This document shows, piece by piece, positions 1 through 60,983 of a stretch of DNA of 60,983 nt. Source of the DNA: Clostridium sp. AM58-1XD (lineage in GTDB: Bacteria; Bacillota; Clostridia; Lachnospirales; Lachnospiraceae); the NCBI RefSeq assembly GCF_003464085.1, contig NZ_QSDR01000028.1:1-60983 (forward strand), in the 5' to 3' direction. The notes beneath the pieces are model-generated. The model was not told the DNA's origin and ran no database searches. It saw nothing but the letters and a program-made list of their open reading frames with translations. Position numbers and translations under genes: made by a program. Each line of letters begins with the position of its first letter. Within the stretch, counting starts at the first letter, position 1.

Positions 1-886
1 CCTTGGCACGTCTCAGCCAGCTCCACCACCGCCCCTTCAAAGGCGGAATCCCTGTTCTCCATTTTTACGATTCTGTAGTAAAGTTCCTTTTTTTCTCTTC
101 TCACTGTTCCTGATTCTTCCGCCGGCCTGCGCTTGGCAAAATCCTTTAAGTCCAGTTCAGGAAACAGCCTGGAAAAATCCATGTTTTTTAATTCATCCGC
201 CTCATTTTCAAACAGATCTGACGCCCTTTTATTATAATCGATTACATGGAACTCCCTGTCCAGCAAAAGGAATCCGTTGATACCCGATTCAAACATGGCC
301 TGAAAATACTGGTTTTTACGCCTTTCCTTCCGCAGCTCCATGGCTACGGATTTTGCAGCTTTCAGAGAATCAATGATGCTCGTATACCCTGGATAAATCA
401 GAACCGTCTGCTTGTCCATCCTGGCTCCCATCTCAACAGCATGGGCTGCCCGATGATCACATCGCATGGACTGTTACGTATCTTTTCACAGAGCTCCTCT
501 GTATCCTCATATACAATATTTTCTATCTGCTTATTCTGTGTTTCATAAAACTGCATAATATGGTCGGCAAGCTTTTCCTGATATGTGACGATCGCCGGGC
601 GGCGGCCGGCCCGGAACCCTTTCTCCACAGCCGTCATGTAGTCCCATTCCGTTATTTTAAATTCCAGCACCGGCTGGCTGAAGGTATCCCTTGCGATCAC
701 CGCATTGGCTCCTCCGGCCAGGATCACTTCCGCTTCCTGGATCAGTTCCCTGTTTTTCCCTTCCAGGATTTCATTGCGAAGCCCCTCTGCGACAGTTACG
801 TTCAGCTCTTCATCCTGAAACCTCTTTAGTGCCTCTTCAACCAGTTTCGTTAATGTCTTATACGTAATACAGCATATTTTTACCAT
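1..886 (-). pseudogene. PrpR-type (propionate regulator N-domain plus PAS) transcriptional regulator, frameshifted and cut by the window edge
   Basis: The first ~150 residues from the ATG at 886 (AAAGGA-type ribosome binding site upstream) match the PrpR_N receptor domain of sigma-54-type regulators: start MVKICCITYKT, an ILAGGANAVIARD segment and CDVIIGQPM. The frame stops at 398, but after a single missing base near 440 (atg-ctg where atg-gctg is expected) a different frame continues as VEMGARMDKQTVLIYPGYTS, then a PAS-like segment (ESGINGFLLLDREFHVIDYN), and stays open to base 1. Any AAA+ and DNA-binding domains lie outside the window. In known relatives the N-domain senses a small metabolite and the protein switches on a catabolic operon; the effector here is unknown. 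The lesion may be a true mutation or a sequencing indel. Confidence 0.75.
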
Positions 887-999
887 CTGGTGTCTGTTCC
901 TTTCTGTCCTTATACCCAGTCTTCCAGCCGGTCGTTCTTTTCTTTTTTCTCTTCTATTTCTACTCTCATCTCCGGCTTTTAATTGCAGGTACCATATAG

Positions 1000-1030
1000 T
1001 TGCGGCCACCCGTATAACGGGTGGCCGCAA
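1000..1030 (-). terminator. Perfect 13-bp inverted repeat downstream of the adhesin gene
   Basis: TTGCGGCCACCCG / CGGGTGGCCGCAA arms flank a 5-nt loop. It lies 28 bp past the adhesin stop and could end its transcript, although no T-run follows on the minus strand, so it may instead protect the RNA 3' end. Confidence 0.5.
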
Positions 1031-1057
1031 TCCAATTGAACTGACTGTTGCTTACGT

Positions 1058-4000
1058 TTAACCTTCTATCTCATCTCCACCGCTTTTCCTTATTTTCGGA
1101 TAAAAAAGCACTCCTATGGCGGAAAGCACAAATAGTATAAGCCACGCTTCCTTGTGGTTTGAATCCCCGGTTTTAGGCAGCTTCTGTGAGAGTGTGGAAG
1201 GAGACAGTGGTGGAACTTGACCTGGAATTCCTTCTATCTCACCGGACGGAGACACTTGGCCTGAAATGCCTTCTGTCTCACCAGCCGATGCATTTGTATT
1301 TAAGGTATTTGTAATAAACCAGTCGTTTTCGGTATTCGTAACGCTCTTACGATATTGATCCGGAACCGTTATCTCGTCTACCGTCCAACTCGAATCCTTG
1401 TCGAGTCTGCGCCAGGAATGCTGCCAGGCATTGGCTGCGGATAATGAGACCGGCTGTCCGTAAGCCTCGCCGTTTTGAAACAGCTGAACTGCCACAGAAG
1501 AAGGGCGGCTTAAACTGTCATGATCGTCCCAAATCTTGCTTACATTCACCGTAATCGTATCGACAGACGGTGAATGGTCTGAACCGGAAGAACCGCCGCC
1601 AGAATGACCGGCGCTTCTAGTCGTATTGGCAAATATAGGCGTGCCGTCGTAATCAGAACCGTTTTTACTCCAGGCAACGCTCTCTACCGAAAGGTCTGTA
1701 CTGCCGGAAATGACTATCTTGGCGGTATAGGAGGCCGTATCATAGTTGATTCTGGAATCATTGCCGGCATTTTCCGAAATAAAATAAGTGTAAGTGCCGC
1801 CTGCGTCAAAGCTGATTTCGTCAAAATCAACGTCACCTCCATTGTTGCTTACGGTTTGAATGACGGCTCCATTACCATCCTTCAAAGAAAAGCTGAAATT
1901 ACTTCCGCTCGGAACATTCCCATCCAGTGTTTTTTGAGCGGTCGGAGTCCAGTATGCCGGAGTCGGTGCATCGTCGTTGTTATCGTCGTTATTGCCACCG
2001 TTATCGTCTCCATCTTTCACGTTGGTGACAGTGATTATAATGTTTCCATCCGTGTCGGCCTTTATTTCATAGGACATAGAATAACCGGATACCGGATCCT
2101 CTGTAACGGTAAACTCAGTAAGATCAGCAGGGATGTTTGTTAAGGTCTTTGTCCAGCCATCGGCGGCTGTCAGGGTGACCGTATCAATTTCGTAGACGTC
2201 CGAAAACAGGTGAAGCGTAATGGATTCCGGAAGCACTTCGGCGTTTTGGGGCCACACTTTATGAATGGTAATTGTTTTCAGAGTCGTATCATCTTCACCG
2301 ATCGCTATGCCACCGTTCGAACCGATGCCGCCGCCGCGGCTGGCTTTATTTCCTGTAATATACAGCGTCACTTTTTTCTTTGCAAGTTCGACCGCAGTTT
2401 GTTTAACCACGGACTTCAGCGAGATCTGCTGCGCATAATCTTGAATCGTCAGCGCGGAGGAATCCGCCCCCTCCTGTCCATATCGGGGAATGCCTGTGTT
2501 GACGCTTGTATGTGCCCCTGATCCTATACTGTAAATACCTCCGTCTCTGTACCAGAGAATGCTGCCGCCGCCAACCATTCGGTTTGCAAGAGACAGCGTA
2601 TGATTTGCATTGGTAGCGGCTGCAATGTCATCGCCGGCGCCGGTTGCCAGATTGTTGTAGATCGCAGAACCGTCGGCGATATAAATTGCACCTTCACCGG
2701 TCGGACAGAACCACATTCCACCGCCCTGCTCGGCAGTATTATCAGTAATGATGGCACGATTTAGCTGCAAGGTACTGTAGTAATCCGCGTTGCCTTCACT
2801 GTAAATGCCGCCGCCCTGATCCGCAGTATTTCCACTGATTTCACCGGCATTCAGCTCAACATGGTTGGTATATGAATAGATACCGCCTCCGGAGCCGCCT
2901 GCGGTATTATTTGAGATGATTCCTCCGTTCATGACAAATGCGGTCTGACATTCGCCATTGCCATTCTGCAGTTTGGGATCGATCACACAAACTCCGGCGC
3001 CACTTCTACCGCGATTTCTGGTGATTAAGCCGTCTCCGGTCAGTATAAACGAAGAGTTTCCTTCGATGTGAACGGCGCCGGATGAAGGAAATCCTGACCC
3101 ATCGGCAATACTGGAATTCTCGGAAATCGTTCCTCCGTTCATAATAAATGTGTTTTCCGTGCTGTAATTATCGGTATATAAATACACCGCACTTCCGCGG
3201 CATCCACGGTTGTTGGAAATAGAACCATCATTCATTATGAACGAACTATTGTCCAGAAGGTAAACACCGGGTGAAGAAAGATAAGCATTCGCCGTATTAG
3301 CGACATTGTTTTTAATTTCTCCTCCATTCATGGTAAGGCTTGCCCCATCGGTAACCCGAATCGAACCACAATAGGACTCAGCAATCGTATTTCCTTCGAT
3401 AGAACCACCGTTCATAACAAATTCAGCATTTTCACCGCTGACATTTATAACGCCCTGACTGATGTTTTCAAGCTTCATGCGGGAGATCACGACAGGATTT
3501 TCTAATGTCATCTGTCCCCTGCATTCAATCAGGCTGCCTTGTGAACTTATAGCATTTCCAATCAGACGCAAATCTCCGGTAAGTGTAAGCGCTGCTCCCT
3601 CTTCAACCGTAATGAGGTTGGAGAGATTTTTCGTTTTATCGGCAGTAATAGTATAGGAGCTGCTCCCGCCCATGGCTGACGGCTTCGAAGATAGTACAAC
3701 TATTTTACCGGCTGGAATCGTAACCGGACTTGTGATTTTAATGTCTTTACTGATTTGAATGATATCTTCCGTGCCGTCTTCCGCCGCATCGATGGCCTCC
3801 TGTAATGTGGGCGCATTTACTCCGTCTCGGATTGTATCCCCCACATCGCCGATGGATGGAAGCAGATAGACCGGCTCGACGGAATCGGGAAATGCGCTGC
3901 CTGCAACGGTCACATTGTCACCACTGTTATTGATCGTTACGCTTGTCAAAGATTCACAACTGGCAAATGCACTTTCGGGTATACTTGTCAGGCCGCTGCC

Positions 4001-5602
4001 GATGGTAAGGCTGGTAATGGCAGTCTCTTCAAACGCTCCTGTTTCCAACGTGGTCAGGGAATCCGGAAGTATGAGATTTCCACCCAAATAGTAACAGTAG
4101 CAAAAAGCGTATGCACCGATGGATTCTAATGTGTCAGGGAAAGAGAGCTTCGTAATATAGCTGTCCAAGAACGCCCAGTCTCCAATCGAATGCAGTTGAC
4201 TGCTAAATGTAACGGAGGTTATGGAGGTATAGCTGAAAGCGTAGCCCGGAATTGAACTTAAATTTGACAAATCGACTGCTGTATTTAAGTAGCTACATTC
4301 ATAAAAAGCATACTCTCCCATAGTGGTGACGCTGCCAAGGTCAGGAATCACCTCCAACTTAGCCGCTCCCTTAAATGCCGAACTCCCTATCTCGGTAATC
4401 GTACCCTCGGCAATCACAGTCTTTAAAGAGGTACAGTCGTTGAACATATTCGAGGGAATCTTCGAAATTGACGCAGGTAATGTGATGGATTTTAATGAAG
4501 TACAACCTTTGAAGGCAGAGCCTTCCGTAAATATTACACCTTCCGGCAAAGTGATTTCCTCCAAAGCGGTGGCACCTGCAAATGCGGCCGGAGCGGAGAT
4601 CACAGTAAGCGTACTTGGAAGGTTAATTGTTGTTAAAGCAGAACAATTCGTTACTAAACTATTTCCGGAGATTTCCTGCACGCCCTCTTCAAATGTGATC
4701 GTCTTCAAATTTTTGCAATTTTGAAAGTTCCCTTCAAACGTACTGACCGAACCTGGAATGGTGATAGAATGCAGATTGTTACACCCGCTAAAGCTCGCCT
4801 CCACCACTTCAACTGTATCGGGAATGGAAAATTCAGTCAGGTTCGGAATACCTGAGAATCTTCCGGTAATCGTTGTCAAAGTGTCCGGTAATATCAAAAA
4901 TGTGATGTCAGGACATTTGGTGCTTGAACTTAAGCTAAGTGTATTCACCTCATATTCCTCGCCGTCATACTCGATGAATGACGGGATTTCGTATGAAGAA
5001 TCGGTACTATCCTGGATGATTTTCCAAATGGTTGCCGTACCGTCATTATAAAGGTCAGTCATCAGGCTAAAATCGCCGTCGGGATATTCATAATTTTCCA
5101 TTATCATATCAGGATCAGAAAATATGGGGAGGATTTCTTTCATGTACAATGCGTCGGAATCGGTAGCGACCGGCAAATCGTTAAGTATCTCCTCTTCCTC
5201 AAGTTCTTCCTCCTCCGTTTCTTCAGAGGTATCCTCCTCGCCCCGGGATTCAGAACCGCTCGTACTATTCTGTGATCTGCCTTCCTCTGCGTCGCCTTTG
5301 GCTTCGGAGCCAGACGTAGTTTCCTGCGGCCCGCTGTCCTCCGCTCCATCCTTGGAACCGGAATCAATTGTCGGATCCTGTGATCCGCCTTCCTCTGCGT
5401 CTCCTCTGGTTTCGGAGCCTTCCGCTGATTCCACAGTATCTTTTTTATCCTTGTCATACGTTTCTCCAGAGCCATCCGTTTCGGTGTCTGTACAGATGGT
5501 TTGATCTACGGTTGAAGCTGCATATACGAAAGCCGGCACTGAGCCAAACGTCAAGTTTAATGCAAGCATTACAGATAGTACTTTTAATAAGTTCTTTTTC
5601 AT
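1058..5602 (-). CDS. LPXTG-anchored surface adhesin: LRR_5/BspA repeats, beta-helix repeats, pilin-type and Cna-B domains
   Basis: Large (1514 aa) secreted wall protein. The start at MKKNLLKVL (5602) has a GGGGAGA ribosome binding site and gives a clean signal peptide ending near VYAAS. Next come an acidic Ser/Glu/Asp-rich spacer (~35-140) with internal repeats, BspA-type leucine-rich repeats (about 190-590; LTSVTI / AFxGCTSLKSITLP patterns), a stretch of MNGGxIxxN and NNTAGGSGGGIYS repeats typical of a right-handed beta-helix (~690-1030), a Cna-B-like module (KTITIHKVWPQ), a Spy0128-type pilin module (AQKTLDGNVPSGSNFSFSL), a second Cna-B module (VNVSKIWDDHDS), and LPKTG followed by a hydrophobic segment and basic tail. 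Families of this kind are covalently attached by sortase and stiffened by isopeptide bonds. The role in adhesion is inferred. No sortase gene is seen in the window. Confidence 0.88.
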   Translation of the reverse strand: MKKNLLKVLSVMLALNLTFGSVPAFVYAASTVDQTICTDTETDGSGETYDKDKKDTVESAEGSETRGDAEEGGSQDPTIDSGSKDGAEDSGPQETTSGSEAKGDAEEGRSQNSTSGSESRGEEDTSEETEEEELEEEEILNDLPVATDSDALYMKEILPIFSDPDMIMENYEYPDGDFSLMTDLYNDGTATIWKIIQDSTDSSYEIPSFIEYDGEEYEVNTLSLSSSTKCPDITFLILPDTLTTITGRFSGIPNLTEFSIPDTVEVVEASFSGCNNLHSITIPGSVSTFEGNFQNCKNLKTITFEEGVQEISGNSLVTNCSALTTINLPSTLTVISAPAAFAGATALEEITLPEGVIFTEGSAFKGCTSLKSITLPASISKIPSNMFNDCTSLKTVIAEGTITEIGSSAFKGAAKLEVIPDLGSVTTMGEYAFYECSYLNTAVDLSNLSSIPGYAFSYTSITSVTFSSQLHSIGDWAFLDSYITKLSFPDTLESIGAYAFCYCYYLGGNLILPDSLTTLETGAFEETAITSLTIGSGLTSIPESAFASCESLTSVTINNSGDNVTVAGSAFPDSVEPVYLLPSIGDVGDTIRDGVNAPTLQEAIDAAEDGTEDIIQISKDIKITSPVTIPAGKIVVLSSKPSAMGGSSSYTITADKTKNLSNLITVEEGAALTLTGDLRLIGNAISSQGSLIECRGQMTLENPVVISRMKLENISQGVINVSGENAEFVMNGGSIEGNTIAESYCGSIRVTDGASLTMNGGEIKNNVANTANAYLSSPGVYLLDNSSFIMNDGSISNNRGCRGSAVYLYTDNYSTENTFIMNGGTISENSSIADGSGFPSSGAVHIEGNSSFILTGDGLITRNRGRSGAGVCVIDPKLQNGNGECQTAFVMNGGIISNNTAGGSGGGIYSYTNHVELNAGEISGNTADQGGGIYSEGNADYYSTLQLNRAIITDNTAEQGGGMWFCPTGEGAIYIADGSAIYNNLATGAGDDIAAATNANHTLSLANRMVGGGSILWYRDGGIYSIGSGAHTSVNTGIPRYGQEGADSSALTIQDYAQQISLKSVVKQTAVELAKKKVTLYITGNKASRGGGIGSNGGIAIGEDDTTLKTITIHKVWPQNAEVLPESITLHLFSDVYEIDTVTLTAADGWTKTLTNIPADLTEFTVTEDPVSGYSMSYEIKADTDGNIIITVTNVKDGDDNGGNNDDNNDDAPTPAYWTPTAQKTLDGNVPSGSNFSFSLKDGNGAVIQTVSNNGGDVDFDEISFDAGGTYTYFISENAGNDSRINYDTASYTAKIVISGSTDLSVESVAWSKNGSDYDGTPIFANTTRSAGHSGGGSSGSDHSPSVDTITVNVSKIWDDHDSLSRPSSVAVQLFQNGEAYGQPVSLSAANAWQHSWRRLDKDSSWTVDEITVPDQYRKSVTNTENDWFITNTLNTNASAGETEGISGQVSPSGEIEGIPGQVPPLSPSTLSQKLPKTGDSNHKEAWLILFVLSAIGVLFYPKIRKSGGDEIEG
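5270..5419 (-). repeat. 108-bp-period repeat inside the adhesin's acidic spacer
   Basis: Two 42-bp near-identical blocks (5270-5311 and 5378-5419) encode GSE(A/T)(K/R)GDAEEG(R/G)SQ. Such in-frame repeats (36 codons per period) can expand or contract and so change spacer length between strains. Confidence 0.7.
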
Positions 5603-5831
5603 CTCAATTTCTCCCCATACGTTGCAAAATTTAAAGAAGTTAAATCTAATTGTGTTGTTTGACGCCAATTTATCATTTGACCCCACTTATTCTGCTTACA
5701 AAATGTAACAAAACAAAAAATTCAGATATATTATACTTCAAATTCACAATTCTGTATACTATTTTTAACAAAAAAGGAAGAATCATTATCATTTTTCCCA
5801 CTATCATACAGTTCCTGCTAATCCTGCGCTC

Positions 5832-8582
5832 CTACCATCTCCAGTTCTCCAGCCAGTCCTTCTTTTCCTTTTTTTCTTTCCCGGCTCTCCTTTTATATTC
5901 ATAGATCGATGCCGTTCCGATCAGGAGCAATCCTGCCGCCAGCAGATATACCCACCACTGGATAGTGAGCCAGAAATTCCTCGACTGGTACAGAACGAGC
6001 CCTGTCAGAGTTACAAAAGACAGCAGAAGCCAGCGTTTTCGTTTCAGATAATATGAAATCATCATAATTCCCGTCATGGCTGACCCCAGGACGATGACGT
6101 CCCACAGTTCTTCCAGCCACAGGCATTCCATTCCCTGTAAAGCAGCTGCGATGACTGTAATTACAAAAAATACCCACTTCATGCTTTCCTTCATTTCACC
6201 GGTCCATATATATCTGAGAGAAAATCCGGCTGCCAGCACGGCTGCAATCAGATATTCCGTCTGCCATTGTTTCGGAATATTCCAATAGGGAATCCAGGCC
6301 CAGGCCCACACGGCAAGTACTGCCGATGCCGTCAGGATAACACGGCTGCCGTTTATTCCTGATCTCCCGTAACCGTTCAATAAAAAGAGAATAAGCACAG
6401 GAATTCCCCAGAAGCTCCAGTATATGCTGTCTTCACCAATCATTATGACCGGAACGATCACAGCCATCATACTCAGCCAGTCCATATCACATTCCGGCTC
6501 TTCCTCATCATCCCGATATACGAGAAAACGCGGATATGTCAGGCGCCCTGCCGCGGCCATTACGATTCCTGCCGCAAGGAGGACCCACATTTGCCTGTCG
6601 TCTCTCCATCCCGCCCGGAAAACCATTTCGTTGACCGCCGGCAGAATCCCAAGTACAGAAATCCCGGAAAGTCCCGAAAGTTTCTCCAGTCTTGTCACAT
6701 AGACGGAAAGGACTGCCAAACCTGCAATAACCGCTCCCCACCAGAAAGCCAGGTCCGCGTCTCTCACGAAAACGAAACTCATAAGGCCTGTTCCGAGACA
6801 AATTCCTCCGATTCCCATATAACGGCAGCAGATATGGCCGCCCCGTTTCCACAGCCCCCAGCAGACAGCAGAAGAAGCGACCGTGACAAGCCATACACAG
6901 ATCATGGCCGGCCACCTCTGCCAGTAACCGATAGCTGCTCCCGTAAGCGGAGGCAGCAGCCACACAGCGACATTCAGCAGCTTTCTGTAGGGTTCTTTAT
7001 ACCGCATGAACCAGATTCCGGCAAAAAGGAACCAGAAAAACGCAACCCACAGGACTGATTCCCATCCGCTGTTTTCCACATAGTTGTGGCCGTACCATGT
7101 TACACCGATCAGAGAACATACGCCCCAGCTCAGGACAGCCGGCAGCTCCATCGGCTTTAAAAACGAAAAGCAGGAACGTTTTACCACAAAGATAATTCCA
7201 GCCAGCGTTAAAGCTCCATAATAGATCAGAAAGCCTCTGCTCTCTCCCCATAGACCTAGCTCGGTCAGCCAGCAAGACAGCGGGTAATAGTAAAACCAGA
7301 CCAGCAGTACAGCAGCTGTTCCCGTGCCCGTCTGCCACTCTTTCTTTCTGCATGTCCACGATTGGACAGCCAGGCAGGCTGCTCCGCCGTCGACTGCAAG
7401 ACATGCCGTCCCATATCTGCCCAGAGACGCTTCCCATACGGCCCACAGAATCAGAACCGCCGGAAACAGAATATCTGAGCTGACACTTCTTAGACTTTTT
7501 CCTTTTATTTTTGCATGTCCCGACCAATAGAGAAAAAATGAAAGAACCGTTCCCAGTATCACAGGGGCATTTCTCCATGCTCCATCTGCGAGTTTCCTTA
7601 AAAGTTCCGCCTCAAGCAGCAGGCGGTGTCCTCTGCTCAGCGCAAAATACCACATCAGAGGCTGAATCAGCAGCAGCCATTGCGATTGTTTTACCGACCA
7701 CTTCCATGTGATAATCCCCAGGCAGTAAATCGAGAGTAAAAAGCAGGATATCGTATAGTCGTCAAACAAAAACTGTCCCAGGCAGAATACGGCCGGAAGG
7801 GAAAACAGCCAGCCGCCCAATTGAAAGAGTATACGATGGTACATGAAATATCCGGCAGCCAGCAAAAGTGTAAGCGATCCGGCTTCTGCAACATAAAGCG
7901 CATACTGCCCTCCTCCTTCTGCCGAAAACCATTCTCCCCACAGCTGAAAGAAACTGACCGCAGAAAAAGTCACCGGCACGGAAAGACACCCCAGTACATA
8001 AAATGCGATGCTCGTATTGGACAGCTTTAAAACCTTTCCAGCCAGAAAAGAGGCCAGGAAAAAGACGCCTCCTACCGCCATAAGCGCCATGGCTTTTACC
8101 CAGCCAGGCATTACATGCCACGTAGTCGTAACAAATATGAGAGAGGCAATCAGGATTAACAGCACTCCTGCAATCAATGCCGCCCGTTCCAGCCCGTTCT
8201 CCCGCTGTTGTGTATTATGTACATTGCCACAGCCGGTATAAGCAGGCCGTTCCGTTCTTGACACCGGTACCACACTCTTTATACCCGCCATTTTGCAGGC
8301 AGCCGTTTTGTCCTGTCTTTTTGTCGATGTTTCATCTTCAGGCAGGGCCGCAGATTCAGCCTTATTTAGTTCCTGTACCGGCGCTCTGTCCAAAACGGGA
8401 GCCGGTGCCAAAACCTGTGCAGTCTGACTATGGCCGACTGCTGAAACAGGGACCGGTTCTTTTGGATGTTCCTTTTCTCTCAGCCGTTTTTTCAGACTGC
8501 TGTTCTGGACCGCTAGGATGACGACCGCAGGAATCAGCCCAATTGGAGCCAGCAGCCACAAAATTATAAACCATACCGCCAT
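5832..8582 (-). CDS. Large polytopic membrane protein of unknown function
   Basis: 916 aa. An N-terminal membrane segment (MAVWFIILWLLAPIGLIPAV) is followed by a charged, proline-rich linker (~30-125), then roughly twenty or more hydrophobic segments to the C-terminus. The first of these (ALIAGVLLILIASLIFVTTT, then WHVMPGWVKAMAL) resembles the start of DUF2157-like membrane proteins that are common in Clostridia; I see no transporter signature or catalytic motif. Its ATG overlaps the stop of the upstream lipoprotein gene (TAATG), so the two are translationally coupled and probably act together in the envelope. Function is not assigned. Confidence 0.75.
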   Translation of the reverse strand: MAVWFIILWLLAPIGLIPAVVILAVQNSSLKKRLREKEHPKEPVPVSAVGHSQTAQVLAPAPVLDRAPVQELNKAESAALPEDETSTKRQDKTAACKMAGIKSVVPVSRTERPAYTGCGNVHNTQQRENGLERAALIAGVLLILIASLIFVTTTWHVMPGWVKAMALMAVGGVFFLASFLAGKVLKLSNTSIAFYVLGCLSVPVTFSAVSFFQLWGEWFSAEGGGQYALYVAEAGSLTLLLAAGYFMYHRILFQLGGWLFSLPAVFCLGQFLFDDYTISCFLLSIYCLGIITWKWSVKQSQWLLLIQPLMWYFALSRGHRLLLEAELLRKLADGAWRNAPVILGTVLSFFLYWSGHAKIKGKSLRSVSSDILFPAVLILWAVWEASLGRYGTACLAVDGGAACLAVQSWTCRKKEWQTGTGTAAVLLVWFYYYPLSCWLTELGLWGESRGFLIYYGALTLAGIIFVVKRSCFSFLKPMELPAVLSWGVCSLIGVTWYGHNYVENSGWESVLWVAFFWFLFAGIWFMRYKEPYRKLLNVAVWLLPPLTGAAIGYWQRWPAMICVWLVTVASSAVCWGLWKRGGHICCRYMGIGGICLGTGLMSFVFVRDADLAFWWGAVIAGLAVLSVYVTRLEKLSGLSGISVLGILPAVNEMVFRAGWRDDRQMWVLLAAGIVMAAAGRLTYPRFLVYRDDEEEPECDMDWLSMMAVIVPVIMIGEDSIYWSFWGIPVLILFLLNGYGRSGINGSRVILTASAVLAVWAWAWIPYWNIPKQWQTEYLIAAVLAAGFSLRYIWTGEMKESMKWVFFVITVIAAALQGMECLWLEELWDVIVLGSAMTGIMMISYYLKRKRWLLLSFVTLTGLVLYQSRNFWLTIQWWVYLLAAGLLLIGTASIYEYKRRAGKEKKEKKDWLENWRW

Positions 8583-8920
8583 TATTCCACCTCACTTGCC
8601 ATATAAATTGCATAAACGGTTACCAGACCTGCCGGATACATCTCCTGAATCTCTCCGCTGTAGACGATCCTGATCCTATCACCAGCCTTCAGGTTCTCCG
8701 GAATACCCTCTTTGGAAACAGCATCCGTCGGCACTTCAATCCGGTCCGATGATTTCAGCTCTTCTTCTCCCTCCGCTGGTTCCACAAGCAGATAACGATC
8801 TTTGATCTCCAAAATCTCAGCATTAAAATATGCCTGTTTCTTTTCTGCCGAGCAAGATGTGAAAACCGGTACCGACAGACACATGAGAATCAGATACAAA
8901 AGAAAACGCCTATTATTCAT
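8582..8920 (-). CDS. Small putative lipoprotein (DUF3221-like)
   Basis: 112 aa from MNNRRFLLYL. A signal peptide ends in a lipobox-like VFTSC (Cys ~21), predicting a lipid-anchored extracellular protein. The mature part (AEILEIKDRYLLVEP, then a KAGDRIRIVYSGEI strand pattern) looks like a small beta-barrel of the DUF3221/YobA kind. I prefer this start to the ATG 11 codons upstream because it places the signal peptide at the N-terminus. Coupled to the following membrane protein gene by overlapping stop and start. Function unknown. Confidence 0.7.
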   Translation of the reverse strand: MNNRRFLLYLILMCLSVPVFTSCSAEKKQAYFNAEILEIKDRYLLVEPAEGEEELKSSDRIEVPTDAVSKEGIPENLKAGDRIRIVYSGEIQEMYPAGLVTVYAIYMASEVE

Positions 8921-8977
8921 CCGAAACACCACCCTTCTTTTTATATATTCCATCTGCTAATATACCGGATCCACAGA

Positions 8978-9201
8978 GCGGATACGGCGCCTCCGGCTGA
9001 TCTAAGCGCACGGATTTCTGCGGTATACGCAGAAACCGGTATGCGCAGATATAATGTCCCCTTTGTGGACATTATACCGTATCCGCTTTGCGGATACGAC
9101 GCCTCTGGCTGATTTCAACGCCCGGATTTCTGCGGTATACGCAGAAACCGGTATGCGCAGATATAATGTCCCCTTTGTGGACATTATATCATATATAAGA
9201 C
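8978..9201. repeat. Family A repeat, locus 1: two tandem 112-bp units
   Basis: Units 8978-9089 and 9090-9201 are nearly identical. Each contains a TTTCTGCG-GTATA-CGCAGAAA hairpin and a TATAATGTCC / GGACATTATA hairpin, and a third hairpin (CGTATCCGC-TTT-GCGGATACG, 9078-9098) lies across the junction. The same architecture recurs at 57762-57940. It occupies the 5' side of the lipoprotein gene (start 8920). There is no coding potential of note. With the family B element and a terminator it fills the 8921-9478 gap. Confidence 0.85.
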
Positions 9202-9243
9202 AGCCGCCGCAATCAAACAAGGATCATAATCATGTAAGACGAC

Positions 9244-9359
9244 GGTGGTTGCAAAAAGGAATAAAGCATTGCCACTGATACCAGATGTAGTGACTTGGCC
9301 ACTGCCCGGAACGGAATCTGGTATCAGTGACACAGCTGATTCGACTTTTTGCAACCACC
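9244..9359 (+). repeat. Family B structured repeat, copy 1
   Basis: Outer arms GGTGGTTGCAAAAAG (9244-9258) and CTTTTTGCAACCACC (9345-9359) pair perfectly. Inner arms CACTGATACCAGA (9273-9285) and TCTGGTATCAGTG (9317-9329) also pair perfectly. They enclose a core containing AGTGACTTGGCCACTGC and GGAACGGAA. This core recurs at 26153, 28258 and 44531 while the stem sequence differs. Confidence 0.85.
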
Positions 9360-9373
9360 CTCTTCTTCACACG

Positions 9374-9420
9374 AAAAAGGGAAGTTCTAAGGCCTTTCAG
9401 CGCTCAGTACTTCCCTTTTC
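9374..9420 (-). terminator. Terminator of the thiamine-precursor operon
   Basis: AAAAAGGGAAGT (9374-9385) and ACTTCCCTTTT (9409-9419) form a hairpin; on the minus strand it is followed by TTTTT. It lies 59 bp beyond the stop of the TatD-type gene, the last gene of the riboswitch operon. Confidence 0.75.
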
Positions 9421-9478
9421 AAGCAGGAACGGACCCGGAATTAATTCCGGTATTCCTGCCACCCTATTCTATCTTTTT

Positions 9479-10225
9479 TCATATTCTTTCATATTCAGCT
9501 TTTATGAATTCCGTAAAATTCTTCTCCAGCTGTTTTTTTACCGTTTCCACATCCACGTGTTTTATCATGGCGATCAATGATGTGGACTGAAGCAGAATAT
9601 CACTCATGGATTCCATAGGAACCTCTCCCAGCGCCCAGCATACGGCCGGCCAGCCGTCCGTTTCGATTAGAAGTTTGGACAGCGGCACATCCCTGATCAC
9701 CCGTTTCACAGCTTCACATTTTTCACCATCCGGACCCACGGTAAAATAACATCCGAGAGCCAGAAACGTTTCAAATCCCTCTCCTTTTTCGTCGGAATAC
9801 CAGTGAACGAGATATCGTCCGGGATACTCTTTAATTATATCTGCGGTCCTCTGCTCCTGGCCCTTTGTATGAAGAATCACAGGCTTATTTTCACGGCAGG
9901 CCAGTTCCAGCTGGCGGCGGAATACCTCTTCCTGAATCGTCAGGGAATTTTCACACCAGACGCTGTCCATTCCAATTTCCCCGATAATATCTGCATGATC
10001 CAGATACGGCTTCATGTCCTCAAATCTGATTTTTCCGGCATTCCACGGATGAAGTCCGAAGGAGCCATACGCCTGTTGTTTCCCGTCTTCCGCCATAACC
10101 GTTTTCAGCAGCTTTGCTTCTTTTGGGTCTGACGCACAGTATATCGTACGGATTCCCTGCTCTTTTCTGATCCGTCTCTCTTCTTCCGTCCCAAGATGGG
10201 CATGGGCATCAAAGATTCGTTCCAT
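9479..10225 (-). CDS. TatD-family metal-dependent hydrolase, last gene of the TPP-riboswitch operon
   Basis: 248 aa with all the metal-site motifs of the TatD/amidohydrolase fold: DAHAHLG near the N-terminus (HxH), GLHPW (~58), EIGMD (~80), ILHTKG (~116), LVHWYSDE (~139) and IETDGW (~188). Known TatD proteins are divalent-metal nucleases or hydrolases. The gene overlaps the 3' end of the upstream ATPase gene by 17 bp and has a GGGAAGG ribosome binding site, so it is co-transcribed with a thiamine-precursor transporter. This makes a hydrolytic step on an imported precursor possible, but that is inference; a general deoxyribonuclease role remains the alternative. Confidence 0.85.
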   Translation of the reverse strand: MERIFDAHAHLGTEEERRIRKEQGIRTIYCASDPKEAKLLKTVMAEDGKQQAYGSFGLHPWNAGKIRFEDMKPYLDHADIIGEIGMDSVWCENSLTIQEEVFRRQLELACRENKPVILHTKGQEQRTADIIKEYPGRYLVHWYSDEKGEGFETFLALGCYFTVGPDGEKCEAVKRVIRDVPLSKLLIETDGWPAVCWALGEVPMESMSDILLQSTSLIAMIKHVDVETVKKQLEKNFTEFIKAEYERI

Positions 10226-10970
10226 CGCCTTCCCTTTCCGAGGATGTCCTCATGATTTCATCATAGATCGTCTGTCTCAGCTCCCCCTGGCTGTAGAGCC
10301 ATCTCCTGTCTCTCCTGCCTTCCGGAACATTCAGCTCGGCGCATACTCCTGCAGGATTTCCTCCCAGAATGAGGATTCGGTCAGACAAATAAATCGCTTC
10401 GTCCATATCATGAGTGACGAGAAGCACCGTTTTATTCATCTTTTCCCTCATAGACAGAAGCCAGTCCTGCATTTCCCCTCTCGTAATGACATCCAGGGCT
10501 CCGAATGGTTCGTCCAGCAGCAGAATATCTGCCTTGCAGAGAGCCGTCCTTAAAAATGCCGCTCTCTGGCGCATCCCTCCCGAGAGCGCGGACGGATAAG
10601 AATGCTCATAGCCGGAAAGGCCGAAGGTATCCATAGCCTTTAAGGCCTCTTTTCTCATCTCGCCCGTCGTGTTATGAATTCTTCCATAAAGACATACATT
10701 ATCCAGAATGTTCTTCCACGGAAACAGCAGATCATTCTGAGGCATGTAGGCAAAACGGCCGGAGACCCCCTGGATTTTTTTGCCATCCACACAGATATCC
10801 CCCCTGTCCGGTTTTAAAACACCGGTCAGAAGTTTCAGGACCGTCGATTTACCGCCGCCTGAAGTTCCCAGAATACTGACAAATTCTCCTTCTTTGATGC
10901 TGAAATCCAGATGATCCAGCACGTTCTTATCTTCATAGGAAAAACTCAGGTCTGATACGCTCAGTTTCAT
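10209..10970 (-). CDS. thiZ: ABC transporter ATP-binding protein (ThiZ-like, thiamine precursor uptake)
   Basis: 253 aa from MKLSVSDLSF (AGAGGA ribosome binding site). Walker A GTSGGGKST (~35), signature LSGGMRQR (~130), Walker B ILLLDEPFGALD (~150) and switch THD. The ALSGGMRQRAAFLRT signature and FGALDVITR are typical of the nitrate/taurine/HMP-type importer ATPases. It energises the permease encoded upstream at the cytoplasmic face. The assignment to thiamine precursors rests on the riboswitch and the binding protein in the same operon. Confidence 0.85.
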   Translation of the reverse strand: MKLSVSDLSFSYEDKNVLDHLDFSIKEGEFVSILGTSGGGKSTVLKLLTGVLKPDRGDICVDGKKIQGVSGRFAYMPQNDLLFPWKNILDNVCLYGRIHNTTGEMRKEALKAMDTFGLSGYEHSYPSALSGGMRQRAAFLRTALCKADILLLDEPFGALDVITRGEMQDWLLSMREKMNKTVLLVTHDMDEAIYLSDRILILGGNPAGVCAELNVPEGRRDRRWLYSQGELRQTIYDEIMRTSSEREGDGTNL

Positions 10971-10989
10971 ATCAATCCTCTCCTTCTGA

Positions 10990-12036
10990 TCACTGCGGCA
11001 GAAATTCGTTCGTGTAACACTCATAAGCCGGTATTTTCCGGTCAATTACACCGTACTCTTTCAGAAAATCCGTATAGCTGTCCCAAACGCTGTCCTTCAT
11101 GGTCCCCCATGTTTCACTGTCCTCCATATATTTTCCAGCCAGATATTCCTGGGACATCTGAAGCATTTCTATGGAGTAATCAGGCGCGTATTTTTGGAGA
11201 ATTTCCGCACTTTCATCTGGATTTTCAACTGCGTAACGATATCCGGCTTCCGTAGCCTTCAAAAATTTTCTGACCATGTCCGGCTTTTCATCCAGCACCC
11301 TGCTGCCTGCTATAATCACCGGCGTATAATAATCCAGGCGGTCGTCCAGCTGGCGCAGTTCCATATAGCGGATAGGAAAGCCTTTCATTTTACATTTGAT
11401 ATTGTCCCATCCCTCATAGAACCACATAATATCAGCCTTATCCTTCAGAGCGGCAAACCCGGAACCGTCAGAAATCACCATGCTAAGCTTGGAAAAATCG
11501 GCGCCTTCTTTTGCCATCACTGCTTTCAGAACCGCCTCTTCTCCCGGGCCGCCCCAGCCGGCATACGTCTTTCCTTCAAAATCCGCAGGAGAATGGATAT
11601 CGCTCTCCTCATAAACTGCAAAGCCGGATGTATTATGCTGTATTACGGCAGCGACCGCCTTGATCGGAAGCGGGTCCTTTGAAGCCAGTGCTACGGTCAC
11701 ATCTTCCTGATAGCTGATCCCGAAATCGCCCTTACCTACGGACACAAGTGTTGCCGTAGCTCCTTCTGTCGGTTCCACAATACTCACATCCAGGCCGGCT
11801 TCTTCATAATATCCTTTATCCTTAGCCACATACAGCCCTGTGTGGTTTGTATTAGCTACGTAGTCCAGGATAACCGTTACCTGTTCCAGCTTTGCAGACG
11901 CCTCTTCTTTTTTATCCGCCCTCTGGTTCTCTTCCGTTTTTTCTGAAATCCCTGCGTCATTTCCATTTCCTTTGCAGCCTGTCACCGATAGCGCTGCTGC
12001 TGCTAACAAAATCGCCGCCATTGTCCTTTTTTTCAT
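10990..12036 (-). CDS. thiY: Substrate-binding lipoprotein of NMT1/THI5-like family (ThiY-like)
   Basis: 348 aa. Signal peptide with lipobox SVTGC (Cys21). The mature protein has the NMT1/THI5-like fold start (VTVILDYVANTNHTGLYVAKDKGYY), the GKGDFGISYQEDV pocket segment and a W-x-x-Y region. Members of this family capture N-formyl-4-amino-5-aminomethyl-2-methylpyrimidine or related pyrimidine precursors of thiamine. The start overlaps the permease stop (ATGA) and the ATPase gene follows after 19 bp, so the three form one importer. Confidence 0.85.
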   Translation of the reverse strand: MKKRTMAAILLAAAALSVTGCKGNGNDAGISEKTEENQRADKKEEASAKLEQVTVILDYVANTNHTGLYVAKDKGYYEEAGLDVSIVEPTEGATATLVSVGKGDFGISYQEDVTVALASKDPLPIKAVAAVIQHNTSGFAVYEESDIHSPADFEGKTYAGWGGPGEEAVLKAVMAKEGADFSKLSMVISDGSGFAALKDKADIMWFYEGWDNIKCKMKGFPIRYMELRQLDDRLDYYTPVIIAGSRVLDEKPDMVRKFLKATEAGYRYAVENPDESAEILQKYAPDYSIEMLQMSQEYLAGKYMEDSETWGTMKDSVWDSYTDFLKEYGVIDRKIPAYECYTNEFLPQ

Positions 12037-12821
12037 AAATTCTCCTCCTTAAACTCCCGTTTTTCTGTCGCCCCCGTCCTGGAATATGGCATAGCCAGAA
12101 TCTGTACAAGACGGATCAGTCCATTCATAAAAAGGCTTAAACATATGATTACGAGCACGCAGGCAAACACTTTATCCAGCATATACCCGTTTTTCACTCT
12201 CAAAAGATAATATCCCAATCCGCTCTGCGAACCGATCCACTCCCCGACAACCGCTCCGCTTATGCTGTAAGTAGCCGATACCTTCAGTCCTGATATCATG
12301 GACGGAAGGGCCGCCGGAATTTTTACCAGGCTGTATACGCTCCACTTACCTGCTCCGTAAGACCGGACCAGATTCACGTAATCCTCATCCAGCTGCTCCA
12401 TTCCATCCACAAAGCTCACTACGATCGGGAAAAAACACATGAGCACCACGGTGAGAATCTTAGGCGCCATACCAAATCCAAGGTAAATAATCAGAATCGG
12501 CGCCAGCACGATCATCGGAACTGTCTGTGTCACTACAAGAAGTGGGTAGATTCCTCTTTTTACAGATGGAAAACTGTCCATTGCGATTCCCAGAAACGCC
12601 GCCATTACAAATGCAATCCCCATTCCGGCCAGAGCTTCCATAACCGTTACAAAAGCATGACCGGCCAGATTCTTTCCGTCTGCAAAAAGAGCCGCTGCCA
12701 CCTCTGTTGGAGAAGGCAGTACGTAAAGAGGTATTCCGGCAATCCTGACAGCCGCCTCCCAAATCAGAACAATTCCTGCCAGAATCAGAACAGGAAGTGT
12801 CTGTCTTCCGTATTTTCCCAT
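12033..12821 (-). CDS. thiX: ABC transporter permease (ThiX-like)
   Basis: 262 aa with about six membrane segments and the BPD_transp_1 cytoplasmic loop. The EAA-like region (VRSYGAGKWSVYSLVKIPAAL) precedes SGLKVSATYSISGAVVGEW, characteristic of the SsuC/TauC/ThiX permeases. First gene after the TPP riboswitch, with a GAGGAGGATAAATA ribosome binding site. It forms the channel for the binding protein and ATPase encoded next. Confidence 0.87.
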   Translation of the reverse strand: MGKYGRQTLPVLILAGIVLIWEAAVRIAGIPLYVLPSPTEVAAALFADGKNLAGHAFVTVMEALAGMGIAFVMAAFLGIAMDSFPSVKRGIYPLLVVTQTVPMIVLAPILIIYLGFGMAPKILTVVLMCFFPIVVSFVDGMEQLDEDYVNLVRSYGAGKWSVYSLVKIPAALPSMISGLKVSATYSISGAVVGEWIGSQSGLGYYLLRVKNGYMLDKVFACVLVIICLSLFMNGLIRLVQILAMPYSRTGATEKREFKEENL

Positions 12822-12942
12822 TATTTATCCTCCTCTGTCACATGAACATTTTTCCAATCGTAGAATAATCAATCCGCAGGCCGGACCTGCGCTCCTGAGT
12901 GCGGACGCATCCACGGCCGGAGCGCTGCTGCTTTCCCGATCA

Positions 12943-12984
12943 GTAAAAAAGACCATCCGGATACCCGAAAAGGCAGGGACAGTC
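12943..12984 (-). terminator. Riboswitch expression-platform terminator
   Basis: On the minus strand GACTGTCC and GGATGGTC pair (with G-U pairs) and are followed by TCTTTTTT. It sits between the TPP aptamer and the permease start, as expected for transcription termination when TPP is bound. Confidence 0.65.
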
Positions 12985-12989
12985 TGATT

Positions 12990-13078
12990 CATTCCGTATC
13001 TTCCCTTCGTTGGCATTATCCAAATCAGGTTAAGGGTCGAAAATTCCTTTCCTCTCAGCCGTTAAAGCTCCCCTAGTC
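12990..13078 (-). promoter_or_regulatory. TPP (THI-box) riboswitch
   Basis: Read on the minus strand, the aptamer has the conserved elements CTAGGGGAGC, GGCTGAGAGGAAAGG, CGACCCTTAACCTGAT and GGATAATGCCAACGAAGGGA. These match the known THI-box consensus closely. It controls the downstream importer/TatD operon, which is therefore expected to be shut off when thiamine pyrophosphate is plentiful. Confidence 0.96.
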
Positions 13079-13255
13079 TCATTTTTCACTTTAAGTTTTG
13101 ATTTTATCACAAGCATCACGATTTGTAAAGGAGGCAGTTTATTTTTGCCTTCTCCACCTCTATTTTCAAAAATATGGAAGTATAATCCTGCCATTTTCCG
13201 TAAATCATTTTCTTAAACACTCATGTTAACAATTTGAGATGCGGAGGTAAGAATC

Positions 13256-14032
13256 ATGTCGGGATACAAAGTAGAAATCTGCGGTGTCAACACTTCGAAA
13301 CTGCCGCTTTTAAGCAATGAGGAAAAAGAAGAGCTGTTCAAGAAGATACTGGCAGGCGATAAAGAGGCCAGAGAGCAGTATATTAAAGGGAACCTGCGTC
13401 TTGTCCTGAGCGTCATCCAGCGATTTTCCAGCAGCAATGAAAATGTGGATGATCTTTTTCAAATCGGCTGTATCGGCTTAATCAAAGCCATCGATAACTT
13501 TGACATCAGTCAGAATGTACGTTTTTCCACATATGCGGTGCCCATGATACTCGGCGAAGTACGGCGTTATCTGCGGGACAACAATTCCATCCGCGTCAGC
13601 CGCTCTCTCCGGGATACGGCCTATAAGGCGATCTATGCCAGAGAAGGACTGATGAGAAAAAATCTGAAAGAACCTACAATTATGGAGATAGCCGACGAAG
13701 TAGGTATCAGCAAGGAAGAAATCACCTATGCGCTGGATGCCATCCAGAGTCCTGTCAGCCTTTATGAACCCGTCTATACCGACGGAGGCGACCCTCTGTA
13801 TGTGATGGATCAGATCAGCGACAAGAAAAACCTGGAAGAAAACTGGGTCGAAGACATATCGCTGAACGAAGCCATGAAACGCCTTCCGGAAAGGGAGCGC
13901 CATATCATCGATATGCGTTTTTTTGAAGGCAAAACACAGACAGAAGTCGCGGAGGAAATCCATATCAGCCAGGCGCAGGTAAGCCGGCTGGAGAAGAATG
14001 CCTTAAAGACCATGAAAAATTATCTCAGTTAA
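13256..14032 (+). CDS. sigG: RNA polymerase sporulation sigma factor SigG
   Basis: 258 aa; N-terminus MSGYKVEICGVNTSKLPLLS is diagnostic of forespore sigma-G. Region 2 (NLRLVLSVIQRFSSSNENVDDLFQIG, then VRFSTYAVPMILGEVRRYLRD), region 3 (EIADEVGISKEEI) and region 4 helix-turn-helix (TQTEVAEEIHISQAQVSRLEK) are complete. It directs late forespore genes after engulfment. Strong GGAGGT ribosome binding site. Normally sigG lies just behind spoIIGA-sigE on the same strand; here it is about 2.4 kb from sigE and on the opposite strand. Confidence 0.95.
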   Translation: MSGYKVEICGVNTSKLPLLSNEEKEELFKKILAGDKEAREQYIKGNLRLVLSVIQRFSSSNENVDDLFQIGCIGLIKAIDNFDISQNVRFSTYAVPMILGEVRRYLRDNNSIRVSRSLRDTAYKAIYAREGLMRKNLKEPTIMEIADEVGISKEEITYALDAIQSPVSLYEPVYTDGGDPLYVMDQISDKKNLEENWVEDISLNEAMKRLPERERHIIDMRFFEGKTQTEVAEEIHISQAQVSRLEKNALKTMKNYLS

Positions 14033-14041
14033 TGCCTTACA

Positions 14042-14086
14042 GCCCCGTTCCTGCATATCTGTTACAGATGATATGCAGAACGGGGC
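14042..14086 (+). terminator. Hairpin after sigG
   Basis: GCCCCGTTC-CTGCATATC and GATATGCAG-AACGGGGC pair over about 18 bp directly after the sigG stop. The downstream sequence is only moderately T-rich, so termination efficiency is uncertain. Confidence 0.65.
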
Positions 14087-14192
14087 CGTAATATTTGTCG
14101 GTTTATTTATTCATTTATTTGACATCTGCTCATACAGATACTAGAATTTAACATATAGATACGAAACTTCAGCAAAGGAGGTATATTACATA

Positions 14193-15011
14193 ATGAACAG
14201 AACGGTAACCGCCATGTATTTCAGTGGAACGGGGACTACGAAAAAAATGGTTTCCCATATCGCCGCCCATCTGGCCCATAGCCTGGGATACGAATGTGAA
14301 TGCTTCGATTTTACCCTTCCCGAGTCCAGAAAAATTTTTCCCATATTCCAGGAGGGAGACATTACAGTGATGGGCACTCCTGTGATCGCAGGACGCGTGC
14401 CTAACCTGCTTTTAAAATATTTGAACACCATCGAAGGAAACGGCGCTTACGGAATTCCGGTCGTCATGTACGGCAGCAGAAATTATGACGACGGTCTGAT
14501 CGAGCTCCGCAATATTATGGAAACGGACGGCTTTCATACAATTGCAGGAGGTGCTTTTGTAGGTGAGCATTCTTTTTCCAGCGTCCTTGGAAAAGGGCGC
14601 CCCGACGCAGACGATCTGACCGCTGCCGCCGTTTTTGCAGAAAAAGCTGCAGAAAAGGTTAAAAAACAGAATATACAGAAAGGCCCTGTTCCCGTAAAAG
14701 GGGAAACACCTCTCCGCCCTTACTATACACCGAGAGACCGGCACGGAAATGCCATTGATATCAGAAAAGTAAAGCCAAAGACGAATGAACGATGCATTCG
14801 CTGTGGTTTTTGTGCCTCCGGCTGTCCCCTAGGTTCCATCGACCCGAAAGACGTATCTATGGTGACAGGTATTTGTATGAAATGCTGTAAATGTGTCAAA
14901 GGCTGTCCGAAAGGCGCAAAATATTTCGACGATCCCGGCTACCTCTACCATAAAGAAGAGCTGGAGGCCATGTACGCCTCTGCGCGGGCTGCAAATGATA
15001 TGTTCTTATAG
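14193..15011 (+). CDS. EFR1-type flavodoxin/ferredoxin fusion protein
   Basis: 272 aa. The N-terminal flavodoxin-like domain has an FMN phosphate loop (YFSGTGTTKK, residues ~9-18) and a GTPVIAGRVPNLLLKYL segment. The C-terminal part carries two [4Fe-4S] motifs, CIRCGFCASGCP and CMKCCKCVKGCP. This is the architecture of the EFR1 family of clostridial electron-transfer proteins; its partner is unknown. AAAGGAGG ribosome binding site. It ends 10 bp before the convergent transporter gene. Confidence 0.85.
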   Translation: MNRTVTAMYFSGTGTTKKMVSHIAAHLAHSLGYECECFDFTLPESRKIFPIFQEGDITVMGTPVIAGRVPNLLLKYLNTIEGNGAYGIPVVMYGSRNYDDGLIELRNIMETDGFHTIAGGAFVGEHSFSSVLGKGRPDADDLTAAAVFAEKAAEKVKKQNIQKGPVPVKGETPLRPYYTPRDRHGNAIDIRKVKPKTNERCIRCGFCASGCPLGSIDPKDVSMVTGICMKCCKCVKGCPKGAKYFDDPGYLYHKEELEAMYASARAANDMFL

Positions 15012-15020
15012 CCGTCTGCC

Positions 15021-16349
15021 TTACCCAATTCCCCCAAAGGCAATTCCCAGTACATAAACGACGAATGTAAGTCCTACAAACAAATATTTCGTCACAGGTT
15101 CAAACCATTTTCCAAGCGCCTTTTTCCTACCTCTCTCCACTTCACTCCTGGCAAATCCCGGCGGGCATACCCAGAAGAACATGATACCCGCCAACAGCGC
15201 TCCAAGGGGGATCATATAAATGGATACAACGTCCATCCAGACGCCTACGGAGTCCGCGCTTTCAATAAATATTCCTACGGCGGCCGCAGCAAAGGCTACG
15301 AGTCCTACGGCGGCCTTTCTGGACAGCTTAAGCTGGCTCTCCAGCGCTTCGATCGGCGTCTCAAACAGGTTCATAAGGGACGTCACAGCTGCAAACAGAA
15401 CCGCTACAAAGAAAAGGATGGAAAAGAATCGGCCAAACGGCATTTGCCGGAATACGGCCGGGAGCGTAATGAACATTAAGGGCGGCCCTGCCGTCACATC
15501 GACCTGAAATGCAAATACGGCCGGTATGACCACAAGGCCGGCCAGCATAGCTGCACACGTGTCAAAAAAAGCCACATTTCTGGCACAGCCGACCACATCG
15601 GCGTCGTCTTTCAGATAACTTCCATATACGATGGTACCGGAGCCGGCTAGGGAGAGAGAGAAAAATGCCTGCCCCAGAGCGTACACCCACGTTTTCACAT
15701 CAGCGAGCTGTTCCCATCTCGGGACAAGAAGATACCGATATCCATCCATGGCCCCCGGAAGCAGGGCTACTCTTCCTAATAGAATCAGGAAAAACACGAA
15801 GAATACCGGCATCATTACCTTATTCATCTTTTCAATACCGCCTGAAATCCCAAACACCATAATTGCAAATGTAACAGCCAGGCCCAGCATATGCCATCCA
15901 ACGCTGCCAAAGTTTCCGGCTACCGCTCCGAAATACTCATTCATATCGCCGGCGGCCATCAGTTCTCCCGTAACGGAGGCAGAAAGGTATTTTAGAAACC
16001 AGCCTACGACGACAGAATACCCGATGGCAATTCCTAGAGAGCCGATCACCGGGATCATACCGATCACTGTCCCGCCTCTTTTTCCTCTCATACCGACCGC
16101 TTTGCCAAACGCACCTGCCGGTCCTGTCTTCACTGCCCGCCCATATGCCATTTCTCCGATCACTCCTGAAAATCCCAGCAGCACTACGAAGATGAAATAT
16201 GGAATGAGAAATGCCGCTCCTCCCATCTTTCCCGTCCGGTACGGAAACATCCATATATTTCCCATTCCTACGGCCGAACCGATACATGCTACGATAAAAC
16301 CAAACCTGGTACGGAACTGATCCCTGTTTTTCTCTGAAGTCTTTTTCAT
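15021..16349 (-). CDS. Sodium-dependent amino-acid/neurotransmitter symporter (NSS/SNF family)
   Basis: 442 aa from MKKTSEKNRDQF (GGAAGGA ribosome binding site); an upstream ATG at 16415 would add a repetitive Lys/Arg/Glu tail and has a poorly spaced site. TM1 contains the unwound motif FGFIVACIGSAVGMGNIWMFPY, as in LeuT, with the Na+/substrate residues around GSAVGMGN. About eleven membrane segments follow. Related proteins import amino acids with sodium; the substrate is not evident. It separates sigE from sigG in this genome. Confidence 0.88.
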   Translation of the reverse strand: MKKTSEKNRDQFRTRFGFIVACIGSAVGMGNIWMFPYRTGKMGGAAFLIPYFIFVVLLGFSGVIGEMAYGRAVKTGPAGAFGKAVGMRGKRGGTVIGMIPVIGSLGIAIGYSVVVGWFLKYLSASVTGELMAAGDMNEYFGAVAGNFGSVGWHMLGLAVTFAIMVFGISGGIEKMNKVMMPVFFVFFLILLGRVALLPGAMDGYRYLLVPRWEQLADVKTWVYALGQAFFSLSLAGSGTIVYGSYLKDDADVVGCARNVAFFDTCAAMLAGLVVIPAVFAFQVDVTAGPPLMFITLPAVFRQMPFGRFFSILFFVAVLFAAVTSLMNLFETPIEALESQLKLSRKAAVGLVAFAAAAVGIFIESADSVGVWMDVVSIYMIPLGALLAGIMFFWVCPPGFARSEVERGRKKALGKWFEPVTKYLFVGLTFVVYVLGIAFGGIG

Positions 16350-16456
16350 CTGCTGCAATTGTCCTTCCCGCTTACTCTCTCGTTTATTCTCTCGTTTATT
16401 CTGCACAGGCCGCATCCTGCTCCCGTGCGTTTCATCATCGTTTCATTCTATCATGG

Positions 16457-17197
16457 CTATTCAAATCGAACAATCTCTTTTTTCAGCCTCTTCATGATCT
16501 TCTTCTCAAGTCTGGAAATATATGACTGGGAGATTCCCAGCAGGTCTGCGACCTCTTTCTGAGTCATCTCGTTCCCATCCTCATTAGTCAGCCCGAACCT
16601 AAGCTCTACAATTTTTCTCTCTCGGGGAGAAAGACGGCTGATCGCGCAGTTCAGCAGATTTTTCTCAATTTCATTTTCCAGGTCCTTATAAATTACATCC
16701 TCGTCCGTTCCCAGGATATCAGACAGCAGCAGTTCATTTCCATCCCAGTCCACATTCAGCGGCTCGTCGATGGATACTTCCATTTTCGTCTTGTTATTCC
16801 GCCTTAAGTACATAAGTATTTCATTTTCAATGCAGCGGGAAGCATAAGTAGCCAGCTTTATATTCTTTTCCGGATTAAAGGTATTGATCGCTTTGATCAG
16901 ACCGATCGTTCCGATGGAAATCAGATCCTCCACGCCAACGCTCGTATTGTCAAATTTTTTAGCTATGTAAACGACGAGGCGGAGGTTATGTTCGATCAGG
17001 GTAGATTTCGCTTCCTTGTCATCTTCCGTTCCCAGCATCTGTATCATTTTGGCTTCATTTTCCCCGTCCAGGGGCGGCGGCAGGATATCTGCTCCCCCGA
17101 TATAATGAACTTCCCCCTGCCTTTTCAAAAGCAGGGTTCGGAAACTGGGCGCGGCCTTAAATTTAAAATGGTTCGGCATAGAAACTTTGATCAGCAT
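16457..17197 (-). CDS. sigE: RNA polymerase sporulation sigma factor SigE (pro-sigma-E)
   Basis: 246 aa. The pro-sequence (~1-32) ends at the processing region GEVHYIGG, equivalent to the conserved YYIGG site of pro-sigma-E. Regions 2 ([12 protein letters not shown], then [20 protein letters not shown]) and 4 ([21 protein letters not shown]) are intact, as is [19 protein letters not shown], typical of SigE. It drives early mother-cell transcription. The start lies 3 bp after the spoIIGA stop, with AGGAGG inside the spoIIGA 3' end. Confidence 0.95.
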
Positions 17198-17200
17198 GTG

Positions 17201-18049
17201 TTATATCCTCCTCGTCTTTTCATTCATCTTTTCATTCAGCAGCATTTGATAGGTGCCGTCGGGAGACAGAGGCTGCTTTACGATCGCCACCAGCGGCTTT
17301 TCAATTGTTACAGTCTCCCCGTCCTTTTCCACCGTCATGGAATCCATAAAAATTCCAGGCAGCATTCCCATCTTCGTTCCGATCGACGAAAATGGAATAT
17401 AGATAAAAGAAGGGATTTTTCCGCATATTTTTATCCCTTCTTCATATGTAAGAATATGAACCGGCGTTTTTGTGACCGGCTCTCTCAGACGGTTCCCTGT
17501 ATCCAGATATGCCGTTACCGTCTCTTCTTTTCCTCTGTAGCATAGTGTGACCTGATAAAAGTTGTTTTTTTCCCTCCTGATCTTCCACGTGGACATCATC
17601 ATATACCTCACGCCGAAATATCCTCCTGCAATGAGAAATGTCCATAAAAATAACGGCATCGCCTCTGCGCTTTCGCCGGCAAGAAGCCGTCTGATATAGA
17701 ACACCGCGTTCGTGTGAATATCGAGGGCATACAAAACGCCTCCCAGAGCCGTTGCAGTCAAATACAGAGCCGCTACCATTTTCAGGAGTTCCCTTGTATT
17801 CCTGATCGGAAACGCAATTTTCACCATCAGGCAGCCAATCACCGCCCATGTCAGAAAACGCTCCGCCCACCAGGGTATGTAGGGCCATATGCTCAGAACG
17901 CATACCCATACAGCTCCAAACACTCCGGCTGCTGCCAGCTTCCAGTAGGATGTTCTCAAATTCATTACACTTTTCAATATGTTCAACAGAAGAAAATCCA
18001 TCAAAAAGTTAATTAAAAACAGCACGTCTATGTATAAATCGTACGTCAC
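17201..18049 (-). CDS. spoIIGA: Sigma-E processing peptidase SpoIIGA
   Basis: 282 aa. GTG start after AAGGGG. Five or so N-terminal membrane segments (IDVLFLINFLMDFLLLNILK onward to ~150) are followed by an aspartic-protease domain with AYLDTGNRLREP (Asp ~182). SpoIIGA sits in the septal membrane and removes the pro-sequence of SigE after a signal from the forespore. Directly upstream of, and co-transcribed with, sigE. Confidence 0.95.
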   Translation of the reverse strand: MTYDLYIDVLFLINFLMDFLLLNILKSVMNLRTSYWKLAAAGVFGAVWVCVLSIWPYIPWWAERFLTWAVIGCLMVKIAFPIRNTRELLKMVAALYLTATALGGVLYALDIHTNAVFYIRRLLAGESAEAMPLFLWTFLIAGGYFGVRYMMMSTWKIRREKNNFYQVTLCYRGKEETVTAYLDTGNRLREPVTKTPVHILTYEEGIKICGKIPSFIYIPFSSIGTKMGMLPGIFMDSMTVEKDGETVTIEKPLVAIVKQPLSPDGTYQMLLNEKMNEKTRRI

Positions 18050-18175
18050 CGCCCCTTTTTCTTCCCCCTTTCTCTGATCGTAAGAACGAATCCCATAAAC
18101 AGGATTCCCGTCCCAGGCGTTTTAAGTTCCCGGGATTTTCCTATGTATAAAATGGCTCTCTCTCAGCACAGTACG

Positions 18176-18208
18176 ATTATACTCACCTTCCTCTTCAGAT
18201 TTTGTCAA
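18176..18208 (-). promoter_or_regulatory. spoIIG-type promoter with 21-bp spacer
   Basis: On the minus strand TTGACA (18208-18203) and TATAAT (18181-18176) are both perfect hexamers but 21 bp apart. The B. subtilis spoIIG promoter is likewise over-spaced and needs Spo0A~P. TTTGACA here overlaps the -35 and is one base from a Spo0A box in reverse (TTCGACA). Confidence 0.7.
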
Positions 18209-18454
18209 ACGGACGCCGGATATTCCTGTTTTTCATCGTGGAAATCCGTAGTATTAAGACGGGAATGGATGAATTAAGACTTAGATTTGCAAAAAAGAAC
18301 GCTATAAGACATGAATTTTGACCTGAAATGATCTCTATATGTGAAAAAACGTCAAGAAAATAGGATACATAGAGAGAATTTTTTCTTAGACGATGATACA
18401 TATTATCACAGTAATGACTACCTGCGCGTTCCGAGCACAGGTCACCGTCTTCAA

Positions 18455-18560
18455 TAACAAAGAGTTCCCCAAGCGGGATTCTCCGCCTGCGGCGGGTCGC
18501 TTCAGCGACATCATTCCTTACCGCCGCAGGGAGACCCTGCCCAGAGAACTTTCCAATGTA
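18455..18560. repeat. Family C GC-rich repeat, copy 1
   Basis: Arms CCTGCGGCGG (18486-18495) and CCGCCGCAGG (18521-18530) enclose GTCGCTTCAGCGAC, followed by GGGAGACCCTGCCC. Shares AACAAAGAGTTC with copy 3 (26431) and CTCAGCGACAT-like and CAGGGxGACCCTGCCC blocks with copy 2 (60260). Together with the spoIIG promoter, the arginase terminator and otherwise featureless AT-rich DNA it fills 18050-18658. Confidence 0.6.
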
Positions 18561-18562
18561 AC

Positions 18563-18613
18563 AAAAAAGCGGCAAGCAGTGTTTTGCGGGTACCACGCAA
18601 CACTGCTTGCCGC
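18563..18613 (-). terminator. Strong terminator behind the arginase remnant
   Basis: On the minus strand GCGGCAAGCAGTGTT and AACACTGCTTGCCGC form a perfect 15-bp stem followed by TTTTTT. Confidence 0.85.
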
Positions 18614-18658
18614 CATTAAGAACGGCTAAAGAGGAAGAAATATTGTAAAAGGGAATTA

Positions 18659-19093
18659 TCATTCTGTAAAAAGACTGATCTCCGAAAACATCTTGTGAAG
18701 TCTATATTCATCGAACGGAAGATACTCTGCAATCGTAAATCCCACGACATCGGAGTTTTCAGTTATACACTTCAGCACTTTAGTAAGCTTTTCGACCGTC
18801 ATCTTGCCGCCTCCCACTCCATCCCCAACAAGTTCGCTGTTTGCAAAATACGTGGAGTGGAAAAAGCGCTCATCCAATACGTCAATATCGAAATGAACCA
18901 ATATATGATCAAATCGCTGCATAAATCTTTTCACGTCATCATCAGATACGAATTCGTCAGTCTGCACCTGAAAGGCCACGCCCATATCTTTCAAAAACTT
19001 CTCTTGATAATTATGGAGCTTTTGCAGGCCGACATATAAAATCTGGTCAGCCTGCAGATTCCTCCATAAAATAATTACTTGTTGGTTGACGTT
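18659..19093 (-). pseudogene. C-terminal remnant of an arginase/agmatinase-family gene
   Basis: The open frame (stop TGA at 19096-19094, remnant to 18659) reads ILWRNLQADQILYVGLQKL, then HILVHFDIDVLDERFFHS with the metal-binding DxD pair of arginases, and a GKMTVEKLTKVLKCI helix. The family is normally 250-300 aa; the first ~150 residues, including the GGDH and DAHxD metal motifs, are absent and no continuation is recognisable upstream. The only internal ATG (18994) would give 111 aa that could not bind both metals. It keeps an intact terminator, suggesting fairly recent truncation. Confidence 0.75.
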
Positions 19094-19415
19094 TCAAAAT
19101 TCCGTCAGTCCTCTATCTCTAGAAGAGCAAATATCCAACCTTGCTGAGAGCGCAGGCCCGCCCAACCGTTTCCTGACAAAATCTTTTCCCAGCCGGAAAG
19201 CCCTGCTCAGAAATCTGCCAGGGCATATGCATTTTTGCAATCATATGCAAAATCTGCTATCTCCTTCATCATCACAATTCTTCTAACCAGCTTTCTTCAT
19301 TTTAATATGAGCCCATGGAAATGTTAAACAGCTCATTTCGTTACATTATGTTCTTATAATCCTGTTTGTCCGCTCGAGTACGAAACAGGCGCTATTTTTT
19401 CCCTTTAATAGCAAC
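19094..19415. other. Non-coding stretch upstream of the arginase remnant
   Basis: About 320 bp with no convincing gene, RNA or repeat. It presumably contains degraded sequence from the deletion that removed the arginase N-terminal half. Confidence 0.4.
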
Positions 19416-19453
19416 AAAAAGGTTCTGCGCCGGAAAAGCGCAGAACCTTTTTT
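19416..19453 (-). terminator. Bidirectional terminator after the RND/TolC operon
   Basis: AAAAAGGTTCTGCGC and GCGCAGAACCTTTTTT pair; T-runs on both strands. The stop codon of the last operon gene lies inside its edge (19452-19454). Confidence 0.85.
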
Positions 19454-20666
19454 ATTCAATATCCGTAAATCCGTCCACTGCCCACTCATATGCTTTTAAA
19501 GCCTCATAGAACGCGATGTTGGCAGAATCTCTGGCTGCTTTTTTTTGCAGGTATGTAAGCTCTGCCTCCAGATAATCCGACCGTGAAAGCATATTCAGCC
19601 GATATTTCTGATCTGCCACATTCTTTGCGATCGCCGCGCTCTGATATCCCGCCATCGCCGCATCATATGCATTTTTCTTATCAACTGCCGTCTGATAAAG
19701 GGACTGCATCTTGATCGTCAGCTGCTGCTCCCCCTGCTCCACAACCCGCAGGTGATTTGTACTTCCCGCTGTGGACTTACTATAGCTTTCCGTCCTCTGC
19801 CCGATCAATGTCTGGTTGTTTCCGATTGCCTTTGCCGTGTCGGCGGAAACGTCCCAGGAATTCATTACAGCCGCATCCGCTTCCGGTATGCTTCCTATTT
19901 CCGGATCAGCCCCCGCAGACCAGCCTGTCATCACACAAAGGCTGCTCTTTACCTTGGCCAGGCTGCTGTCCAGTGAAATTAATGCAGATTCTGCCGAAAG
20001 TAGCTGATTCTTAGCCGACTGCGCATCAAGTGCCGTCTTAGTCCCCGCCTGAACCTCAGCCTGAGCCAGGTCGTATTTAGCCTGATAGACATCCCTCAGC
20101 TTTTCCTGGTTCTCTCTCTGAAGGCGCATGCTGTTGTAAGAAAACATCAGCGTCTCCGCGCCTTTCACCAGCTGCCGTTCCTGCTGCCTCAGAGATTTCG
20201 TTGCCTTTGGTTTATCGTAATCCTCCATCGTATCCGTATAGCGTTTTGCCATGGACTTATAGGACTGCTCCTGCTGTGCATAATATGCAGCGTCTTCCGC
20301 GTCCCCTTCGTCCTCCGCGCTTTCCTTCAGTTCCTTCATAAGCCTGGCCTGGCTTAAAAGCTCCGTCTGGATCTTCGCCGTATCTGTCATATCCTTATTA
20401 AAATCATCCCAATTCTGCTGGATACTGGAATTGTATTTGTGAATCAGGTCGGGAATCTCGTCATACTCCAGCACATTGTCTTCCAGCCTGGCAAGGGTAG
20501 CTTCATCGTATTCCGGCTCCTTCTCTTCCTCCGCAGGACCGGGGCCTTCTGCTTCCGCTCCATATGCTGCCGGAGGGTAAAGACACGGTCCTGAGACAAA
20601 GGCCGCTGCCAGAATCAGAGGCAGAACCTTCCTGCGCAGGCATATTTTCTGTCTTCTAGTCTTCAT
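19452..20666 (-). CDS. TolC-family protein, paralog 1
   Basis: 404 aa. A basic N-terminus and signal peptide (LPLILAAAFVSGPCLY) precede an acidic linker and then long heptad-rich helices characteristic of the outer-membrane efflux (OEP/TolC) fold, in two homologous halves: the pattern YDLAQAEVQAGTKTALDAQ (~195-215) and the C-terminal YRLNMLSRSDYLEAELTYLQ (~350-370). No beta-barrel strands are obvious. In a monoderm there is no outer membrane, so it probably forms a periplasmic-like helical conduit or scaffold outside the cell. It follows its paralog by 20 bp, last in the RND operon. Confidence 0.8.
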   Translation of the reverse strand: MKTRRQKICLRRKVLPLILAAAFVSGPCLYPPAAYGAEAEGPGPAEEEKEPEYDEATLARLEDNVLEYDEIPDLIHKYNSSIQQNWDDFNKDMTDTAKIQTELLSQARLMKELKESAEDEGDAEDAAYYAQQEQSYKSMAKRYTDTMEDYDKPKATKSLRQQERQLVKGAETLMFSYNSMRLQRENQEKLRDVYQAKYDLAQAEVQAGTKTALDAQSAKNQLLSAESALISLDSSLAKVKSSLCVMTGWSAGADPEIGSIPEADAAVMNSWDVSADTAKAIGNNQTLIGQRTESYSKSTAGSTNHLRVVEQGEQQLTIKMQSLYQTAVDKKNAYDAAMAGYQSAAIAKNVADQKYRLNMLSRSDYLEAELTYLQKKAARDSANIAFYEALKAYEWAVDGFTDIE

Positions 20667-20686
20667 AATTACCGCCCCTCTGCCGA

Positions 20687-21838
20687 CTAGGCCTCAGCCA
20701 GGCCCTTTACGGCCCACTCATACGTTTCAATCGCTTCAAACAGCTCCATTTTAGCTGTTTTTTCGGCGGCCTGACTGGATAATGTCTTGTATTCCTGTTC
20801 CTGATAGTCAATCGGTCTGATCGTTCCCGCCTGAATTTTGACGGAGGCCAGAGCCAGGTTCTTTTCCTCCAGATCCTTAGTGGACACAGCCTGATCGTAG
20901 GCGATCTTTGCGGCCTGAACATTCTTTGCGGCCGTTGCAAGGGAGACTCCGATCTGCTCTTCATTCTCCCTGATCGTCTGCTTCAGGGTAGTTTTCGTAT
21001 TATCAGCCGTCGCGTTCTCCAGTTTGCGCTTGTTGATTTTCAGCGTATAGTTATTTTCCAACGCCGCCTGTCTGTCAGCTTCCGGATTTATGGTATCCAC
21101 TCTGTCCCAGTCCGGTTCCGGGATTTCTCCTATAACCGGTTCTGCATTGTAGCTCCATCCCGTCATCACGCAAAGCTTCTGTTTTGTTTCACGGATTGAC
21201 GCTTCCAGAGTGGTCACTGCTGCCTGAGCATTCAGCATACTCTCCTTTGCGTTCAGCACTTCCATGTCCGTCACAGTCTGAGCACCCCGTTTGGCCTGGG
21301 CCAGATTGTATTCGGCCTCCAGAAGCTCCGCATTTTTCCTCTTTACTTCCAGATCGAGCAAACTTTTCTGATAACTGATCATGTTGGACTGGGCCACGAC
21401 TACCAGGTTATCCCTGGCTTCTTCATAGCCCCACCATATGACGGCGCTGTCTTCCAGATTGTCGTCAGCCGTCTCTCTCAGGTTTTGAACGCGGGTATCC
21501 ATACCCAGATCACTGATAAGGGAACCTGCATCATCCTCTCCCGACAGATTGTTCTCCAGCTCGTCGGCCAGATCCCGGTATGCCTCAGATACGTCGTCTT
21601 TTGTAAGACCATAGTCCTTCTTAAAATCGCTGAATTTCTGCTTGTTGTTGAGCACCGTGGCATTATATTTGTCAATCAGCCAGGCCAGCTCATCATAATC
21701 CATGTTATTGTCCTGCATTCGTGCAAGCTGTTCGTCTGTATATGTAAAATCTGTGCTTTCGGAAGCAAATGCCTGACAGGGCACCGCCGCCATGGATAAG
21801 GCAAGCATCGCTGTCAGGGGCCTCTTCCATCCTTTCAT
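20687..21838 (-). CDS. TolC-family protein, paralog 2
   Basis: 383 aa from MKGWKRPLTAML (AAGGAG ribosome binding site); the signal peptide ends near AFAS. Like its neighbour it begins the mature part with a YTDEQLARMQDNNMDYDELAWLI motif (paralog 1: YDEATLARLEDNVLEYDEIPDLI), then TolC-like helices (YNLAQAKRGAQTVTDMEVLNA and ASVKIQAGTIRPIDYQEQEY). The shared (E/D)LxRLxDNxxxYDE start is a family signature worth noting. Lies 33 bp behind the RND pump gene. The two may form a mixed trimer, which is speculation. Confidence 0.8.
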   Translation of the reverse strand: MKGWKRPLTAMLALSMAAVPCQAFASESTDFTYTDEQLARMQDNNMDYDELAWLIDKYNATVLNNKQKFSDFKKDYGLTKDDVSEAYRDLADELENNLSGEDDAGSLISDLGMDTRVQNLRETADDNLEDSAVIWWGYEEARDNLVVVAQSNMISYQKSLLDLEVKRKNAELLEAEYNLAQAKRGAQTVTDMEVLNAKESMLNAQAAVTTLEASIRETKQKLCVMTGWSYNAEPVIGEIPEPDWDRVDTINPEADRQAALENNYTLKINKRKLENATADNTKTTLKQTIRENEEQIGVSLATAAKNVQAAKIAYDQAVSTKDLEEKNLALASVKIQAGTIRPIDYQEQEYKTLSSQAAEKTAKMELFEAIETYEWAVKGLAEA

Positions 21839-21871
21839 ACACGTTCTCCTTCCTATTTTAGCAGTCAACTT

Positions 21872-24800
21872 CTAGCAGTCAACCATCTCTGCTTCTTTTT
21901 TCGGTTTGCGGTTCATGATACTATAATATACTGGCAGCATGAGAAGTGCAAGTACTGTTGAAGCGATGAGGCCTCCAATATTTACCACCGCAAGGCCCTG
22001 AGTCATGCTTCCGCTGCTTCCGATTGCAAGGGCCATGGGAATCATCGCCACGATCGTGGTAAGCGTGGTCATCAGAATCGGGCGCAGACGCGTCGCTCCT
22101 GCTTCGATCAATGCCGTTTCCATATCCATTTCCGCACGATACTGGTTCACGGTATCCACATACAGAATACCGTTATTAACAACCGTACCAATCAGCATCA
22201 GGAAACCGATCAGCGAAGTCATACTGATTTTACAGTTCGTAAGCCACAGAAGGAATACGGAACCGATCAGACTGAACGGGATCGTCGTCATAACCATGAT
22301 GGAGAATTTCGGCGATTCGAACTGCGCCGCCATAACGACGAAGATCAGGAAAACCGCAAGGGCAATCGCCTTAAACAGAGCCGAGAATTCCTCTGCCTGA
22401 GACTGGTCACGGGGAGTTTCTTGCAACCGAAACATTATAAGGCAGATTCGGCTGATGACTTCGCTGGTCAGCTGCTGTTTTGTACTGGATGTTGCCTGTT
22501 CCGTATACTCTGCTTCAATCGTAACACGGTATTCTTTGTCGTTTCTTCTGAGTGTAGACGGGCTGTCTTCAAAGTTAATATCCGCTACGTCTGTCAGAGC
22601 CACTGCGCCTCCCTCCGGAGTCGTGAGAATAATGTTTCTTATCTGATCGATGGAGGTATATTTTCCATCTGCATACTCTACGCGCACATCTACATCGTCT
22701 CCGTCAATTTCCAGCGTCGTGGCCTCTTTTCCGCTCAGCATCTGGTTAACGGTGGATCCGATTCCGGAAGCTGTAAGGCCGGCTGCCTTCGCCTTTATGG
22801 CATCGACCTGAATCTTGACGATCGGAGCGCCGTTTTCCAGGCTGGAGTGAACCTTCGTCAGTTCCGGACGCTCGGAAAGCATTTTCACGATATTGCTGGA
22901 TGTCTCCTTAAGCGTATCATAATCGGCACTCTGAAGCAGCACTTCGTAAGACTGGAACCTGCTGGACATCATGCTCATGGAGGCGCCTGCCTCGACGCTG
23001 ATATCACAGTTTTCAATAGACGCCAGTTCCTTTCTCCACTGATCCGCTACATCGTCTGTAGACATTTTTCTGTCATCCTTCAAATATGCATTGATCGTAG
23101 CGGAAGAACTGCCTCTTGAACCGCCTCCTCCTGCACGTGACATATAGGAATCCAGGTCCTCATGTGTGGCTACAATTGCTTCTGCCTGCTTTAACAGTTC
23201 ATCTACCTTCGCCGTCTTTAAACCTGGTCTCGTTTCGATTGTAATATTGATCTGTCCCTGGTCATCCGAAGCCATCAGCTCTGTACCCACATGTTTGGAA
23301 AGCATGTATGCTCCGACAAGCAGGATCAGAGATGTAAACATGACCGTCTTTTTCTTCGGGAGGAGCACCTTCATGATCCTGCGGTATCCGTCCTGCATTC
23401 TTTTTACAGGGTGAAACATCGGCGCCTTTTCATTTTCTCTCGGCCGGTAAAGCATATAACAGAGCGGAACGACTGCGACTGCCGAAAGCAGGGATGCCGC
23501 CATGCAGAATACGATTGTAAAACCAAGAGGTTTGAACAGCTGCCCCGTCATACCCTGCAGAAATGCCAGTGGCAGGAATACGACGCACGTCGTAAGGGTG
23601 GAGCCCAAAACAGAAGCTCCTACAATTCCGGTTCCTTCCAGAGCTGCTTTCGCATAATTCAGCATTCCCACTTTATCCGTCGCGCGGAAACAGCTTTCCA
23701 GCACAACGATGGAGTTATCCACCATCATGCCGACGCCCAGGGTCAGTGCGCTCATAGTAATAACATTCAGCGAAAATCCCATCCGGTTCATCAGAATCAG
23801 CGCCACCAGAATGGATACGGGAATCGAACTTCCTACGATCAGGGACGCCTTCAGATCTCCAAAGAACAGCCACAGAATAACCATGGAAATGATGATGGCC
23901 ATAATCAGCGTTTCGATTACGTCCTTTAGGGAATCCATGATATCTTCACTCGTATCACTTGCCACGACAATGTCCAGTCCCTTGTTGGCTGCCATCATAC
24001 TCTGTATGTTTTTATTGACTGCCTTGGAAACTTCCATGGCAGATGCACTCTGCTGCTTGCTGATGGAAACGGACATCGTCTCCTCCCCGTTATACCGGGA
24101 AATACTGCTGGCCTCTTCTTTGGCCGTATAAATATTGGCAACGTCCTGAAGATAGACGATATTTTTCGATGATTTGGTTGTCGTAAGAGGAATCGTCTTC
24201 AGGCTCTCCTGTGTGGATGCTTTCAGGCTCGTCGTTACGGAAAGCTCCTGGCTGCCTACATCTGTATCGCCTGCCGGATAAGCAACGTCGGAAGCAGCGA
24301 TATCACTGGCGATCGATGCCATAGTCACGCCGTACTGGCTCATCTTTTCCGGCATCATTTCAACTTTTATGTACTCTTTGCTGCCGCCCCTGGAACTAAC
24401 CTCTGCAATCGATGAAATTTTCTCCAGTTCCGGAACAATCGTATTCTCTACATAATCATAGATGTTCTCTTCTTCCGGATTCGTAATGGAAAGGGTCATC
24501 ACTTCAGAAGCATTCATATCCATTTCCATAACCGTAGGCGTATCCACATCGTCCGGAAGGCTCCGTTCCAGACTGTCCACTTTCTTTTTCAGATCATCGT
24601 AAGCCTCATCCATATCCGTTCCGTATTCATATTCCAGCATAACCATGGAGGAACCGTCGCTGGAAGTGGAAGACATGGATTTCAGGCCGCTTAATGTACT
24701 TACGGAATCCTCAATTTCCTTTGTTACGAGTTCACAGACGTCTTCCGGATTGGCTCCGTCATACCGGGCGATGACAACCATCATGGGCATGCTCATCTCC

Positions 24801-24916
24801 GGCGTCAGCTCCAGCGTGGAAGATGAAATAGCCGTGTATCCAAAAACGATCAGGCACAGAATGCTGAGTACTGCCGTAACGGGGCGTTTGAGGACAAATC
24901 TAGTAATACCTATCAT
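21872..24916 (-). CDS. RND-family efflux permease (AcrB/SwrC-like, HAE1 type)
   Basis: 1014 aa, the usual RND length. N-terminal TM1 (FVLKRPVTAVLSILCLIVFG), porter domain (SMPMMVVIARYDGANPEDV), TM2-6 with TLGVGMMVDNSIVVLES (~400), a second large extracellular loop, and TM8-12 with MLIGTVVNNGILYVD. Compared with AcrB, the second TM4 aspartate (D408) is Asn and K940 is Asn, as in many other HAE1 pumps. It exports amphiphilic compounds using ion motive force. The start overlaps the adaptor stop (ATGA). Downstream lie two TolC-like genes and, divergently upstream, a two-component system. Confidence 0.92.
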   Translation of the reverse strand: MIGITRFVLKRPVTAVLSILCLIVFGYTAISSSTLELTPEMSMPMMVVIARYDGANPEDVCELVTKEIEDSVSTLSGLKSMSSTSSDGSSMVMLEYEYGTDMDEAYDDLKKKVDSLERSLPDDVDTPTVMEMDMNASEVMTLSITNPEEENIYDYVENTIVPELEKISSIAEVSSRGGSKEYIKVEMMPEKMSQYGVTMASIASDIAASDVAYPAGDTDVGSQELSVTTSLKASTQESLKTIPLTTTKSSKNIVYLQDVANIYTAKEEASSISRYNGEETMSVSISKQQSASAMEVSKAVNKNIQSMMAANKGLDIVVASDTSEDIMDSLKDVIETLIMAIIISMVILWLFFGDLKASLIVGSSIPVSILVALILMNRMGFSLNVITMSALTLGVGMMVDNSIVVLESCFRATDKVGMLNYAKAALEGTGIVGASVLGSTLTTCVVFLPLAFLQGMTGQLFKPLGFTIVFCMAASLLSAVAVVPLCYMLYRPRENEKAPMFHPVKRMQDGYRRIMKVLLPKKKTVMFTSLILLVGAYMLSKHVGTELMASDDQGQINITIETRPGLKTAKVDELLKQAEAIVATHEDLDSYMSRAGGGGSRGSSSATINAYLKDDRKMSTDDVADQWRKELASIENCDISVEAGASMSMMSSRFQSYEVLLQSADYDTLKETSSNIVKMLSERPELTKVHSSLENGAPIVKIQVDAIKAKAAGLTASGIGSTVNQMLSGKEATTLEIDGDDVDVRVEYADGKYTSIDQIRNIILTTPEGGAVALTDVADINFEDSPSTLRRNDKEYRVTIEAEYTEQATSSTKQQLTSEVISRICLIMFRLQETPRDQSQAEEFSALFKAIALAVFLIFVVMAAQFESPKFSIMVMTTIPFSLIGSVFLLWLTNCKISMTSLIGFLMLIGTVVNNGILYVDTVNQYRAEMDMETALIEAGATRLRPILMTTLTTIVAMIPMALAIGSSGSMTQGLAVVNIGGLIASTVLALLMLPVYYSIMNRKPKKEAEMVDC

Positions 24917-26076
24917 GCTTTTCCCTCCTGTGGTTTACCGCCCTTTTCATTTCCTCCGTCTGCCGGTTTTCCTTCCGGCGCCTCTTTGTCTTCCGCCGGG
25001 CCACCCTGTATCTGGCCGTCTGCGCCCCTAAGCTGTGCTTTCGCTCCTTCATACAGTTCAGAGCTCCATGTATTTACAACAAGGTCATCCATAGTAATTC
25101 CGGAAAGGACTTCCATTTTTTCCGAATCGTAGATTCCCGTCTCCACCTGAACCTTATGCACGGTTCCTGCCTCCGTATCATATGTATACAGGTAGGAATT
25201 TCCTCCTTCGAAGTAAATGGCATCGACCGGTACAAGCATTGCATTTTCCGCCTTTTCCGATATGACGGAAAGCTTCAGGGAAGAGCCCGTAGGCAGATTT
25301 CCGTCATCCGGCACGGCTGCTTTGATTTTGAACAGCCCTGTCGCCGTATCCGCCATTGTACTCACTTCCTGAATCGTTCCGGAATAGTTTTTCCCATCCT
25401 TTTCTACGGACATGGAATCTCCTACGTTCACATATCCTCTGACACGGTCCGTAACGGAGAAGGATACCACCTTTCCTCCTTCACCTGCAATGACACAGAT
25501 CAGGTTGCTCTGAGAAACCGTATCATGCACCTCCATATCGGCCAGCTCAATCTTTCCGCTGATCGGAGCGGTAATCGTACTGTACTCCACCTGCGTCTCA
25601 TAATTCTGCTTGGCTGATTTGTAAGAAATTTCGGCCAGCTCATAGCTGCTCTTATACTGTTCATATTCCTGTGACGAAATGCCTCCGCTGGAATAGAGAA
25701 TGGACATTCTGTCCAGGTCAGCTCTGGCCTTATCCATGGACACCCGGGCCGTATCCATATTGTTCTTGGCCGAATCCACCTGTTTCGTATCAATTGTACA
25801 CAGCACCTGTCCCTGCTGTACGCTGTCACCGGCCTGCACATGGACCGCCGTCACATCCCCGGAAGCTTTTGGATAGATATATACCACATCTGACGGTTCC
25901 ACCGTTCCAATTAAATCAGTAGTCAGCTGGAGATTCCCCTGTTCCGGTACGGACGCCGATAAAATCGGTATGGATGCCGCCTGACCAAATTGTTCCTTTT
26001 TAAAAAACCGAGGTGTAATGATGGCTGCCAGCGCCGCTACGGTCACAACACCAATGATGATTCCTTTCTTTTTCAT
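24913..26076 (-). CDS. RND efflux periplasmic-adaptor-type (HlyD/MFP) protein
   Basis: 387 aa. One N-terminal membrane anchor (IIIGVVTVAALAAIITP), a biotinyl-lipoyl-like half motif (VYIYPKASGDVTAVHVQAGD and QGQVLCTID), a coiled-coil hairpin (~105-165), the returning lipoyl half (YSTITAPISGKIEL) and a beta-barrel (DSMSVEKDGKNYSGTI). The C-terminus (~355-387) is a Gly/Lys/Glu-rich tail. It links the RND pump to the TolC-like components outside the membrane. First gene of the operon; AAAAGGAG ribosome binding site. Confidence 0.9.
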   Translation of the reverse strand: MKKKGIIIGVVTVAALAAIITPRFFKKEQFGQAASIPILSASVPEQGNLQLTTDLIGTVEPSDVVYIYPKASGDVTAVHVQAGDSVQQGQVLCTIDTKQVDSAKNNMDTARVSMDKARADLDRMSILYSSGGISSQEYEQYKSSYELAEISYKSAKQNYETQVEYSTITAPISGKIELADMEVHDTVSQSNLICVIAGEGGKVVSFSVTDRVRGYVNVGDSMSVEKDGKNYSGTIQEVSTMADTATGLFKIKAAVPDDGNLPTGSSLKLSVISEKAENAMLVPVDAIYFEGGNSYLYTYDTEAGTVHKVQVETGIYDSEKMEVLSGITMDDLVVNTWSSELYEGAKAQLRGADGQIQGGPAEDKEAPEGKPADGGNEKGGKPQEGKA

Positions 26077-26110
26077 CTTGTCTGCTCCTTTTACTATTGT
26101 TTTCTAAGAT

Positions 26111-26225
26111 GAGGTTGCAAAAATTATATCAGCACTGCCGCCAATATAAGATGGAGTGACCTGGCCACTGCATGGAACGGAATCTTATATTGGCGGCAAT
26201 GCTTTATTCTCTTGCAGCATCCTCT
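26111..26225 (+). repeat. Family B structured repeat, copy 2 (core inverted relative to flanks)
   Basis: Perfect 17-bp inner arms (26136-26152 and 26182-26198) surround the core GGAGTGACCTGGCCACTGC...GGAACGGAA. The outer flank GAATAAAGCATTGCC, on the left of the core in copies 1 and 4, is on its right here (as its complement, about 26196-26211). It lies directly upstream of the efflux operon; a TATAAT in the minus strand (26128-26123) could serve as that operon's -10. Confidence 0.85.
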
Positions 26226-26320
26226 ATTACTCAATCATTTTCTTCTTCCATGATAAAATACAGTACGAAGATGAACTGAAAATAAACAAACCGCTTTTTA
26301 GCCCGTCCAAAACATGAACA

Positions 26321-26349
26321 TTTTGTGAAAAAACAAGGTGTTCACAAAA
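26321..26349 (+). promoter_or_regulatory. Inverted repeat upstream of the two-component system
   Basis: TTTTGTGAA (26321-26329) and TTCACAAAA (26341-26349) face each other across 11 bp, in the divergent region between the efflux operon and the response-regulator gene. It is a plausible regulator binding site. A TATACT -10-like box follows at about 26388. Confidence 0.5.
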
Positions 26350-26430
26350 AAATCATAAATTTCATGTCCGAACACATAAAAACCTGATATACTGTTTGTG
26401 GACAAAAACAATGTCTTTCCTGGAAAGAAA

Positions 26431-26515
26431 CAAAGAGTTCGCTGAAGCGGACTCGCGCGCCGAGCGCGGTGCCCGATCATGCAGGGCACGCTGTCCATAG
26501 CGAAACGTTTTTTAT
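26431..26515. repeat. Family C GC-rich repeat, copy 3
   Basis: Starts with AACAAAGAGTTCGCTGAAGCGGA (compare copy 1) and contains CCCGATCATGCAGGGC, shared with copy 2 at 60390. It forms the leader of the response-regulator mRNA. With copy 2 of family B and the inverted repeat, it accounts for the 26077-26535 gap. Confidence 0.55.
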
Positions 26516-26535
26516 ATCATCAAACGGAGGATGTT

Positions 26536-27210
26536 ATGTTTCATATATTAGTTGTAGAAGATGACAAGAATACAAGAGAGCTTATGAAAGCAATTTTAAA
26601 GGCGAATGGTTATCTGCCATTCCTGGCCGCTAACGGAATGGAAGCCCTGTCTGTAATCGACAGCAATCACATTGACCTGATCTTGACCGATATCATGATG
26701 CCGGTCATGGACGGATATGAATTGACAAAGCGGCTGAGGGAAAATAATTTTGAAGTCCCTATCCTCATGATTACTGCCAGGCAGCTGCCGGAAGATAAAC
26801 ACCGCGGTTTCATAGTCGGCACCGACGACTATATCACAAAGCCAATCGATGAAGAGGAAATGCTGCTGCGGATCAAGGCTCTGTTGCGCCGTGCAAAAAT
26901 CGTTTGCGACCATCAGATTTCCATCGGTTCCGTCGTGCTGGACTATGATTCCCTTACAGTCAGGCGGGACGACAGCTTCGTTACTCTCCCGCCGCGGGAA
27001 TTTTACCTGATGTACAAGCTGCTGTCATGTCCCGGAAAGATTTTCACGCGCGTTCAGCTGATGGATGAAATCTGGGGAATGGATTCCGAATCTACGGACA
27101 ATACGGTGGACGTCCATATTCACCGTCTGCGCAAAAAATTCGGTGACTATCCGGATTTTTCCATAGAAACAGTCCGCGGGCTCGGCTACAGGGCGGTGAA
27201 AAACGTATGA
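26536..27210 (+). CDS. OmpR-family response regulator
   Basis: 224 aa from MFHILVVEDD, with GGAGG 5-9 bp upstream; a longer upstream extension reads into repeat DNA and is rejected. The receiver domain has acidic pocket EDD, phospho-acceptor Asp in LILTDIMMPVMDG (~52) and Lys in ITKPIDEE. The C-terminal winged helix ends with TVDVHIHRLRKKFGDYPDFSIETVRGLGYR. It probably controls the divergent efflux operon. Overlaps the kinase gene by 4 bp. Confidence 0.93.
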   Translation: MFHILVVEDDKNTRELMKAILKANGYLPFLAANGMEALSVIDSNHIDLILTDIMMPVMDGYELTKRLRENNFEVPILMITARQLPEDKHRGFIVGTDDYITKPIDEEEMLLRIKALLRRAKIVCDHQISIGSVVLDYDSLTVRRDDSFVTLPPREFYLMYKLLSCPGKIFTRVQLMDEIWGMDSESTDNTVDVHIHRLRKKFGDYPDFSIETVRGLGYRAVKNV

Positions 27211-28235
27211 ATTTAAATGTCATTCTGCCAATTGTTATTTTTATCATCCTGTTTCTCGTTCAGGTAATTATGTCTTTTATCATGTTTCTCATTTTCAGTT
27301 TTGCCACAGGAACTCCGGTCAATTTTCACTTTATGATCCCGCCGATTCCGCTTCTGCTGGCCGTCAGCCTTTTAGCCGGCCTGCTCCTGACCGCCCTGTT
27401 GAATCAGATTATATTAAAACCTATGACCACCCTTGTATCAGCCATCAACGAACTGGCCAAGGGTAATTTCCATGTGAGAATTCATATGGATACGGTAGAA
27501 GAGCTGACCAAAATATCAGAAAGCTTTAACCGGATGTCCGAAGAGCTGGAGAATACGGAAATTCTGCGCACAGACTTTATCAATAACTTTTCCCATGAAT
27601 TCAAAACGCCCCTGGCCTCTTTGAAAGGCTTTGCCAAACTGCTGAAAAATCCTGATCTGACTCTTGAAGAACGCAACGAATATCTCGATATTATCATTCA
27701 GGAAACGGGACGCCTTTCGACTCTGTCGAAAAACATACTGGATCTTTCCAAGGTGGAAAAAATGTGTATTATCACAGAAAAGCTGCCCTATAACCTGGCG
27801 GAACAGATTCGGCGCTGCATACTGCTTCTGGAACCAAAGTGGTCTGCCAAATCCCTGAATCTGGATATCGACTTAGAGGAAATAACATTCAACGGCAATC
27901 AGGGGCTTTTAAATCAGGTATGGATGAATCTGATCGACAATGCCATAAAATTCTCTCCAAACGGCTCTGATATCCGAATTTCCCTTTCCCATCAGGAACG
28001 GAACCTGATCTTTGAGATTGAAGATCACGGATGCGGTATCTCTGAAGAAGCCATTCCCCATATCTTCGATAAATTTTATCAGGGTGATACCTCACACACT
28101 ACGGAGGGAAACGGGATCGGTCTTGCAGTAGTCAGCCGGATTATAACGCTCTGCGGCGGAGATATCCGTGTAATAAGCAATTCAGGAGCGGGAACTCTGA
28201 TGTCCGTATCCCTTCCATGGCGGGATTCCAGATAA
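27207..28235 (+). CDS. Sensor histidine kinase
   Basis: 342 aa. Two close N-terminal membrane segments (~5-30 and ~45-70) leave almost no extracellular sensor, so it probably senses the membrane itself, as in intramembrane-sensing kinases. Then HAMP (LKPMTTLVSAINELAKGNFHVRI), the H-box FINNFSHEFKTPLASLKGFA (His ~131), the N-box NLIDNAIKFSPNG and G-box GNGIGLAVV. It pairs with the regulator just upstream; the RND/TolC operon is the obvious target. Confidence 0.93.
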   Translation: MNLNVILPIVIFIILFLVQVIMSFIMFLIFSFATGTPVNFHFMIPPIPLLLAVSLLAGLLLTALLNQIILKPMTTLVSAINELAKGNFHVRIHMDTVEELTKISESFNRMSEELENTEILRTDFINNFSHEFKTPLASLKGFAKLLKNPDLTLEERNEYLDIIIQETGRLSTLSKNILDLSKVEKMCIITEKLPYNLAEQIRRCILLLEPKWSAKSLNLDIDLEEITFNGNQGLLNQVWMNLIDNAIKFSPNGSDIRISLSHQERNLIFEIEDHGCGISEEAIPHIFDKFYQGDTSHTTEGNGIGLAVVSRIITLCGGDIRVISNSGAGTLMSVSLPWRDSR

Positions 28236-28243
28236 GCGCCCAA

Positions 28244-28302
28244 GCCCATAGACCAGACTCCGTTCCAGGCAGTGGCCAAGTCACTCCATCTGGTCCATGG
28301 GG
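28244..28302 (-). repeat. Family B structured repeat, copy 3 (minimal)
   Basis: CCCATAGACCAGA (28245-28257) and TCTGGTCCATGGG (28289-28301) pair with one mismatch around the core, which reads GGAGTGACTTGGCCACTGCC...GGAACGGA on the minus strand. The long outer flanks of copies 1, 2 and 4 are missing. Confidence 0.8.
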
Positions 28303-28338
28303 CGTCTCGGGTTTTGTTTTTCAGGACTTTCCGAACAC

Positions 28339-28403
28339 AAAAAACAGAGGAGCTTCCTCCTTGATCCGCTCTATGGCGGATTTAAGGGAAGCTCCTCTGC
28401 TTT
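28339..28403. terminator. Bidirectional terminator between the kinase and PucG-like genes
   Basis: CAGAGGAGCTTCC (28345-28357) and GGAAGCTCCTCTG (28387-28399) pair perfectly; A-rich before and CTTTTC after. It serves the convergent genes on both sides. Confidence 0.8.
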
Positions 28404-28445
28404 TCGTATTGACTGATCTTTCATTCTTGTAAATCCATATAAAAA

Positions 28446-29669
28446 TTATGCGTTTTTGTATACTTCCAATGCTGCTGCCACACCGTCTCCTGCCGGAACC
28501 TTTACGCCGTTCTGACGCAGAACTGCTTCTAAAGCTCCCAGTGTAAACAGGATGTTTCTCTTCTGGCTGGAATAGCCCATATTGCCGATTCTCCAGATTC
28601 TTCCGTCCAGCGGACCGAATGAAGTTGCAATTTCAATTCCGAAATATTCCAGAAGCTCTGAACGGATTTTCGTCCCGTTTACCCCCTGCGGAATCTCAAT
28701 CGCCGTTACGACAGGCATCTTATGAGCGACATCTCCGAAAATTGTCAGTCCCATGGCATTCAGACCTGCCGTCAGCGCCTTGTCATTTAAGGTATGGCGG
28801 GCGAAACGGTTCTCCAGCCCTTCTGCCATAATGCACCTGAGCGCCTCGTGAACTGCATACTGCATGCTGGTCGCCTCCGTGTGATGGTTTAAGTGGCGAG
28901 GGCCCCAGTAGTCCTGAAGCTGTGCGAGATCCAGATAGTTGCTGGGGATGTGAGGCATCGTCGTATCTACGTCTTCCGCCGTACGAATCCCGCTCTCTAC
29001 TTTCTTTCTGGACAGGATAATCTTTTCTATTTCTTCATTATAAGTAATAAGTGCAGAACCGGATGGAGCGGAAATACATTTCTGTGTACCGGAAATACAT
29101 GCATCGATTCCCCATTCGTCAACTTTTACCTGTGCGCCTCCAAGAGTAGCAACGGCATCTACAAGCAGCAGTGCTCCGTATTGCCTGCACAGCTTTCCAA
29201 TCTCTTCCAGCGGCTGCATCATAGAAGTGGAAGTTTCACCATGAATGACGGCAACAGCCTTATAACTCTTCTTCTTTAATTCCGCTTCAATCTCCTCCGG
29301 GTCAAAAACATAGCCCCATTCTTTCTCCAGAAGGGTAATTTCTGCGCCGCAGCGCTCCAGAATCTCTTTCAGAAGATAACCAAAACGTCCAAATGCAGGA
29401 ATTAACACCTTGTCGCCAGGACAAATTGCACCGGTCAGTACAGTTTCAAGTCCTCCGCGGGAGGTTGTATCTACGGTGTATGTCTGATCATTTTTTGTCT
29501 GAAATACCTGGCGGGCCATTTCCATCGTCTCTGACATCAGGCCTAAGAATTCAGGATCAAACTGTCCGAGAATCGGTGCGCTCATGGCACGAAGGACACG
29601 TGGATCTGCATCTACAGGACCGGGACACATCAATGTACGAGGAGATGGGTTAATTTCTTTAAAGTTCAT
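28446..29669 (-). CDS. PLP-dependent alanine/ureidoglycine-glyoxylate aminotransferase family (PucG-like)
   Basis: 407 aa from MNFKEINPSPRT (GGAAAGGAAGGAAA upstream). Class V aminotransferase features: MCPGPVDADPRVLRAMS, GQFDPEF, TSRGGLETVL, VDAVATLGGAQVKVDEW and the PLP lysine in SGTQKCISAPSGSA. The GQFDP...FGRFGYLL pattern is that of PucG, which transfers the amino group of ureidoglycine to glyoxylate in purine breakdown. No other ureide genes are nearby, so the substrate could instead be alanine or serine with glyoxylate. Single-gene unit between two terminator-bearing regions. Confidence 0.8.
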   Translation of the reverse strand: MNFKEINPSPRTLMCPGPVDADPRVLRAMSAPILGQFDPEFLGLMSETMEMARQVFQTKNDQTYTVDTTSRGGLETVLTGAICPGDKVLIPAFGRFGYLLKEILERCGAEITLLEKEWGYVFDPEEIEAELKKKSYKAVAVIHGETSTSMMQPLEEIGKLCRQYGALLLVDAVATLGGAQVKVDEWGIDACISGTQKCISAPSGSALITYNEEIEKIILSRKKVESGIRTAEDVDTTMPHIPSNYLDLAQLQDYWGPRHLNHHTEATSMQYAVHEALRCIMAEGLENRFARHTLNDKALTAGLNAMGLTIFGDVAHKMPVVTAIEIPQGVNGTKIRSELLEYFGIEIATSFGPLDGRIWRIGNMGYSSQKRNILFTLGALEAVLRQNGVKVPAGDGVAAALEVYKNA

Positions 29670-29931
29670 AGTTTCCTTCCTTTCCTTGCTACACAAACTA
29701 CTTCTCCATTACTTCTTTTTAACAGTTCAGGGCTGCGGGAACCTCCGTATTTTTGTATTCTACTGGGTCATCCAAGAAGATACTCCGGCCTGAACAATTA
29801 TTATTCTTTTAAGATTCTTACCTATTATACTTACTTCATCCCCATTCTTCAACAACTTTTTTCATAAAGAGTGAAAAATTTCCCGCCTCTTCCATAAGTC
29901 ATCAGGAATCTCCTCTGTTTGTCCGAATATA

Positions 29932-29961
29932 ATTGACAGTCAATTATGCCAATGTTATGAT
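29932..29961 (+). promoter_or_regulatory. Sigma-A promoter and overlapping palindrome for the first cell-wall-binding gene
   Basis: TTGACA (29933-29938), 17 bp, TATGAT (29956-29961). The -35 lies inside a perfect palindrome ATTGAC-A-GTCAAT (29932-29944), which could be an operator. The rest of the 29670-29993 gap is AT-rich without other signals. Confidence 0.7.
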
Positions 29962-29993
29962 AATTTTAGGTAAATATTAAGGGAGGTTTTACG

Positions 29994-31166
29994 ATGAAAT
30001 TACTGAAAAAAGCGGCTGCTCTTCTTTTGACCGCTGCACTGCTTCTTGGCACCGGTTGTATTTCAGCACTTGCCAAAACGGAAACACGGGGAAAAATCAC
30101 GTCCGTAACCCTCCATATCGCTGCCGAACTTGGTGATGAAAGCGACTTCAGCGATATGCGTCTCAATCTTACTGCTGGTTCAGGGAACTATTCCATTGAC
30201 GGATATGAGGTGCTGAATGAAACGAGCAGCTCTTCCTACCCTCTTGTACAGGTTACCCTGGAGGCGGAGAACGGGTGGTATTTTGACGTCTCTACCCGCG
30301 ACATCCATCTGGAAGGAGAAGAAGCAGACTGCACTTCCAAAAGTACGAAAAATGACGCTGAAACCCTGATTATCAAAATAAAACTGACGGACATGACATC
30401 GGATCTGCCCCCCGTCTCTTTTGCAGATCTCGATTCCGACGGAGAAGGCAGCTGGACTTCCGTGCCTGGCGCCAGAAAATATGAGCTGCGCCTCTACCGT
30501 GGAAACACCCTCATCGGCTCCACCAAAACTACATCGGATACTCATTACGATTTCAGCGGCATGATTACCCGTAAAGGAGACTATTTTTTTAAAGTCCGCG
30601 CCGTGGGTGCCAAATCCAGCGATAAGAGCGACTGGACAGAATCCGACGGTTATTACTACGACGAATCGCTGAGTGATAATTATCATGACAGCGACTGGTG
30701 GTATGACGATGATTACTATTACGGAAACGGACCTGGAAGCGGTCCATCCGGTCCCGGCAATTCCTATTATTATAATAATAATACGAACAGCGGTCCCGGC
30801 GCAGGACCATCCGGAACCTCTTCCGGCAGCCAGGGCGCATGGTGCCAGAACCGATACGGCTGGTGGTACCGCTATACTAACGGTTCTTACCCGGCCAATG
30901 CATGGCTATATGTGGACAACAACTGGTTCCATTTTGACGGCAACGGCTATATGCAGACAGGATGGCTGAATGATGGCGGCCGCTGGTATTATCTGAATCC
31001 CAACAGTGACGGTACGAAGGGAAAAATGATAACAGGATGGTATGGAATTAACGGCAAATCCTATTACTTCAATCCAACTTCCGACGGAACGAGGGGCGCG
31101 CTCATTACAAACACGGTAATCGACGGCAAGTACAGAGTTGGCTCCGACGGAGCATGGATTCCCTGA
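29994..31166 (+). CDS. Secreted protein with C-terminal choline-binding-type cell-wall repeats, paralog 1
   Basis: 390 aa; GGGAGG ribosome binding site. Signal peptide (LLLTAALLLGTGCISALA; it contains a Cys but the SALAK end suggests type I cleavage). Residues ~30-135 form a novel-looking beta domain (KITSVTLHIAAEL...SDFSDMRLNLT...YPLVQVTLEAENGWYFDV...IKIKLTDMT). It is followed by a fibronectin-like unit (GARKYELRLYRG...DYFFKVRAVG), a flexible Asp/Tyr/Gly/Asn-rich linker (~230-280) and 4-5 CW-binding repeats (WWYRYTNGSYPANAWLYVDN, GYMQTGWLNDGGRWYYLNP). Such repeats bind wall teichoic acid or polysaccharide. Has a damaged paralog immediately downstream. Confidence 0.82.
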   Translation: MKLLKKAAALLLTAALLLGTGCISALAKTETRGKITSVTLHIAAELGDESDFSDMRLNLTAGSGNYSIDGYEVLNETSSSSYPLVQVTLEAENGWYFDVSTRDIHLEGEEADCTSKSTKNDAETLIIKIKLTDMTSDLPPVSFADLDSDGEGSWTSVPGARKYELRLYRGNTLIGSTKTTSDTHYDFSGMITRKGDYFFKVRAVGAKSSDKSDWTESDGYYYDESLSDNYHDSDWWYDDDYYYGNGPGSGPSGPGNSYYYNNNTNSGPGAGPSGTSSGSQGAWCQNRYGWWYRYTNGSYPANAWLYVDNNWFHFDGNGYMQTGWLNDGGRWYYLNPNSDGTKGKMITGWYGINGKSYYFNPTSDGTRGALITNTVIDGKYRVGSDGAWIP

Positions 31167-31225
31167 TTCTTACTTTTTTTATAAATTCAAACAGAAAACC
31201 GTAAGATTTTGTTATATTCTTTTAA

Positions 31226-31254
31226 TTGATTGTCTTCTTAATTAATGATACGAT
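31226..31254 (+). promoter_or_regulatory. Putative promoter of the second cell-wall-binding gene
   Basis: TTGATT (31226-31231), 17 bp, TACGAT (31249-31254); one or two mismatches to consensus at each box, the same geometry as upstream of paralog 1. Confidence 0.5.
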
Positions 31255-31323
31255 ATAGACAGGAAATTCAATTGGTTAACGTATAAAATTTTAAATTTCA
31301 AACAAATAACAGGAGGGTTGATT

Positions 31324-32372
31324 ATGAAATTATTAAAAAAGGGATTTGCTATGGCAATAGCTGCAGCTATGCTTCTGTCGTCAACGATGACTGCATTTGC
31401 TGCCGAAGAACGAACGAAGATCACATCCGTCAAACTGACGATTACCGCTGATCTGGAGGATTCTTCCGATTTCGACGATATGACGCTGGATGTCACATCG
31501 GATGGCGGCAATTATTATGTAGACGACTACAAAGTAACAAGTACTTCCTCATCCACTTATCCTACCATCCAGGTAACGCTCAATGCCGATGACGGCTATT
31601 ATTTCGACGTTTCCTCCAGCGATATCAAGTTAAGCGGTGACAAGGCCAGCTTATCTTCCAAGAGCACGAAGAGCAAGTCTGAGATTCTTACTCTGAAAAT
31701 CAAGCTTACCGATATTACGGCTGATTTGGACGAAGTAGCTACGCAGAACTCAGTTCCGACGGAATCGCCACATGGGAAGGCGTCGGCGGCGCACAGAAAT
31801 ACGAACTGCGCCTCTACAGAGGCAGCGGCAGCGTTGGTTCCCTCGTATCGACCACAGATACGGAATATAACTTCCGCTCACTGATTTCCCGTTCCGGCGA
31901 CTACTATTTCAAGGTTCGCGCTGTGGGAATCAAATCAAAAGACAAAACGGACTGGACGGAATCCGATGAACAGTATTTTGAATATGCTCTGGGCAATGGA
32001 AGCAGCAACAGCAATTCCAATTCCGGCACTCCCGGAACCGCAGGATGGAAAAGCAACAGCACCGGATGGTGGTATCAGAATGCAGATGGCTCCTATCCAG
32101 CTAACGCATGGCTTTTCGTAGACAACAACTGGTTCCACTTCGACGGCAACGGCTACATGCAGACAGGATGGATTACAGACGGCGGCAACCGCTTCTATCT
32201 GAATCCAAACAGCGACGGCACAAAGGGCAGAATGGTAACAGGCTGGTGGATCATCAATGGTAAGTATTATTACTTTAATCCTGTTTCCAACGGATCGAGA
32301 GGCGCTCTCGTCACCAATACCATTATTGACGGCGTATACCGCGTAGGCGCTGACGGAGCATGGATTCAGTAA
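31324..32372 (+). pseudogene. Secreted cell-wall-binding protein, paralog 2, frameshifted
   Basis: Start MKLLKKGFAMAI after AGGAGGG. Signal peptide, then the same beta domain as paralog 1 (KITSVKLTITADLEDSSDFDDM) to DLDEV, where the frame is lost: GAAGTAGCTACGCAG should read gaa-gtN-agc-tac-gca (near 31736), matching the VSFADL segment of paralog 1. The shifted frame goes on as DGIATWEGVGGAQKYELRLY, a KVRAVGIKSKDK unit, a Ser/Asn linker and CW-binding repeats to 32372. With one restored base it would encode 349 aa. Without it, translation stops at 31884, losing wall attachment. Mutation, phase switching or sequencing indel cannot be told apart here. Confidence 0.85.
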
Positions 32373-32373
32373 A

Positions 32374-33249
32374 TCAGAATTCCTTTTTCATGATTTCGAT
32401 AAAGGTTTTCAAAGCAGGATGTGTCTTAATTTTCTTATAATAAAGGCCAAAAGAAAGGACTGGAAGCCCTTTCACATGGATATAACATAGTCCCGGTTCC
32501 CGGACCGGGAGAATATCAGGCAGGATGGCGAAGCCCAATCCTGCCTTTATTAATGTAACTGCACATGTCGGAGTGTCGCAGAAATACATGTCCGACACAG
32601 GTCTTGTACCGATAATTGCTGCATTTGCGGATGAAAGTTCCGGAAAATTGCGATGCGGGTCACAAATAATCATCTTTCCTTTATTCAAATCCTCCTGGCA
32701 GAGTATATCTTTTTGGGCCAATGAATGTTCCGGAGTCATCACACATACAGCAGGCGCTTTCATGAGAGGCAGGAAAGTTCCTGCTTTTTTTCTGGTGCTC
32801 TCTTCATAAAATCCGAACATCACATGCAGGGATTCTTCCAGCAGCTGGCTTTGTAGAACCTGAGAGGGGAGCATCCGGATGACCGGATGAATCTGTGGCA
32901 TGTCTTCCGTCAGTTTCTTCAGGGGGCCCGGCAGTATGGAATAAATAAACGAACCGGGGCAGCCGATATGAAAAGGAATCACCTGATCTTCCGGTTGATT
33001 TGACAAACGATTTTTGGCTGCGTGAGCCATCCCTACAATATTTTTTGCATCGTCTAAAAACAGGAAACCTGCTTCCGTAAGTTCTACAGACCGCGTTGTA
33101 CGGCGGAACAATTTGGTATTCAGTTCACTTTCCAACGTCTGAATCTGATGAGACACCGCCGGCTGCGTCATGTGCAGCTGTTCCGCAGCACGGGCAAAAT
33201 TCAGGTTCTCAGCGACCGTCAAAAAGCACTCCAGCTGCGCTATATTCAT
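32374..33249 (-). CDS. LysR-family transcriptional regulator
   Basis: 291 aa. N-terminal winged helix MNIAQLECFLTVAENLNFARAAEQLHMTQPAVSHQIQTLE is a standard LysR DNA-binding domain; residues ~90-290 form the periplasmic-binding-protein-like effector domain (VIPFHIGCPGSFIYSILPG). Ends 2 bp from the convergent cell-wall protein gene. Its upstream region is shared with the divergent MarR/ABC exporter operon and holds a perfect 14-bp inverted repeat, so it may control itself, the exporter or both. Effector unknown. Confidence 0.9.
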   Translation of the reverse strand: MNIAQLECFLTVAENLNFARAAEQLHMTQPAVSHQIQTLESELNTKLFRRTTRSVELTEAGFLFLDDAKNIVGMAHAAKNRLSNQPEDQVIPFHIGCPGSFIYSILPGPLKKLTEDMPQIHPVIRMLPSQVLQSQLLEESLHVMFGFYEESTRKKAGTFLPLMKAPAVCVMTPEHSLAQKDILCQEDLNKGKMIICDPHRNFPELSSANAAIIGTRPVSDMYFCDTPTCAVTLIKAGLGFAILPDILPVREPGLCYIHVKGLPVLSFGLYYKKIKTHPALKTFIEIMKKEF

Positions 33250-33270
33250 ATATTTTCACCTCAAATCACA

Positions 33271-33303
33271 ATATTATTAATAAAAGTTATTTATTAATAA
33301 TAT
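33271..33303. promoter_or_regulatory. Perfect 14-bp inverted repeat in the LysR-MarR divergent region
   Basis: ATATTATTAATAAA (33271-33284) and TTTATTAATAATAT (33290-33303) separated by AGTTA. It lies 22 bp upstream of the LysR start, a typical place for LysR autoregulation. Confidence 0.6.
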
Positions 33304-33375
33304 CATTTTTTAAATTCACTTTCAAGGCATTATCGGTTAAAACAGTTCTAGTGACAATCATTCACACGATAACAA

Positions 33376-33387
33376 TTAATCAATTAA
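33376..33387. promoter_or_regulatory. Candidate MarR operator
   Basis: TTAAT-CA-ATTAA palindrome 23 bp before the MarR start codon, of the size and AT-rich type bound by MarR dimers. Confidence 0.4.
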
Positions 33388-33410
33388 CAATTCCACAAGG
33401 AGGTTTTCAA

Positions 33411-33857
33411 ATGCCGGTGCTTAAAGATGACAACGTTCTCAGACTGCTTAAACAGCTGAATCTGGTTCTGGAAGGAACCATAAACCATATGTTCTCCAGC
33501 AGCGGGCTGACTGCCGCACAGTGCGATGTTCTGAGCTATCTGACCGCACACGAAAGCCCAAATCTAGTTGCTACGGCCGTACACAGGGACCTGCACATCT
33601 CAAGAGCCTCTGTTTCCACGCTGCTGAAACGACTGAAGGGAAAAGGATATCTGAATTTCCAGGCCTCGCCTGATGACGACAGGCAGAAACGGATTGTGCT
33701 CACGGAAAAAGCCCGGAGAATGAAATTGGAAATGGAGAGAAAGGCATTGATAATTGACGAAAAAATTTATGAAGGGTTCTCACAAGAGGAGCGGACGGCG
33801 CTGGAACACATGATCAGGCACATGATTTCAAATCTGGCATCCGATTACAGCAGCTGA
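33411..33857 (+). CDS. MarR-family transcriptional regulator
   Basis: 148 aa from MPVLKDDNVLRLL, with AAGGAGG 7 bp upstream; longer upstream extensions lack a ribosome binding site and cross the LysR promoter. Winged helix-turn-helix (LTAAQCDVLSYLTAH, then LHISRASVSTLLKRLKGKGYL) and the wing DDDRQKRIVLTEKA are clear. It precedes a pair of ABC exporter genes by 56 bp, the usual layout for a MarR repressor released by a drug-like ligand. Confidence 0.93.
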   Translation: MPVLKDDNVLRLLKQLNLVLEGTINHMFSSSGLTAAQCDVLSYLTAHESPNLVATAVHRDLHISRASVSTLLKRLKGKGYLNFQASPDDDRQKRIVLTEKARRMKLEMERKALIIDEKIYEGFSQEERTALEHMIRHMISNLASDYSS

Positions 33858-33913
33858 TCCACTATTACGGAGAAAATCCGGACAAAAAACTGTAAAAAAG
33901 AACGGAGGTTTGT

Positions 33914-35692
33914 ATGGTATCAATCTTATTAAAACAGATCAGACAGTATAAAAAAGTTTCATTACTGACTCCGCTTTTCACTGCTTTGGAAGTGTTAATG
34001 GAAGTGCTGATTCCATTTGTAACAGCAAAAATTATAGACCAGGGTATTGAAGCGGGCAGTATTACCAACGTATACCAGTATGGAATTCTCATGCTGGTGC
34101 TAGCAGGGCTCAGTCTCCTCTCCGGCATTCTGGCAGGCATATTTGCAGCCCGGGCTTCTGCCGGCTTTGCCTGTAATCTGAGAGACGGAATGTATGAAAA
34201 CATTCAGCGCTTCTCTTTTTCCAACATTGACAAGTACAGTACGGCCGGGCTTGTAACCCGTATGACGACCGATGTGACGAATGTACAGAATGCCTTTCAG
34301 ATGACTCTCAGGATCGCTGTCAGGGCTCCTCTCATGCTGGTCTGCAGCATGTGTATGTGCGTCGTCATCAATGCCCGCCTGAGCCTGATCTTCTTCGCAG
34401 CGATCCTGCTGCTGGCTGCCATCCTTGGGCTCGTCATCCACCGGGCCACAAGGATCTTTGACGTCGTATTTCGAAAATATGACGATCTGAATGCCAGCGT
34501 TCAGGAAAACGTATCCGCGGTGCGCGTCGTAAAAGCGTTTGTCAGAGAATCATATGAAAATGAAAAATTTGAAAAAGCCGCTCAGAACCTATATCGCCTG
34601 TTCGTAAAGGCAGAACGTATTCTGGCATTCAACAATCCTGCAATGATGCTGGTTGTCTATGGATGCATCCTGGGCCTCTCCTGGTTCGGCGCCCGCTTCA
34701 TCGTAGCAGGCAGTCTGACCACAGGGCAGCTGACCTCCATGTTCAGTTACGTGATGGGAATTATGATGTCCCTTATGATGCTGTCCATGATCTTTGTCAT
34801 GCTGTCCATGAGCACTGCCAGCGGGCGCAGAATTGCCCAGGTTCTCTCCGAACAGCCGGATATGGAAAATCCGGGCCTTCCTGTAAAGGAGATTGCGGAC
34901 GGAAGCATCGATTTTAACCACGTGTCTTTTCGTTATAAAAAGACACAGACGGAGGAAGAATCCGGAGAAAATACACTGTCCGGCATCGATCTTCACATCT
35001 CCTCTGGAGAAACCATAGGAATCATCGGCGGCACCGGCTGCGGGAAATCGAGTCTGGTCAATCTGATCAGCCGCCTGTATGACGTTACAGAAGGTTCTGT
35101 CTGCGTGGGCGGTCGGGATGTGAGGGAATACGATATGGATACGCTGAGAGACCAGGTAGCCGTTGTCCTGCAGAAAAATGTGCTGTTTTCCGGAACTATC
35201 CTGGACAATTTAAGATGGGGAAATGAACACGCTACCGAAGAAGAGTGCATGAATGCCTGTATTCAGGCGTGTGCGGATGAATTTATCAGCCGTTTTCCAA
35301 AAGGATATCACACGTACATCGAGCAGGGAGGCACGAATGTGTCCGGCGGACAGAAACAGCGCCTCTGCATCGCCCGCGCATTGCTGAAGCATCCGAAAAT
35401 ACTGATTCTGGACGATTCCACCAGCGCTGTAGATACGGCGACAGACGCAAAGATCAGAAAAGCCTTTACCGCCGCCATCCCGGGCACCACAAAACTGATT
35501 ATTGCCCAGCGCATTTCGTCCGTACAGGATGCAGACCGCATTATCGTAATGGATGACGGTAAAATCAACGGTATCGGGACTCCGGAAGAACTGATGGAAA
35601 GCAACAGGATTTTCAAAGAGATTTACGATACTCAAATGAACGGCAGCGGTGATTTTGACCAGCCTGTCACTTCAGGAAAGGAAGGTGTTTAA
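33914..35692 (+). CDS. ABC multidrug exporter half-transporter, degenerate-site subunit
   Basis: 592 aa: six membrane segments (~15-310) then a nucleotide-binding domain. Walker A GGTGCGKSS, signature VSGGQKQR, but Walker B ends LILDDSTSAVD (Asp instead of catalytic Glu) and the switch histidine is Gln (IIAQRISS). These are the hallmarks of the inactive-site half of heterodimeric type IV exporters such as BmrCD or LmrCD. The partner gene follows after one base. Exports hydrophobic compounds; regulated by the upstream MarR. Confidence 0.92.
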   Translation: MVSILLKQIRQYKKVSLLTPLFTALEVLMEVLIPFVTAKIIDQGIEAGSITNVYQYGILMLVLAGLSLLSGILAGIFAARASAGFACNLRDGMYENIQRFSFSNIDKYSTAGLVTRMTTDVTNVQNAFQMTLRIAVRAPLMLVCSMCMCVVINARLSLIFFAAILLLAAILGLVIHRATRIFDVVFRKYDDLNASVQENVSAVRVVKAFVRESYENEKFEKAAQNLYRLFVKAERILAFNNPAMMLVVYGCILGLSWFGARFIVAGSLTTGQLTSMFSYVMGIMMSLMMLSMIFVMLSMSTASGRRIAQVLSEQPDMENPGLPVKEIADGSIDFNHVSFRYKKTQTEEESGENTLSGIDLHISSGETIGIIGGTGCGKSSLVNLISRLYDVTEGSVCVGGRDVREYDMDTLRDQVAVVLQKNVLFSGTILDNLRWGNEHATEEECMNACIQACADEFISRFPKGYHTYIEQGGTNVSGGQKQRLCIARALLKHPKILILDDSTSAVDTATDAKIRKAFTAAIPGTTKLIIAQRISSVQDADRIIVMDDGKINGIGTPEELMESNRIFKEIYDTQMNGSGDFDQPVTSGKEGV

Positions 35693-35693
35693 C

Positions 35694-37616
35694 ATGCCTG
35701 TTCAGGAAATCATGAAAAAGGGTGAATCAGAGGGAACTAAACGGCACAACGTCCAAAAGATGCCGGTTCGTACACTCCTTCGTCTGTTTGGCTATATGAT
35801 GAAATATTACAGAATCCGCTTCTGTCTCGTAGTTGCCTGTATTCTGGGTTCAGCTGCCTGTACGCTTCGCGGGGTCCTGTTTATGCAGACTCTGATCGAT
35901 AATTACATCATGCCTTTGACAAAGTCGCAGGTCCCTGATTTTGGTCCCTTAAAGAAGACTTTGATGAGCATGGCCCTGATTTACGTCATCGGCATCCTCT
36001 GTGCTTATGCATATAACAGGCTAATGGTCAATATCAGCCAGGGAACCATGCGGAATTTAAGAATCGAACTGTTTACCCATATGGAATCGCTTCCGGTCAA
36101 ATATTTCGATACCCATGCGCACGGCGACATCATGTCCGTGTATACAAATGATGTAGATACACTGCGCCAGCTGATGAGCCAGAGTGTTCCTCAGATGATC
36201 AGTTCGGCAGTAACGATCGTCATGACATTTTTCAGCATGGTCTTTCTGAATATCCCCCTCACGATAGTGACGATCATTCTGGTATGTGTAATGATTTTCG
36301 TATCCAAGCGGCTGAGCGGTCTGTCCGGACGATATTTTTCCAGACAGCAGCAGGACCTTGGCCGCGTCAACGGTTATATTGAAGAAATGATGGAAGGTCA
36401 GAAAGTGGTAAAAGTCTTCTGCCACGAAGCAAAAAGCCTGGAACAGTTCCACGTGATCAACGACTCCCTGCGTGAAAGCGCCGATCTGGCAAACCGTTTT
36501 GCCAATATCGTCATGCCTGTCAATTCCAATCTTGGAAATATCAGCTACGTTCTCTGTGCCGTCATCGGTGCTCTGCTGGCCTTAAACGGCTATGCAGGCC
36601 TGACGCTTGGAGTACTTGTTTCCTTTATGACGCTGAACAAGAACTTCACTCAGCCGATCACTCAGATCAGCCAGCAGTTAAACAGCATCGTCATGGCTGC
36701 GGCAGGAGCAGACCGGGTATTCCAGATGATGGACGAAGAATCGGAAACAGACGACGGATATGTAGAACTCGTCAACGCCTCGGAGGCTTCTGACGGAACA
36801 GTGACGGAAACGGATGCGCGGACGGGGATATGGGCATGGCGCCATCCCCATCAGGCGGAAAAAACCGTAACCTATACAAAGCTCAGGGGAGATGTGATTT
36901 TCGACGATGTGGACTTCGGCTATGACGACGGTAAAATCGTACTGCACAACATTGACATCTACGCGACCCCGGGACAGAAAATAGCATTTGTCGGAAGCAC
37001 CGGAGCCGGAAAGACGACCATAACCAATCTGATCAACCGTTTTTATGATATACAGGATGGTAAAATCCGGTATGACGGCATCAATATCAATAAGATTAAA
37101 AAGGCGGATCTCCGGCGGTCTCTGGGAATCGTTCTGCAGGATACTCATCTCTTTACCGGTACGGTCATGGACAATATCCGCTATGGAAGGCTGGACGCCT
37201 CAGATGAAGAATGTATGGAAGCCGCCAGGCTGGCCAATGCCGACGGATTCATACGCCACCTTCCGGAAGGTTATCAGACCGTACTGACTGGAGACGGAAG
37301 CAATTTAAGTCAGGGACAAAGGCAGCTTTTAGCCATTGCCAGAGCCGCAGCCGCTGATCCCCCCGTATTGATTCTGGACGAAGCAACTTCTTCGATCGAT
37401 ACCAGAACAGAACGGCTGGTACAGAAGGGAATGGATCAGCTGATGAAAGGACGAACCACCTTTGTGATCGCCCACCGCCTCTCAACGATACAGAATTCAG
37501 ACTGTATTATGGTATTGGAACAGGGACGAATTATTGAAAGAGGAAACCACGAACAGCTGCTGGATGAAAAAGGAGCGTATTACAGGCTCTACACCGGAAA
37601 ATTCGAAACCGCTTGA
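35694..37616 (+). CDS. ABC multidrug exporter half-transporter, canonical-site subunit
   Basis: 640 aa from MPVQEIMKKGES (GGAAGG upstream). Six membrane segments (~45-340), an extra 60-residue stretch (~355-405) before the NBD, Walker A GSTGAGKTT, Walker B LILDEATSSID with catalytic Glu, signature LSQGQRQL and switch IAHRLST. Together with the preceding subunit it makes a heterodimer with one hydrolysing and one degenerate ATP site. No clear terminator was seen immediately downstream. Confidence 0.92.
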   Translation: MPVQEIMKKGESEGTKRHNVQKMPVRTLLRLFGYMMKYYRIRFCLVVACILGSAACTLRGVLFMQTLIDNYIMPLTKSQVPDFGPLKKTLMSMALIYVIGILCAYAYNRLMVNISQGTMRNLRIELFTHMESLPVKYFDTHAHGDIMSVYTNDVDTLRQLMSQSVPQMISSAVTIVMTFFSMVFLNIPLTIVTIILVCVMIFVSKRLSGLSGRYFSRQQQDLGRVNGYIEEMMEGQKVVKVFCHEAKSLEQFHVINDSLRESADLANRFANIVMPVNSNLGNISYVLCAVIGALLALNGYAGLTLGVLVSFMTLNKNFTQPITQISQQLNSIVMAAAGADRVFQMMDEESETDDGYVELVNASEASDGTVTETDARTGIWAWRHPHQAEKTVTYTKLRGDVIFDDVDFGYDDGKIVLHNIDIYATPGQKIAFVGSTGAGKTTITNLINRFYDIQDGKIRYDGININKIKKADLRRSLGIVLQDTHLFTGTVMDNIRYGRLDASDEECMEAARLANADGFIRHLPEGYQTVLTGDGSNLSQGQRQLLAIARAAAADPPVLILDEATSSIDTRTERLVQKGMDQLMKGRTTFVIAHRLSTIQNSDCIMVLEQGRIIERGNHEQLLDEKGAYYRLYTGKFETA

Positions 37617-37779
37617 GAAACGTGCATTCCCAGCTTATAATAGATATCGTATAAAAGTAACGCTTTCCCCGCCTCTTCCCGGAAAGCATGAATTGATCCA
37701 GGTAGAGGCGGTGTCAAAACAGAGACTGGCAATTAGAAACATATCGTTTGATATCAGTTGAAAGGAGGTACTGCCGCAT

Positions 37780-38055
37780 ATGAAATATATTCATACCGAT
37801 AATCAGATCGCCGCATATGACGATAATCACAGACTTCTGGCCGAGGTCACCTTTCCCGATCTGGATGAAAATTCGGTCAATATCAATCACACGTTTGTGG
37901 ATGACTCCCTGAGAGGTCAGGGAATCGCAGGACAGCTTATGAGGGAAACGGCTTCACAGCTCAGGAAACAGGGAAAAAAAGCAGTTCCCACCTGCTCCTA
38001 CGCCGTCAAATGGTTTGGAAAATACCGCGACGAATATTCCGATATTCTCAAATGA
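37780..38055 (+). CDS. Small GNAT-like N-acetyltransferase (YjdJ / Acetyltransf_CG type)
   Basis: 91 aa with AAAGGAGG upstream. NINHTFVDDSLRGQGIAGQL carries the RGQGIA acetyl-CoA loop, followed by KAVPTCSYAVKWFGK with the Cys found in this short family. These proteins have only the core of the GNAT fold. Substrate unknown. 164 bp behind the exporter gene; the gap shows nothing recognisable. Confidence 0.85.
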   Translation: MKYIHTDNQIAAYDDNHRLLAEVTFPDLDENSVNINHTFVDDSLRGQGIAGQLMRETASQLRKQGKKAVPTCSYAVKWFGKYRDEYSDILK

Positions 38056-38090
38056 CCTCATCTTCTATTTTCAAGTAATCGTACATCCTC

Positions 38091-38783
38091 TTATATATCG
38101 ATTTTTTTCATAAGACGGCAGCCATCTGCCGTCTTTTCCGCTTTCAGAACGAAGGAAAACCTGTCTGCGGCAGTACACAGGTCAAAATCCTGGATCGGGA
38201 ACGCCTCCCGATATTCCGGATTAAAAAATTTAAGGCCCGGCACGTGGCGCAGCTGTTCCATTCCGCCTGCCAGGTCAAACATCTCTCCAAGAAGCAGACT
38301 CCTGATGTATTCCGCGCAGAGCGTATCCTCCGGCGACTGTCTCTTTCCCTCCAGCCCCATAGCCACAAGAGACACCTGATCTGGATTTCTCCTTCTGATA
38401 TATTCGGCAATGGCTTTTGCGTTCACCAGGCTTCCTGCAACGACCTCTTCTGCATGTTCTGCACCTGCAATTCCCTGCGTTCCCGCACTCGTTCTGTGTA
38501 CGACCGTCTTACCGGACAAGTCCGCCTGTGTAATATGATATGGGGAATTTCCGAAATCAAAGCCCTTGCAGCGGAATCCATGTTCCTCTCCTGCCAGTAT
38601 CCACTCCGGATTCACTTCCTTCAGCTTCAGCGCCGTATCAATGGAAGACACCGTCATAATTCGCTCTGCCCCCCTGTCCACCATATAGCACTCCGTGGAA
38701 AATGCACGAAATACATCAATAATTACCGCAATTCCTTCTGCCCGTCTCGCTCCGTCTATCATCTGTAAAATCTCAATCTTCAT
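38091..38783 (-). CDS. ComB-family (2-phosphosulfolactate phosphatase-like) protein
   Basis: 230 aa from MKIEILQMIDGARR, with GGAGG 6 bp upstream. Motifs of the ComB fold: VIIDVFRAFST, DFGNSPYHI, VHRTSAGTQG and LVAMGLEGK. In archaea ComB removes phosphate from 2-phospho-3-sulfolactate during coenzyme M synthesis; the role of bacterial homologs is mostly unknown. It lies on the same strand behind the LacI-controlled operon but after a terminator, so it is probably a separate unit. Confidence 0.8.
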   Translation of the reverse strand: MKIEILQMIDGARRAEGIAVIIDVFRAFSTECYMVDRGAERIMTVSSIDTALKLKEVNPEWILAGEEHGFRCKGFDFGNSPYHITQADLSGKTVVHRTSAGTQGIAGAEHAEEVVAGSLVNAKAIAEYIRRRNPDQVSLVAMGLEGKRQSPEDTLCAEYIRSLLLGEMFDLAGGMEQLRHVPGLKFFNPEYREAFPIQDFDLCTAADRFSFVLKAEKTADGCRLMKKIDI

Positions 38784-38862
38784 ATGAAACCTCCATACCA
38801 AATCTGTTTTTAAGTGTATTCAGTATACCATAATATCTAACAGTTCAGTACAGTCAGTTTGC

Positions 38863-38903
38863 AAAAAACAGAAGACAGCCGCATGTGCCCTGCCTTCTGT
38901 TTC
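38863..38903 (-). terminator. Terminator of the LacI-controlled operon
   Basis: On the minus strand AAACAGAAG-G-CAG and CTG-T-CTTCTGTTT pair, followed by TTTTTTG, right after the dehydrogenase stop. Confidence 0.8.
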
Positions 38904-39992
38904 CTATGGTACGATAATTACTTTCATCGCCCCGTCTTTTCTGTTTACAAATGTATCATATGCCAGATCAAATTTTTCCATCGGGAACACGTGGGTCATA
39001 ATGGGCTTTGCCGTAATTTTCCCCTGAGCTAAAAGAGACAGTGCTCTTCTGCAGTTATTTCCGCCTTCCCCTCTCACTGTGTGGAACTGAATCCCGTTTC
39101 TAATAGCAAAGTTAAAATCTGCCGGGACAGCCTTTTTATAGAAAGAAACCATGGTCATGTTCTTCCCATGCATGGTCGCCCTCATACAGACATCAAAAGA
39201 ATCCTCTGTTCCGGCGCAGTCGAATGTCCTCTCAAATCCCTTGCCATCCGTTATGTTCAGCAGGTCCTCCAGCAGATTCTCTGTCTCATGAATATTCAGG
39301 GTATGGGTGGCCCCCACCTGTTTTCCGATATCCAGCCTCTCTTTTCTCGTACCGGCGAGTACGATCTTTTCGGCCCCAAGAGCCCGGCATGCCTGAACGA
39401 CCGACAGGCCAATCGGCCCCGGACCCATGATCAGGCAGGAATCGCCTGCGATATATCCGCCGCTGGTATCGACAGCCCAAAGGGCGCATCCCATGGTGGT
39501 GGCATATGTGGCTTCCTTCAAATCCACATTGTCAGGGAGCTTATACACTGCGTTTATGTGATGAACGGCATACTCTGCAAATCCGCCGTCACATGTCATC
39601 CCTGTGGTCCTGTGCCCTTTTTTCATATTTCCATAGTTTAAACAGGCCGTATAATTTCCTTCCAGACAGCTGGAACAGCGTCCGCAGCCTTTATGGGCCT
39701 GTACGGCAACTCTGTCGCCAACAGAAAATTCATCAACGCCTTCTCCCAGCGCTGCGATCGTACCGGTCCATTCATGGCCGGGAGTGAATTCTCCGAACGG
39801 CGGCATGCCGGGCATAGCAGCCTCTCCCTTTGTTATCATTTTCACATCCGTACCGCACAGACCGCATGCTGCAACCTTTACCAGCACTTCTCCATACCCA
39901 GGCTGCGGGACAGGCTTGTCATATGTAAGTCTGATGTCGTTCACCCCGTACAAAACCATCGCCTTCATTTTCTTAGGAAGCTCATCATTCAT
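38904..39992 (-). CDS. Zinc-dependent medium-chain alcohol dehydrogenase
   Basis: 362 aa from MNDELPKKMKAM (AGGAGG). Catalytic zinc ligands in CGLCGTD (~40) and GHEW (~69), structural zinc in CGRCSSCLEGNYTAC (~97-111), NAD(P)-binding GPGPIGLSVVQACRALGA. It belongs with threonine/sorbitol dehydrogenase-like enzymes that oxidise a secondary hydroxyl. The 8-bp overlap with the Tm-1-like gene places it in the operon, where it probably oxidises or reduces an intermediate; substrate unknown. Confidence 0.92.
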   Translation of the reverse strand: MNDELPKKMKAMVLYGVNDIRLTYDKPVPQPGYGEVLVKVAACGLCGTDVKMITKGEAAMPGMPPFGEFTPGHEWTGTIAALGEGVDEFSVGDRVAVQAHKGCGRCSSCLEGNYTACLNYGNMKKGHRTTGMTCDGGFAEYAVHHINAVYKLPDNVDLKEATYATTMGCALWAVDTSGGYIAGDSCLIMGPGPIGLSVVQACRALGAEKIVLAGTRKERLDIGKQVGATHTLNIHETENLLEDLLNITDGKGFERTFDCAGTEDSFDVCMRATMHGKNMTMVSFYKKAVPADFNFAIRNGIQFHTVRGEGGNNCRRALSLLAQGKITAKPIMTHVFPMEKFDLAYDTFVNRKDGAMKVIIVP

Positions 39993-41214
39993 CCTGTTTT
40001 TCCTCCTGCATAAAGTCAGCCAGCAGCCCGGCGGCCTGAACTGCAAATTTCTCCTCATTGATATTGGCATCGGCCTTTATGACCGTGATTTCCTGTTTTA
40101 AATGTGTCTCCAATACAGATATCCACCGCCTGTCCGCTTCCGGATCATTGAGTATACCACCCGTACTGCCGATTGCGGAAAATCCATTCATCGGTATCAT
40201 GACGGCCGTCTTTCCTCTTGACTTGTTCAGTTTTTCCGCTGTCACCTGTGCCGTCTTTTCCATTTCTGCGGCAGTCGCCCTGACGTTTGTATTATAAGGA
40301 TTGTGATAGTGCGTCTTCCTCCCCCGGTATTTCTCCGGAATGGAATCCGGAGCACCGAAACAGAAATAATCTACTGCTCCCGGGCATATTACCTGGGGAA
40401 TTCCTTTTTTTCCGGCCTCTACAAGGCGGGGTCTGAGAGGCGTGTAGATGTCATCTCCCCAAGTTTCTCCAATGAGTTCGTGAATTGTCATGTCCAGTAC
40501 GCCTTTTATATATCCCTGTTCAATCAGATATTCCATAGCCGATCCGCCTGCTCCCGACGCGTGAAATGCCACGACTTCGTATCCCTTTGTCTCCAGATAT
40601 CTCCTGGCTGCCGCAACCCCGGACTCCGTATTTCCAAAGGCTGTGACAGCGACCACTGACTTGCCGTGCATATCAAAGGGAATCCCTTCCTTTGCCATTC
40701 CTGCAACAGCTGCAGCTCCGTTGGACAGCAGCGTTCTGCCTATGGAATTCATTCCTCCGACAAAATCAAATACGGAGAACATCATCATAATGTCTTTGTA
40801 TCCCACATAAGGCCGTATATTTCCGGAAGCGACAGTGGAAATAATCAGCTTCGGCAGTCCGATCGGCAGGGCCTCCATGGCAAATGCGGCAATGGAACTC
40901 CCCTGATTGCCGCCGATCGAGATCACTCCCGCCAGGCTTCCGGCTTCCAGCATCTTAAGAAGGATTCTGGAAGCGCCTTTTCCCATGGTCCTCATAATAT
41001 CATCTCTGCGCATGGAGGCCAGTTCCTCCATGCCGACTCCCGCATATCTGCAAACGATGTGATTTGGATACCGTGCACAGGCCAGTTTGGAATTTCTCGT
41101 ACCGACGTCGATCACAGGAGCTTCAAACCCATATTTCACGATTAAGCTGTTCAAAAAAACGGCTTCCGGGCCTTTGGTATCCATTGTAACTACAATAGGA
41201 ATTGATTTTCTCAT
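39985..41214 (-). CDS. Tm-1-like ATP-binding / UPF0261 family protein
   Basis: 409 aa. PIVVTMDTKGPEAVFLNSLI at the N-terminus, SIGGNQGSSIAAFAMEALPIGLPKLIISTVASGN and MMFSVFDFVGGMN are the family's signatures; the C-terminal half has FHASGAGGSAMEYLIEQG and VICPGAVDYFCFGAP. The tomato Tm-1 N-terminal domain is related and binds ATP, but the bacterial enzymes' reaction is not established. In this operon with an aldolase and a dehydrogenase it may act on an acid or acyl intermediate. AGGAG ribosome binding site. Confidence 0.88.
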   Translation of the reverse strand: MRKSIPIVVTMDTKGPEAVFLNSLIVKYGFEAPVIDVGTRNSKLACARYPNHIVCRYAGVGMEELASMRRDDIMRTMGKGASRILLKMLEAGSLAGVISIGGNQGSSIAAFAMEALPIGLPKLIISTVASGNIRPYVGYKDIMMMFSVFDFVGGMNSIGRTLLSNGAAAVAGMAKEGIPFDMHGKSVVAVTAFGNTESGVAAARRYLETKGYEVVAFHASGAGGSAMEYLIEQGYIKGVLDMTIHELIGETWGDDIYTPLRPRLVEAGKKGIPQVICPGAVDYFCFGAPDSIPEKYRGRKTHYHNPYNTNVRATAAEMEKTAQVTAEKLNKSRGKTAVMIPMNGFSAIGSTGGILNDPEADRRWISVLETHLKQEITVIKADANINEEKFAVQAAGLLADFMQEEKQDE

Positions 41215-41358
41215 TTTAAACTCCTCTTCTCATGACAATCAGAAAATGAACCAAGCAATTTCAGCCTCCCCGGATCATCGCCCTTTGACCGCCTAAGCGC
41301 TTCCAGGAAATGCTCGCGCCCTTTCGTCGCCTTTTTCCTTAAATAAAAACAGCCTCCG

Positions 41359-41961
41359 CTACATGCCCATAGTATCCATATAGTACAATGTTCTGGCATT
41401 ATCCTCCAACACATCTCCCATGTAAAACGCAGCAGCTGTATTTTTTCCTGTCGTAATAAATCCGTGCTGTTTCAGAATGCATGCATTCATCTCTGGATCG
41501 TCTGCAAATGTACGGATTACCATCTGTGCCAGTTCCTGTGAACCTGCCGGTGCAAAATCTACGATCCCAACCCGTTTGATCAGGGCCTGGGCGGCGGCCG
41601 TCACGGCCGGCAGTTTTTCTTTTTTCGTTCCATAAGCAGTTGCATAAGCAGAGTGCCCATGAAGGACGGACTGCACCTCCTGCCTGATTCTGTAGATACC
41701 ACAGTGAAAATGTACTTCTTTCGAGGGCTTTTTATCCATTTCCAGAAGATTTCCATCCAGATCCACGAGGACGAAATCCTCTGCCTCAGCCATTCCGAAA
41801 CACACTCCGGAAGCCTTTATCAGCACCATGTTTGGACACCCAGGCACCCTTGCGCTGAAATTGCCGCTTACTCCTGAGCTCAACCCTCTGGAATATGCCA
41901 GGCGGCTCATCTTCGCCAGCTGTTCCCTGGCCTGTTGAATCTGTACTGCATTTGTTGTCAT
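41359..41961 (-). CDS. Class II aldolase / adducin-family protein
   Basis: 200 aa from MTTNAVQIQQ (GGAGGTGAGAGG). SSGVSGNFSAR phosphate-binding loop, KEVHFHCGIY acid/base region, zinc ligands LHGHSAYATA and the later His in KQHGFITTGK: the FucA/AraD/RhaD fold. These enzymes cleave sugar phosphates or related hydroxy-keto acids to a two- or three-carbon fragment, or decarboxylate them. Second gene of the LacI-controlled operon; 144 bp separate it from the next gene with no visible terminator. Confidence 0.88.
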   Translation of the reverse strand: MTTNAVQIQQAREQLAKMSRLAYSRGLSSGVSGNFSARVPGCPNMVLIKASGVCFGMAEAEDFVLVDLDGNLLEMDKKPSKEVHFHCGIYRIRQEVQSVLHGHSAYATAYGTKKEKLPAVTAAAQALIKRVGIVDFAPAGSQELAQMVIRTFADDPEMNACILKQHGFITTGKNTAAAFYMGDVLEDNARTLYYMDTMGM

Positions 41962-42017
41962 CCTCTCACCTCCGAGTTCAGACAATCAGATTTATGATTA
42001 TTCCGTTGTTTTAATGC

Positions 42018-42083
42018 GTCCTTCCGGCCTGCTAATGATCGTTGGTGTATAAATGGCTGTTTACTCATTGTGGCCGGAAGGAC
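42018..42083 (-). repeat. Intercistronic hairpin in the LacI-controlled operon
   Basis: GTCCTTCCGGCC and GGCCGGAAGGAC pair perfectly across 42 nt. No T-run follows, so it may be an RNA processing or stabilising element between the creatininase and aldolase messages rather than a terminator. Confidence 0.6.
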
Positions 42084-42101
42084 TATGATTAGAATCAGGG
42101 A

Positions 42102-42965
42102 TTAGGCTCTTTCAGGGAATGTACGGTCTTCGTTTTTTACCTTGAACGGGAATTTCTTTACTTCTTCAATAAAAGCTGCCAGATGCTCGGCCTCCCTCTC
42201 AAAGAGTGCCTGCCCCTTTTCCGGCGTTCCGCGGAACGGATTTCCGATAGTCGCATGATCGCTGTACTCATGATGTTCCATCGGAACGTAAATATTCTCT
42301 GAACCGTGAAACTTCACAGTTGTCGTTCCATCGATCTTGGAGAATTCCGGTCCCATCCATGCCGGTGCATGTGCCGTATCTTTTACCGCCAGACTCATGT
42401 CTACCATATCCATGTCATGAGCCATTACCTGTGCCGTCTCCATCTCTCCAGCGTGCCAGCCCGGCGTCTCCTCCGGCGGCCCCTCCAGGATTCCCTTCAC
42501 CACTTCACATTCTCTTTCCGTAGGCGTCTTGTAAAAACAGACGAACGCTCCGTATTTGTAGCGGATCTGACGCATGAATTCGTCGATCGGCTTGGTGTTG
42601 GAGCCATGATGGGTAACAAATACGATTTTGTTCGCTCCATGGTAAATCAGGCTCAGAGCGATGTCCTTAAGGACGGCTCTGTATGTATTCGCAGAAAGGG
42701 TGATCGTTCCGCAGCCCTCGTTGCATTTTCCCATGTGATGTGGAGAATATCCAAACGGTTCCAGTGGAGTATACGGCACATCGGCCAGCTTGGAAGCCCG
42801 CTCGGTTACATTGATTGTCGTGTAGCTGTCCGTTCCCAATACCAGATGAGCACCGTGCTTTTCGCAGCTTCCGATCGGTACGATTACCGTATCTGTCTTT
42901 TTGAACCACTCAATCGCATCCACATAACTGCATTCCAGTAAATTGTACCTTTTTGATCTTGCCAT
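42102..42965 (-). CDS. Creatininase-family amidohydrolase
   Basis: 287 aa. Metal-site motifs of the creatininase family: IVPIGSCEKHGAHLVLGTD (Glu-x-His and Asp, ~30-48), VTHHGSNTKPI (~117) and WHAGEMETAQVM (~170). Family members hydrolyse cyclic amides (creatinine), deformylate or open lactam/lactone rings. First gene of the operon, GGAGG ribosome binding site. The substrate is not evident; with an aldolase and dehydrogenase downstream, ring opening as the first catabolic step is an inference. Confidence 0.88.
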   Translation of the reverse strand: MARSKRYNLLECSYVDAIEWFKKTDTVIVPIGSCEKHGAHLVLGTDSYTTINVTERASKLADVPYTPLEPFGYSPHHMGKCNEGCGTITLSANTYRAVLKDIALSLIYHGANKIVFVTHHGSNTKPIDEFMRQIRYKYGAFVCFYKTPTERECEVVKGILEGPPEETPGWHAGEMETAQVMAHDMDMVDMSLAVKDTAHAPAWMGPEFSKIDGTTTVKFHGSENIYVPMEHHEYSDHATIGNPFRGTPEKGQALFEREAEHLAAFIEEVKKFPFKVKNEDRTFPERA

Positions 42966-43024
42966 GTTTTTACCTCCATGATTGAATTGTGATGGTCTAC
43001 GCTGTTCTCCATAGTTCTACCTAT

Positions 43025-43051
43025 AGAAAACATTTTCTGAAAACGTTTTCT
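43025..43051 (-). promoter_or_regulatory. Tandem LacI-family operators
   Basis: AGAAAA-CA-TTTTCT (43025-43038) abuts GAAAACGTTTTC (43039-43050), a perfect palindrome. They lie at about +1 to +26 relative to the promoter just upstream, where a bound repressor would block transcription. The CG-centred palindrome is the type bound by LacI/CcpA-family proteins; the LacI gene is 180 bp away. Confidence 0.75.
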
Positions 43052-43057
43052 AAATTT

Positions 43058-43086
43058 AAAATATCATACTCGTATTCCTTTGTCAA
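43058..43086 (-). promoter_or_regulatory. Promoter of the creatininase-aldolase operon
   Basis: On the minus strand TTGACA (43086-43081), 17 bp, TATTTT (43063-43058). Predicted start near 43050, at the edge of the operators. Confidence 0.65.
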
Positions 43087-43103
43087 TATCCTTTTAAAAA
43101 TAA

Positions 43104-43120
43104 TTGCAAGCGCTTTAACA
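43104..43120. promoter_or_regulatory. cre-like site upstream of the promoter
   Basis: TTGCAAGCGCTTTAACA contains the AAGCGCTT palindrome and is close to the catabolite-responsive element consensus. It may connect the operon to CcpA or be a third LacI site. Confidence 0.5.
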
Positions 43121-43151
43121 CTTTCCAAAAACAAATTCTTTCCCGGAAAGG

Positions 43152-43207
43152 AAAAAAGTGTTCTGCAGACATGCCCGTCAAGCGCGGTATTTCTGCAGAA
43201 CACTTTT
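43152..43207 (-). terminator. Terminator of the lacI gene
   Basis: AAAAGTGTTCTGCAG and CTGCAGAACACTTTT pair perfectly; on the minus strand TTTTTTCC follows. It insulates lacI from the operon promoter beyond it. Confidence 0.8.
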
Positions 43208-43232
43208 AAATATTTTTTATTTTCATTTTTTC

Positions 43233-44291
43233 CTATTCTGTTGCAGGTTTTTCAATCTTTTTTGGAGGAGCCAGCGACTCTCTCATTTCAATATGAGCAG
43301 ATAATTTCTGAGTTCTTGGAACCTTCTCCCCGCTCAGAAGTTTCTCCAGAGCTTCCATCGCAACTTCTCCCAGTCGCTCCATCGGAACTGAAACGGTTGA
43401 AAGGGCCGGTGTTACGAAAGACGCCGCATCGATATCATCGAAACCCACAACAGAAACATCCTGCGGAATCCGGTATCCTTTCCGCTCCAAAGCCTTCATT
43501 ACTCCGATGGCCATAAGATCATTCTGCGCAAATATTGCTGTCACTCCATCGCTTCCTCCGATTTTCGGCAGGCGGTCCACTGCCATGATCCCTCCTTCAA
43601 AGGTAAAATCTCCTCTGACAATATATTCCGGAACAACAGGAATCCCTGCTTCCTCCAGAGCCTGGCGGAACGCCTTCTCCCTGTCTGATACGGTTGCAGA
43701 CGATTTGCTTCCTGTGATCATGGAAATCCGCCTGTGCCCCATCTCTATTATGCTGCGGCACATTTCTCTGACTGCGCTGCCATTATCGACCTGTACGGAG
43801 TGAAGCGCCTTGTCAAATGGTTTTCCAATGACAACTGTCTTCATCTCCTTCTCCTGGAAAAGCTGGCTCTTCTTTGCTCCTTTTATAATACTGCTTCCCA
43901 CCACAATCAGTCCGTCCACTCTCCGCTCCCACATGACTTCCAGGTAATGGGCGATTTTCTCTTCCGAACGGCCGGAATTCGCCAGGATCACGCTGTAATC
44001 GGAAAGCTGGGCGCGGCTTTCTATACTCTGAACGATCTTTGGATAATATGGATTGGATATATCCTGAATTATCAGCCCGATCGTCTTGGTGCTGGATGAC
44101 TGAAGCCCTCTGGCAAGGGCATTGGGACGGTATTTTAATTCTTCCATCACCTCCAGCACGTGTTTCTTCGTCTTCTCGCTAACAAAATAATCATTGTTAT
44201 TCAAGACTCTGGAAACCGTAGTGATGGACACATTAGCCATTTTTGCTACATCCTTGATTGTGACAGCCCGTGAAGTTTGCTCCTTTTTCAT
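43233..44291 (-). CDS. LacI-family transcriptional repressor
   Basis: 352 aa. Helix-turn-helix VTIKDVAKMANVSITTVSRVLNN with hinge YRPNALARGLQ, then the sugar-binding-protein-like core (TKTIGLIIQDISNPYYPKIV, AIFAQNDLMAIGVMKAL, VVGFDDIDAASFVTPALSTV). Encoded just upstream of, and in the same direction as, the creatininase-aldolase operon but separated by a terminator. A half-operator (AGAAAACGTGG) near its own ribosome binding site suggests autoregulation. The inducer is probably a sugar or sugar acid; inferred from the family only. Confidence 0.93.
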   Translation of the reverse strand: MKKEQTSRAVTIKDVAKMANVSITTVSRVLNNNDYFVSEKTKKHVLEVMEELKYRPNALARGLQSSSTKTIGLIIQDISNPYYPKIVQSIESRAQLSDYSVILANSGRSEEKIAHYLEVMWERRVDGLIVVGSSIIKGAKKSQLFQEKEMKTVVIGKPFDKALHSVQVDNGSAVREMCRSIIEMGHRRISMITGSKSSATVSDREKAFRQALEEAGIPVVPEYIVRGDFTFEGGIMAVDRLPKIGGSDGVTAIFAQNDLMAIGVMKALERKGYRIPQDVSVVGFDDIDAASFVTPALSTVSVPMERLGEVAMEALEKLLSGEKVPRTQKLSAHIEMRESLAPPKKIEKPATE

Positions 44292-44310
44292 TATTATTTT
44301 CCCCTCTTTC

Positions 44311-44322
44311 CACGTTTTCTCA
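44311..44322 (-). promoter_or_regulatory. Half-operator upstream of lacI
   Basis: Minus strand GAGAAAACGTGG resembles one arm plus centre of the GAAAACGTTTTC operators at 43039. Suggests weak autorepression. Confidence 0.35.
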
Positions 44323-44485
44323 AATATCCACTGCTGCCTAATCCCTATGTACTACATTCTATATCATTTCACGTAAAAACTCTAGTACTTCTTGTTTTGT
44401 TGAAGGCTCTGCTGTAATCCAGGATCTGTTTACAGCTGGAAGTTTGTAACCGGCAGGTGGATCAGTCGATGAAAGACATGGAAAA

Positions 44486-44606
44486 GAGGGTGTTGCAAAA
44501 GTCGAATCCGCATTGCCTCCGATACCAGATTCCGTTCCAGGCAGTGGCCCAATGTCACTACATCTGGTATCGGAGGCGATGCTCTATTCCTTTTTACAAC
44601 ATCCTC
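44486..44606 (-). repeat. Family B structured repeat, copy 4
   Basis: ATTGCCTCCGATACCAGAT (44512-44530) and ATCTGGTATCGGAGGCGAT (44562-44580) pair with one mismatch; outer GAGGGTGTTGCAAAA (44486-) and TTTTTACAACATCCTC (-44606) pair partly. On the minus strand the core reads TGTAGTGACATTGGGCCACTGCC...GGAACGGAA. It is the main content of the 44292-44768 gap; the remainder shows nothing recognisable. Confidence 0.85.
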
Positions 44607-44768
44607 TGAATTAATAATGTGTTCATTGATCACAGTCAGCCCTTGCAGTCCCTGTGCTCCCGCCGACCCTGTTCCTTCCTGCGGAATTACAAAGTCAAGC
44701 TTATACTGTACATATATGAGTCAGAGAGATCATTGGTAAGCACTCCGTTTATCAACACGTTAGTTTCG

Positions 44769-47700
44769 TCATAGTGGTTCCTCCTTCTGCAAGGCCCCTC
44801 TTGTCCCATCCGATTCCGGATTAAAATAATACTGTTTCCTGTCAATTTCCTTCCAGCCAACCGCCATCGCTCCGTCAGCACCCAGATAAAACCAACTCTG
44901 ATATGCCGGGTCATAGTGCCATCCCGTCGCCATTGCTCCTTCTTTTAAGCCGGCCTTTGTCTTCGTATCCTCCTCCGTGCACAGATAATACCACTGGTTA
45001 TTGATAAACTGCCAGCCGGTCAACATCCGGCCCTCTCCGTCGAAATAGTACCACAGATTGTCAACGATCCCCCAGCGGCCCGCCGCGTAAACGCCGTTTG
45101 TCTGGCGGAATTTCCAGATACCGGTTTCCGTCCGTTCCCAGGCGCCCCGAAGAATGTCGGTATTTTCCGCCGCACCGCCTTCGGAGGAACTCCGATTCCA
45201 TAAATATACAATGCGGAAGCCGGCGAGATTGCCCACTACCTTGCCATACCTCCCAACCAGTATGACGCCCGAGCCGGAGATATGGCCGTTGATTATCAGT
45301 GTGCCTTCCACAACTATCGTACCATCCACAACAAGATTTCCGTCCACGGTCAGCACAATCCCGTCTGGAACCGTGATCTCCGCCTCCTCGCCAATCCATT
45401 TATCACCGGTGACAGACGTATCCTGCTTTACAGAAGCGAGGGCCCCGTCCGGGACATCCTCTTTCCCATCCCAGGAGGCATCGGCGATGGCATCCTGGTT
45501 CAGATAGGTGTTGAGCAGCAGCTGAACCCTGGGAGAATCGGTGGAAAGCGGCAGCGATTCCGGAAACGCCTGAAAGCCCAGTTTTTGAAGATTCGGGCCA
45601 ATGTGAACCGAGTCAATGCCATCGCAGCCATCAAACGCCAACGTACCAATTTCAGTAACCGATTCCGGAAGGCTAAGAACTCCGGTAAAGTTAACACAAT
45701 CCTTAAATGAAATTTGATCAATGGTTTCTAATCCGGCCGGGAGTTCCAAATTTCCTGTAAACCCACATCCGTTAAACGCGCTTATCTCAATGGAGGTTAA
45801 CGTATCAGGAAGAGACAAGGCTCCGGTAAAGCCCGCACGCTGAAACGTACTTTCTAAAATATTGCTCAATCTCCCTTTGATAATTAAATTACCGGTAAAG
45901 CCCGTATTCCGAAAAGCAGCTCTTCCTATATAGGACACGTTTTCAGGAATCGTTAAATCGCCGGTAAAGCCAGAATGACTAAACGTGTCGAGGCCAATAT
46001 AGGTCAATGTCTCCGGAAGGCGGAGCTGCCCTGAAAACTCATTATAGATAAAAGCAGATTTTTCGATGCAGGTAAGCGTCTCCGGAAGGCGGAGCGAACC
46101 AGTAATATGTTGGTTGAAGAAAGCCTTTTCACCAATATGGGTCACAGAATACATGTTTCCGTCCGGAGCCTTGACTGTATCCGGAATGAACACATCCTTA
46201 TCAGGGTCTCCGCTGTATTTGATTAGCTTTACCGCATCACTTCCGATCCTTATATATCTCATATTCCCATCTTGAAACCCTGTATCCGCTGACGGCTGAA
46301 ATGGCTGGCCTTCCACCCTAATCTTCTCCTTAAGGATGCCGGAATCAAAAAGCAAGTCGCCCACCTCCTGTTTCCCGGTATCATAACCCTCAATATCGGT
46401 TCCATTAAACGCCCGTTCTCCGATTCTAGTCACTCCGTCCGGGATTCGTAGCCGGCCTGTCAATTTGCTGCAGTTAAAAAACGCCCCCATTTCAATCGAG
46501 GTTATTCCATCCGGCAAAACCAGTTTGCCTGTGAAATCGCAATTTTCAAAAGCCATATCACCAATATCGGTAATTGAATCCGGAAGTTTCAACTCGCCTG
46601 TAAATTTACACATAGAAAACGTCTCACGCTCTATTACCTTCAGTTCTTTAGGCAGAGTAAGTCTCCCTTCAAATCCAATGTTACAGAACGCCCACTGGCC
46701 AATGTACGTCACTGAATCCGGAATGAACAGATCTCCGGTAAATGTACAGTCTCTGAACGCTGAATTTCCAATAAAGGTCAACTCCTCCGGTAAAATCAGC
46801 CGGCCGGTAAATCCGGTTGACTGAAACGCGCCTCCCCCTATGTAAGTCAGCGTATCCGGCAAGTGAAGCTCGCCTGTAAAGCCGCTTTCGTAAAATACGG
46901 AGTCTTCGATTCGTACCAGTGAATCCGAAAGGATCAGTTCACCCATAAAGTTACATCTCTCAAATGCCGCCTTCCCGATTTCAGTCACCGTATCGGGAAT
47001 AACCAGATCTCCCGTCAGTCCGGTACAGTCCCTGAACGCTCCATTCACAATACGGACCACCTTGTACTCCTGGCCGTTTGCAGGCTTTACCACCTTATCC
47101 GGGATAATGAGCGACCCCTTCGGCTTTTCACCGTCATACCCCATAAGCTGCACCGTGTCAGGCCCCAGCTCCTTATAACTCAATCCGTCCGCGGCAAAAT
47201 GGTCGTTGATGGTATATACCTCGGCTCCTCCCAATATCACACTCACTGATATGGCTGGGTCGCATACATATCCCTCTGGCAGCTTGGCAGTAAACTCAAA
47301 TTCGCCGGTATACGGCCACCGCCCCTCCTCGTCCTGCTCATATTCCGGACAGCTCCAATCGGCGATGGAAAGCTCCACAGCCTCTGTTTCATCCGCGATG
47401 AACGCATCAACCTGCGTGGGCAGCATGGAAACCACCGTTTCAAAATCTGCCTGATTTTCCTGATTAACGCCAATCAGGGACAGTTGGCCCCCGTTCAGAT
47501 TATCACCATCCACGAACTCCCATCGAAAGACTGTCTTTTCCGAGCTCTCTTCCACCAGCTTTTCGTCCTGTGAAGGGATCTCGCCTTCCTCCAGCTCCTC
47601 GTCCTGTGAAGGGGTCTCGCCTTCCTCCAGTTCTTCGCCCTGTGAAGGGGTCTTACCTTCCTCCAACTCCTCGCCCTGCCCAGTTAGCGTGTCGTCCAGC

Positions 47701-47891
47701 CTGGAAGTGTCCTCTACTTTCGAGTCCACATCAGCGGACGTGTCATATCCCATTTCCTCCTTATTATCCTCCACGCCCAAAATGTGATCCGCCTGCACCA
47801 TATTCTTTGCCCACGCCTCTGTTGAAAACTGGGTGTTTAAAAGCAAAGCAATCAGCAGCACGGAAATCCTTCGTTTCTGCTTTCCTCTCAT
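44769..47891 (-). CDS. Secreted BspA-type leucine-rich-repeat protein with C-terminal choline-binding-type wall repeats
   Basis: 1040 aa from MRGKQKRRISVLL (AGGAGG upstream); signal peptide ends near TEAWA. Then an acidic linker with 12-residue repeats (SQGEELEEGETP), a domain of ~150 residues, and two blocks of LRR_5 repeats with an unusually regular GFTGxLxLPxxLTxIGxxAF unit (~280-515 and ~580-800), a short beta segment (GTIVVEGTLIINGHISGSGV), and CW-binding repeats at the end (WYYFDGEGRMLTGWQFINNQ; YYFNPESDGTRGAL). The C-terminus resembles those of the proteins at 29994 and 31324, so all three may bind the same wall polymer. Likely an adhesion or host-contact protein. Confidence 0.87.
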   Translation of the reverse strand: MRGKQKRRISVLLIALLLNTQFSTEAWAKNMVQADHILGVEDNKEEMGYDTSADVDSKVEDTSRLDDTLTGQGEELEEGKTPSQGEELEEGETPSQDEELEEGEIPSQDEKLVEESSEKTVFRWEFVDGDNLNGGQLSLIGVNQENQADFETVVSMLPTQVDAFIADETEAVELSIADWSCPEYEQDEEGRWPYTGEFEFTAKLPEGYVCDPAISVSVILGGAEVYTINDHFAADGLSYKELGPDTVQLMGYDGEKPKGSLIIPDKVVKPANGQEYKVVRIVNGAFRDCTGLTGDLVIPDTVTEIGKAAFERCNFMGELILSDSLVRIEDSVFYESGFTGELHLPDTLTYIGGGAFQSTGFTGRLILPEELTFIGNSAFRDCTFTGDLFIPDSVTYIGQWAFCNIGFEGRLTLPKELKVIERETFSMCKFTGELKLPDSITDIGDMAFENCDFTGKLVLPDGITSIEMGAFFNCSKLTGRLRIPDGVTRIGERAFNGTDIEGYDTGKQEVGDLLFDSGILKEKIRVEGQPFQPSADTGFQDGNMRYIRIGSDAVKLIKYSGDPDKDVFIPDTVKAPDGNMYSVTHIGEKAFFNQHITGSLRLPETLTCIEKSAFIYNEFSGQLRLPETLTYIGLDTFSHSGFTGDLTIPENVSYIGRAAFRNTGFTGNLIIKGRLSNILESTFQRAGFTGALSLPDTLTSIEISAFNGCGFTGNLELPAGLETIDQISFKDCVNFTGVLSLPESVTEIGTLAFDGCDGIDSVHIGPNLQKLGFQAFPESLPLSTDSPRVQLLLNTYLNQDAIADASWDGKEDVPDGALASVKQDTSVTGDKWIGEEAEITVPDGIVLTVDGNLVVDGTIVVEGTLIINGHISGSGVILVGRYGKVVGNLAGFRIVYLWNRSSSEGGAAENTDILRGAWERTETGIWKFRQTNGVYAAGRWGIVDNLWYYFDGEGRMLTGWQFINNQWYYLCTEEDTKTKAGLKEGAMATGWHYDPAYQSWFYLGADGAMAVGWKEIDRKQYYFNPESDGTRGALQKEEPL
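47566..47673 (-). repeat. 36-bp tandem repeat in the LRR protein linker
   Basis: Three near-identical 36-bp units starting at 47566, 47602 and 47638, with a decayed fourth; each encodes 12 acidic residues. In-frame copy-number change would alter linker length. Confidence 0.85.
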
Positions 47892-48107
47892 CTGCCTTTT
47901 CCTCCTGTTCCTCCTCCTTCTGATCTCGTCAAGTATGGTCCTGCGAAGATGAACAAATTCGTTCATCTTCCCATAAACGACGAAATGCGAACACGCTTTT
48001 CCATGTCCGCATTTCTTATTATCAGTTATATTTATATTCTACCAGAAAGGGAACGATAATTCAACAAGAAAACTGTTATTTTAAGCAGAGGTTCTTCCAG
48101 GGTAGAG

Positions 48108-48148
48108 AAAGCCGGTATAGCCCGAAGATATGGACTATACCGGCTTTT
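48108..48148 (-). terminator. Terminator after purL
   Basis: AAAGCCGGTATAG (48108-48120) and CTATACCGGCTTTT (48135-48148) form a 13-bp stem 39 bp past the purL stop. The T-run is short on the minus strand. Confidence 0.65.
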
Positions 48149-48186
48149 AAGATATTATAAAGAGATATCAAAAATTCATTCGGGTA

Positions 48187-51100
48187 TTATTTAAAATACT
48201 TCACACCTGACTCGAATATCTTCATATCCTGTTCGCCGTAGATATTCATGGCTACCGCTTCTCCCCGTCTTTCGGAATGAGCCATCTTGCCCAAAATTCT
48301 TCCGTCAGGACTGATAATACCTTCAATCGCCATATAGGAACCGTTCGGATTCCAGAATTCATCCATTGTCGCATTGCCCTGATCATCCACATACTGTGTT
48401 GCCACCTGGCCGTTTGCAAACAGCTTCTTCAGCCATTCGTCGTTCGCCACGAAGCGGCCCTCGCCATGGGAAGCCGGATTGCAGTATACGCCGCCCAGCT
48501 CTGCTCCTGCGAGCCATGGGGACTTGTCTGAAATTACTTTTGTGTAGACCATCTTGGAAATATGACGGCCGATGGTGTTCATGGTCAGAGTCGGAGAATC
48601 CGGCCTCTGTTCACAAATCGCTCCCTCCGGTACGAGTCCCAGCTTAATCAGCGCCTGGAAGCCGTTGCAGATGCCCAGCATAAGGCCGTCGCGCTCGTTT
48701 AAGAGCTTCATGATCTCTTCCTTGATTACGGCGTTACGGAATACTGCTGCAAAAAACTTGGCAGAACCTTCCGGTTCGTCACCAGCGGAGAAACCGCCGG
48801 GGAACATGACGATCTGTGCTTTTGCAATTTCTTTTCTGTACACTTCTACAGATTCTCTGATATCTTCCGCAGAGAAGTTCTTGAATACCTTTGTCGCAAC
48901 CTTTGCGCCTGCACGCTCAAAGGCCTTCGTGCTGTCGTATTCGCAGTTCGTTCCCGGAAATACAGGAATAAACACGTTCGGCTGTGCGATTTTATGACTG
49001 CATACATAGACGGAATCTGCCTTGAATGCGTCATGGGAGACGTCTTCCAGCTTCACGCCTGATACGGTAGGGAATACCTTTTCCAGCGTATCAGTCCATG
49101 CATTCAGAGCCTCATCCATTGTAATCACAGTGTTGGAATATTCGAATCTTCCCGTATCCGTCACCTCACCAATCACCGTATATGATATGGATAGCTCTCC
49201 TACCTTGCCGTCGGGAACTTCACAGACGATGTTGCCCCAGCCTGGTGCAAAGAAATCTCTCGGATCTACATTGTGTTCAATCTTCACGCCCAGCTTGTTA
49301 CCGAATGCCATCTTACTGACAGCCTCGGCCATACCGTTTCTCTCTACTTCGTAAGCGGAAATGATTCTGCCCGCTTTGATGTCCTCGCGAATTTTTTTGT
49401 ATCCATCCATGATCTGTCCGTATACAGGCAGGTCATATTCGTCTTTCTCGATCTTAAATACGACGATCTTGCTGCCCGGTTTCTTGAACTCAGGAGTAAT
49501 AATATCCTTATGACTCGCCACATCCACGGCAAAGGAAACGAGCGTCGGAGGCACATTGATCTCTCCGTGTTCGTCGTTGAACGTGCCGGACATACTGTCC
49601 TTTCCGCCAATGGAAGGGAGACCGAATCCAAGTTGTGCCGCATATGCGCCCAGAAGCGCTGCGAAAGGCTGGCTCCATCTTTCCGGATTCTCGCTCATCC
49701 TGCGGAAATATTCCTGGAACGTAAAGCGGATCTTGCTGTAATCCCCGCCTGCGGCAACAATTTTAGCAACGGAAGAGACAACGGCATAAATTGCTCCGTG
49801 ATATGGGCTCCAGCTGGAAAGGTATGGATCAAAGCCATAACTCATCATGGTAACCGTATCCGTATGACCCTCCAGCACAGGAAGTTTTGCAACCATGGAC
49901 TGCGTTTCTGTCAGCTGGTACTTACCGCCGTAAGGCATGAATACGCTGCCTGCGCCGATGGAACCGTCGAACATCTCCACAAGGCCTTTCTGTGAGCACA
50001 CATTTAAGGATGCCAGCATATTCATCCATGTCTTCTTCACATCGTCAATTTCTTTTCTGTCAAAGAGATTTCCTTCTTTATTCGGCACTTCCAGAGTCAC
50101 ATCCGCTTCCTGATGCGCTCCGTTTGTATCCAGAAATGCCCGGCTGACATCTACGATGGTTTTTCCTCTCCAGTTCATCACCAGCCTTGGACTCTCCGTA
50201 ACAGTCGCTACGGTAACAGCCTCCAGATTCTCTTCTGCCGCATATTTTAAGAAGGTATCTACATCTTTCGGGTCTACGACAACGGCCATACGCTCCTGTG
50301 ATTCAGAAATAGCGATTTCCGTTCCGTCCAGACCTGCATATTTTTTCGGAACTTTGTCCAGATCGATAATCAGTCCTGCTGCCAGCTCGCCGATGGCAAC
50401 GGAAACGCCGCCTGCGCCGAAGTCATTACATTTCTTAATAATACTGCTCACTTCCGGCCTGCGGAACATTCTCTGGATCTTTCTCTCTGTCGGCGCATTT
50501 CCCTTCTGTACTTCCGCACCACATACTTCGATAGAGGCTTCCGTATGAACCTTGGAAGAGCCTGTCGCTCCGCCGATTCCGTCACGCCCCGTACGGCCGC
50601 CCAGCAGAATAATGATATCTCCAGGATCAGATGTTTCGCGGATCACGTTCTTTCTTGGAGCCGCACCCATAACGGCGCCGATTTCCATTCTCTTCGCAAC
50701 GTAGCCCGGATGATAGATTTCTTTTACATAACCTGTTGCCAGGCCGATCTGGTTGCCGTAAGAGCTGTATCCATGCGCTGCTCCTGTCACCAGCTTCTTC
50801 TGGGGAAGCTTGCCTTTCAGCGTCTCGTTCAACGGCTTTGTCGGATCTGCAGCGCCGGTTACGCGCATAGCCTGATATACATACGTCCGTCCGGAAAGAG
50901 GATCGCGGATCGCGCCGCCTAAGCATGTTGCAGCGCCGCCGAAAGGTTCGATCTCTGTCGGATGGTTGTGTGTTTCATTTTTAAAGTTAACAAGCCATTC
51001 TTCCGTAACTCCGTCAATTTCAACCGGCACTACGATACTGCAGGCGTTAATCTCATCAGATACTTCCAGGTCCTCCAGTTTCCCCTCTGCGCGAAGCTTT

Positions 51101-51948
51101 TTCATGGCCATCAGCGCCAGATCCATCAGGCATACGAACTTGTCCTTACGGTCCTTGTAAATCTCCTCTCTGTCGCTCAAATACCGGCTGTATGTCTCCT
51201 CGATCGGCTTCTTGTAGTCGCCATCTGTGAACGTCACATTTTTAAGCTCTGTGGAGAATGTGGTATGGCGGCAGTGATCCGACCAGTACGTATCGAGAAC
51301 GCGGATTTCCGTAACGGACGGATTGCGTTTTTCTTCATTAATATAATAATTCTGAATATGCTGGAAATCTTTAAATGTCATGGCCAGATTCAGAGAATCA
51401 TACAGCTCCTTCAGGGTGCTTTCACCAGCAGTACAGAAATCTCCGAAAATTTTCACATCTTCCGGAACCTCGAATTCCGTCACAAGGGTGGCCGGCTTTT
51501 TCTCATCCGTCTCCCTGGAATCCACCGGATTGATGCAAAAAGATTTCACCGCTTTCTTCTGTTCTTCACTCAGCATGCCGGAAATGACATATGTGGTAGC
51601 CGTGCGGATGACCGGCTCCTCATTTTCATTCAGCAGTTTCACACACTGTTCTGCAGAATCGGCTCTCTGGTCGAACTGCCCCGGCAGAAACTCTACTGAG
51701 AATATGGTATCGCCTTCTTCATGGGAAAATGTCTCTTCATATAAATCGTCTACCGGCGGCTCGGAAAAAATGGTGCCCAAAGCAGTTTTATATGTTGTTT
51801 CCGACAGGTTCTCAATATCATAACGGATCAGGACTCTTACTCCCGCAACAGTCTGAATTCCCAGATAGCTTTCAATTTCTTCCCGGAGTTCCTTTGCTTT
51901 TACTGCATAATCCGGTTTCTTTTCCACATAGATACGTCTAACGCTCAT
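48187..51948 (-). CDS. purL: Phosphoribosylformylglycinamidine synthase, single-chain (PurL/PurQ fusion)
   Basis: 1253 aa. It combines an N-terminal linker region, two AIRS-like halves (LDTYWSDHCRHTTFST; FKNETHNHPTEIEPFGGAATCLGG; GGATGSSKVHTEAS; NDFGAGGVSVAIGELA; SIGGKDSMSGTF) and a C-terminal glutamine amidotransferase (GTNCEYDSTKAFERAGA, FPGGFSAGDEPEGSAK, the nucleophile in GICNGFQALIKLG, and a late SHGEGRF). It converts FGAR, ATP and glutamine to FGAM in step four of purine synthesis. The long fused form is the type found in Clostridia and Proteobacteria, unlike the split PurS/Q/L of Bacillus. AGGAGG ribosome binding site. No other pur gene is near. Confidence 0.96.
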   Translation of the reverse strand: MSVRRIYVEKKPDYAVKAKELREEIESYLGIQTVAGVRVLIRYDIENLSETTYKTALGTIFSEPPVDDLYEETFSHEEGDTIFSVEFLPGQFDQRADSAEQCVKLLNENEEPVIRTATTYVISGMLSEEQKKAVKSFCINPVDSRETDEKKPATLVTEFEVPEDVKIFGDFCTAGESTLKELYDSLNLAMTFKDFQHIQNYYINEEKRNPSVTEIRVLDTYWSDHCRHTTFSTELKNVTFTDGDYKKPIEETYSRYLSDREEIYKDRKDKFVCLMDLALMAMKKLRAEGKLEDLEVSDEINACSIVVPVEIDGVTEEWLVNFKNETHNHPTEIEPFGGAATCLGGAIRDPLSGRTYVYQAMRVTGAADPTKPLNETLKGKLPQKKLVTGAAHGYSSYGNQIGLATGYVKEIYHPGYVAKRMEIGAVMGAAPRKNVIRETSDPGDIIILLGGRTGRDGIGGATGSSKVHTEASIEVCGAEVQKGNAPTERKIQRMFRRPEVSSIIKKCNDFGAGGVSVAIGELAAGLIIDLDKVPKKYAGLDGTEIAISESQERMAVVVDPKDVDTFLKYAAEENLEAVTVATVTESPRLVMNWRGKTIVDVSRAFLDTNGAHQEADVTLEVPNKEGNLFDRKEIDDVKKTWMNMLASLNVCSQKGLVEMFDGSIGAGSVFMPYGGKYQLTETQSMVAKLPVLEGHTDTVTMMSYGFDPYLSSWSPYHGAIYAVVSSVAKIVAAGGDYSKIRFTFQEYFRRMSENPERWSQPFAALLGAYAAQLGFGLPSIGGKDSMSGTFNDEHGEINVPPTLVSFAVDVASHKDIITPEFKKPGSKIVVFKIEKDEYDLPVYGQIMDGYKKIREDIKAGRIISAYEVERNGMAEAVSKMAFGNKLGVKIEHNVDPRDFFAPGWGNIVCEVPDGKVGELSISYTVIGEVTDTGRFEYSNTVITMDEALNAWTDTLEKVFPTVSGVKLEDVSHDAFKADSVYVCSHKIAQPNVFIPVFPGTNCEYDSTKAFERAGAKVATKVFKNFSAEDIRESVEVYRKEIAKAQIVMFPGGFSAGDEPEGSAKFFAAVFRNAVIKEEIMKLLNERDGLMLGICNGFQALIKLGLVPEGAICEQRPDSPTLTMNTIGRHISKMVYTKVISDKSPWLAGAELGGVYCNPASHGEGRFVANDEWLKKLFANGQVATQYVDDQGNATMDEFWNPNGSYMAIEGIISPDGRILGKMAHSERRGEAVAMNIYGEQDMKIFESGVKYFK

Positions 51949-51974
51949 GCTTTTCCTCCTGTTTGTATCTGCTT

Positions 51975-52027
51975 AAAAAGGCAGATAGTAATCAAGTTGA
52001 CACTGAGTTACATAATCATCTGCCTTT
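51975..52027 (-). terminator. Terminator or attenuator between the 281-aa protein gene and purL
   Basis: On the minus strand AAAGGCAGAT and ATCTGCCTTTTT pair. It may end the upstream three-gene transcript or lie in the purL leader; a possible promoter (TTTACT, 18 bp, TATGAT at 52033-52028) overlaps its 5' arm, so these alternatives are unresolved. Confidence 0.65.
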
Positions 52028-52093
52028 ATCATATCACAAGGAATATAAATTAGTAAAATTAATATATCTTATATTTTTTATAAGCTGTTATCA

Positions 52094-52939
52094 TTACCTC
52101 TTTTTCTTTTTCAAGATTTTCATAATGTAATACCAGGCGATTCCCAGGGCAAAGAAAATGATCAGATTGCGCGCCATATACTTAGGCGCGAACTGGTCCA
52201 GCCACGAGCTGCGGCTCTGATTGATCATCAGAGGGCCGGCTTCCTGAAGGCTGTCAAAGTGAATGCTGTCCACCATGGAACGAAGCAGCGCCTTATTCTC
52301 TTTTGACAGCTCTCCGCCAAATGAAAACATCTGGAAGCAGAGGCGGCTGCCGTTCACAATCGTGTAATACTGCTCCCCGTTTGCAGCTCCGTTCAGGTCA
52401 GCCTCTCCAGCGATAAACTTGGCCTGTGGATGATCGTAGATCACGTAATCGTGAATATTTATACCATTACTGCCGCCTTCCTTCGGGGTTACCAGATCGT
52501 CGGCGAAAGTCTTGATATCCGCTTCGGAAAACTGGGTGAGGTGTACAATCTCCTGATCCTGTCCGGATAGGGTAATATTGAACTCCACTTTTTCATCTTT
52601 ATTAATACTGTCGAGGAGAATTCCGTGTTCCCTGTATTTCTTTAATATCTTCTCCCCGTCCATCTCATTTTCCGCAAAAGCAGAATCGTCCTCAGCCATT
52701 TCCGATGATATGGTAATCCATCCCTTTGGAACGTGGATCTCCATTCCCAGAGACTCAATTCTAACAGGCGTTTCGGAAAGCTCTGCCTCTTCTGCCCACG
52801 CAGTCACGGCCGGAGCTGCCGCAGTAAGACCGACCGCCAGTCCGACTGCCGTTATGGCCGCCGCCAGTCCGGTTCTGAATTGTTGAATCCTGCTTCTCCT
52901 GTTCCCGCAGCTTCTGTTCCACATCTCTTTTCTGCTCAT
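52094..52939 (-). CDS. Signal-peptide and C-terminal membrane-anchor protein of unknown function
   Basis: 281 aa. A basic N-terminus and hydrophobic segment (TGLAAAITAVGLAVGLTAAA, then APAVTAWAEE) look like a signal peptide; the body has a lipoprotein/PsbP-like pattern (RIESLGMEIHVPKGWITISS, YTIVNGSRLCFQMFSFGGEL) seen in small extracellular domains; a final membrane helix (NLIIFFALGIAWYYIMKIL) and KKKKR stop-transfer tail anchor it facing outward. Third gene of a tight operon with a phosphatase and a sigma-like protein. Function not assigned. Confidence 0.72.
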   Translation of the reverse strand: MSRKEMWNRSCGNRRSRIQQFRTGLAAAITAVGLAVGLTAAAPAVTAWAEEAELSETPVRIESLGMEIHVPKGWITISSEMAEDDSAFAENEMDGEKILKKYREHGILLDSINKDEKVEFNITLSGQDQEIVHLTQFSEADIKTFADDLVTPKEGGSNGINIHDYVIYDHPQAKFIAGEADLNGAANGEQYYTIVNGSRLCFQMFSFGGELSKENKALLRSMVDSIHFDSLQEAGPLMINQSRSSWLDQFAPKYMARNLIIFFALGIAWYYIMKILKKKKR

Positions 52940-52978
52940 TTTGCTTTCAACCTCTTTTCTTTCCGCCTCCTTAACATG

Positions 52979-53617
52979 TCAGAACCTGACTTTTCCTTCT
53001 CCCTCGGAAAATCCCTGCAAGTGGCTTACGTCATTCGCGTCCAGCATGGTATATTTCCCTGTTTTTTCATCATAAGCCACCGTGCTGATGCTCACATTCT
53101 TCACTATGATCTCATCGTGGTCACCCAGCTCTTTCTCCAGCATGCTCGATACAATATAAGCCAGGGACGCCCCGTGGGATATGACTGCAACATCGCCCTG
53201 GGCGAGGCTGACGACCTCTTTTAAAGCTCTTTTCACCCGATCATAAATCTGCGGCCTGGACTCTCCTCCCGGAGGCGTAATTTTCGCCGGTTCACTGCAC
53301 CAGATTTCAAATTCCTTTGGATATTTCCTGCTGATTTCATCCCAGGTCATGCCTTCCCACTCCCCGAACTCCACTTCCTCCAGGCCGTCGATCACGGTTA
53401 CGCCCACATTCTGGCTTTTGCCGATGGCTTTTGCCGTTTCATATGCTCTTTTCTGCCTGCTGGAAAATATCTGCACAACCGGCCGTTTTTTCATTCCTTC
53501 TGCCAGAAGCTCTGCCTGCCTTCTGCCTGTTTCATTCAGTGAAATGTCGTGGCGCCCCTGAATTTTCCCTTCCAGGTTCCAGTCCGTCTGTCCATGACGT
53601 ATTAAATAAATCTTCAT
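52979..53617 (-). CDS. Histidine phosphatase (phosphoglycerate-mutase-like) family protein
   Basis: 212 aa. Catalytic RHG motif in YLIRHGQTDWNLEGKIQGRHD, phosphate-binding Arg in SSRQKRAYETAKAI, acidic E in EEVEFGEWEGMTWDEI and the second His in VAVISHGASLAYI. Similar proteins are broad phosphatases, or act in cobalamin synthesis (CobC) or on phosphoglycerate; the substrate is not clear. Starts 15 bp after the sigma-like gene. Confidence 0.88.
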   Translation of the reverse strand: MKIYLIRHGQTDWNLEGKIQGRHDISLNETGRRQAELLAEGMKKRPVVQIFSSRQKRAYETAKAIGKSQNVGVTVIDGLEEVEFGEWEGMTWDEISRKYPKEFEIWCSEPAKITPPGGESRPQIYDRVKRALKEVVSLAQGDVAVISHGASLAYIVSSMLEKELGDHDEIIVKNVSISTVAYDEKTGKYTMLDANDVSHLQGFSEGEGKVRF

Positions 53618-53632
53618 CTCTGTCTTCCTGCC

Positions 53633-54172
53633 TTATTCCTCATCGTCCATTTTCAAATGCTCTGCCTGGCTCACATTGACTGCATCCAGGGCAATTTTCA
53701 TAATGCCTTTGATCTCATCCGGCGTCATCTTCATCTTTTCAGCCAGCTCGTCGACCGTCGCTTCTCTCCCCAGTTCCTTTGCCATCATGGAAGAAACCTG
53801 CTGAAGCACGTTCACCCTTGCGAGCATCTCTTCTTCAATCTCAGCCTCCTGCTTCTGTTCGGCAACGACAGACTCCAGCGCTTTTCTCACTTCATCTTCA
53901 AGATAAGTCTGGAAATCACCGCCGTCAAATCCACCCACCGCAAAAGTCAGAGCCATGTTGGCTTCCTGAACCAGGTCATTCATGACTACCCCCTGGTTTT
54001 CGTATTCTTTTGCATATTCCAGAACGGTCTTCAGATTGCCTTCAATCAGCCTGTCCCTGACAGACATATCTCCCTGCGAAAGCCGGAAAAGGAGCTTCTC
54101 CTCTTCTTCTCTTTCCAGGTTTCTGATCTGCTCCAGCTCTTCCAGATACATCTGATAAAAATCATCATGCAT
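53633..54172 (-). CDS. Sigma-70-like protein lacking region 4
   Basis: 179 aa. It starts like a group 1-3 sigma factor: region 1.2 (YQMYLEELEQIRNLEREEEEKL), region 2.1 (RDRLIEGNLKTVLEYAKEYENQGVVMNDLVQEANMAL) and region 3 (GREATVDELAEKMKMTPDEI). The region 2.3/2.4 promoter-melting segment is degenerate (FQTYLEDEVRKALESVV lacks the usual aromatic residues) and there is no region 4, so -35 recognition is not possible. It ends in acidic residues (KMDDEE). It may bind core polymerase as a modulator or anti-sigma-like factor. AGGAG ribosome binding site; first gene of the operon. Confidence 0.8.
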   Translation of the reverse strand: MHDDFYQMYLEELEQIRNLEREEEEKLLFRLSQGDMSVRDRLIEGNLKTVLEYAKEYENQGVVMNDLVQEANMALTFAVGGFDGGDFQTYLEDEVRKALESVVAEQKQEAEIEEEMLARVNVLQQVSSMMAKELGREATVDELAEKMKMTPDEIKGIMKIALDAVNVSQAEHLKMDDEE

Positions 54173-54352
54173 TTTTTTTCGCTCCTGTCCTGCCCCATCA
54201 CTTCGCGGGCAAATTGCTTATTCAATAACAAGTATATCTTTCGCCAACATTTCCGTCAAGTAGATGCCCCAGGTGGATTCCTGTCGAAAATATGCCTTTA
54301 CATTGTCCGTCCTTCTATGATAATATGATAAGAGTTATAAGGGGGCCTAATA

Positions 54353-55228
54353 ATGGACATCAACTATGAATTATACAAGGTTTTTTATCACGTAGCAGTT
54401 ACCCTCAGTTTCTCTGAAGCGTCCAAACAGCTGTTCATATCCCAGTCTGCTGTCAGCCAATCCATCAAAGTTTTGGAAAAGAAACTGAATCAGACACTTT
54501 TTATCCGCAGTACGAAGAAGGTTCAGCTGACACCGGAAGGAGAAATCCTTTTAAAGCATATCGAACCGGCTATGAACCTGATCAAAAGGGGTGAAAATCA
54601 GCTGCTGGAAGCGAATACACTGAACGGAGGCCAGCTGCGTATCGGCGCCAGCGATACGATCTGCCGCTATTATCTGATTCCTTTCCTGAATCAGTTTCAC
54701 AAAGATTACCCGAATGTACATATAAAGGTCAACAATCAGACCTCTATTGAATGTGCCCACCTTCTGGAAAACGGTCAGGTAGACTTTATTATTACCAATT
54801 TCCCCAATTCCGGTCTGTCCAATACCCAGAATATACGCAGCCTGCAGGAATTTTCCGATGTGTTCGTGGCAAACCAGCATTATTTTCCGCTGAAGGATCA
54901 GGTAATGAGCCTGAGAGGTCTTCAGTCCTATCCGATTCTCATGCTGGACAGAAAGAGCACCACCAGCGAATTCCTTCACAGCATGTTCCAAAAGTACCAG
55001 CTGGATCTCGTTCCCGAAATTGAGTTGAGCAGCAACGACCTGCTGATCGATCTGGCCCGCATCGGCCTGGGAATCGCTTTTGTCCCTGATTTCTGTATAC
55101 CGGACAACGACAAGGACCTGTTTATTCTGAACCTGGAAGAAAAGCTTCCGCCAAGGCAGATCGTCGTGGCATATAATGAAAATCTGCCGATTTCACAGGC
55201 AGCAAAACAGTTTATGGAAATGATGTGA
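54353..55228 (+). CDS. LysR-family transcriptional regulator
   Basis: 291 aa. MDINYELYKVFYHVAVTLSFSEASKQLFISQSAVSQSIKVLE is the DNA-binding domain; effector-binding domain from ~90 (GQLRIGASDTICRYYLIPFL). It belongs to the CysB/CbbR-like broad class with no clue to effector. Divergent from the sigma-like operon (180-bp gap), which is its most likely target apart from itself. Ends in a strong terminator. Confidence 0.9.
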   Translation: MDINYELYKVFYHVAVTLSFSEASKQLFISQSAVSQSIKVLEKKLNQTLFIRSTKKVQLTPEGEILLKHIEPAMNLIKRGENQLLEANTLNGGQLRIGASDTICRYYLIPFLNQFHKDYPNVHIKVNNQTSIECAHLLENGQVDFIITNFPNSGLSNTQNIRSLQEFSDVFVANQHYFPLKDQVMSLRGLQSYPILMLDRKSTTSEFLHSMFQKYQLDLVPEIELSSNDLLIDLARIGLGIAFVPDFCIPDNDKDLFILNLEEKLPPRQIVVAYNENLPISQAAKQFMEMM

Positions 55229-55234
55229 ACTCGC

Positions 55235-55294
55235 AAAAAATAATCCCGGTCTGTTTCGAGGCAGCTAGCCAAGTCGCAGACCGGGATTATTTTT
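55235..55294. terminator. Bidirectional terminator after LysR
   Basis: AAAAAATAATCCCGGTCTG (55235-55253) pairs with CAGACCGGGATTATTTTT (55277-55294); T-runs on both strands. It also lies behind the convergent helicase gene. Confidence 0.88.
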
Positions 55295-55375
55295 GTTCTG
55301 CCGTGTTACAGACCGGGGGCAGGGCTGAAAGAGCTTAGTTTGAGATATAAAGTCCATAAAATTTGTCATTTTTCA

Positions 55376-57732
55376 TCACATATATTGACTCCAGAAGCCC
55401 TCCAGCGCCCCTTTCACTGTTCTTCTGTTTACTATCTTATAATCGTCCCACTCTATGGGAAACATCGCCTGGTAATCCCGTTCCAGAAACCGCTCATCGA
55501 GAAGCGCTATGATCCCTTTGTCATCTATGGTACGGATTACACGGCCAGCCGCCTGCATAACCTTGTTCATTCCAGGATACTGGTAGGCAAAATGGAATCC
55601 ATTCTGCTTATTTTTATCAAAATATTCCTTTAATATTTCCTGTTCCGTACATACCATAGGAAGTCCTGTTCCCACCAGAATCGCTCCGATCAGCCGTTCT
55701 TCCTTCAAATCAATCCCTTCCGAAAACAGTCCGCCCATGACGCAGAAGGCGGCAAAGGCTTTGTCTCCCTCCACCTCAAACTGCCTTAAAAATTCTTCTC
55801 TTTCCTCTTCCCGCATGCCGCTTTTCTGCACGGTCCAGAGAAATTCAGGATTCCGTTCTTCCAGAATGGCCGCCGCCTCTCTCATATACTGATAAGACGG
55901 GAAAAAGACCATATAATTGCCCTTTTTCGCACCGACAATCGTCTCAACATAATCCACTATTTTCCCGTATTCAGACCTGCTTCTGCGGCTGTATCGGCTG
56001 CTCACATCGCCGGCTACCAGCAGTAGACGGTTTTCCTGTTTAAATGGAGACCTGGCATAAACAGCGTAATCTTCTTTATTTCCGCTCAAAAGCTCTTTAT
56101 AGTAATTGACAGGTAGAAGTGTTGCGGAAAAAAACACAGCCGCATTCCCCTGTTTTAAACAGTTTACAAGATTTCCGGATGGATTCACACAGAACAGTCT
56201 CACTGCAAACTGGCCTTCTCTGTCCATTTCCGTGTAAATCTGATAATTTTCATCCACCAGTTCATAGATGTAGAGAAAATTTCTTATTCGGAAGTAAAAG
56301 TCCAGGACCAGGTCCCTGTCCTGAAATTCCAGATTCTCATCCATGAATTTCTGCAGCGCTGTGAACATGGCTGTGACTGCCAGGATCAGATGATTGATTT
56401 CCGGCAGAATCTGGACGCCTTCGCATTCTCTCTTCATTTCCAGCAAAATTTTATTGCACCGGTCCAGAAGGCGGCACAGACTGGGCGACCGGTCCTTCAG
56501 TATCCGTTTTACAAGGAGCACTTCTTCCTTAATCAGCACTTCACTGTACATTTCCCTTGCCCTGCTCACCAGATTGTGGGCTTCGTCGATCAGGAACAAA
56601 TAATCTCCGGAAACATTATCTGAAAAATACCGTTTCAGCCTGACATTCGGGTCAAATACGTAATTGTAATCGCAGATAATTCCATCCATCCAGTTGCTGA
56701 TATCCAGGCAGAATTCAAAGGGACATATCTTGTACTGTTCTGCGTATGACAGGATCGTTTCCCGGTCAATCCCGGATTCCCTGTGGATGATTTCGTAGAC
56801 CGCGTCATTCACGCGGTCAAAATGACCTTTGGCATAGGGGCAGCTTTCCGGATTGCAGTCAGGCTTCTCCAGAAAACACAGTTTATCCTTTGCCGTTATA
56901 GTTACTGTGGAGAAATACAGCCTCTGTCTCTCAGAATTCGATAAGTATCTTCTGCTACGCTTCTCGTTATGGTCTTCGCCGTCAGATAGAATATTTTGTC
57001 CCCATATCCTTCTCCTACGGCCTTTAATGCCGGATAAACTGCAGAGAGCGTTTTCCCGATTCCTGTCGGAGCCTGTATAAACAGATTCTTCCCCCGGCTG
57101 ATACTCCTGTACACAGCTACGGCCAGGTCTCTCTGGCCCTCCCGGTAGGGAAAGGGAAATTCCAGATTCTTTATGGATTCGTCTCTCCGTATTCCGTGAT
57201 GGTACAGATATCTGGCCCACTTCACATATTCATGAATCAGTCCCAAAAACCATTCTTCCAGTTCTTCAAATGACCGTTCTTCCCGAAACCGCCTGATTTC
57301 CTCTGTTTCTATGTTGCAGTATGTGATCTGGACGCCGATGGCGTCCAGATTATTCTTTAAGGAATAAAAATACCCGTAGCATCTAGCCTGTGCCAGATGG
57401 ATTTCATCGGCAGCCTCTTTTTTTCCAAGGTCCTGGTAAATCCCCTTGATTTCGTCAATTGTGATTCCCGATGATTCCGTAATAATCCCGTCTGCACGGC
57501 CCTCAATTTCGATTCGGAACTGTTCTTCTTCGACCACATGTTTTAAGACGACTTCCGCCTGATATCCGGCCCCCATACGGCGCTGAATCTTTCTGTGAAT
57601 CCTGCTGCCTTCCTGCATGGCCTCCTTTTCAGCGCCTGCAGTTCTCCTGTTGTCCAGATCGCCGGAGCGAAGCACAAATTCGACCAGATTTCTCACCGAT
57701 ATTTTAATTTTTCTGTCCTCTCCTGTTTTCAT
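55376..57732 (-). pseudogene. DinG/XPD-like DNA helicase with N-terminal PD-(D/E)XK nuclease domain, frameshifted
   Basis: One gene in two frames. From the ATG at 57732 (GGAGG 5 bp upstream) the N-terminal part shows a RecB/Cas4-like nuclease pattern, EIEGRADGII, ITIDEIKGIY and QARCYGYFY, then Walker A FIQAPTGIGKTLSA. The frame runs out at 56902; from about 56920 a second frame continues with STVTITAKDK, Fe-S cluster cysteines (CFLEKPDCNPESCPYAKG; CPFEFC), DEAH box LIDEAHNLV and helicase motifs (VFFSATLLP; GLFSEGIDL; QAAGRVIRT). One missing base (AGAGG-CTGTATTTC) explains the split; restored length would be 785 aa. Family members unwind damaged or structured DNA. Whether the lesion is real is open. 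Confidence 0.85.
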
Positions 57733-57761
57733 CGCTTCCTCCATACTGGGATATCATAGGC

Positions 57762-57940
57762 TTTCTGCGGCTCGCGCAGAAACCGTTTTATGCGCAGGTA
57801 TAATGTCTGCTTCGCATACATTATACCATATCCGTTACACGGCTATGGGGCCTCCGGCGGATTTGAGCGCACGGCTTTTGGCGGTATACGCCAAAACCGA
57901 TAATGCGCAGGTATAATGTCTGCTTCGCATACATTATACC
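57762..57940. repeat. Family A repeat, locus 2: two tandem 113-bp units
   Basis: Unit hairpins TTTCTGCG-GCTCG-CGCAGAAA (57762-57782) and TTTTGGCG-GTATA-CGCCAAAA (57876-57896), each followed by TATAATGT...ACATTATA hairpins (57799- and 57912-). Compared with locus 1, paired positions in the first hairpin change together. It lies in the divergent helicase-pyrophosphatase gap (57745-58163). Confidence 0.85.
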
Positions 57941-58036
57941 ATGTTATTGTTATTTTGTCTGGATGGGGGTTTTTATTGTCTTGTTTGGTAAATATTAGAA
58001 AACTATGCGGCAGAAGCAAAATAATTTTTCGATAAC

Positions 58037-58065
58037 TTTCCTTTTTCATTCAAATATTGTATAAT
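58037..58065 (+). promoter_or_regulatory. Putative promoter of the pyrophosphatase gene
   Basis: A perfect TATAAT (58060-58065) with a weak TTTCCT -35 17 bp upstream. AAAAGGAGG ribosome binding site lies at about 58148. Confidence 0.45.
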
Positions 58066-58163
58066 ATTATAAGGATGAGTGATTTTTTGTCCAAACTATT
58101 TTCATTTTTTCACAAATATCTTTTACAATTTAATATCTTTATATTATAAAAGGAGGCATCTTT

Positions 58164-60259
58164 ATGAGCATCATGTATTTCGTTGCATTTGGTTCTGTTC
58201 TTGCACTGGCATTCGCTGCTTCCAAGTTTTATCAGGTAAAACGAGAACCACCGGGAACGGAGGAAATGGTCAAAATCTCCAATGCCGTCAGCAATGGCGC
58301 TTCCGCTTATTTAAGACGGCAGTACAAAGGTGTAGCTGTCTTTTTTGTCGTTATATTCGCCATCCTGATCGCAATGGCATTTATGGCTTTTTAAGCTTTT
58401 TTACGCCATTTGCATTTATAACGGGCGGCTTCTTCTCCGGCATGTCTGGTTTTATCGGGATGCGGACAGCCACCATGGCCAACTGCCGTACTGCCAGCGG
58501 TGCAGCTAACAGCCTGAACCGCGGACTTAAAATCGCATTTTCCGCCGGTTCCGTCATGGGCTTTACCGTCGTAGGGCTCGGCCTGCTCGACCTCTCTATC
58601 TGGTACTTCTTTCTGAACTACTGGTATACTGCCGTCGCCCCTGCCGCTTCAGAGGCCGAATTAATTCAGAACATTACCGCCAATATGCTCACCTTCGGAA
58701 TGGGCGCTTCCAGTATGGCCCTTTTCGCCCGTGTAGGCGGGGGAATTTTTACAAAGGCTGCCGATGTAGGCGCCGACCTGGTAGGCAAAGTTGAAGCCGG
58801 AATTCCAGAGGATGATCCCCGCAATCCGGCTGTCATTGCCGACAACGTAGGTGATAATGTGGGGGATGTTGCCGGAATGGGTGCTGATCTCTATGAATCC
58901 TATGTCGGTTCCATCGTCTCAACAGCCGCGCTGGCCGTTGCCGCAGGTTTCGGCATAAAGGGCGTAGGAATCCCCATGCTGCTGGCGGCTGCCGGCGTGC
59001 TGGCTTCCATTACAGGCACATTTCTCATTAAAACAAAGGAGGGGGCAACACAAAAGAATCTCCTTCATGCACTGAGAGTGGGTACGAATTTCAGCGCTGT
59101 ACTGATCGCTGTCATCGCATTTTTTATCGTACGGATCCTGCTTCCCGGCCATATGGGCGTTTTTACCGCAGTTATCTCCGGGCTGGTCGCAGGCGTTCTC
59201 ATCGGAGCAATTACAGAATATTTTACTTCCGACTCCTATTCTCCTACTCGCCGTCTGTCGGCTTCCAGTGAAACAGGTTCTGCCACTGTTATTATCAGCG
59301 GGCTTTCTCTTGGAATGATGTCGACAGTAGCACCTGTTATTATTGTAGGCATATCTGTTCTGACCAGCTACTATGCCTCCGGCGGAGCGGCCGACTTTAA
59401 TATGGGACTTTATGGAATCGGTGTATCGGCAGTCGGCATGCTTTCCACTCTGGGAATTACGCTGGCTACAGACGCTTACGGCCCTATTGCAGACAATGCG
59501 GGTGGAATCGCCGAAATGACCCATATGCCGGCCCAAGTGCGGGAACGGACGGATGCCCTGGACTCCCTCGGTAACACAACCGCTGCCACCGGGAAAGGCT
59601 TTGCCATCGGCTCTGCCGCCCTGACTGCTCTGGCATTGATCGCATCTTATATCGACAAAGTTCATCAGCTGGATCCGGATATCGCGCTGAATCTCACGAT
59701 CACCAATCCAACCGTACTCATCGGTCTCTTCATCGGCGGTATGCTGCCATTCCTCTTTGCCGCCCTGACGATGGAAGCCGTAGGCAAAGCTGCACAATCC
59801 ATTGTAGTCGAAGTACGCCGCCAGTTCCGTGAAACAAAAGGGCTGATGGAAGGGACTGCCGAACCCGATTATGCAGCATGTGTCGATATGTGTACGCGTT
59901 CCGCGCAGAAGCTTATGCTGGCTCCTGCACTCATTGCCGTTATCGTACCCATCATTACGGGACTGATTCTCGGCGTAAACGGTGTAGCAGGACTTCTGGC
60001 AGGCAACACAGTCACCGGCTTTGTACTGGCCGTCATGATGGCAAATTCAGGCGGTGCCTGGGACAATGCGAAGAAATACATTGAAAGCGGCGCTCACGGA
60101 GGCAAAGGTTCCGATTGTCATAAAGCAGCTGTTGTCGGGGATACGGTCGGTGATCCGTTCAAGGATACTTCCGGCCCTTCCATCAATATCCTGATAAAGC
60201 TGACCTCCATGGTATCAATCGTTTTCGCAGGCCTGATTGTTGCGGTGCATCTCCTTTGA
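58164..60259 (+). pseudogene. hppA: Membrane-bound ion-translocating pyrophosphatase, frameshifted near the start
   Basis: Start MSIMYFVAFGSVLALAFAAS; the first frame ends at 58394 after AILIAMAFMAF. Adding one T to the TTTTT at 58388-58392 joins it to SFFTPFAFITGGFFSGMSG and the rest of a 698-aa enzyme. Catalytic loop DVGADLVGKVEAGIPEDDPR with NPAVIADNVGDNVGD, and the second loop DAYGPIADNAGGIAEM, are intact. GNTTAATGKG has Ala where K+-independent forms have Lys, indicating a K+-dependent enzyme pumping H+ or Na+. It uses pyrophosphate to energise the membrane. A homopolymer contraction is a common sequencing error, so the gene may be intact in the cell. Confidence 0.88.
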
Positions 60260-60462
60260 CGTAATGCAAATACGAGGTGCCACGCCCTCTCAGCACTGCA
60301 GCGGAGTCATATCCGCCGCAGTGAACTCTCTGCATGCGGGGCATGCAATCGCCTCAGCGACATAAATCCTTTCTCGCGAGTGCGCCTACCCGATCATGCA
60401 GGGCGACCCTGCCCGGAAGGATCTTTTGTTAGATAGTAATGTTCTCCGAACTATCCTATGTA
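60260..60462. repeat. Family C GC-rich repeat, copy 2
   Basis: Contains CGCCTCAGCGACATAAAT, CCCGATCATGCAGGGCGACCC and CTATGTAACAAAAAA blocks, shared in part with copies 1 and 3. It makes up the 3' region between the pyrophosphatase stop and its terminator. Confidence 0.55.
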
Positions 60463-60464
60463 AC

Positions 60465-60526
60465 AAAAAACAGGGCTGCCGCTTCCCAGCTGTCAACTCA
60501 GCTGATGGGCGGCACCCCTGTTTTTT
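60465..60526. terminator. Bidirectional terminator after the pyrophosphatase gene
   Basis: AAAAAACAGGG-CTGCCGC and GGGCGGCA-CCCCTGTTTTTT pair, with internal CAGCTG-rich bulges; T-runs on both strands serve this gene and the convergent HPr-like gene. Confidence 0.85.
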
Positions 60527-60543
60527 ACACTTTTAACGATGCT

Positions 60544-60789
60544 TTATGCTGCATTATATTTACTTGCTGCCTTCTCATTCAGGAAAGCTTCTAAATCTTC
60601 ATTTTCTCCGTCATACTCAACAGTCAAAACTCTTCTTAAATCCAGACTTAAAACGCCAAGAATGGATTTCGCATCAATTATAACACGATTATAAAATACG
60701 TTAATGTCAAAATCACACTTCATTGCAACAGCTACGAAAGCCTTTGCCTCAGCAATTGTCGGTAACATAATTTTTCTTTGTTTCATCAT
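60544..60789 (-). CDS. HPr-like protein lacking the active-site histidine
   Basis: 81 aa from MMKQRKIMLP (AAAGGAG 9 bp upstream; a TTG three codons earlier is rejected). DINVFYNRVIIDAKSILGVLSLDL aligns with the HPr segment around regulatory Ser46 (KSIMGVMSL), and the overall length and strand pattern match HPr. The GIHARPA motif holding the phosphorylated His15 is replaced by IAEAKAF, so it cannot carry phosphate from enzyme I. It may be a regulatory decoy phosphorylated on Ser, which is inference. Upstream 60790-60983 is AT-rich leader DNA. Confidence 0.8.
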   Translation of the reverse strand: MMKQRKIMLPTIAEAKAFVAVAMKCDFDINVFYNRVIIDAKSILGVLSLDLRRVLTVEYDGENEDLEAFLNEKAASKYNAA

Positions 60790-60983
60790 AGTGAACAACT
60801 CCTTTATTTAACTAACATATGCATTTCTAAAAGTGTTGACATAGTTATAACATTAAATTCATATCTTGTCAAATTCAGGGAAATAAGTCAGAAAGCCCTC
60901 ATTCCTTGTGCATTTTGATGTTTTTTTACATGTTTATACATGTCCTTCTGGATATTATCATTAACATATTTTGGATAATTTGG

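What the first reader, a model, noticed from the sequence alone, without database searches (positions are those of the whole stretch)
9244..9359. Family B element: long variable stem capped by a nearly invariant ~30-nt core, four copies
At 9244, 26111, 28244 and 44486 a palindromic stem (13-19 bp, sequence different at each locus but self-complementary) surrounds a core that reads (T/G)(G/T)AGTGAC, YTGG, CCACTGC, GGAACGGA with only a few changes. Preserving pairing while changing sequence, and conserving the loop, is the pattern of a selected structure. All copies lie between genes. It could be a non-coding RNA, a REP/MITE mobilised by a transposase acting elsewhere, or a recombination site. 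I do not recognise it as a described family.
Basis: seen in the sequence. Interest (0 to 1): 0.75.

Follow-up and report, generated by a model that had tools for sequence, protein, structure and literature searches.

The report
Mobile palindromic DNA repeat, four copies
Four copies of a long DNA hairpin with a constant tip lie between genes of an uncultured Lachnospiraceae bacterium; they look like small passive mobile elements whose two arms are kept matched, so they are a new family of a known kind rather than a new class of RNA.

Summary
In detail: four intergenic hairpins (9245-9362 +, 26111-26226 +, 28240-28307 -, 44486-44607 -) share a 29-31 nt cap (24 of 29 ungapped columns invariant) on stems that differ yet stay paired (6 pairs changed on both sides). 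No Rfam match, no fifth copy in the window, no convincing copy elsewhere: an 84,980-species scan, viral contigs, phages, plasmids, 397 Lachnospiraceae genomes. Syntenic relative G402 lacks copies 2 and 3. The arms of copies 1, 2 and 4 end in GAGGRTGTTGCAAAA-like repeats. The same ends bracket unrelated 36-109 bp palindromes in other Lachnospiraceae and resemble the published IS6/IS26 end consensus (10 of 12 informative positions for copy 4's best end; 12 of 12 in some relatives' ends). I read it as a MITE-like non-autonomous mobile palindrome with a private cap. Matched stem changes need not mean RNA selection: DNA template switching also explains an insertion mirrored in both arms of copy 1 and the cap lying flipped in copy 2; a sister genome's repeats show like signatures. 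Against: no target duplication, no transposase seen, copy 3 lacks the ends, host genome not held. Interest moderate.

The parts
9245..9362 (+). Copy 1 (c1): foldback element; arms 9245-9286 and 9316-9362, cap 9287-9315 (29 nt)
   Evidence: both arms carry the same extra G (GTGGTTGC) compared with copy 4 (arms printed)
26111..26226 (+). Copy 2 (c2): arms 26111-26152 and 26182-26226, cap 26153-26181 (29 nt), between divergent HlyD-type adaptor and response-regulator genes
   Evidence: outer arms align better flipped relative to the cap; absent at the orthologous gap of G402
28240..28307 (-). Copy 3 (c3): short form, cap 28259-28287, arms about 19 nt each, no GAGGRTGTTGCAAAA ends; starts 5 nt after the histidine-kinase stop
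   Evidence: absent at the orthologous site of G402
44486..44607 (-). Copy 4 (c4): arms 44486-44530 and 44562-44607, cap 44531-44561 (31 nt)
44486..44500 (+). Terminal inverted repeat of copy 4, GAGGGTGTTGCAAAA, exact
   Evidence: same 15-mer bounds palindromes in G058, G108, G260 and G247
44592..44606 (-). Opposite terminal repeat of copy 4, GAGGATGTTGTAAAA (2 mismatches to GAGGGTGTTGCAAAA)

Best explanation
Family B is a non-autonomous, MITE-like mobile palindrome. SHOWN: dispersed intergenic copies on both strands; related ends in copies 1, 2 and 4; a near-constant cap; matched but differing inner stems; absence at two orthologous sites of a syntenic relative. INFERRED: copies spread when a transposase supplied elsewhere acts on the outer ends, most likely one of the IS6/IS26 type, because the ends resemble that family's published consensus. 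INFERRED: the arms stay complementary mainly through DNA template switching. During replication the long hairpin folds, one arm is used as template for the other, and sometimes the cap is inverted. The cap is kept either by descent or because the transposition machinery or the hairpin tip needs it.
For: Cap and pairing. Absence in G402, which keeps the efflux/RR/HK/aminotransferase gene order. No cap match at up to 3 mismatches in the 9 genomes of the genus nearest by PurL, G402 included, nor convincing ones in 397 Lachnospiraceae genomes, so the family looks lineage-restricted. Ends: GAGGRTGTTGCAAAA has 46 places in 34 of 397 genomes against 3 places for the reversed control; of the 30 places that came with a locus, 10 have an inverted partner (up to 4 mismatches) within 115 bp, 7 of them clear palindromes by eye; of 13 regions fetched next, some chosen because pairs were visible, 9 have an inverted partner 36-109 bp away; G260 joins a GAGGGTGTTGCAAAA end to a GGGGCTGTTGCAAAA end; the IS6 consensus is matched at 10 of 12 (copy 4's better end) to 12 of 12 positions (G260, a viral contig). 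Template switching: 8 of the 14 inner pairs vary, with 54 Watson-Crick, 2 G-U and 0 other cells of 56; between copies 1 and 4 both inner-stem differences are mirrored while by my hand count only 1 of 11 outer-arm differences is, that one an insertion (arms printed); copy 2's outer arms align better flipped (72 v 57 against copy 1, 78 v 69 against copy 4), while copies 1 and 4 agree unflipped (89 v 66). In G402, 155-bp repeats have interchangeable paired stems, a copy with one arm switched, three copies with the 3' flank replaced by the inverted 5' flank, and hairpin loops in both orientations (ATTCT 14, AGAAT 4, other 17 of 35). Arm homogenisation and spacer inversion are the published signatures (PMC8604942, passages; PMC8794818, abstract and opening).
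Against: No target duplication was seen by eye at copies 1, 2, 4 or the G058 elements (IS6 makes 8 bp). No transposase was seen: none among 30 window ORFs scanned with Pfam, and the host genome is not held. Copy 3 lacks the ends. In the window alone the end motif is not above chance. GAGGATGTTGCAAAA is also an open coding word and many of the 46 places have no inverted partner, so the hit count overstates the repeat. The scored end of copy 2 matches the IS6 consensus at only 8 of 12 and the ends of copy 1, which carry an insertion, were not scored. The cap varies less than the stem (5 of 29 columns v 8 of 14 pairs, Fisher p 0.013), which hints at selection on the cap. Three G-U pairs in copy 3 would also fit RNA pairing. 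The G402 evidence concerns another repeat family, and there 19 of 35 third hairpins are not identical over the first 10 arm bases (12 of these by one T-G pair). A second relative, G060, showed no hairpin family of this sort in 399 kb. The c2 gap in G402 is not a clean empty site. The flip rests on one copy.
Confidence: 0.62

Rival explanations
1. A functional RNA: the hairpin is transcribed, the cap with its purine-rich internal loops binds a protein or RNA, and the stem co-varies under selection for pairing.
For: Covariation exceeds nearly every shuffle; cap less variable than stem; conserved GUGAC/GGAAC opposed segments could form tandem G-A pairs (sequence; folds); G-U pairs in copy 3.
Against: No Rfam match; no fixed orientation or place relative to genes (one divergent, one convergent, two co-directional gaps); copies 2 and 3 missing from a syntenic relative; a mirrored insertion and a flipped cap are not expected; two apical folds of similar energy in some copies; a like stem habit in unrelated repeats.
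Confidence: 0.15
2. A REP-like element moved as single-stranded hairpin by a Y1 (RAYT/IS200-type) transposase that reads the cap.
For: Long imperfect hairpin with conserved tip, intergenic, 4 in 61 kb.
Against: REP stems are mostly 6-9 bp with a GTAG or CGTC tag at one end (PMC3733652 abstract and passages), not met here; Y1 transposases matched in only 2 of 5 related genomes and not in G402, which is rich in hairpin repeats.
Confidence: 0.1
3. Mainly transcription terminators: terminator hairpins that share a loop by descent or because the loop helps termination.
For: Short members with the same ends in other genomes are followed by T runs (L148, L159); copy 4 is followed by CTCTTTTCC.
Against: Copies 1 and 2 have no T run; copy 2 lies between divergent genes; copies 1 and 3 sit beside separate terminator-like hairpins (I12, I3).
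Confidence: 0.1

Closest known systems
Bacterial MITEs, in particular those with IS6/IS26-type ends
   Same: Short, intergenic, terminal inverted repeats; ends match the published consensus GGTTCTGTTGCAAA (positions 3-4 most variable, left out) at 10 of 12 positions in copy 4's better end and 12 of 12 in one end of relatives' elements. Two IS6-family MITEs (227 and 336 bp) are mentioned in PMC7986276 (passages).
   Different: No 8-bp target duplication seen; second base A not G; one long foldback with a private cap; cognate transposase unseen.
REP / GTAG palindromes (RAYT-associated)
   Same: Intergenic hairpins; sub-families with alternative complementary stem residues are described there too (PMC3733652, passages).
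   Different: Stems longer, cap 29-31 nt, no GTAG/CGTC foot, no associated Y1 gene seen.
Quasipalindromes kept perfect by template switching
   Same: Arm homogenisation and spacer inversion (PMC8604942, passages); creation and repair of stems (PMC8794818, abstract).
   Different: There shown for single sites in yeast genes and for RNA genes; here across copies of a dispersed repeat, and inferred.
155-bp GTAACAGTTCAG repeats of sister genome G402
   Same: Multi-hairpin repeat, conserved cap, swapped paired stems, loops in both orientations, deletion derivatives.
   Different: Different ends, cap and size; no sequence homology seen.

Membership tests
MITE | Short element without transposase gene, in several dispersed intergenic copies | tested here: met
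   Four copies of 68-122 bp between genes; the mechanical frame across copy 1 was not tested
MITE | Terminal inverted repeats shared by copies | tested here: inconclusive
   Present in copies 1, 2 and 4 with changes; absent in copy 3; motif alone not above chance in the window
MITE | Target site duplication | tested here: not met
   None seen by eye at flanks of copies 1, 2, 4
MITE | Absent at orthologous sites in relatives | tested here: met
   Copies 2 and 3 absent in G402, site of copy 2 not clean; copies 1 and 4 not tested
IS6/IS26 ends | Terminal consensus GGnnCTGTTGCAAA | tested here: inconclusive
   10 and 9 of 12 for the two ends of copy 4, 8 for one end of copy 2, others not scored; 10-12 of 12 in G058, G260, L198
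IS6/IS26 ends | 8-bp target duplication | tested here: not met
   None seen by eye
IS6/IS26 ends | Related transposase in the same genome | not testable with these tools
   No whole genome held for the window
REP/GTAG | GTAG or CGTC tetranucleotide at one end of a 20-40 bp palindrome | tested here: not met
   Feet are GAGGRTGTTG-like; GTAG occurs inside the cap of copies 1 and 4 only
REP/GTAG | RAYT (Y1) gene in the genome | not testable with these tools
   Host genome not held; relatives 2 of 5
Rfam structured RNA | Match to a curated covariance model | tested here: not met
   only a TPP riboswitch elsewhere in the window; (9000-9600, permissive): one sub-threshold match outside the element

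The most novel reading that the evidence does not exclude
A mobile hairpin class in Lachnospiraceae in which a fixed cap and fixed ends are combined with an exchangeable but nearly always paired stem, the cap acting as a turn-point for template switching (or as the recognised tip), so that each genome invents its own cap and stems.
Probability: 0.2. Interest if true: 0.65.

Novelty: new member of a known kind. Interest (0 to 1): 0.42.

Why it matters
Paired substitutions are usually taken as the best evidence for a functional RNA. This family, and unrelated repeats of a sister genome, suggest how DNA-level arm homogenisation of mobile palindromes can mimic that signal in intergenic regions, including an indel mirrored in both arms and an inverted cap. 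It also points to a group of Lachnospiraceae palindromes with IS6-like ends for which I found no name (literature searches), a useful test bed for how non-autonomous repeats keep their structure.

Tried and rejected
Chance cap: rejected. Insertion of a cap into ready-made unrelated hairpins: rejected for copies 1, 2 and 4 because the outer arms are related; still possible for copy 3. Exact cap pattern over genome contigs gave 14 stretches and over viral contigs 2; by eye none has a long stem round the cap. One, L006 in a Lachnospiraceae, differs by a single further base from the fuller cap pattern but has no stem, so I treat it as chance. A stricter viral scan gave 0. BLAST against plasmids and phages: none. 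Covariance model R1 over 397 Lachnospiraceae genomes: 0 (12 candidates scored in each genome listed, so a weak negative); over the 22 nearest: 3 rows at 2 places in 2 genomes, E 0.12-0.91, not followed. BLAST of copy 4 over 397 genomes: 10 weak matches, inspected, none with cap plus stem. Cap at up to 4 mismatches in all 280 loci held (3.0 Mb): only 15 of those 16 pattern-scan loci. TIR scans of viral contigs: 9 stretches without an inverted partner; 22 and 73 stretches, among which only L198 and L200 (a 99-bp palindrome in two orientations) showed an inverted pair, and no insertion sequence appeared. Inverted end pairs with a transposase gene: none among pairs up to 4 kb in 2.1 Mb of loci. 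Wider GTAACAGTTCAG pairs in G402 (15 over 300 bp) were not looked into. Mismatch test for RNA v DNA in G402 stems: G-T 5, A-C 3, purine-purine 10 against 502 Watson-Crick, too few to decide. TatD flanks of the 8 genomes were fetched as loci but not inspected beyond the cap search. Literature: the listings showed no paper on this element (two returned nothing; 8 of 10 searches used; subscription journals are mostly not held).

Full report
WHAT WAS CHECKED. The four loci were read. Each is a long hairpin whose tip reads G(T/G)AGTGAC-NN-GGCCACTGC-NN-GGAACGGA (copy 4 has two more bases). GGCCACTGCNNGGAACGGA occurs four times without mismatch; no shuffle of the window reaches four even at three mismatches. 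All four fold far below their shuffles. In the alignment A2, 24 of 29 ungapped cap columns are invariant, while 8 of the 14 stem pairs next to the cap vary. The variation keeps pairing: 6 pairs change on both sides (1 of 500 shuffles reach it), 10 cells change on both sides and the covariation score is 0.378 (0 of 500 each). Over the 16 pairs of columns 6-21, 59 of 64 cells are Watson-Crick, 3 are G-U (all copy 3) and 2 are mismatches. A model of the four finds no fifth copy in the window. The apical fold is not settled: an internal-loop form and an AGTG/CACT form lie close in energy in some copies.

ANATOMY. Copies 1, 2 and 4 are about 116-122 bp. From outside in they have GAGGRTGTTGCAAAA-like ends, a loosely paired stretch with two arm types (A...GGAATARAGC..., B...GTCGAATCMGC...), a near-perfect inner stem and the cap. 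Copy 3 has only a short stem and the cap, directly after a histidine-kinase stop codon. The gaps are one divergent (copy 2), one convergent (copy 3) and two co-directional (copies 1 and 4), with two copies on each strand. This is no pattern for a cis-regulator or a terminator, and terminator-like hairpins stand separately beside copies 1 and 3. Within the window the end motif by itself is not above chance (5 matches at up to 3 mismatches, 2.0 expected, 3 of 100 shuffles reach 5); its weight comes from its place in the arms and from other genomes.

RELATIVES. No whole genome is held for the window. The best relative found for its TatD protein is 59% identical, so the species is poorly sampled. 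Exact cap matches in one genome each of 84,980 species and in viral contigs lack a stem and look like chance; the closest, L006 in a Lachnospiraceae, differs by one base from the fuller pattern but is no hairpin. Plasmids and phages give none. Among 397 Lachnospiraceae genomes the model and BLAST give nothing convincing. The genus nearest by PurL (best 87% identity, G370) has 9 genomes, and none has the cap at up to three mismatches, nor have the 2 genomes of a second near genus. One of the nine, G402, has the best match to the window's response regulator among 30 relatives (84%) and keeps the same gene order across copies 2 and 3. Its adaptor/regulator gap lacks copy 2, though it is not a clean empty site, and its kinase and aminotransferase genes meet end to end without the 210 bp that hold copy 3 and a terminator. 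In G254 the same adaptor/regulator gap also lacks the cap and holds a different palindrome. Copies 1 and 4 were not tested this way.

THE ENDS. GAGGRTGTTGCAAAA occurs 46 times in 34 of 397 genomes against 3 for the reversed pattern. Many places look coding, but others bound palindromes: 10 of the 30 places that came with a locus have an inverted partner within 115 bp at up to 4 mismatches, 7 of them clear palindromes by eye. Of 13 regions fetched next, some chosen because pairs were visible, 9 have an inverted partner 36-109 bp away and 4 do not: five regions of G058 (four elements of 98-99 bp, one of 36 bp), two of G108, one each of G260 and G247. The interiors differ between genomes and none has the window's cap. 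G260 joins a GAGGGTGTTGCAAAA end to a GGGGCTGTTGCAAAA end, and a viral contig has a 99-bp palindrome with a GGGGCTGTTGCAAAA end. The published consensus of the shorter bacterial IS6/IS26 ends is GGTTCTGTTGCAAA with positions 3-4 most variable (PMC6807381, passages). Leaving out positions 3-4, GGGGCTGTTGCAAA agrees at 12 of 12, copy 4's better end at 10 of 12, its other end at 9, and one end of copy 2 at 8; the rest were not scored. Of 121,938 window 14-mers, 5 reach 10. IS6 elements make 8-bp target duplications (PMC7986276, passages); I saw none, so I call the ends IS6-like and do not file the element as an IS6 MITE.

WHY THE STEMS MATCH. Between copies 1 and 4 both inner-stem differences are mirrored. 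By hand count only 1 of 11 outer-arm differences is, and that one is an insertion (GTGTTGC to GTGGTTGC) present in both arms of copy 1 (arms printed). In copy 2 the A-type arm follows the cap instead of preceding it: outer arms score 72 flipped against 57 unflipped (copy 1) and 78 against 69 (copy 4), whereas copies 1 and 4 agree unflipped, 89 against 66. Homogenised arms and inverted spacers are what DNA template switching between inverted repeats does (PMC8604942, passages), and it can create and maintain RNA-like stems (PMC8794818, abstract and opening).

SUPPORT BY ANALOGY FROM G402. In 656 kb of G402 (41 loci) loop-sharing hairpins form clusters of 37, 3 and 2; G370 has one of 4 in 400 kb, and G060 none in 399 kb. 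The main G402 repeat is a 155-bp element with GTAACAGTTCAG ends and three hairpins. Its main stem is one of several unrelated paired sequences under a common cap (32 stems listed), though most copies share one stem. Three copies replace the 3' flank by the inverted 5' flank (L079 14196, L095 5849, L096 10649). Its third hairpin, 35 cases, has 16 with identical first 10 arm bases and 19 without (12 of these by one T-G pair; one case has an arm fully switched), and loops ATTCT 14, AGAAT 4, other 17. A second family (cap AAACTCGCTCC...GGAGCTCAGACAG) has 3 clustered members with different paired stems. The window's own other repeat (8961-9192 and 57760-57942) varies alike: TTTCTGCG-gtata-CGCAGAAA against TTTTGGCG-gtata-CGCCAAAA. 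Paired variation thus seems a habit of several palindromic repeats here and is weak evidence for an RNA function of any one of them.

VERDICT. A lineage-restricted, MITE-like palindrome with IS6-like ends and a private cap, at about 0.62 overall; the IS6-type transposase as mover is the least certain step. What remains unexplained is why the cap changes less than the stem: descent, a recognised tip, or an RNA role.

Noticed in passing
window 8961-9192 and 57760-57942: A second multi-hairpin intergenic repeat (tandem units of about 112 bp) whose small hairpins differ between sites by mirrored changes (TTTCTGCG/CGCAGAAA v TTTTGGCG/CGCCAAAA).
   Followed up: partly
L060-L099, L049 (genome G402): Abundant 155-bp multi-hairpin repeat with GTAACAGTTCAG ends, shorter forms down to a 30-bp perfect palindrome, interchangeable stems and loops in both orientations.
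   Followed up: partly
L050 about 10640-11060 (G254) and L049 about 10500-10560 (G402): The adaptor/regulator gap that holds copy 2 in the window holds a different palindrome with GTAACAGTTCAG-like ends in G254 and a GTTACTGTTCAGCCG stretch, perhaps a relic of one, in G402.
   Followed up: no
L064 11430, L068 11984, L091 12981 (G402): Hairpins with a common cap AAACTCGCTCC..GGAGCTCAGACAG on different paired stems.
   Followed up: partly
L121 11615 and 17889, L128 12277, L134 17374 (G370): Hairpin repeat with cap GATGCAAGCTTGCTTGCAAGA, similar to the cap of the G402 155-bp repeat.
   Followed up: no
L173-L177 (G058), L180 (G260), L181 (G247), L198 and L200 (viral contigs): Palindromes, mostly of 98-109 bp, with GAGGGTGTTGCAAAA or GGGGCTGTTGCAAAA ends.
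   Followed up: partly
window 12985-13084 (-): TPP riboswitch ahead of genes matching an NMT1/THI5-type ABC transporter.
   Followed up: no
window 47549-47656: Three tandem 36-nt repeats inside the large LRR/choline-binding protein gene.
   Followed up: no
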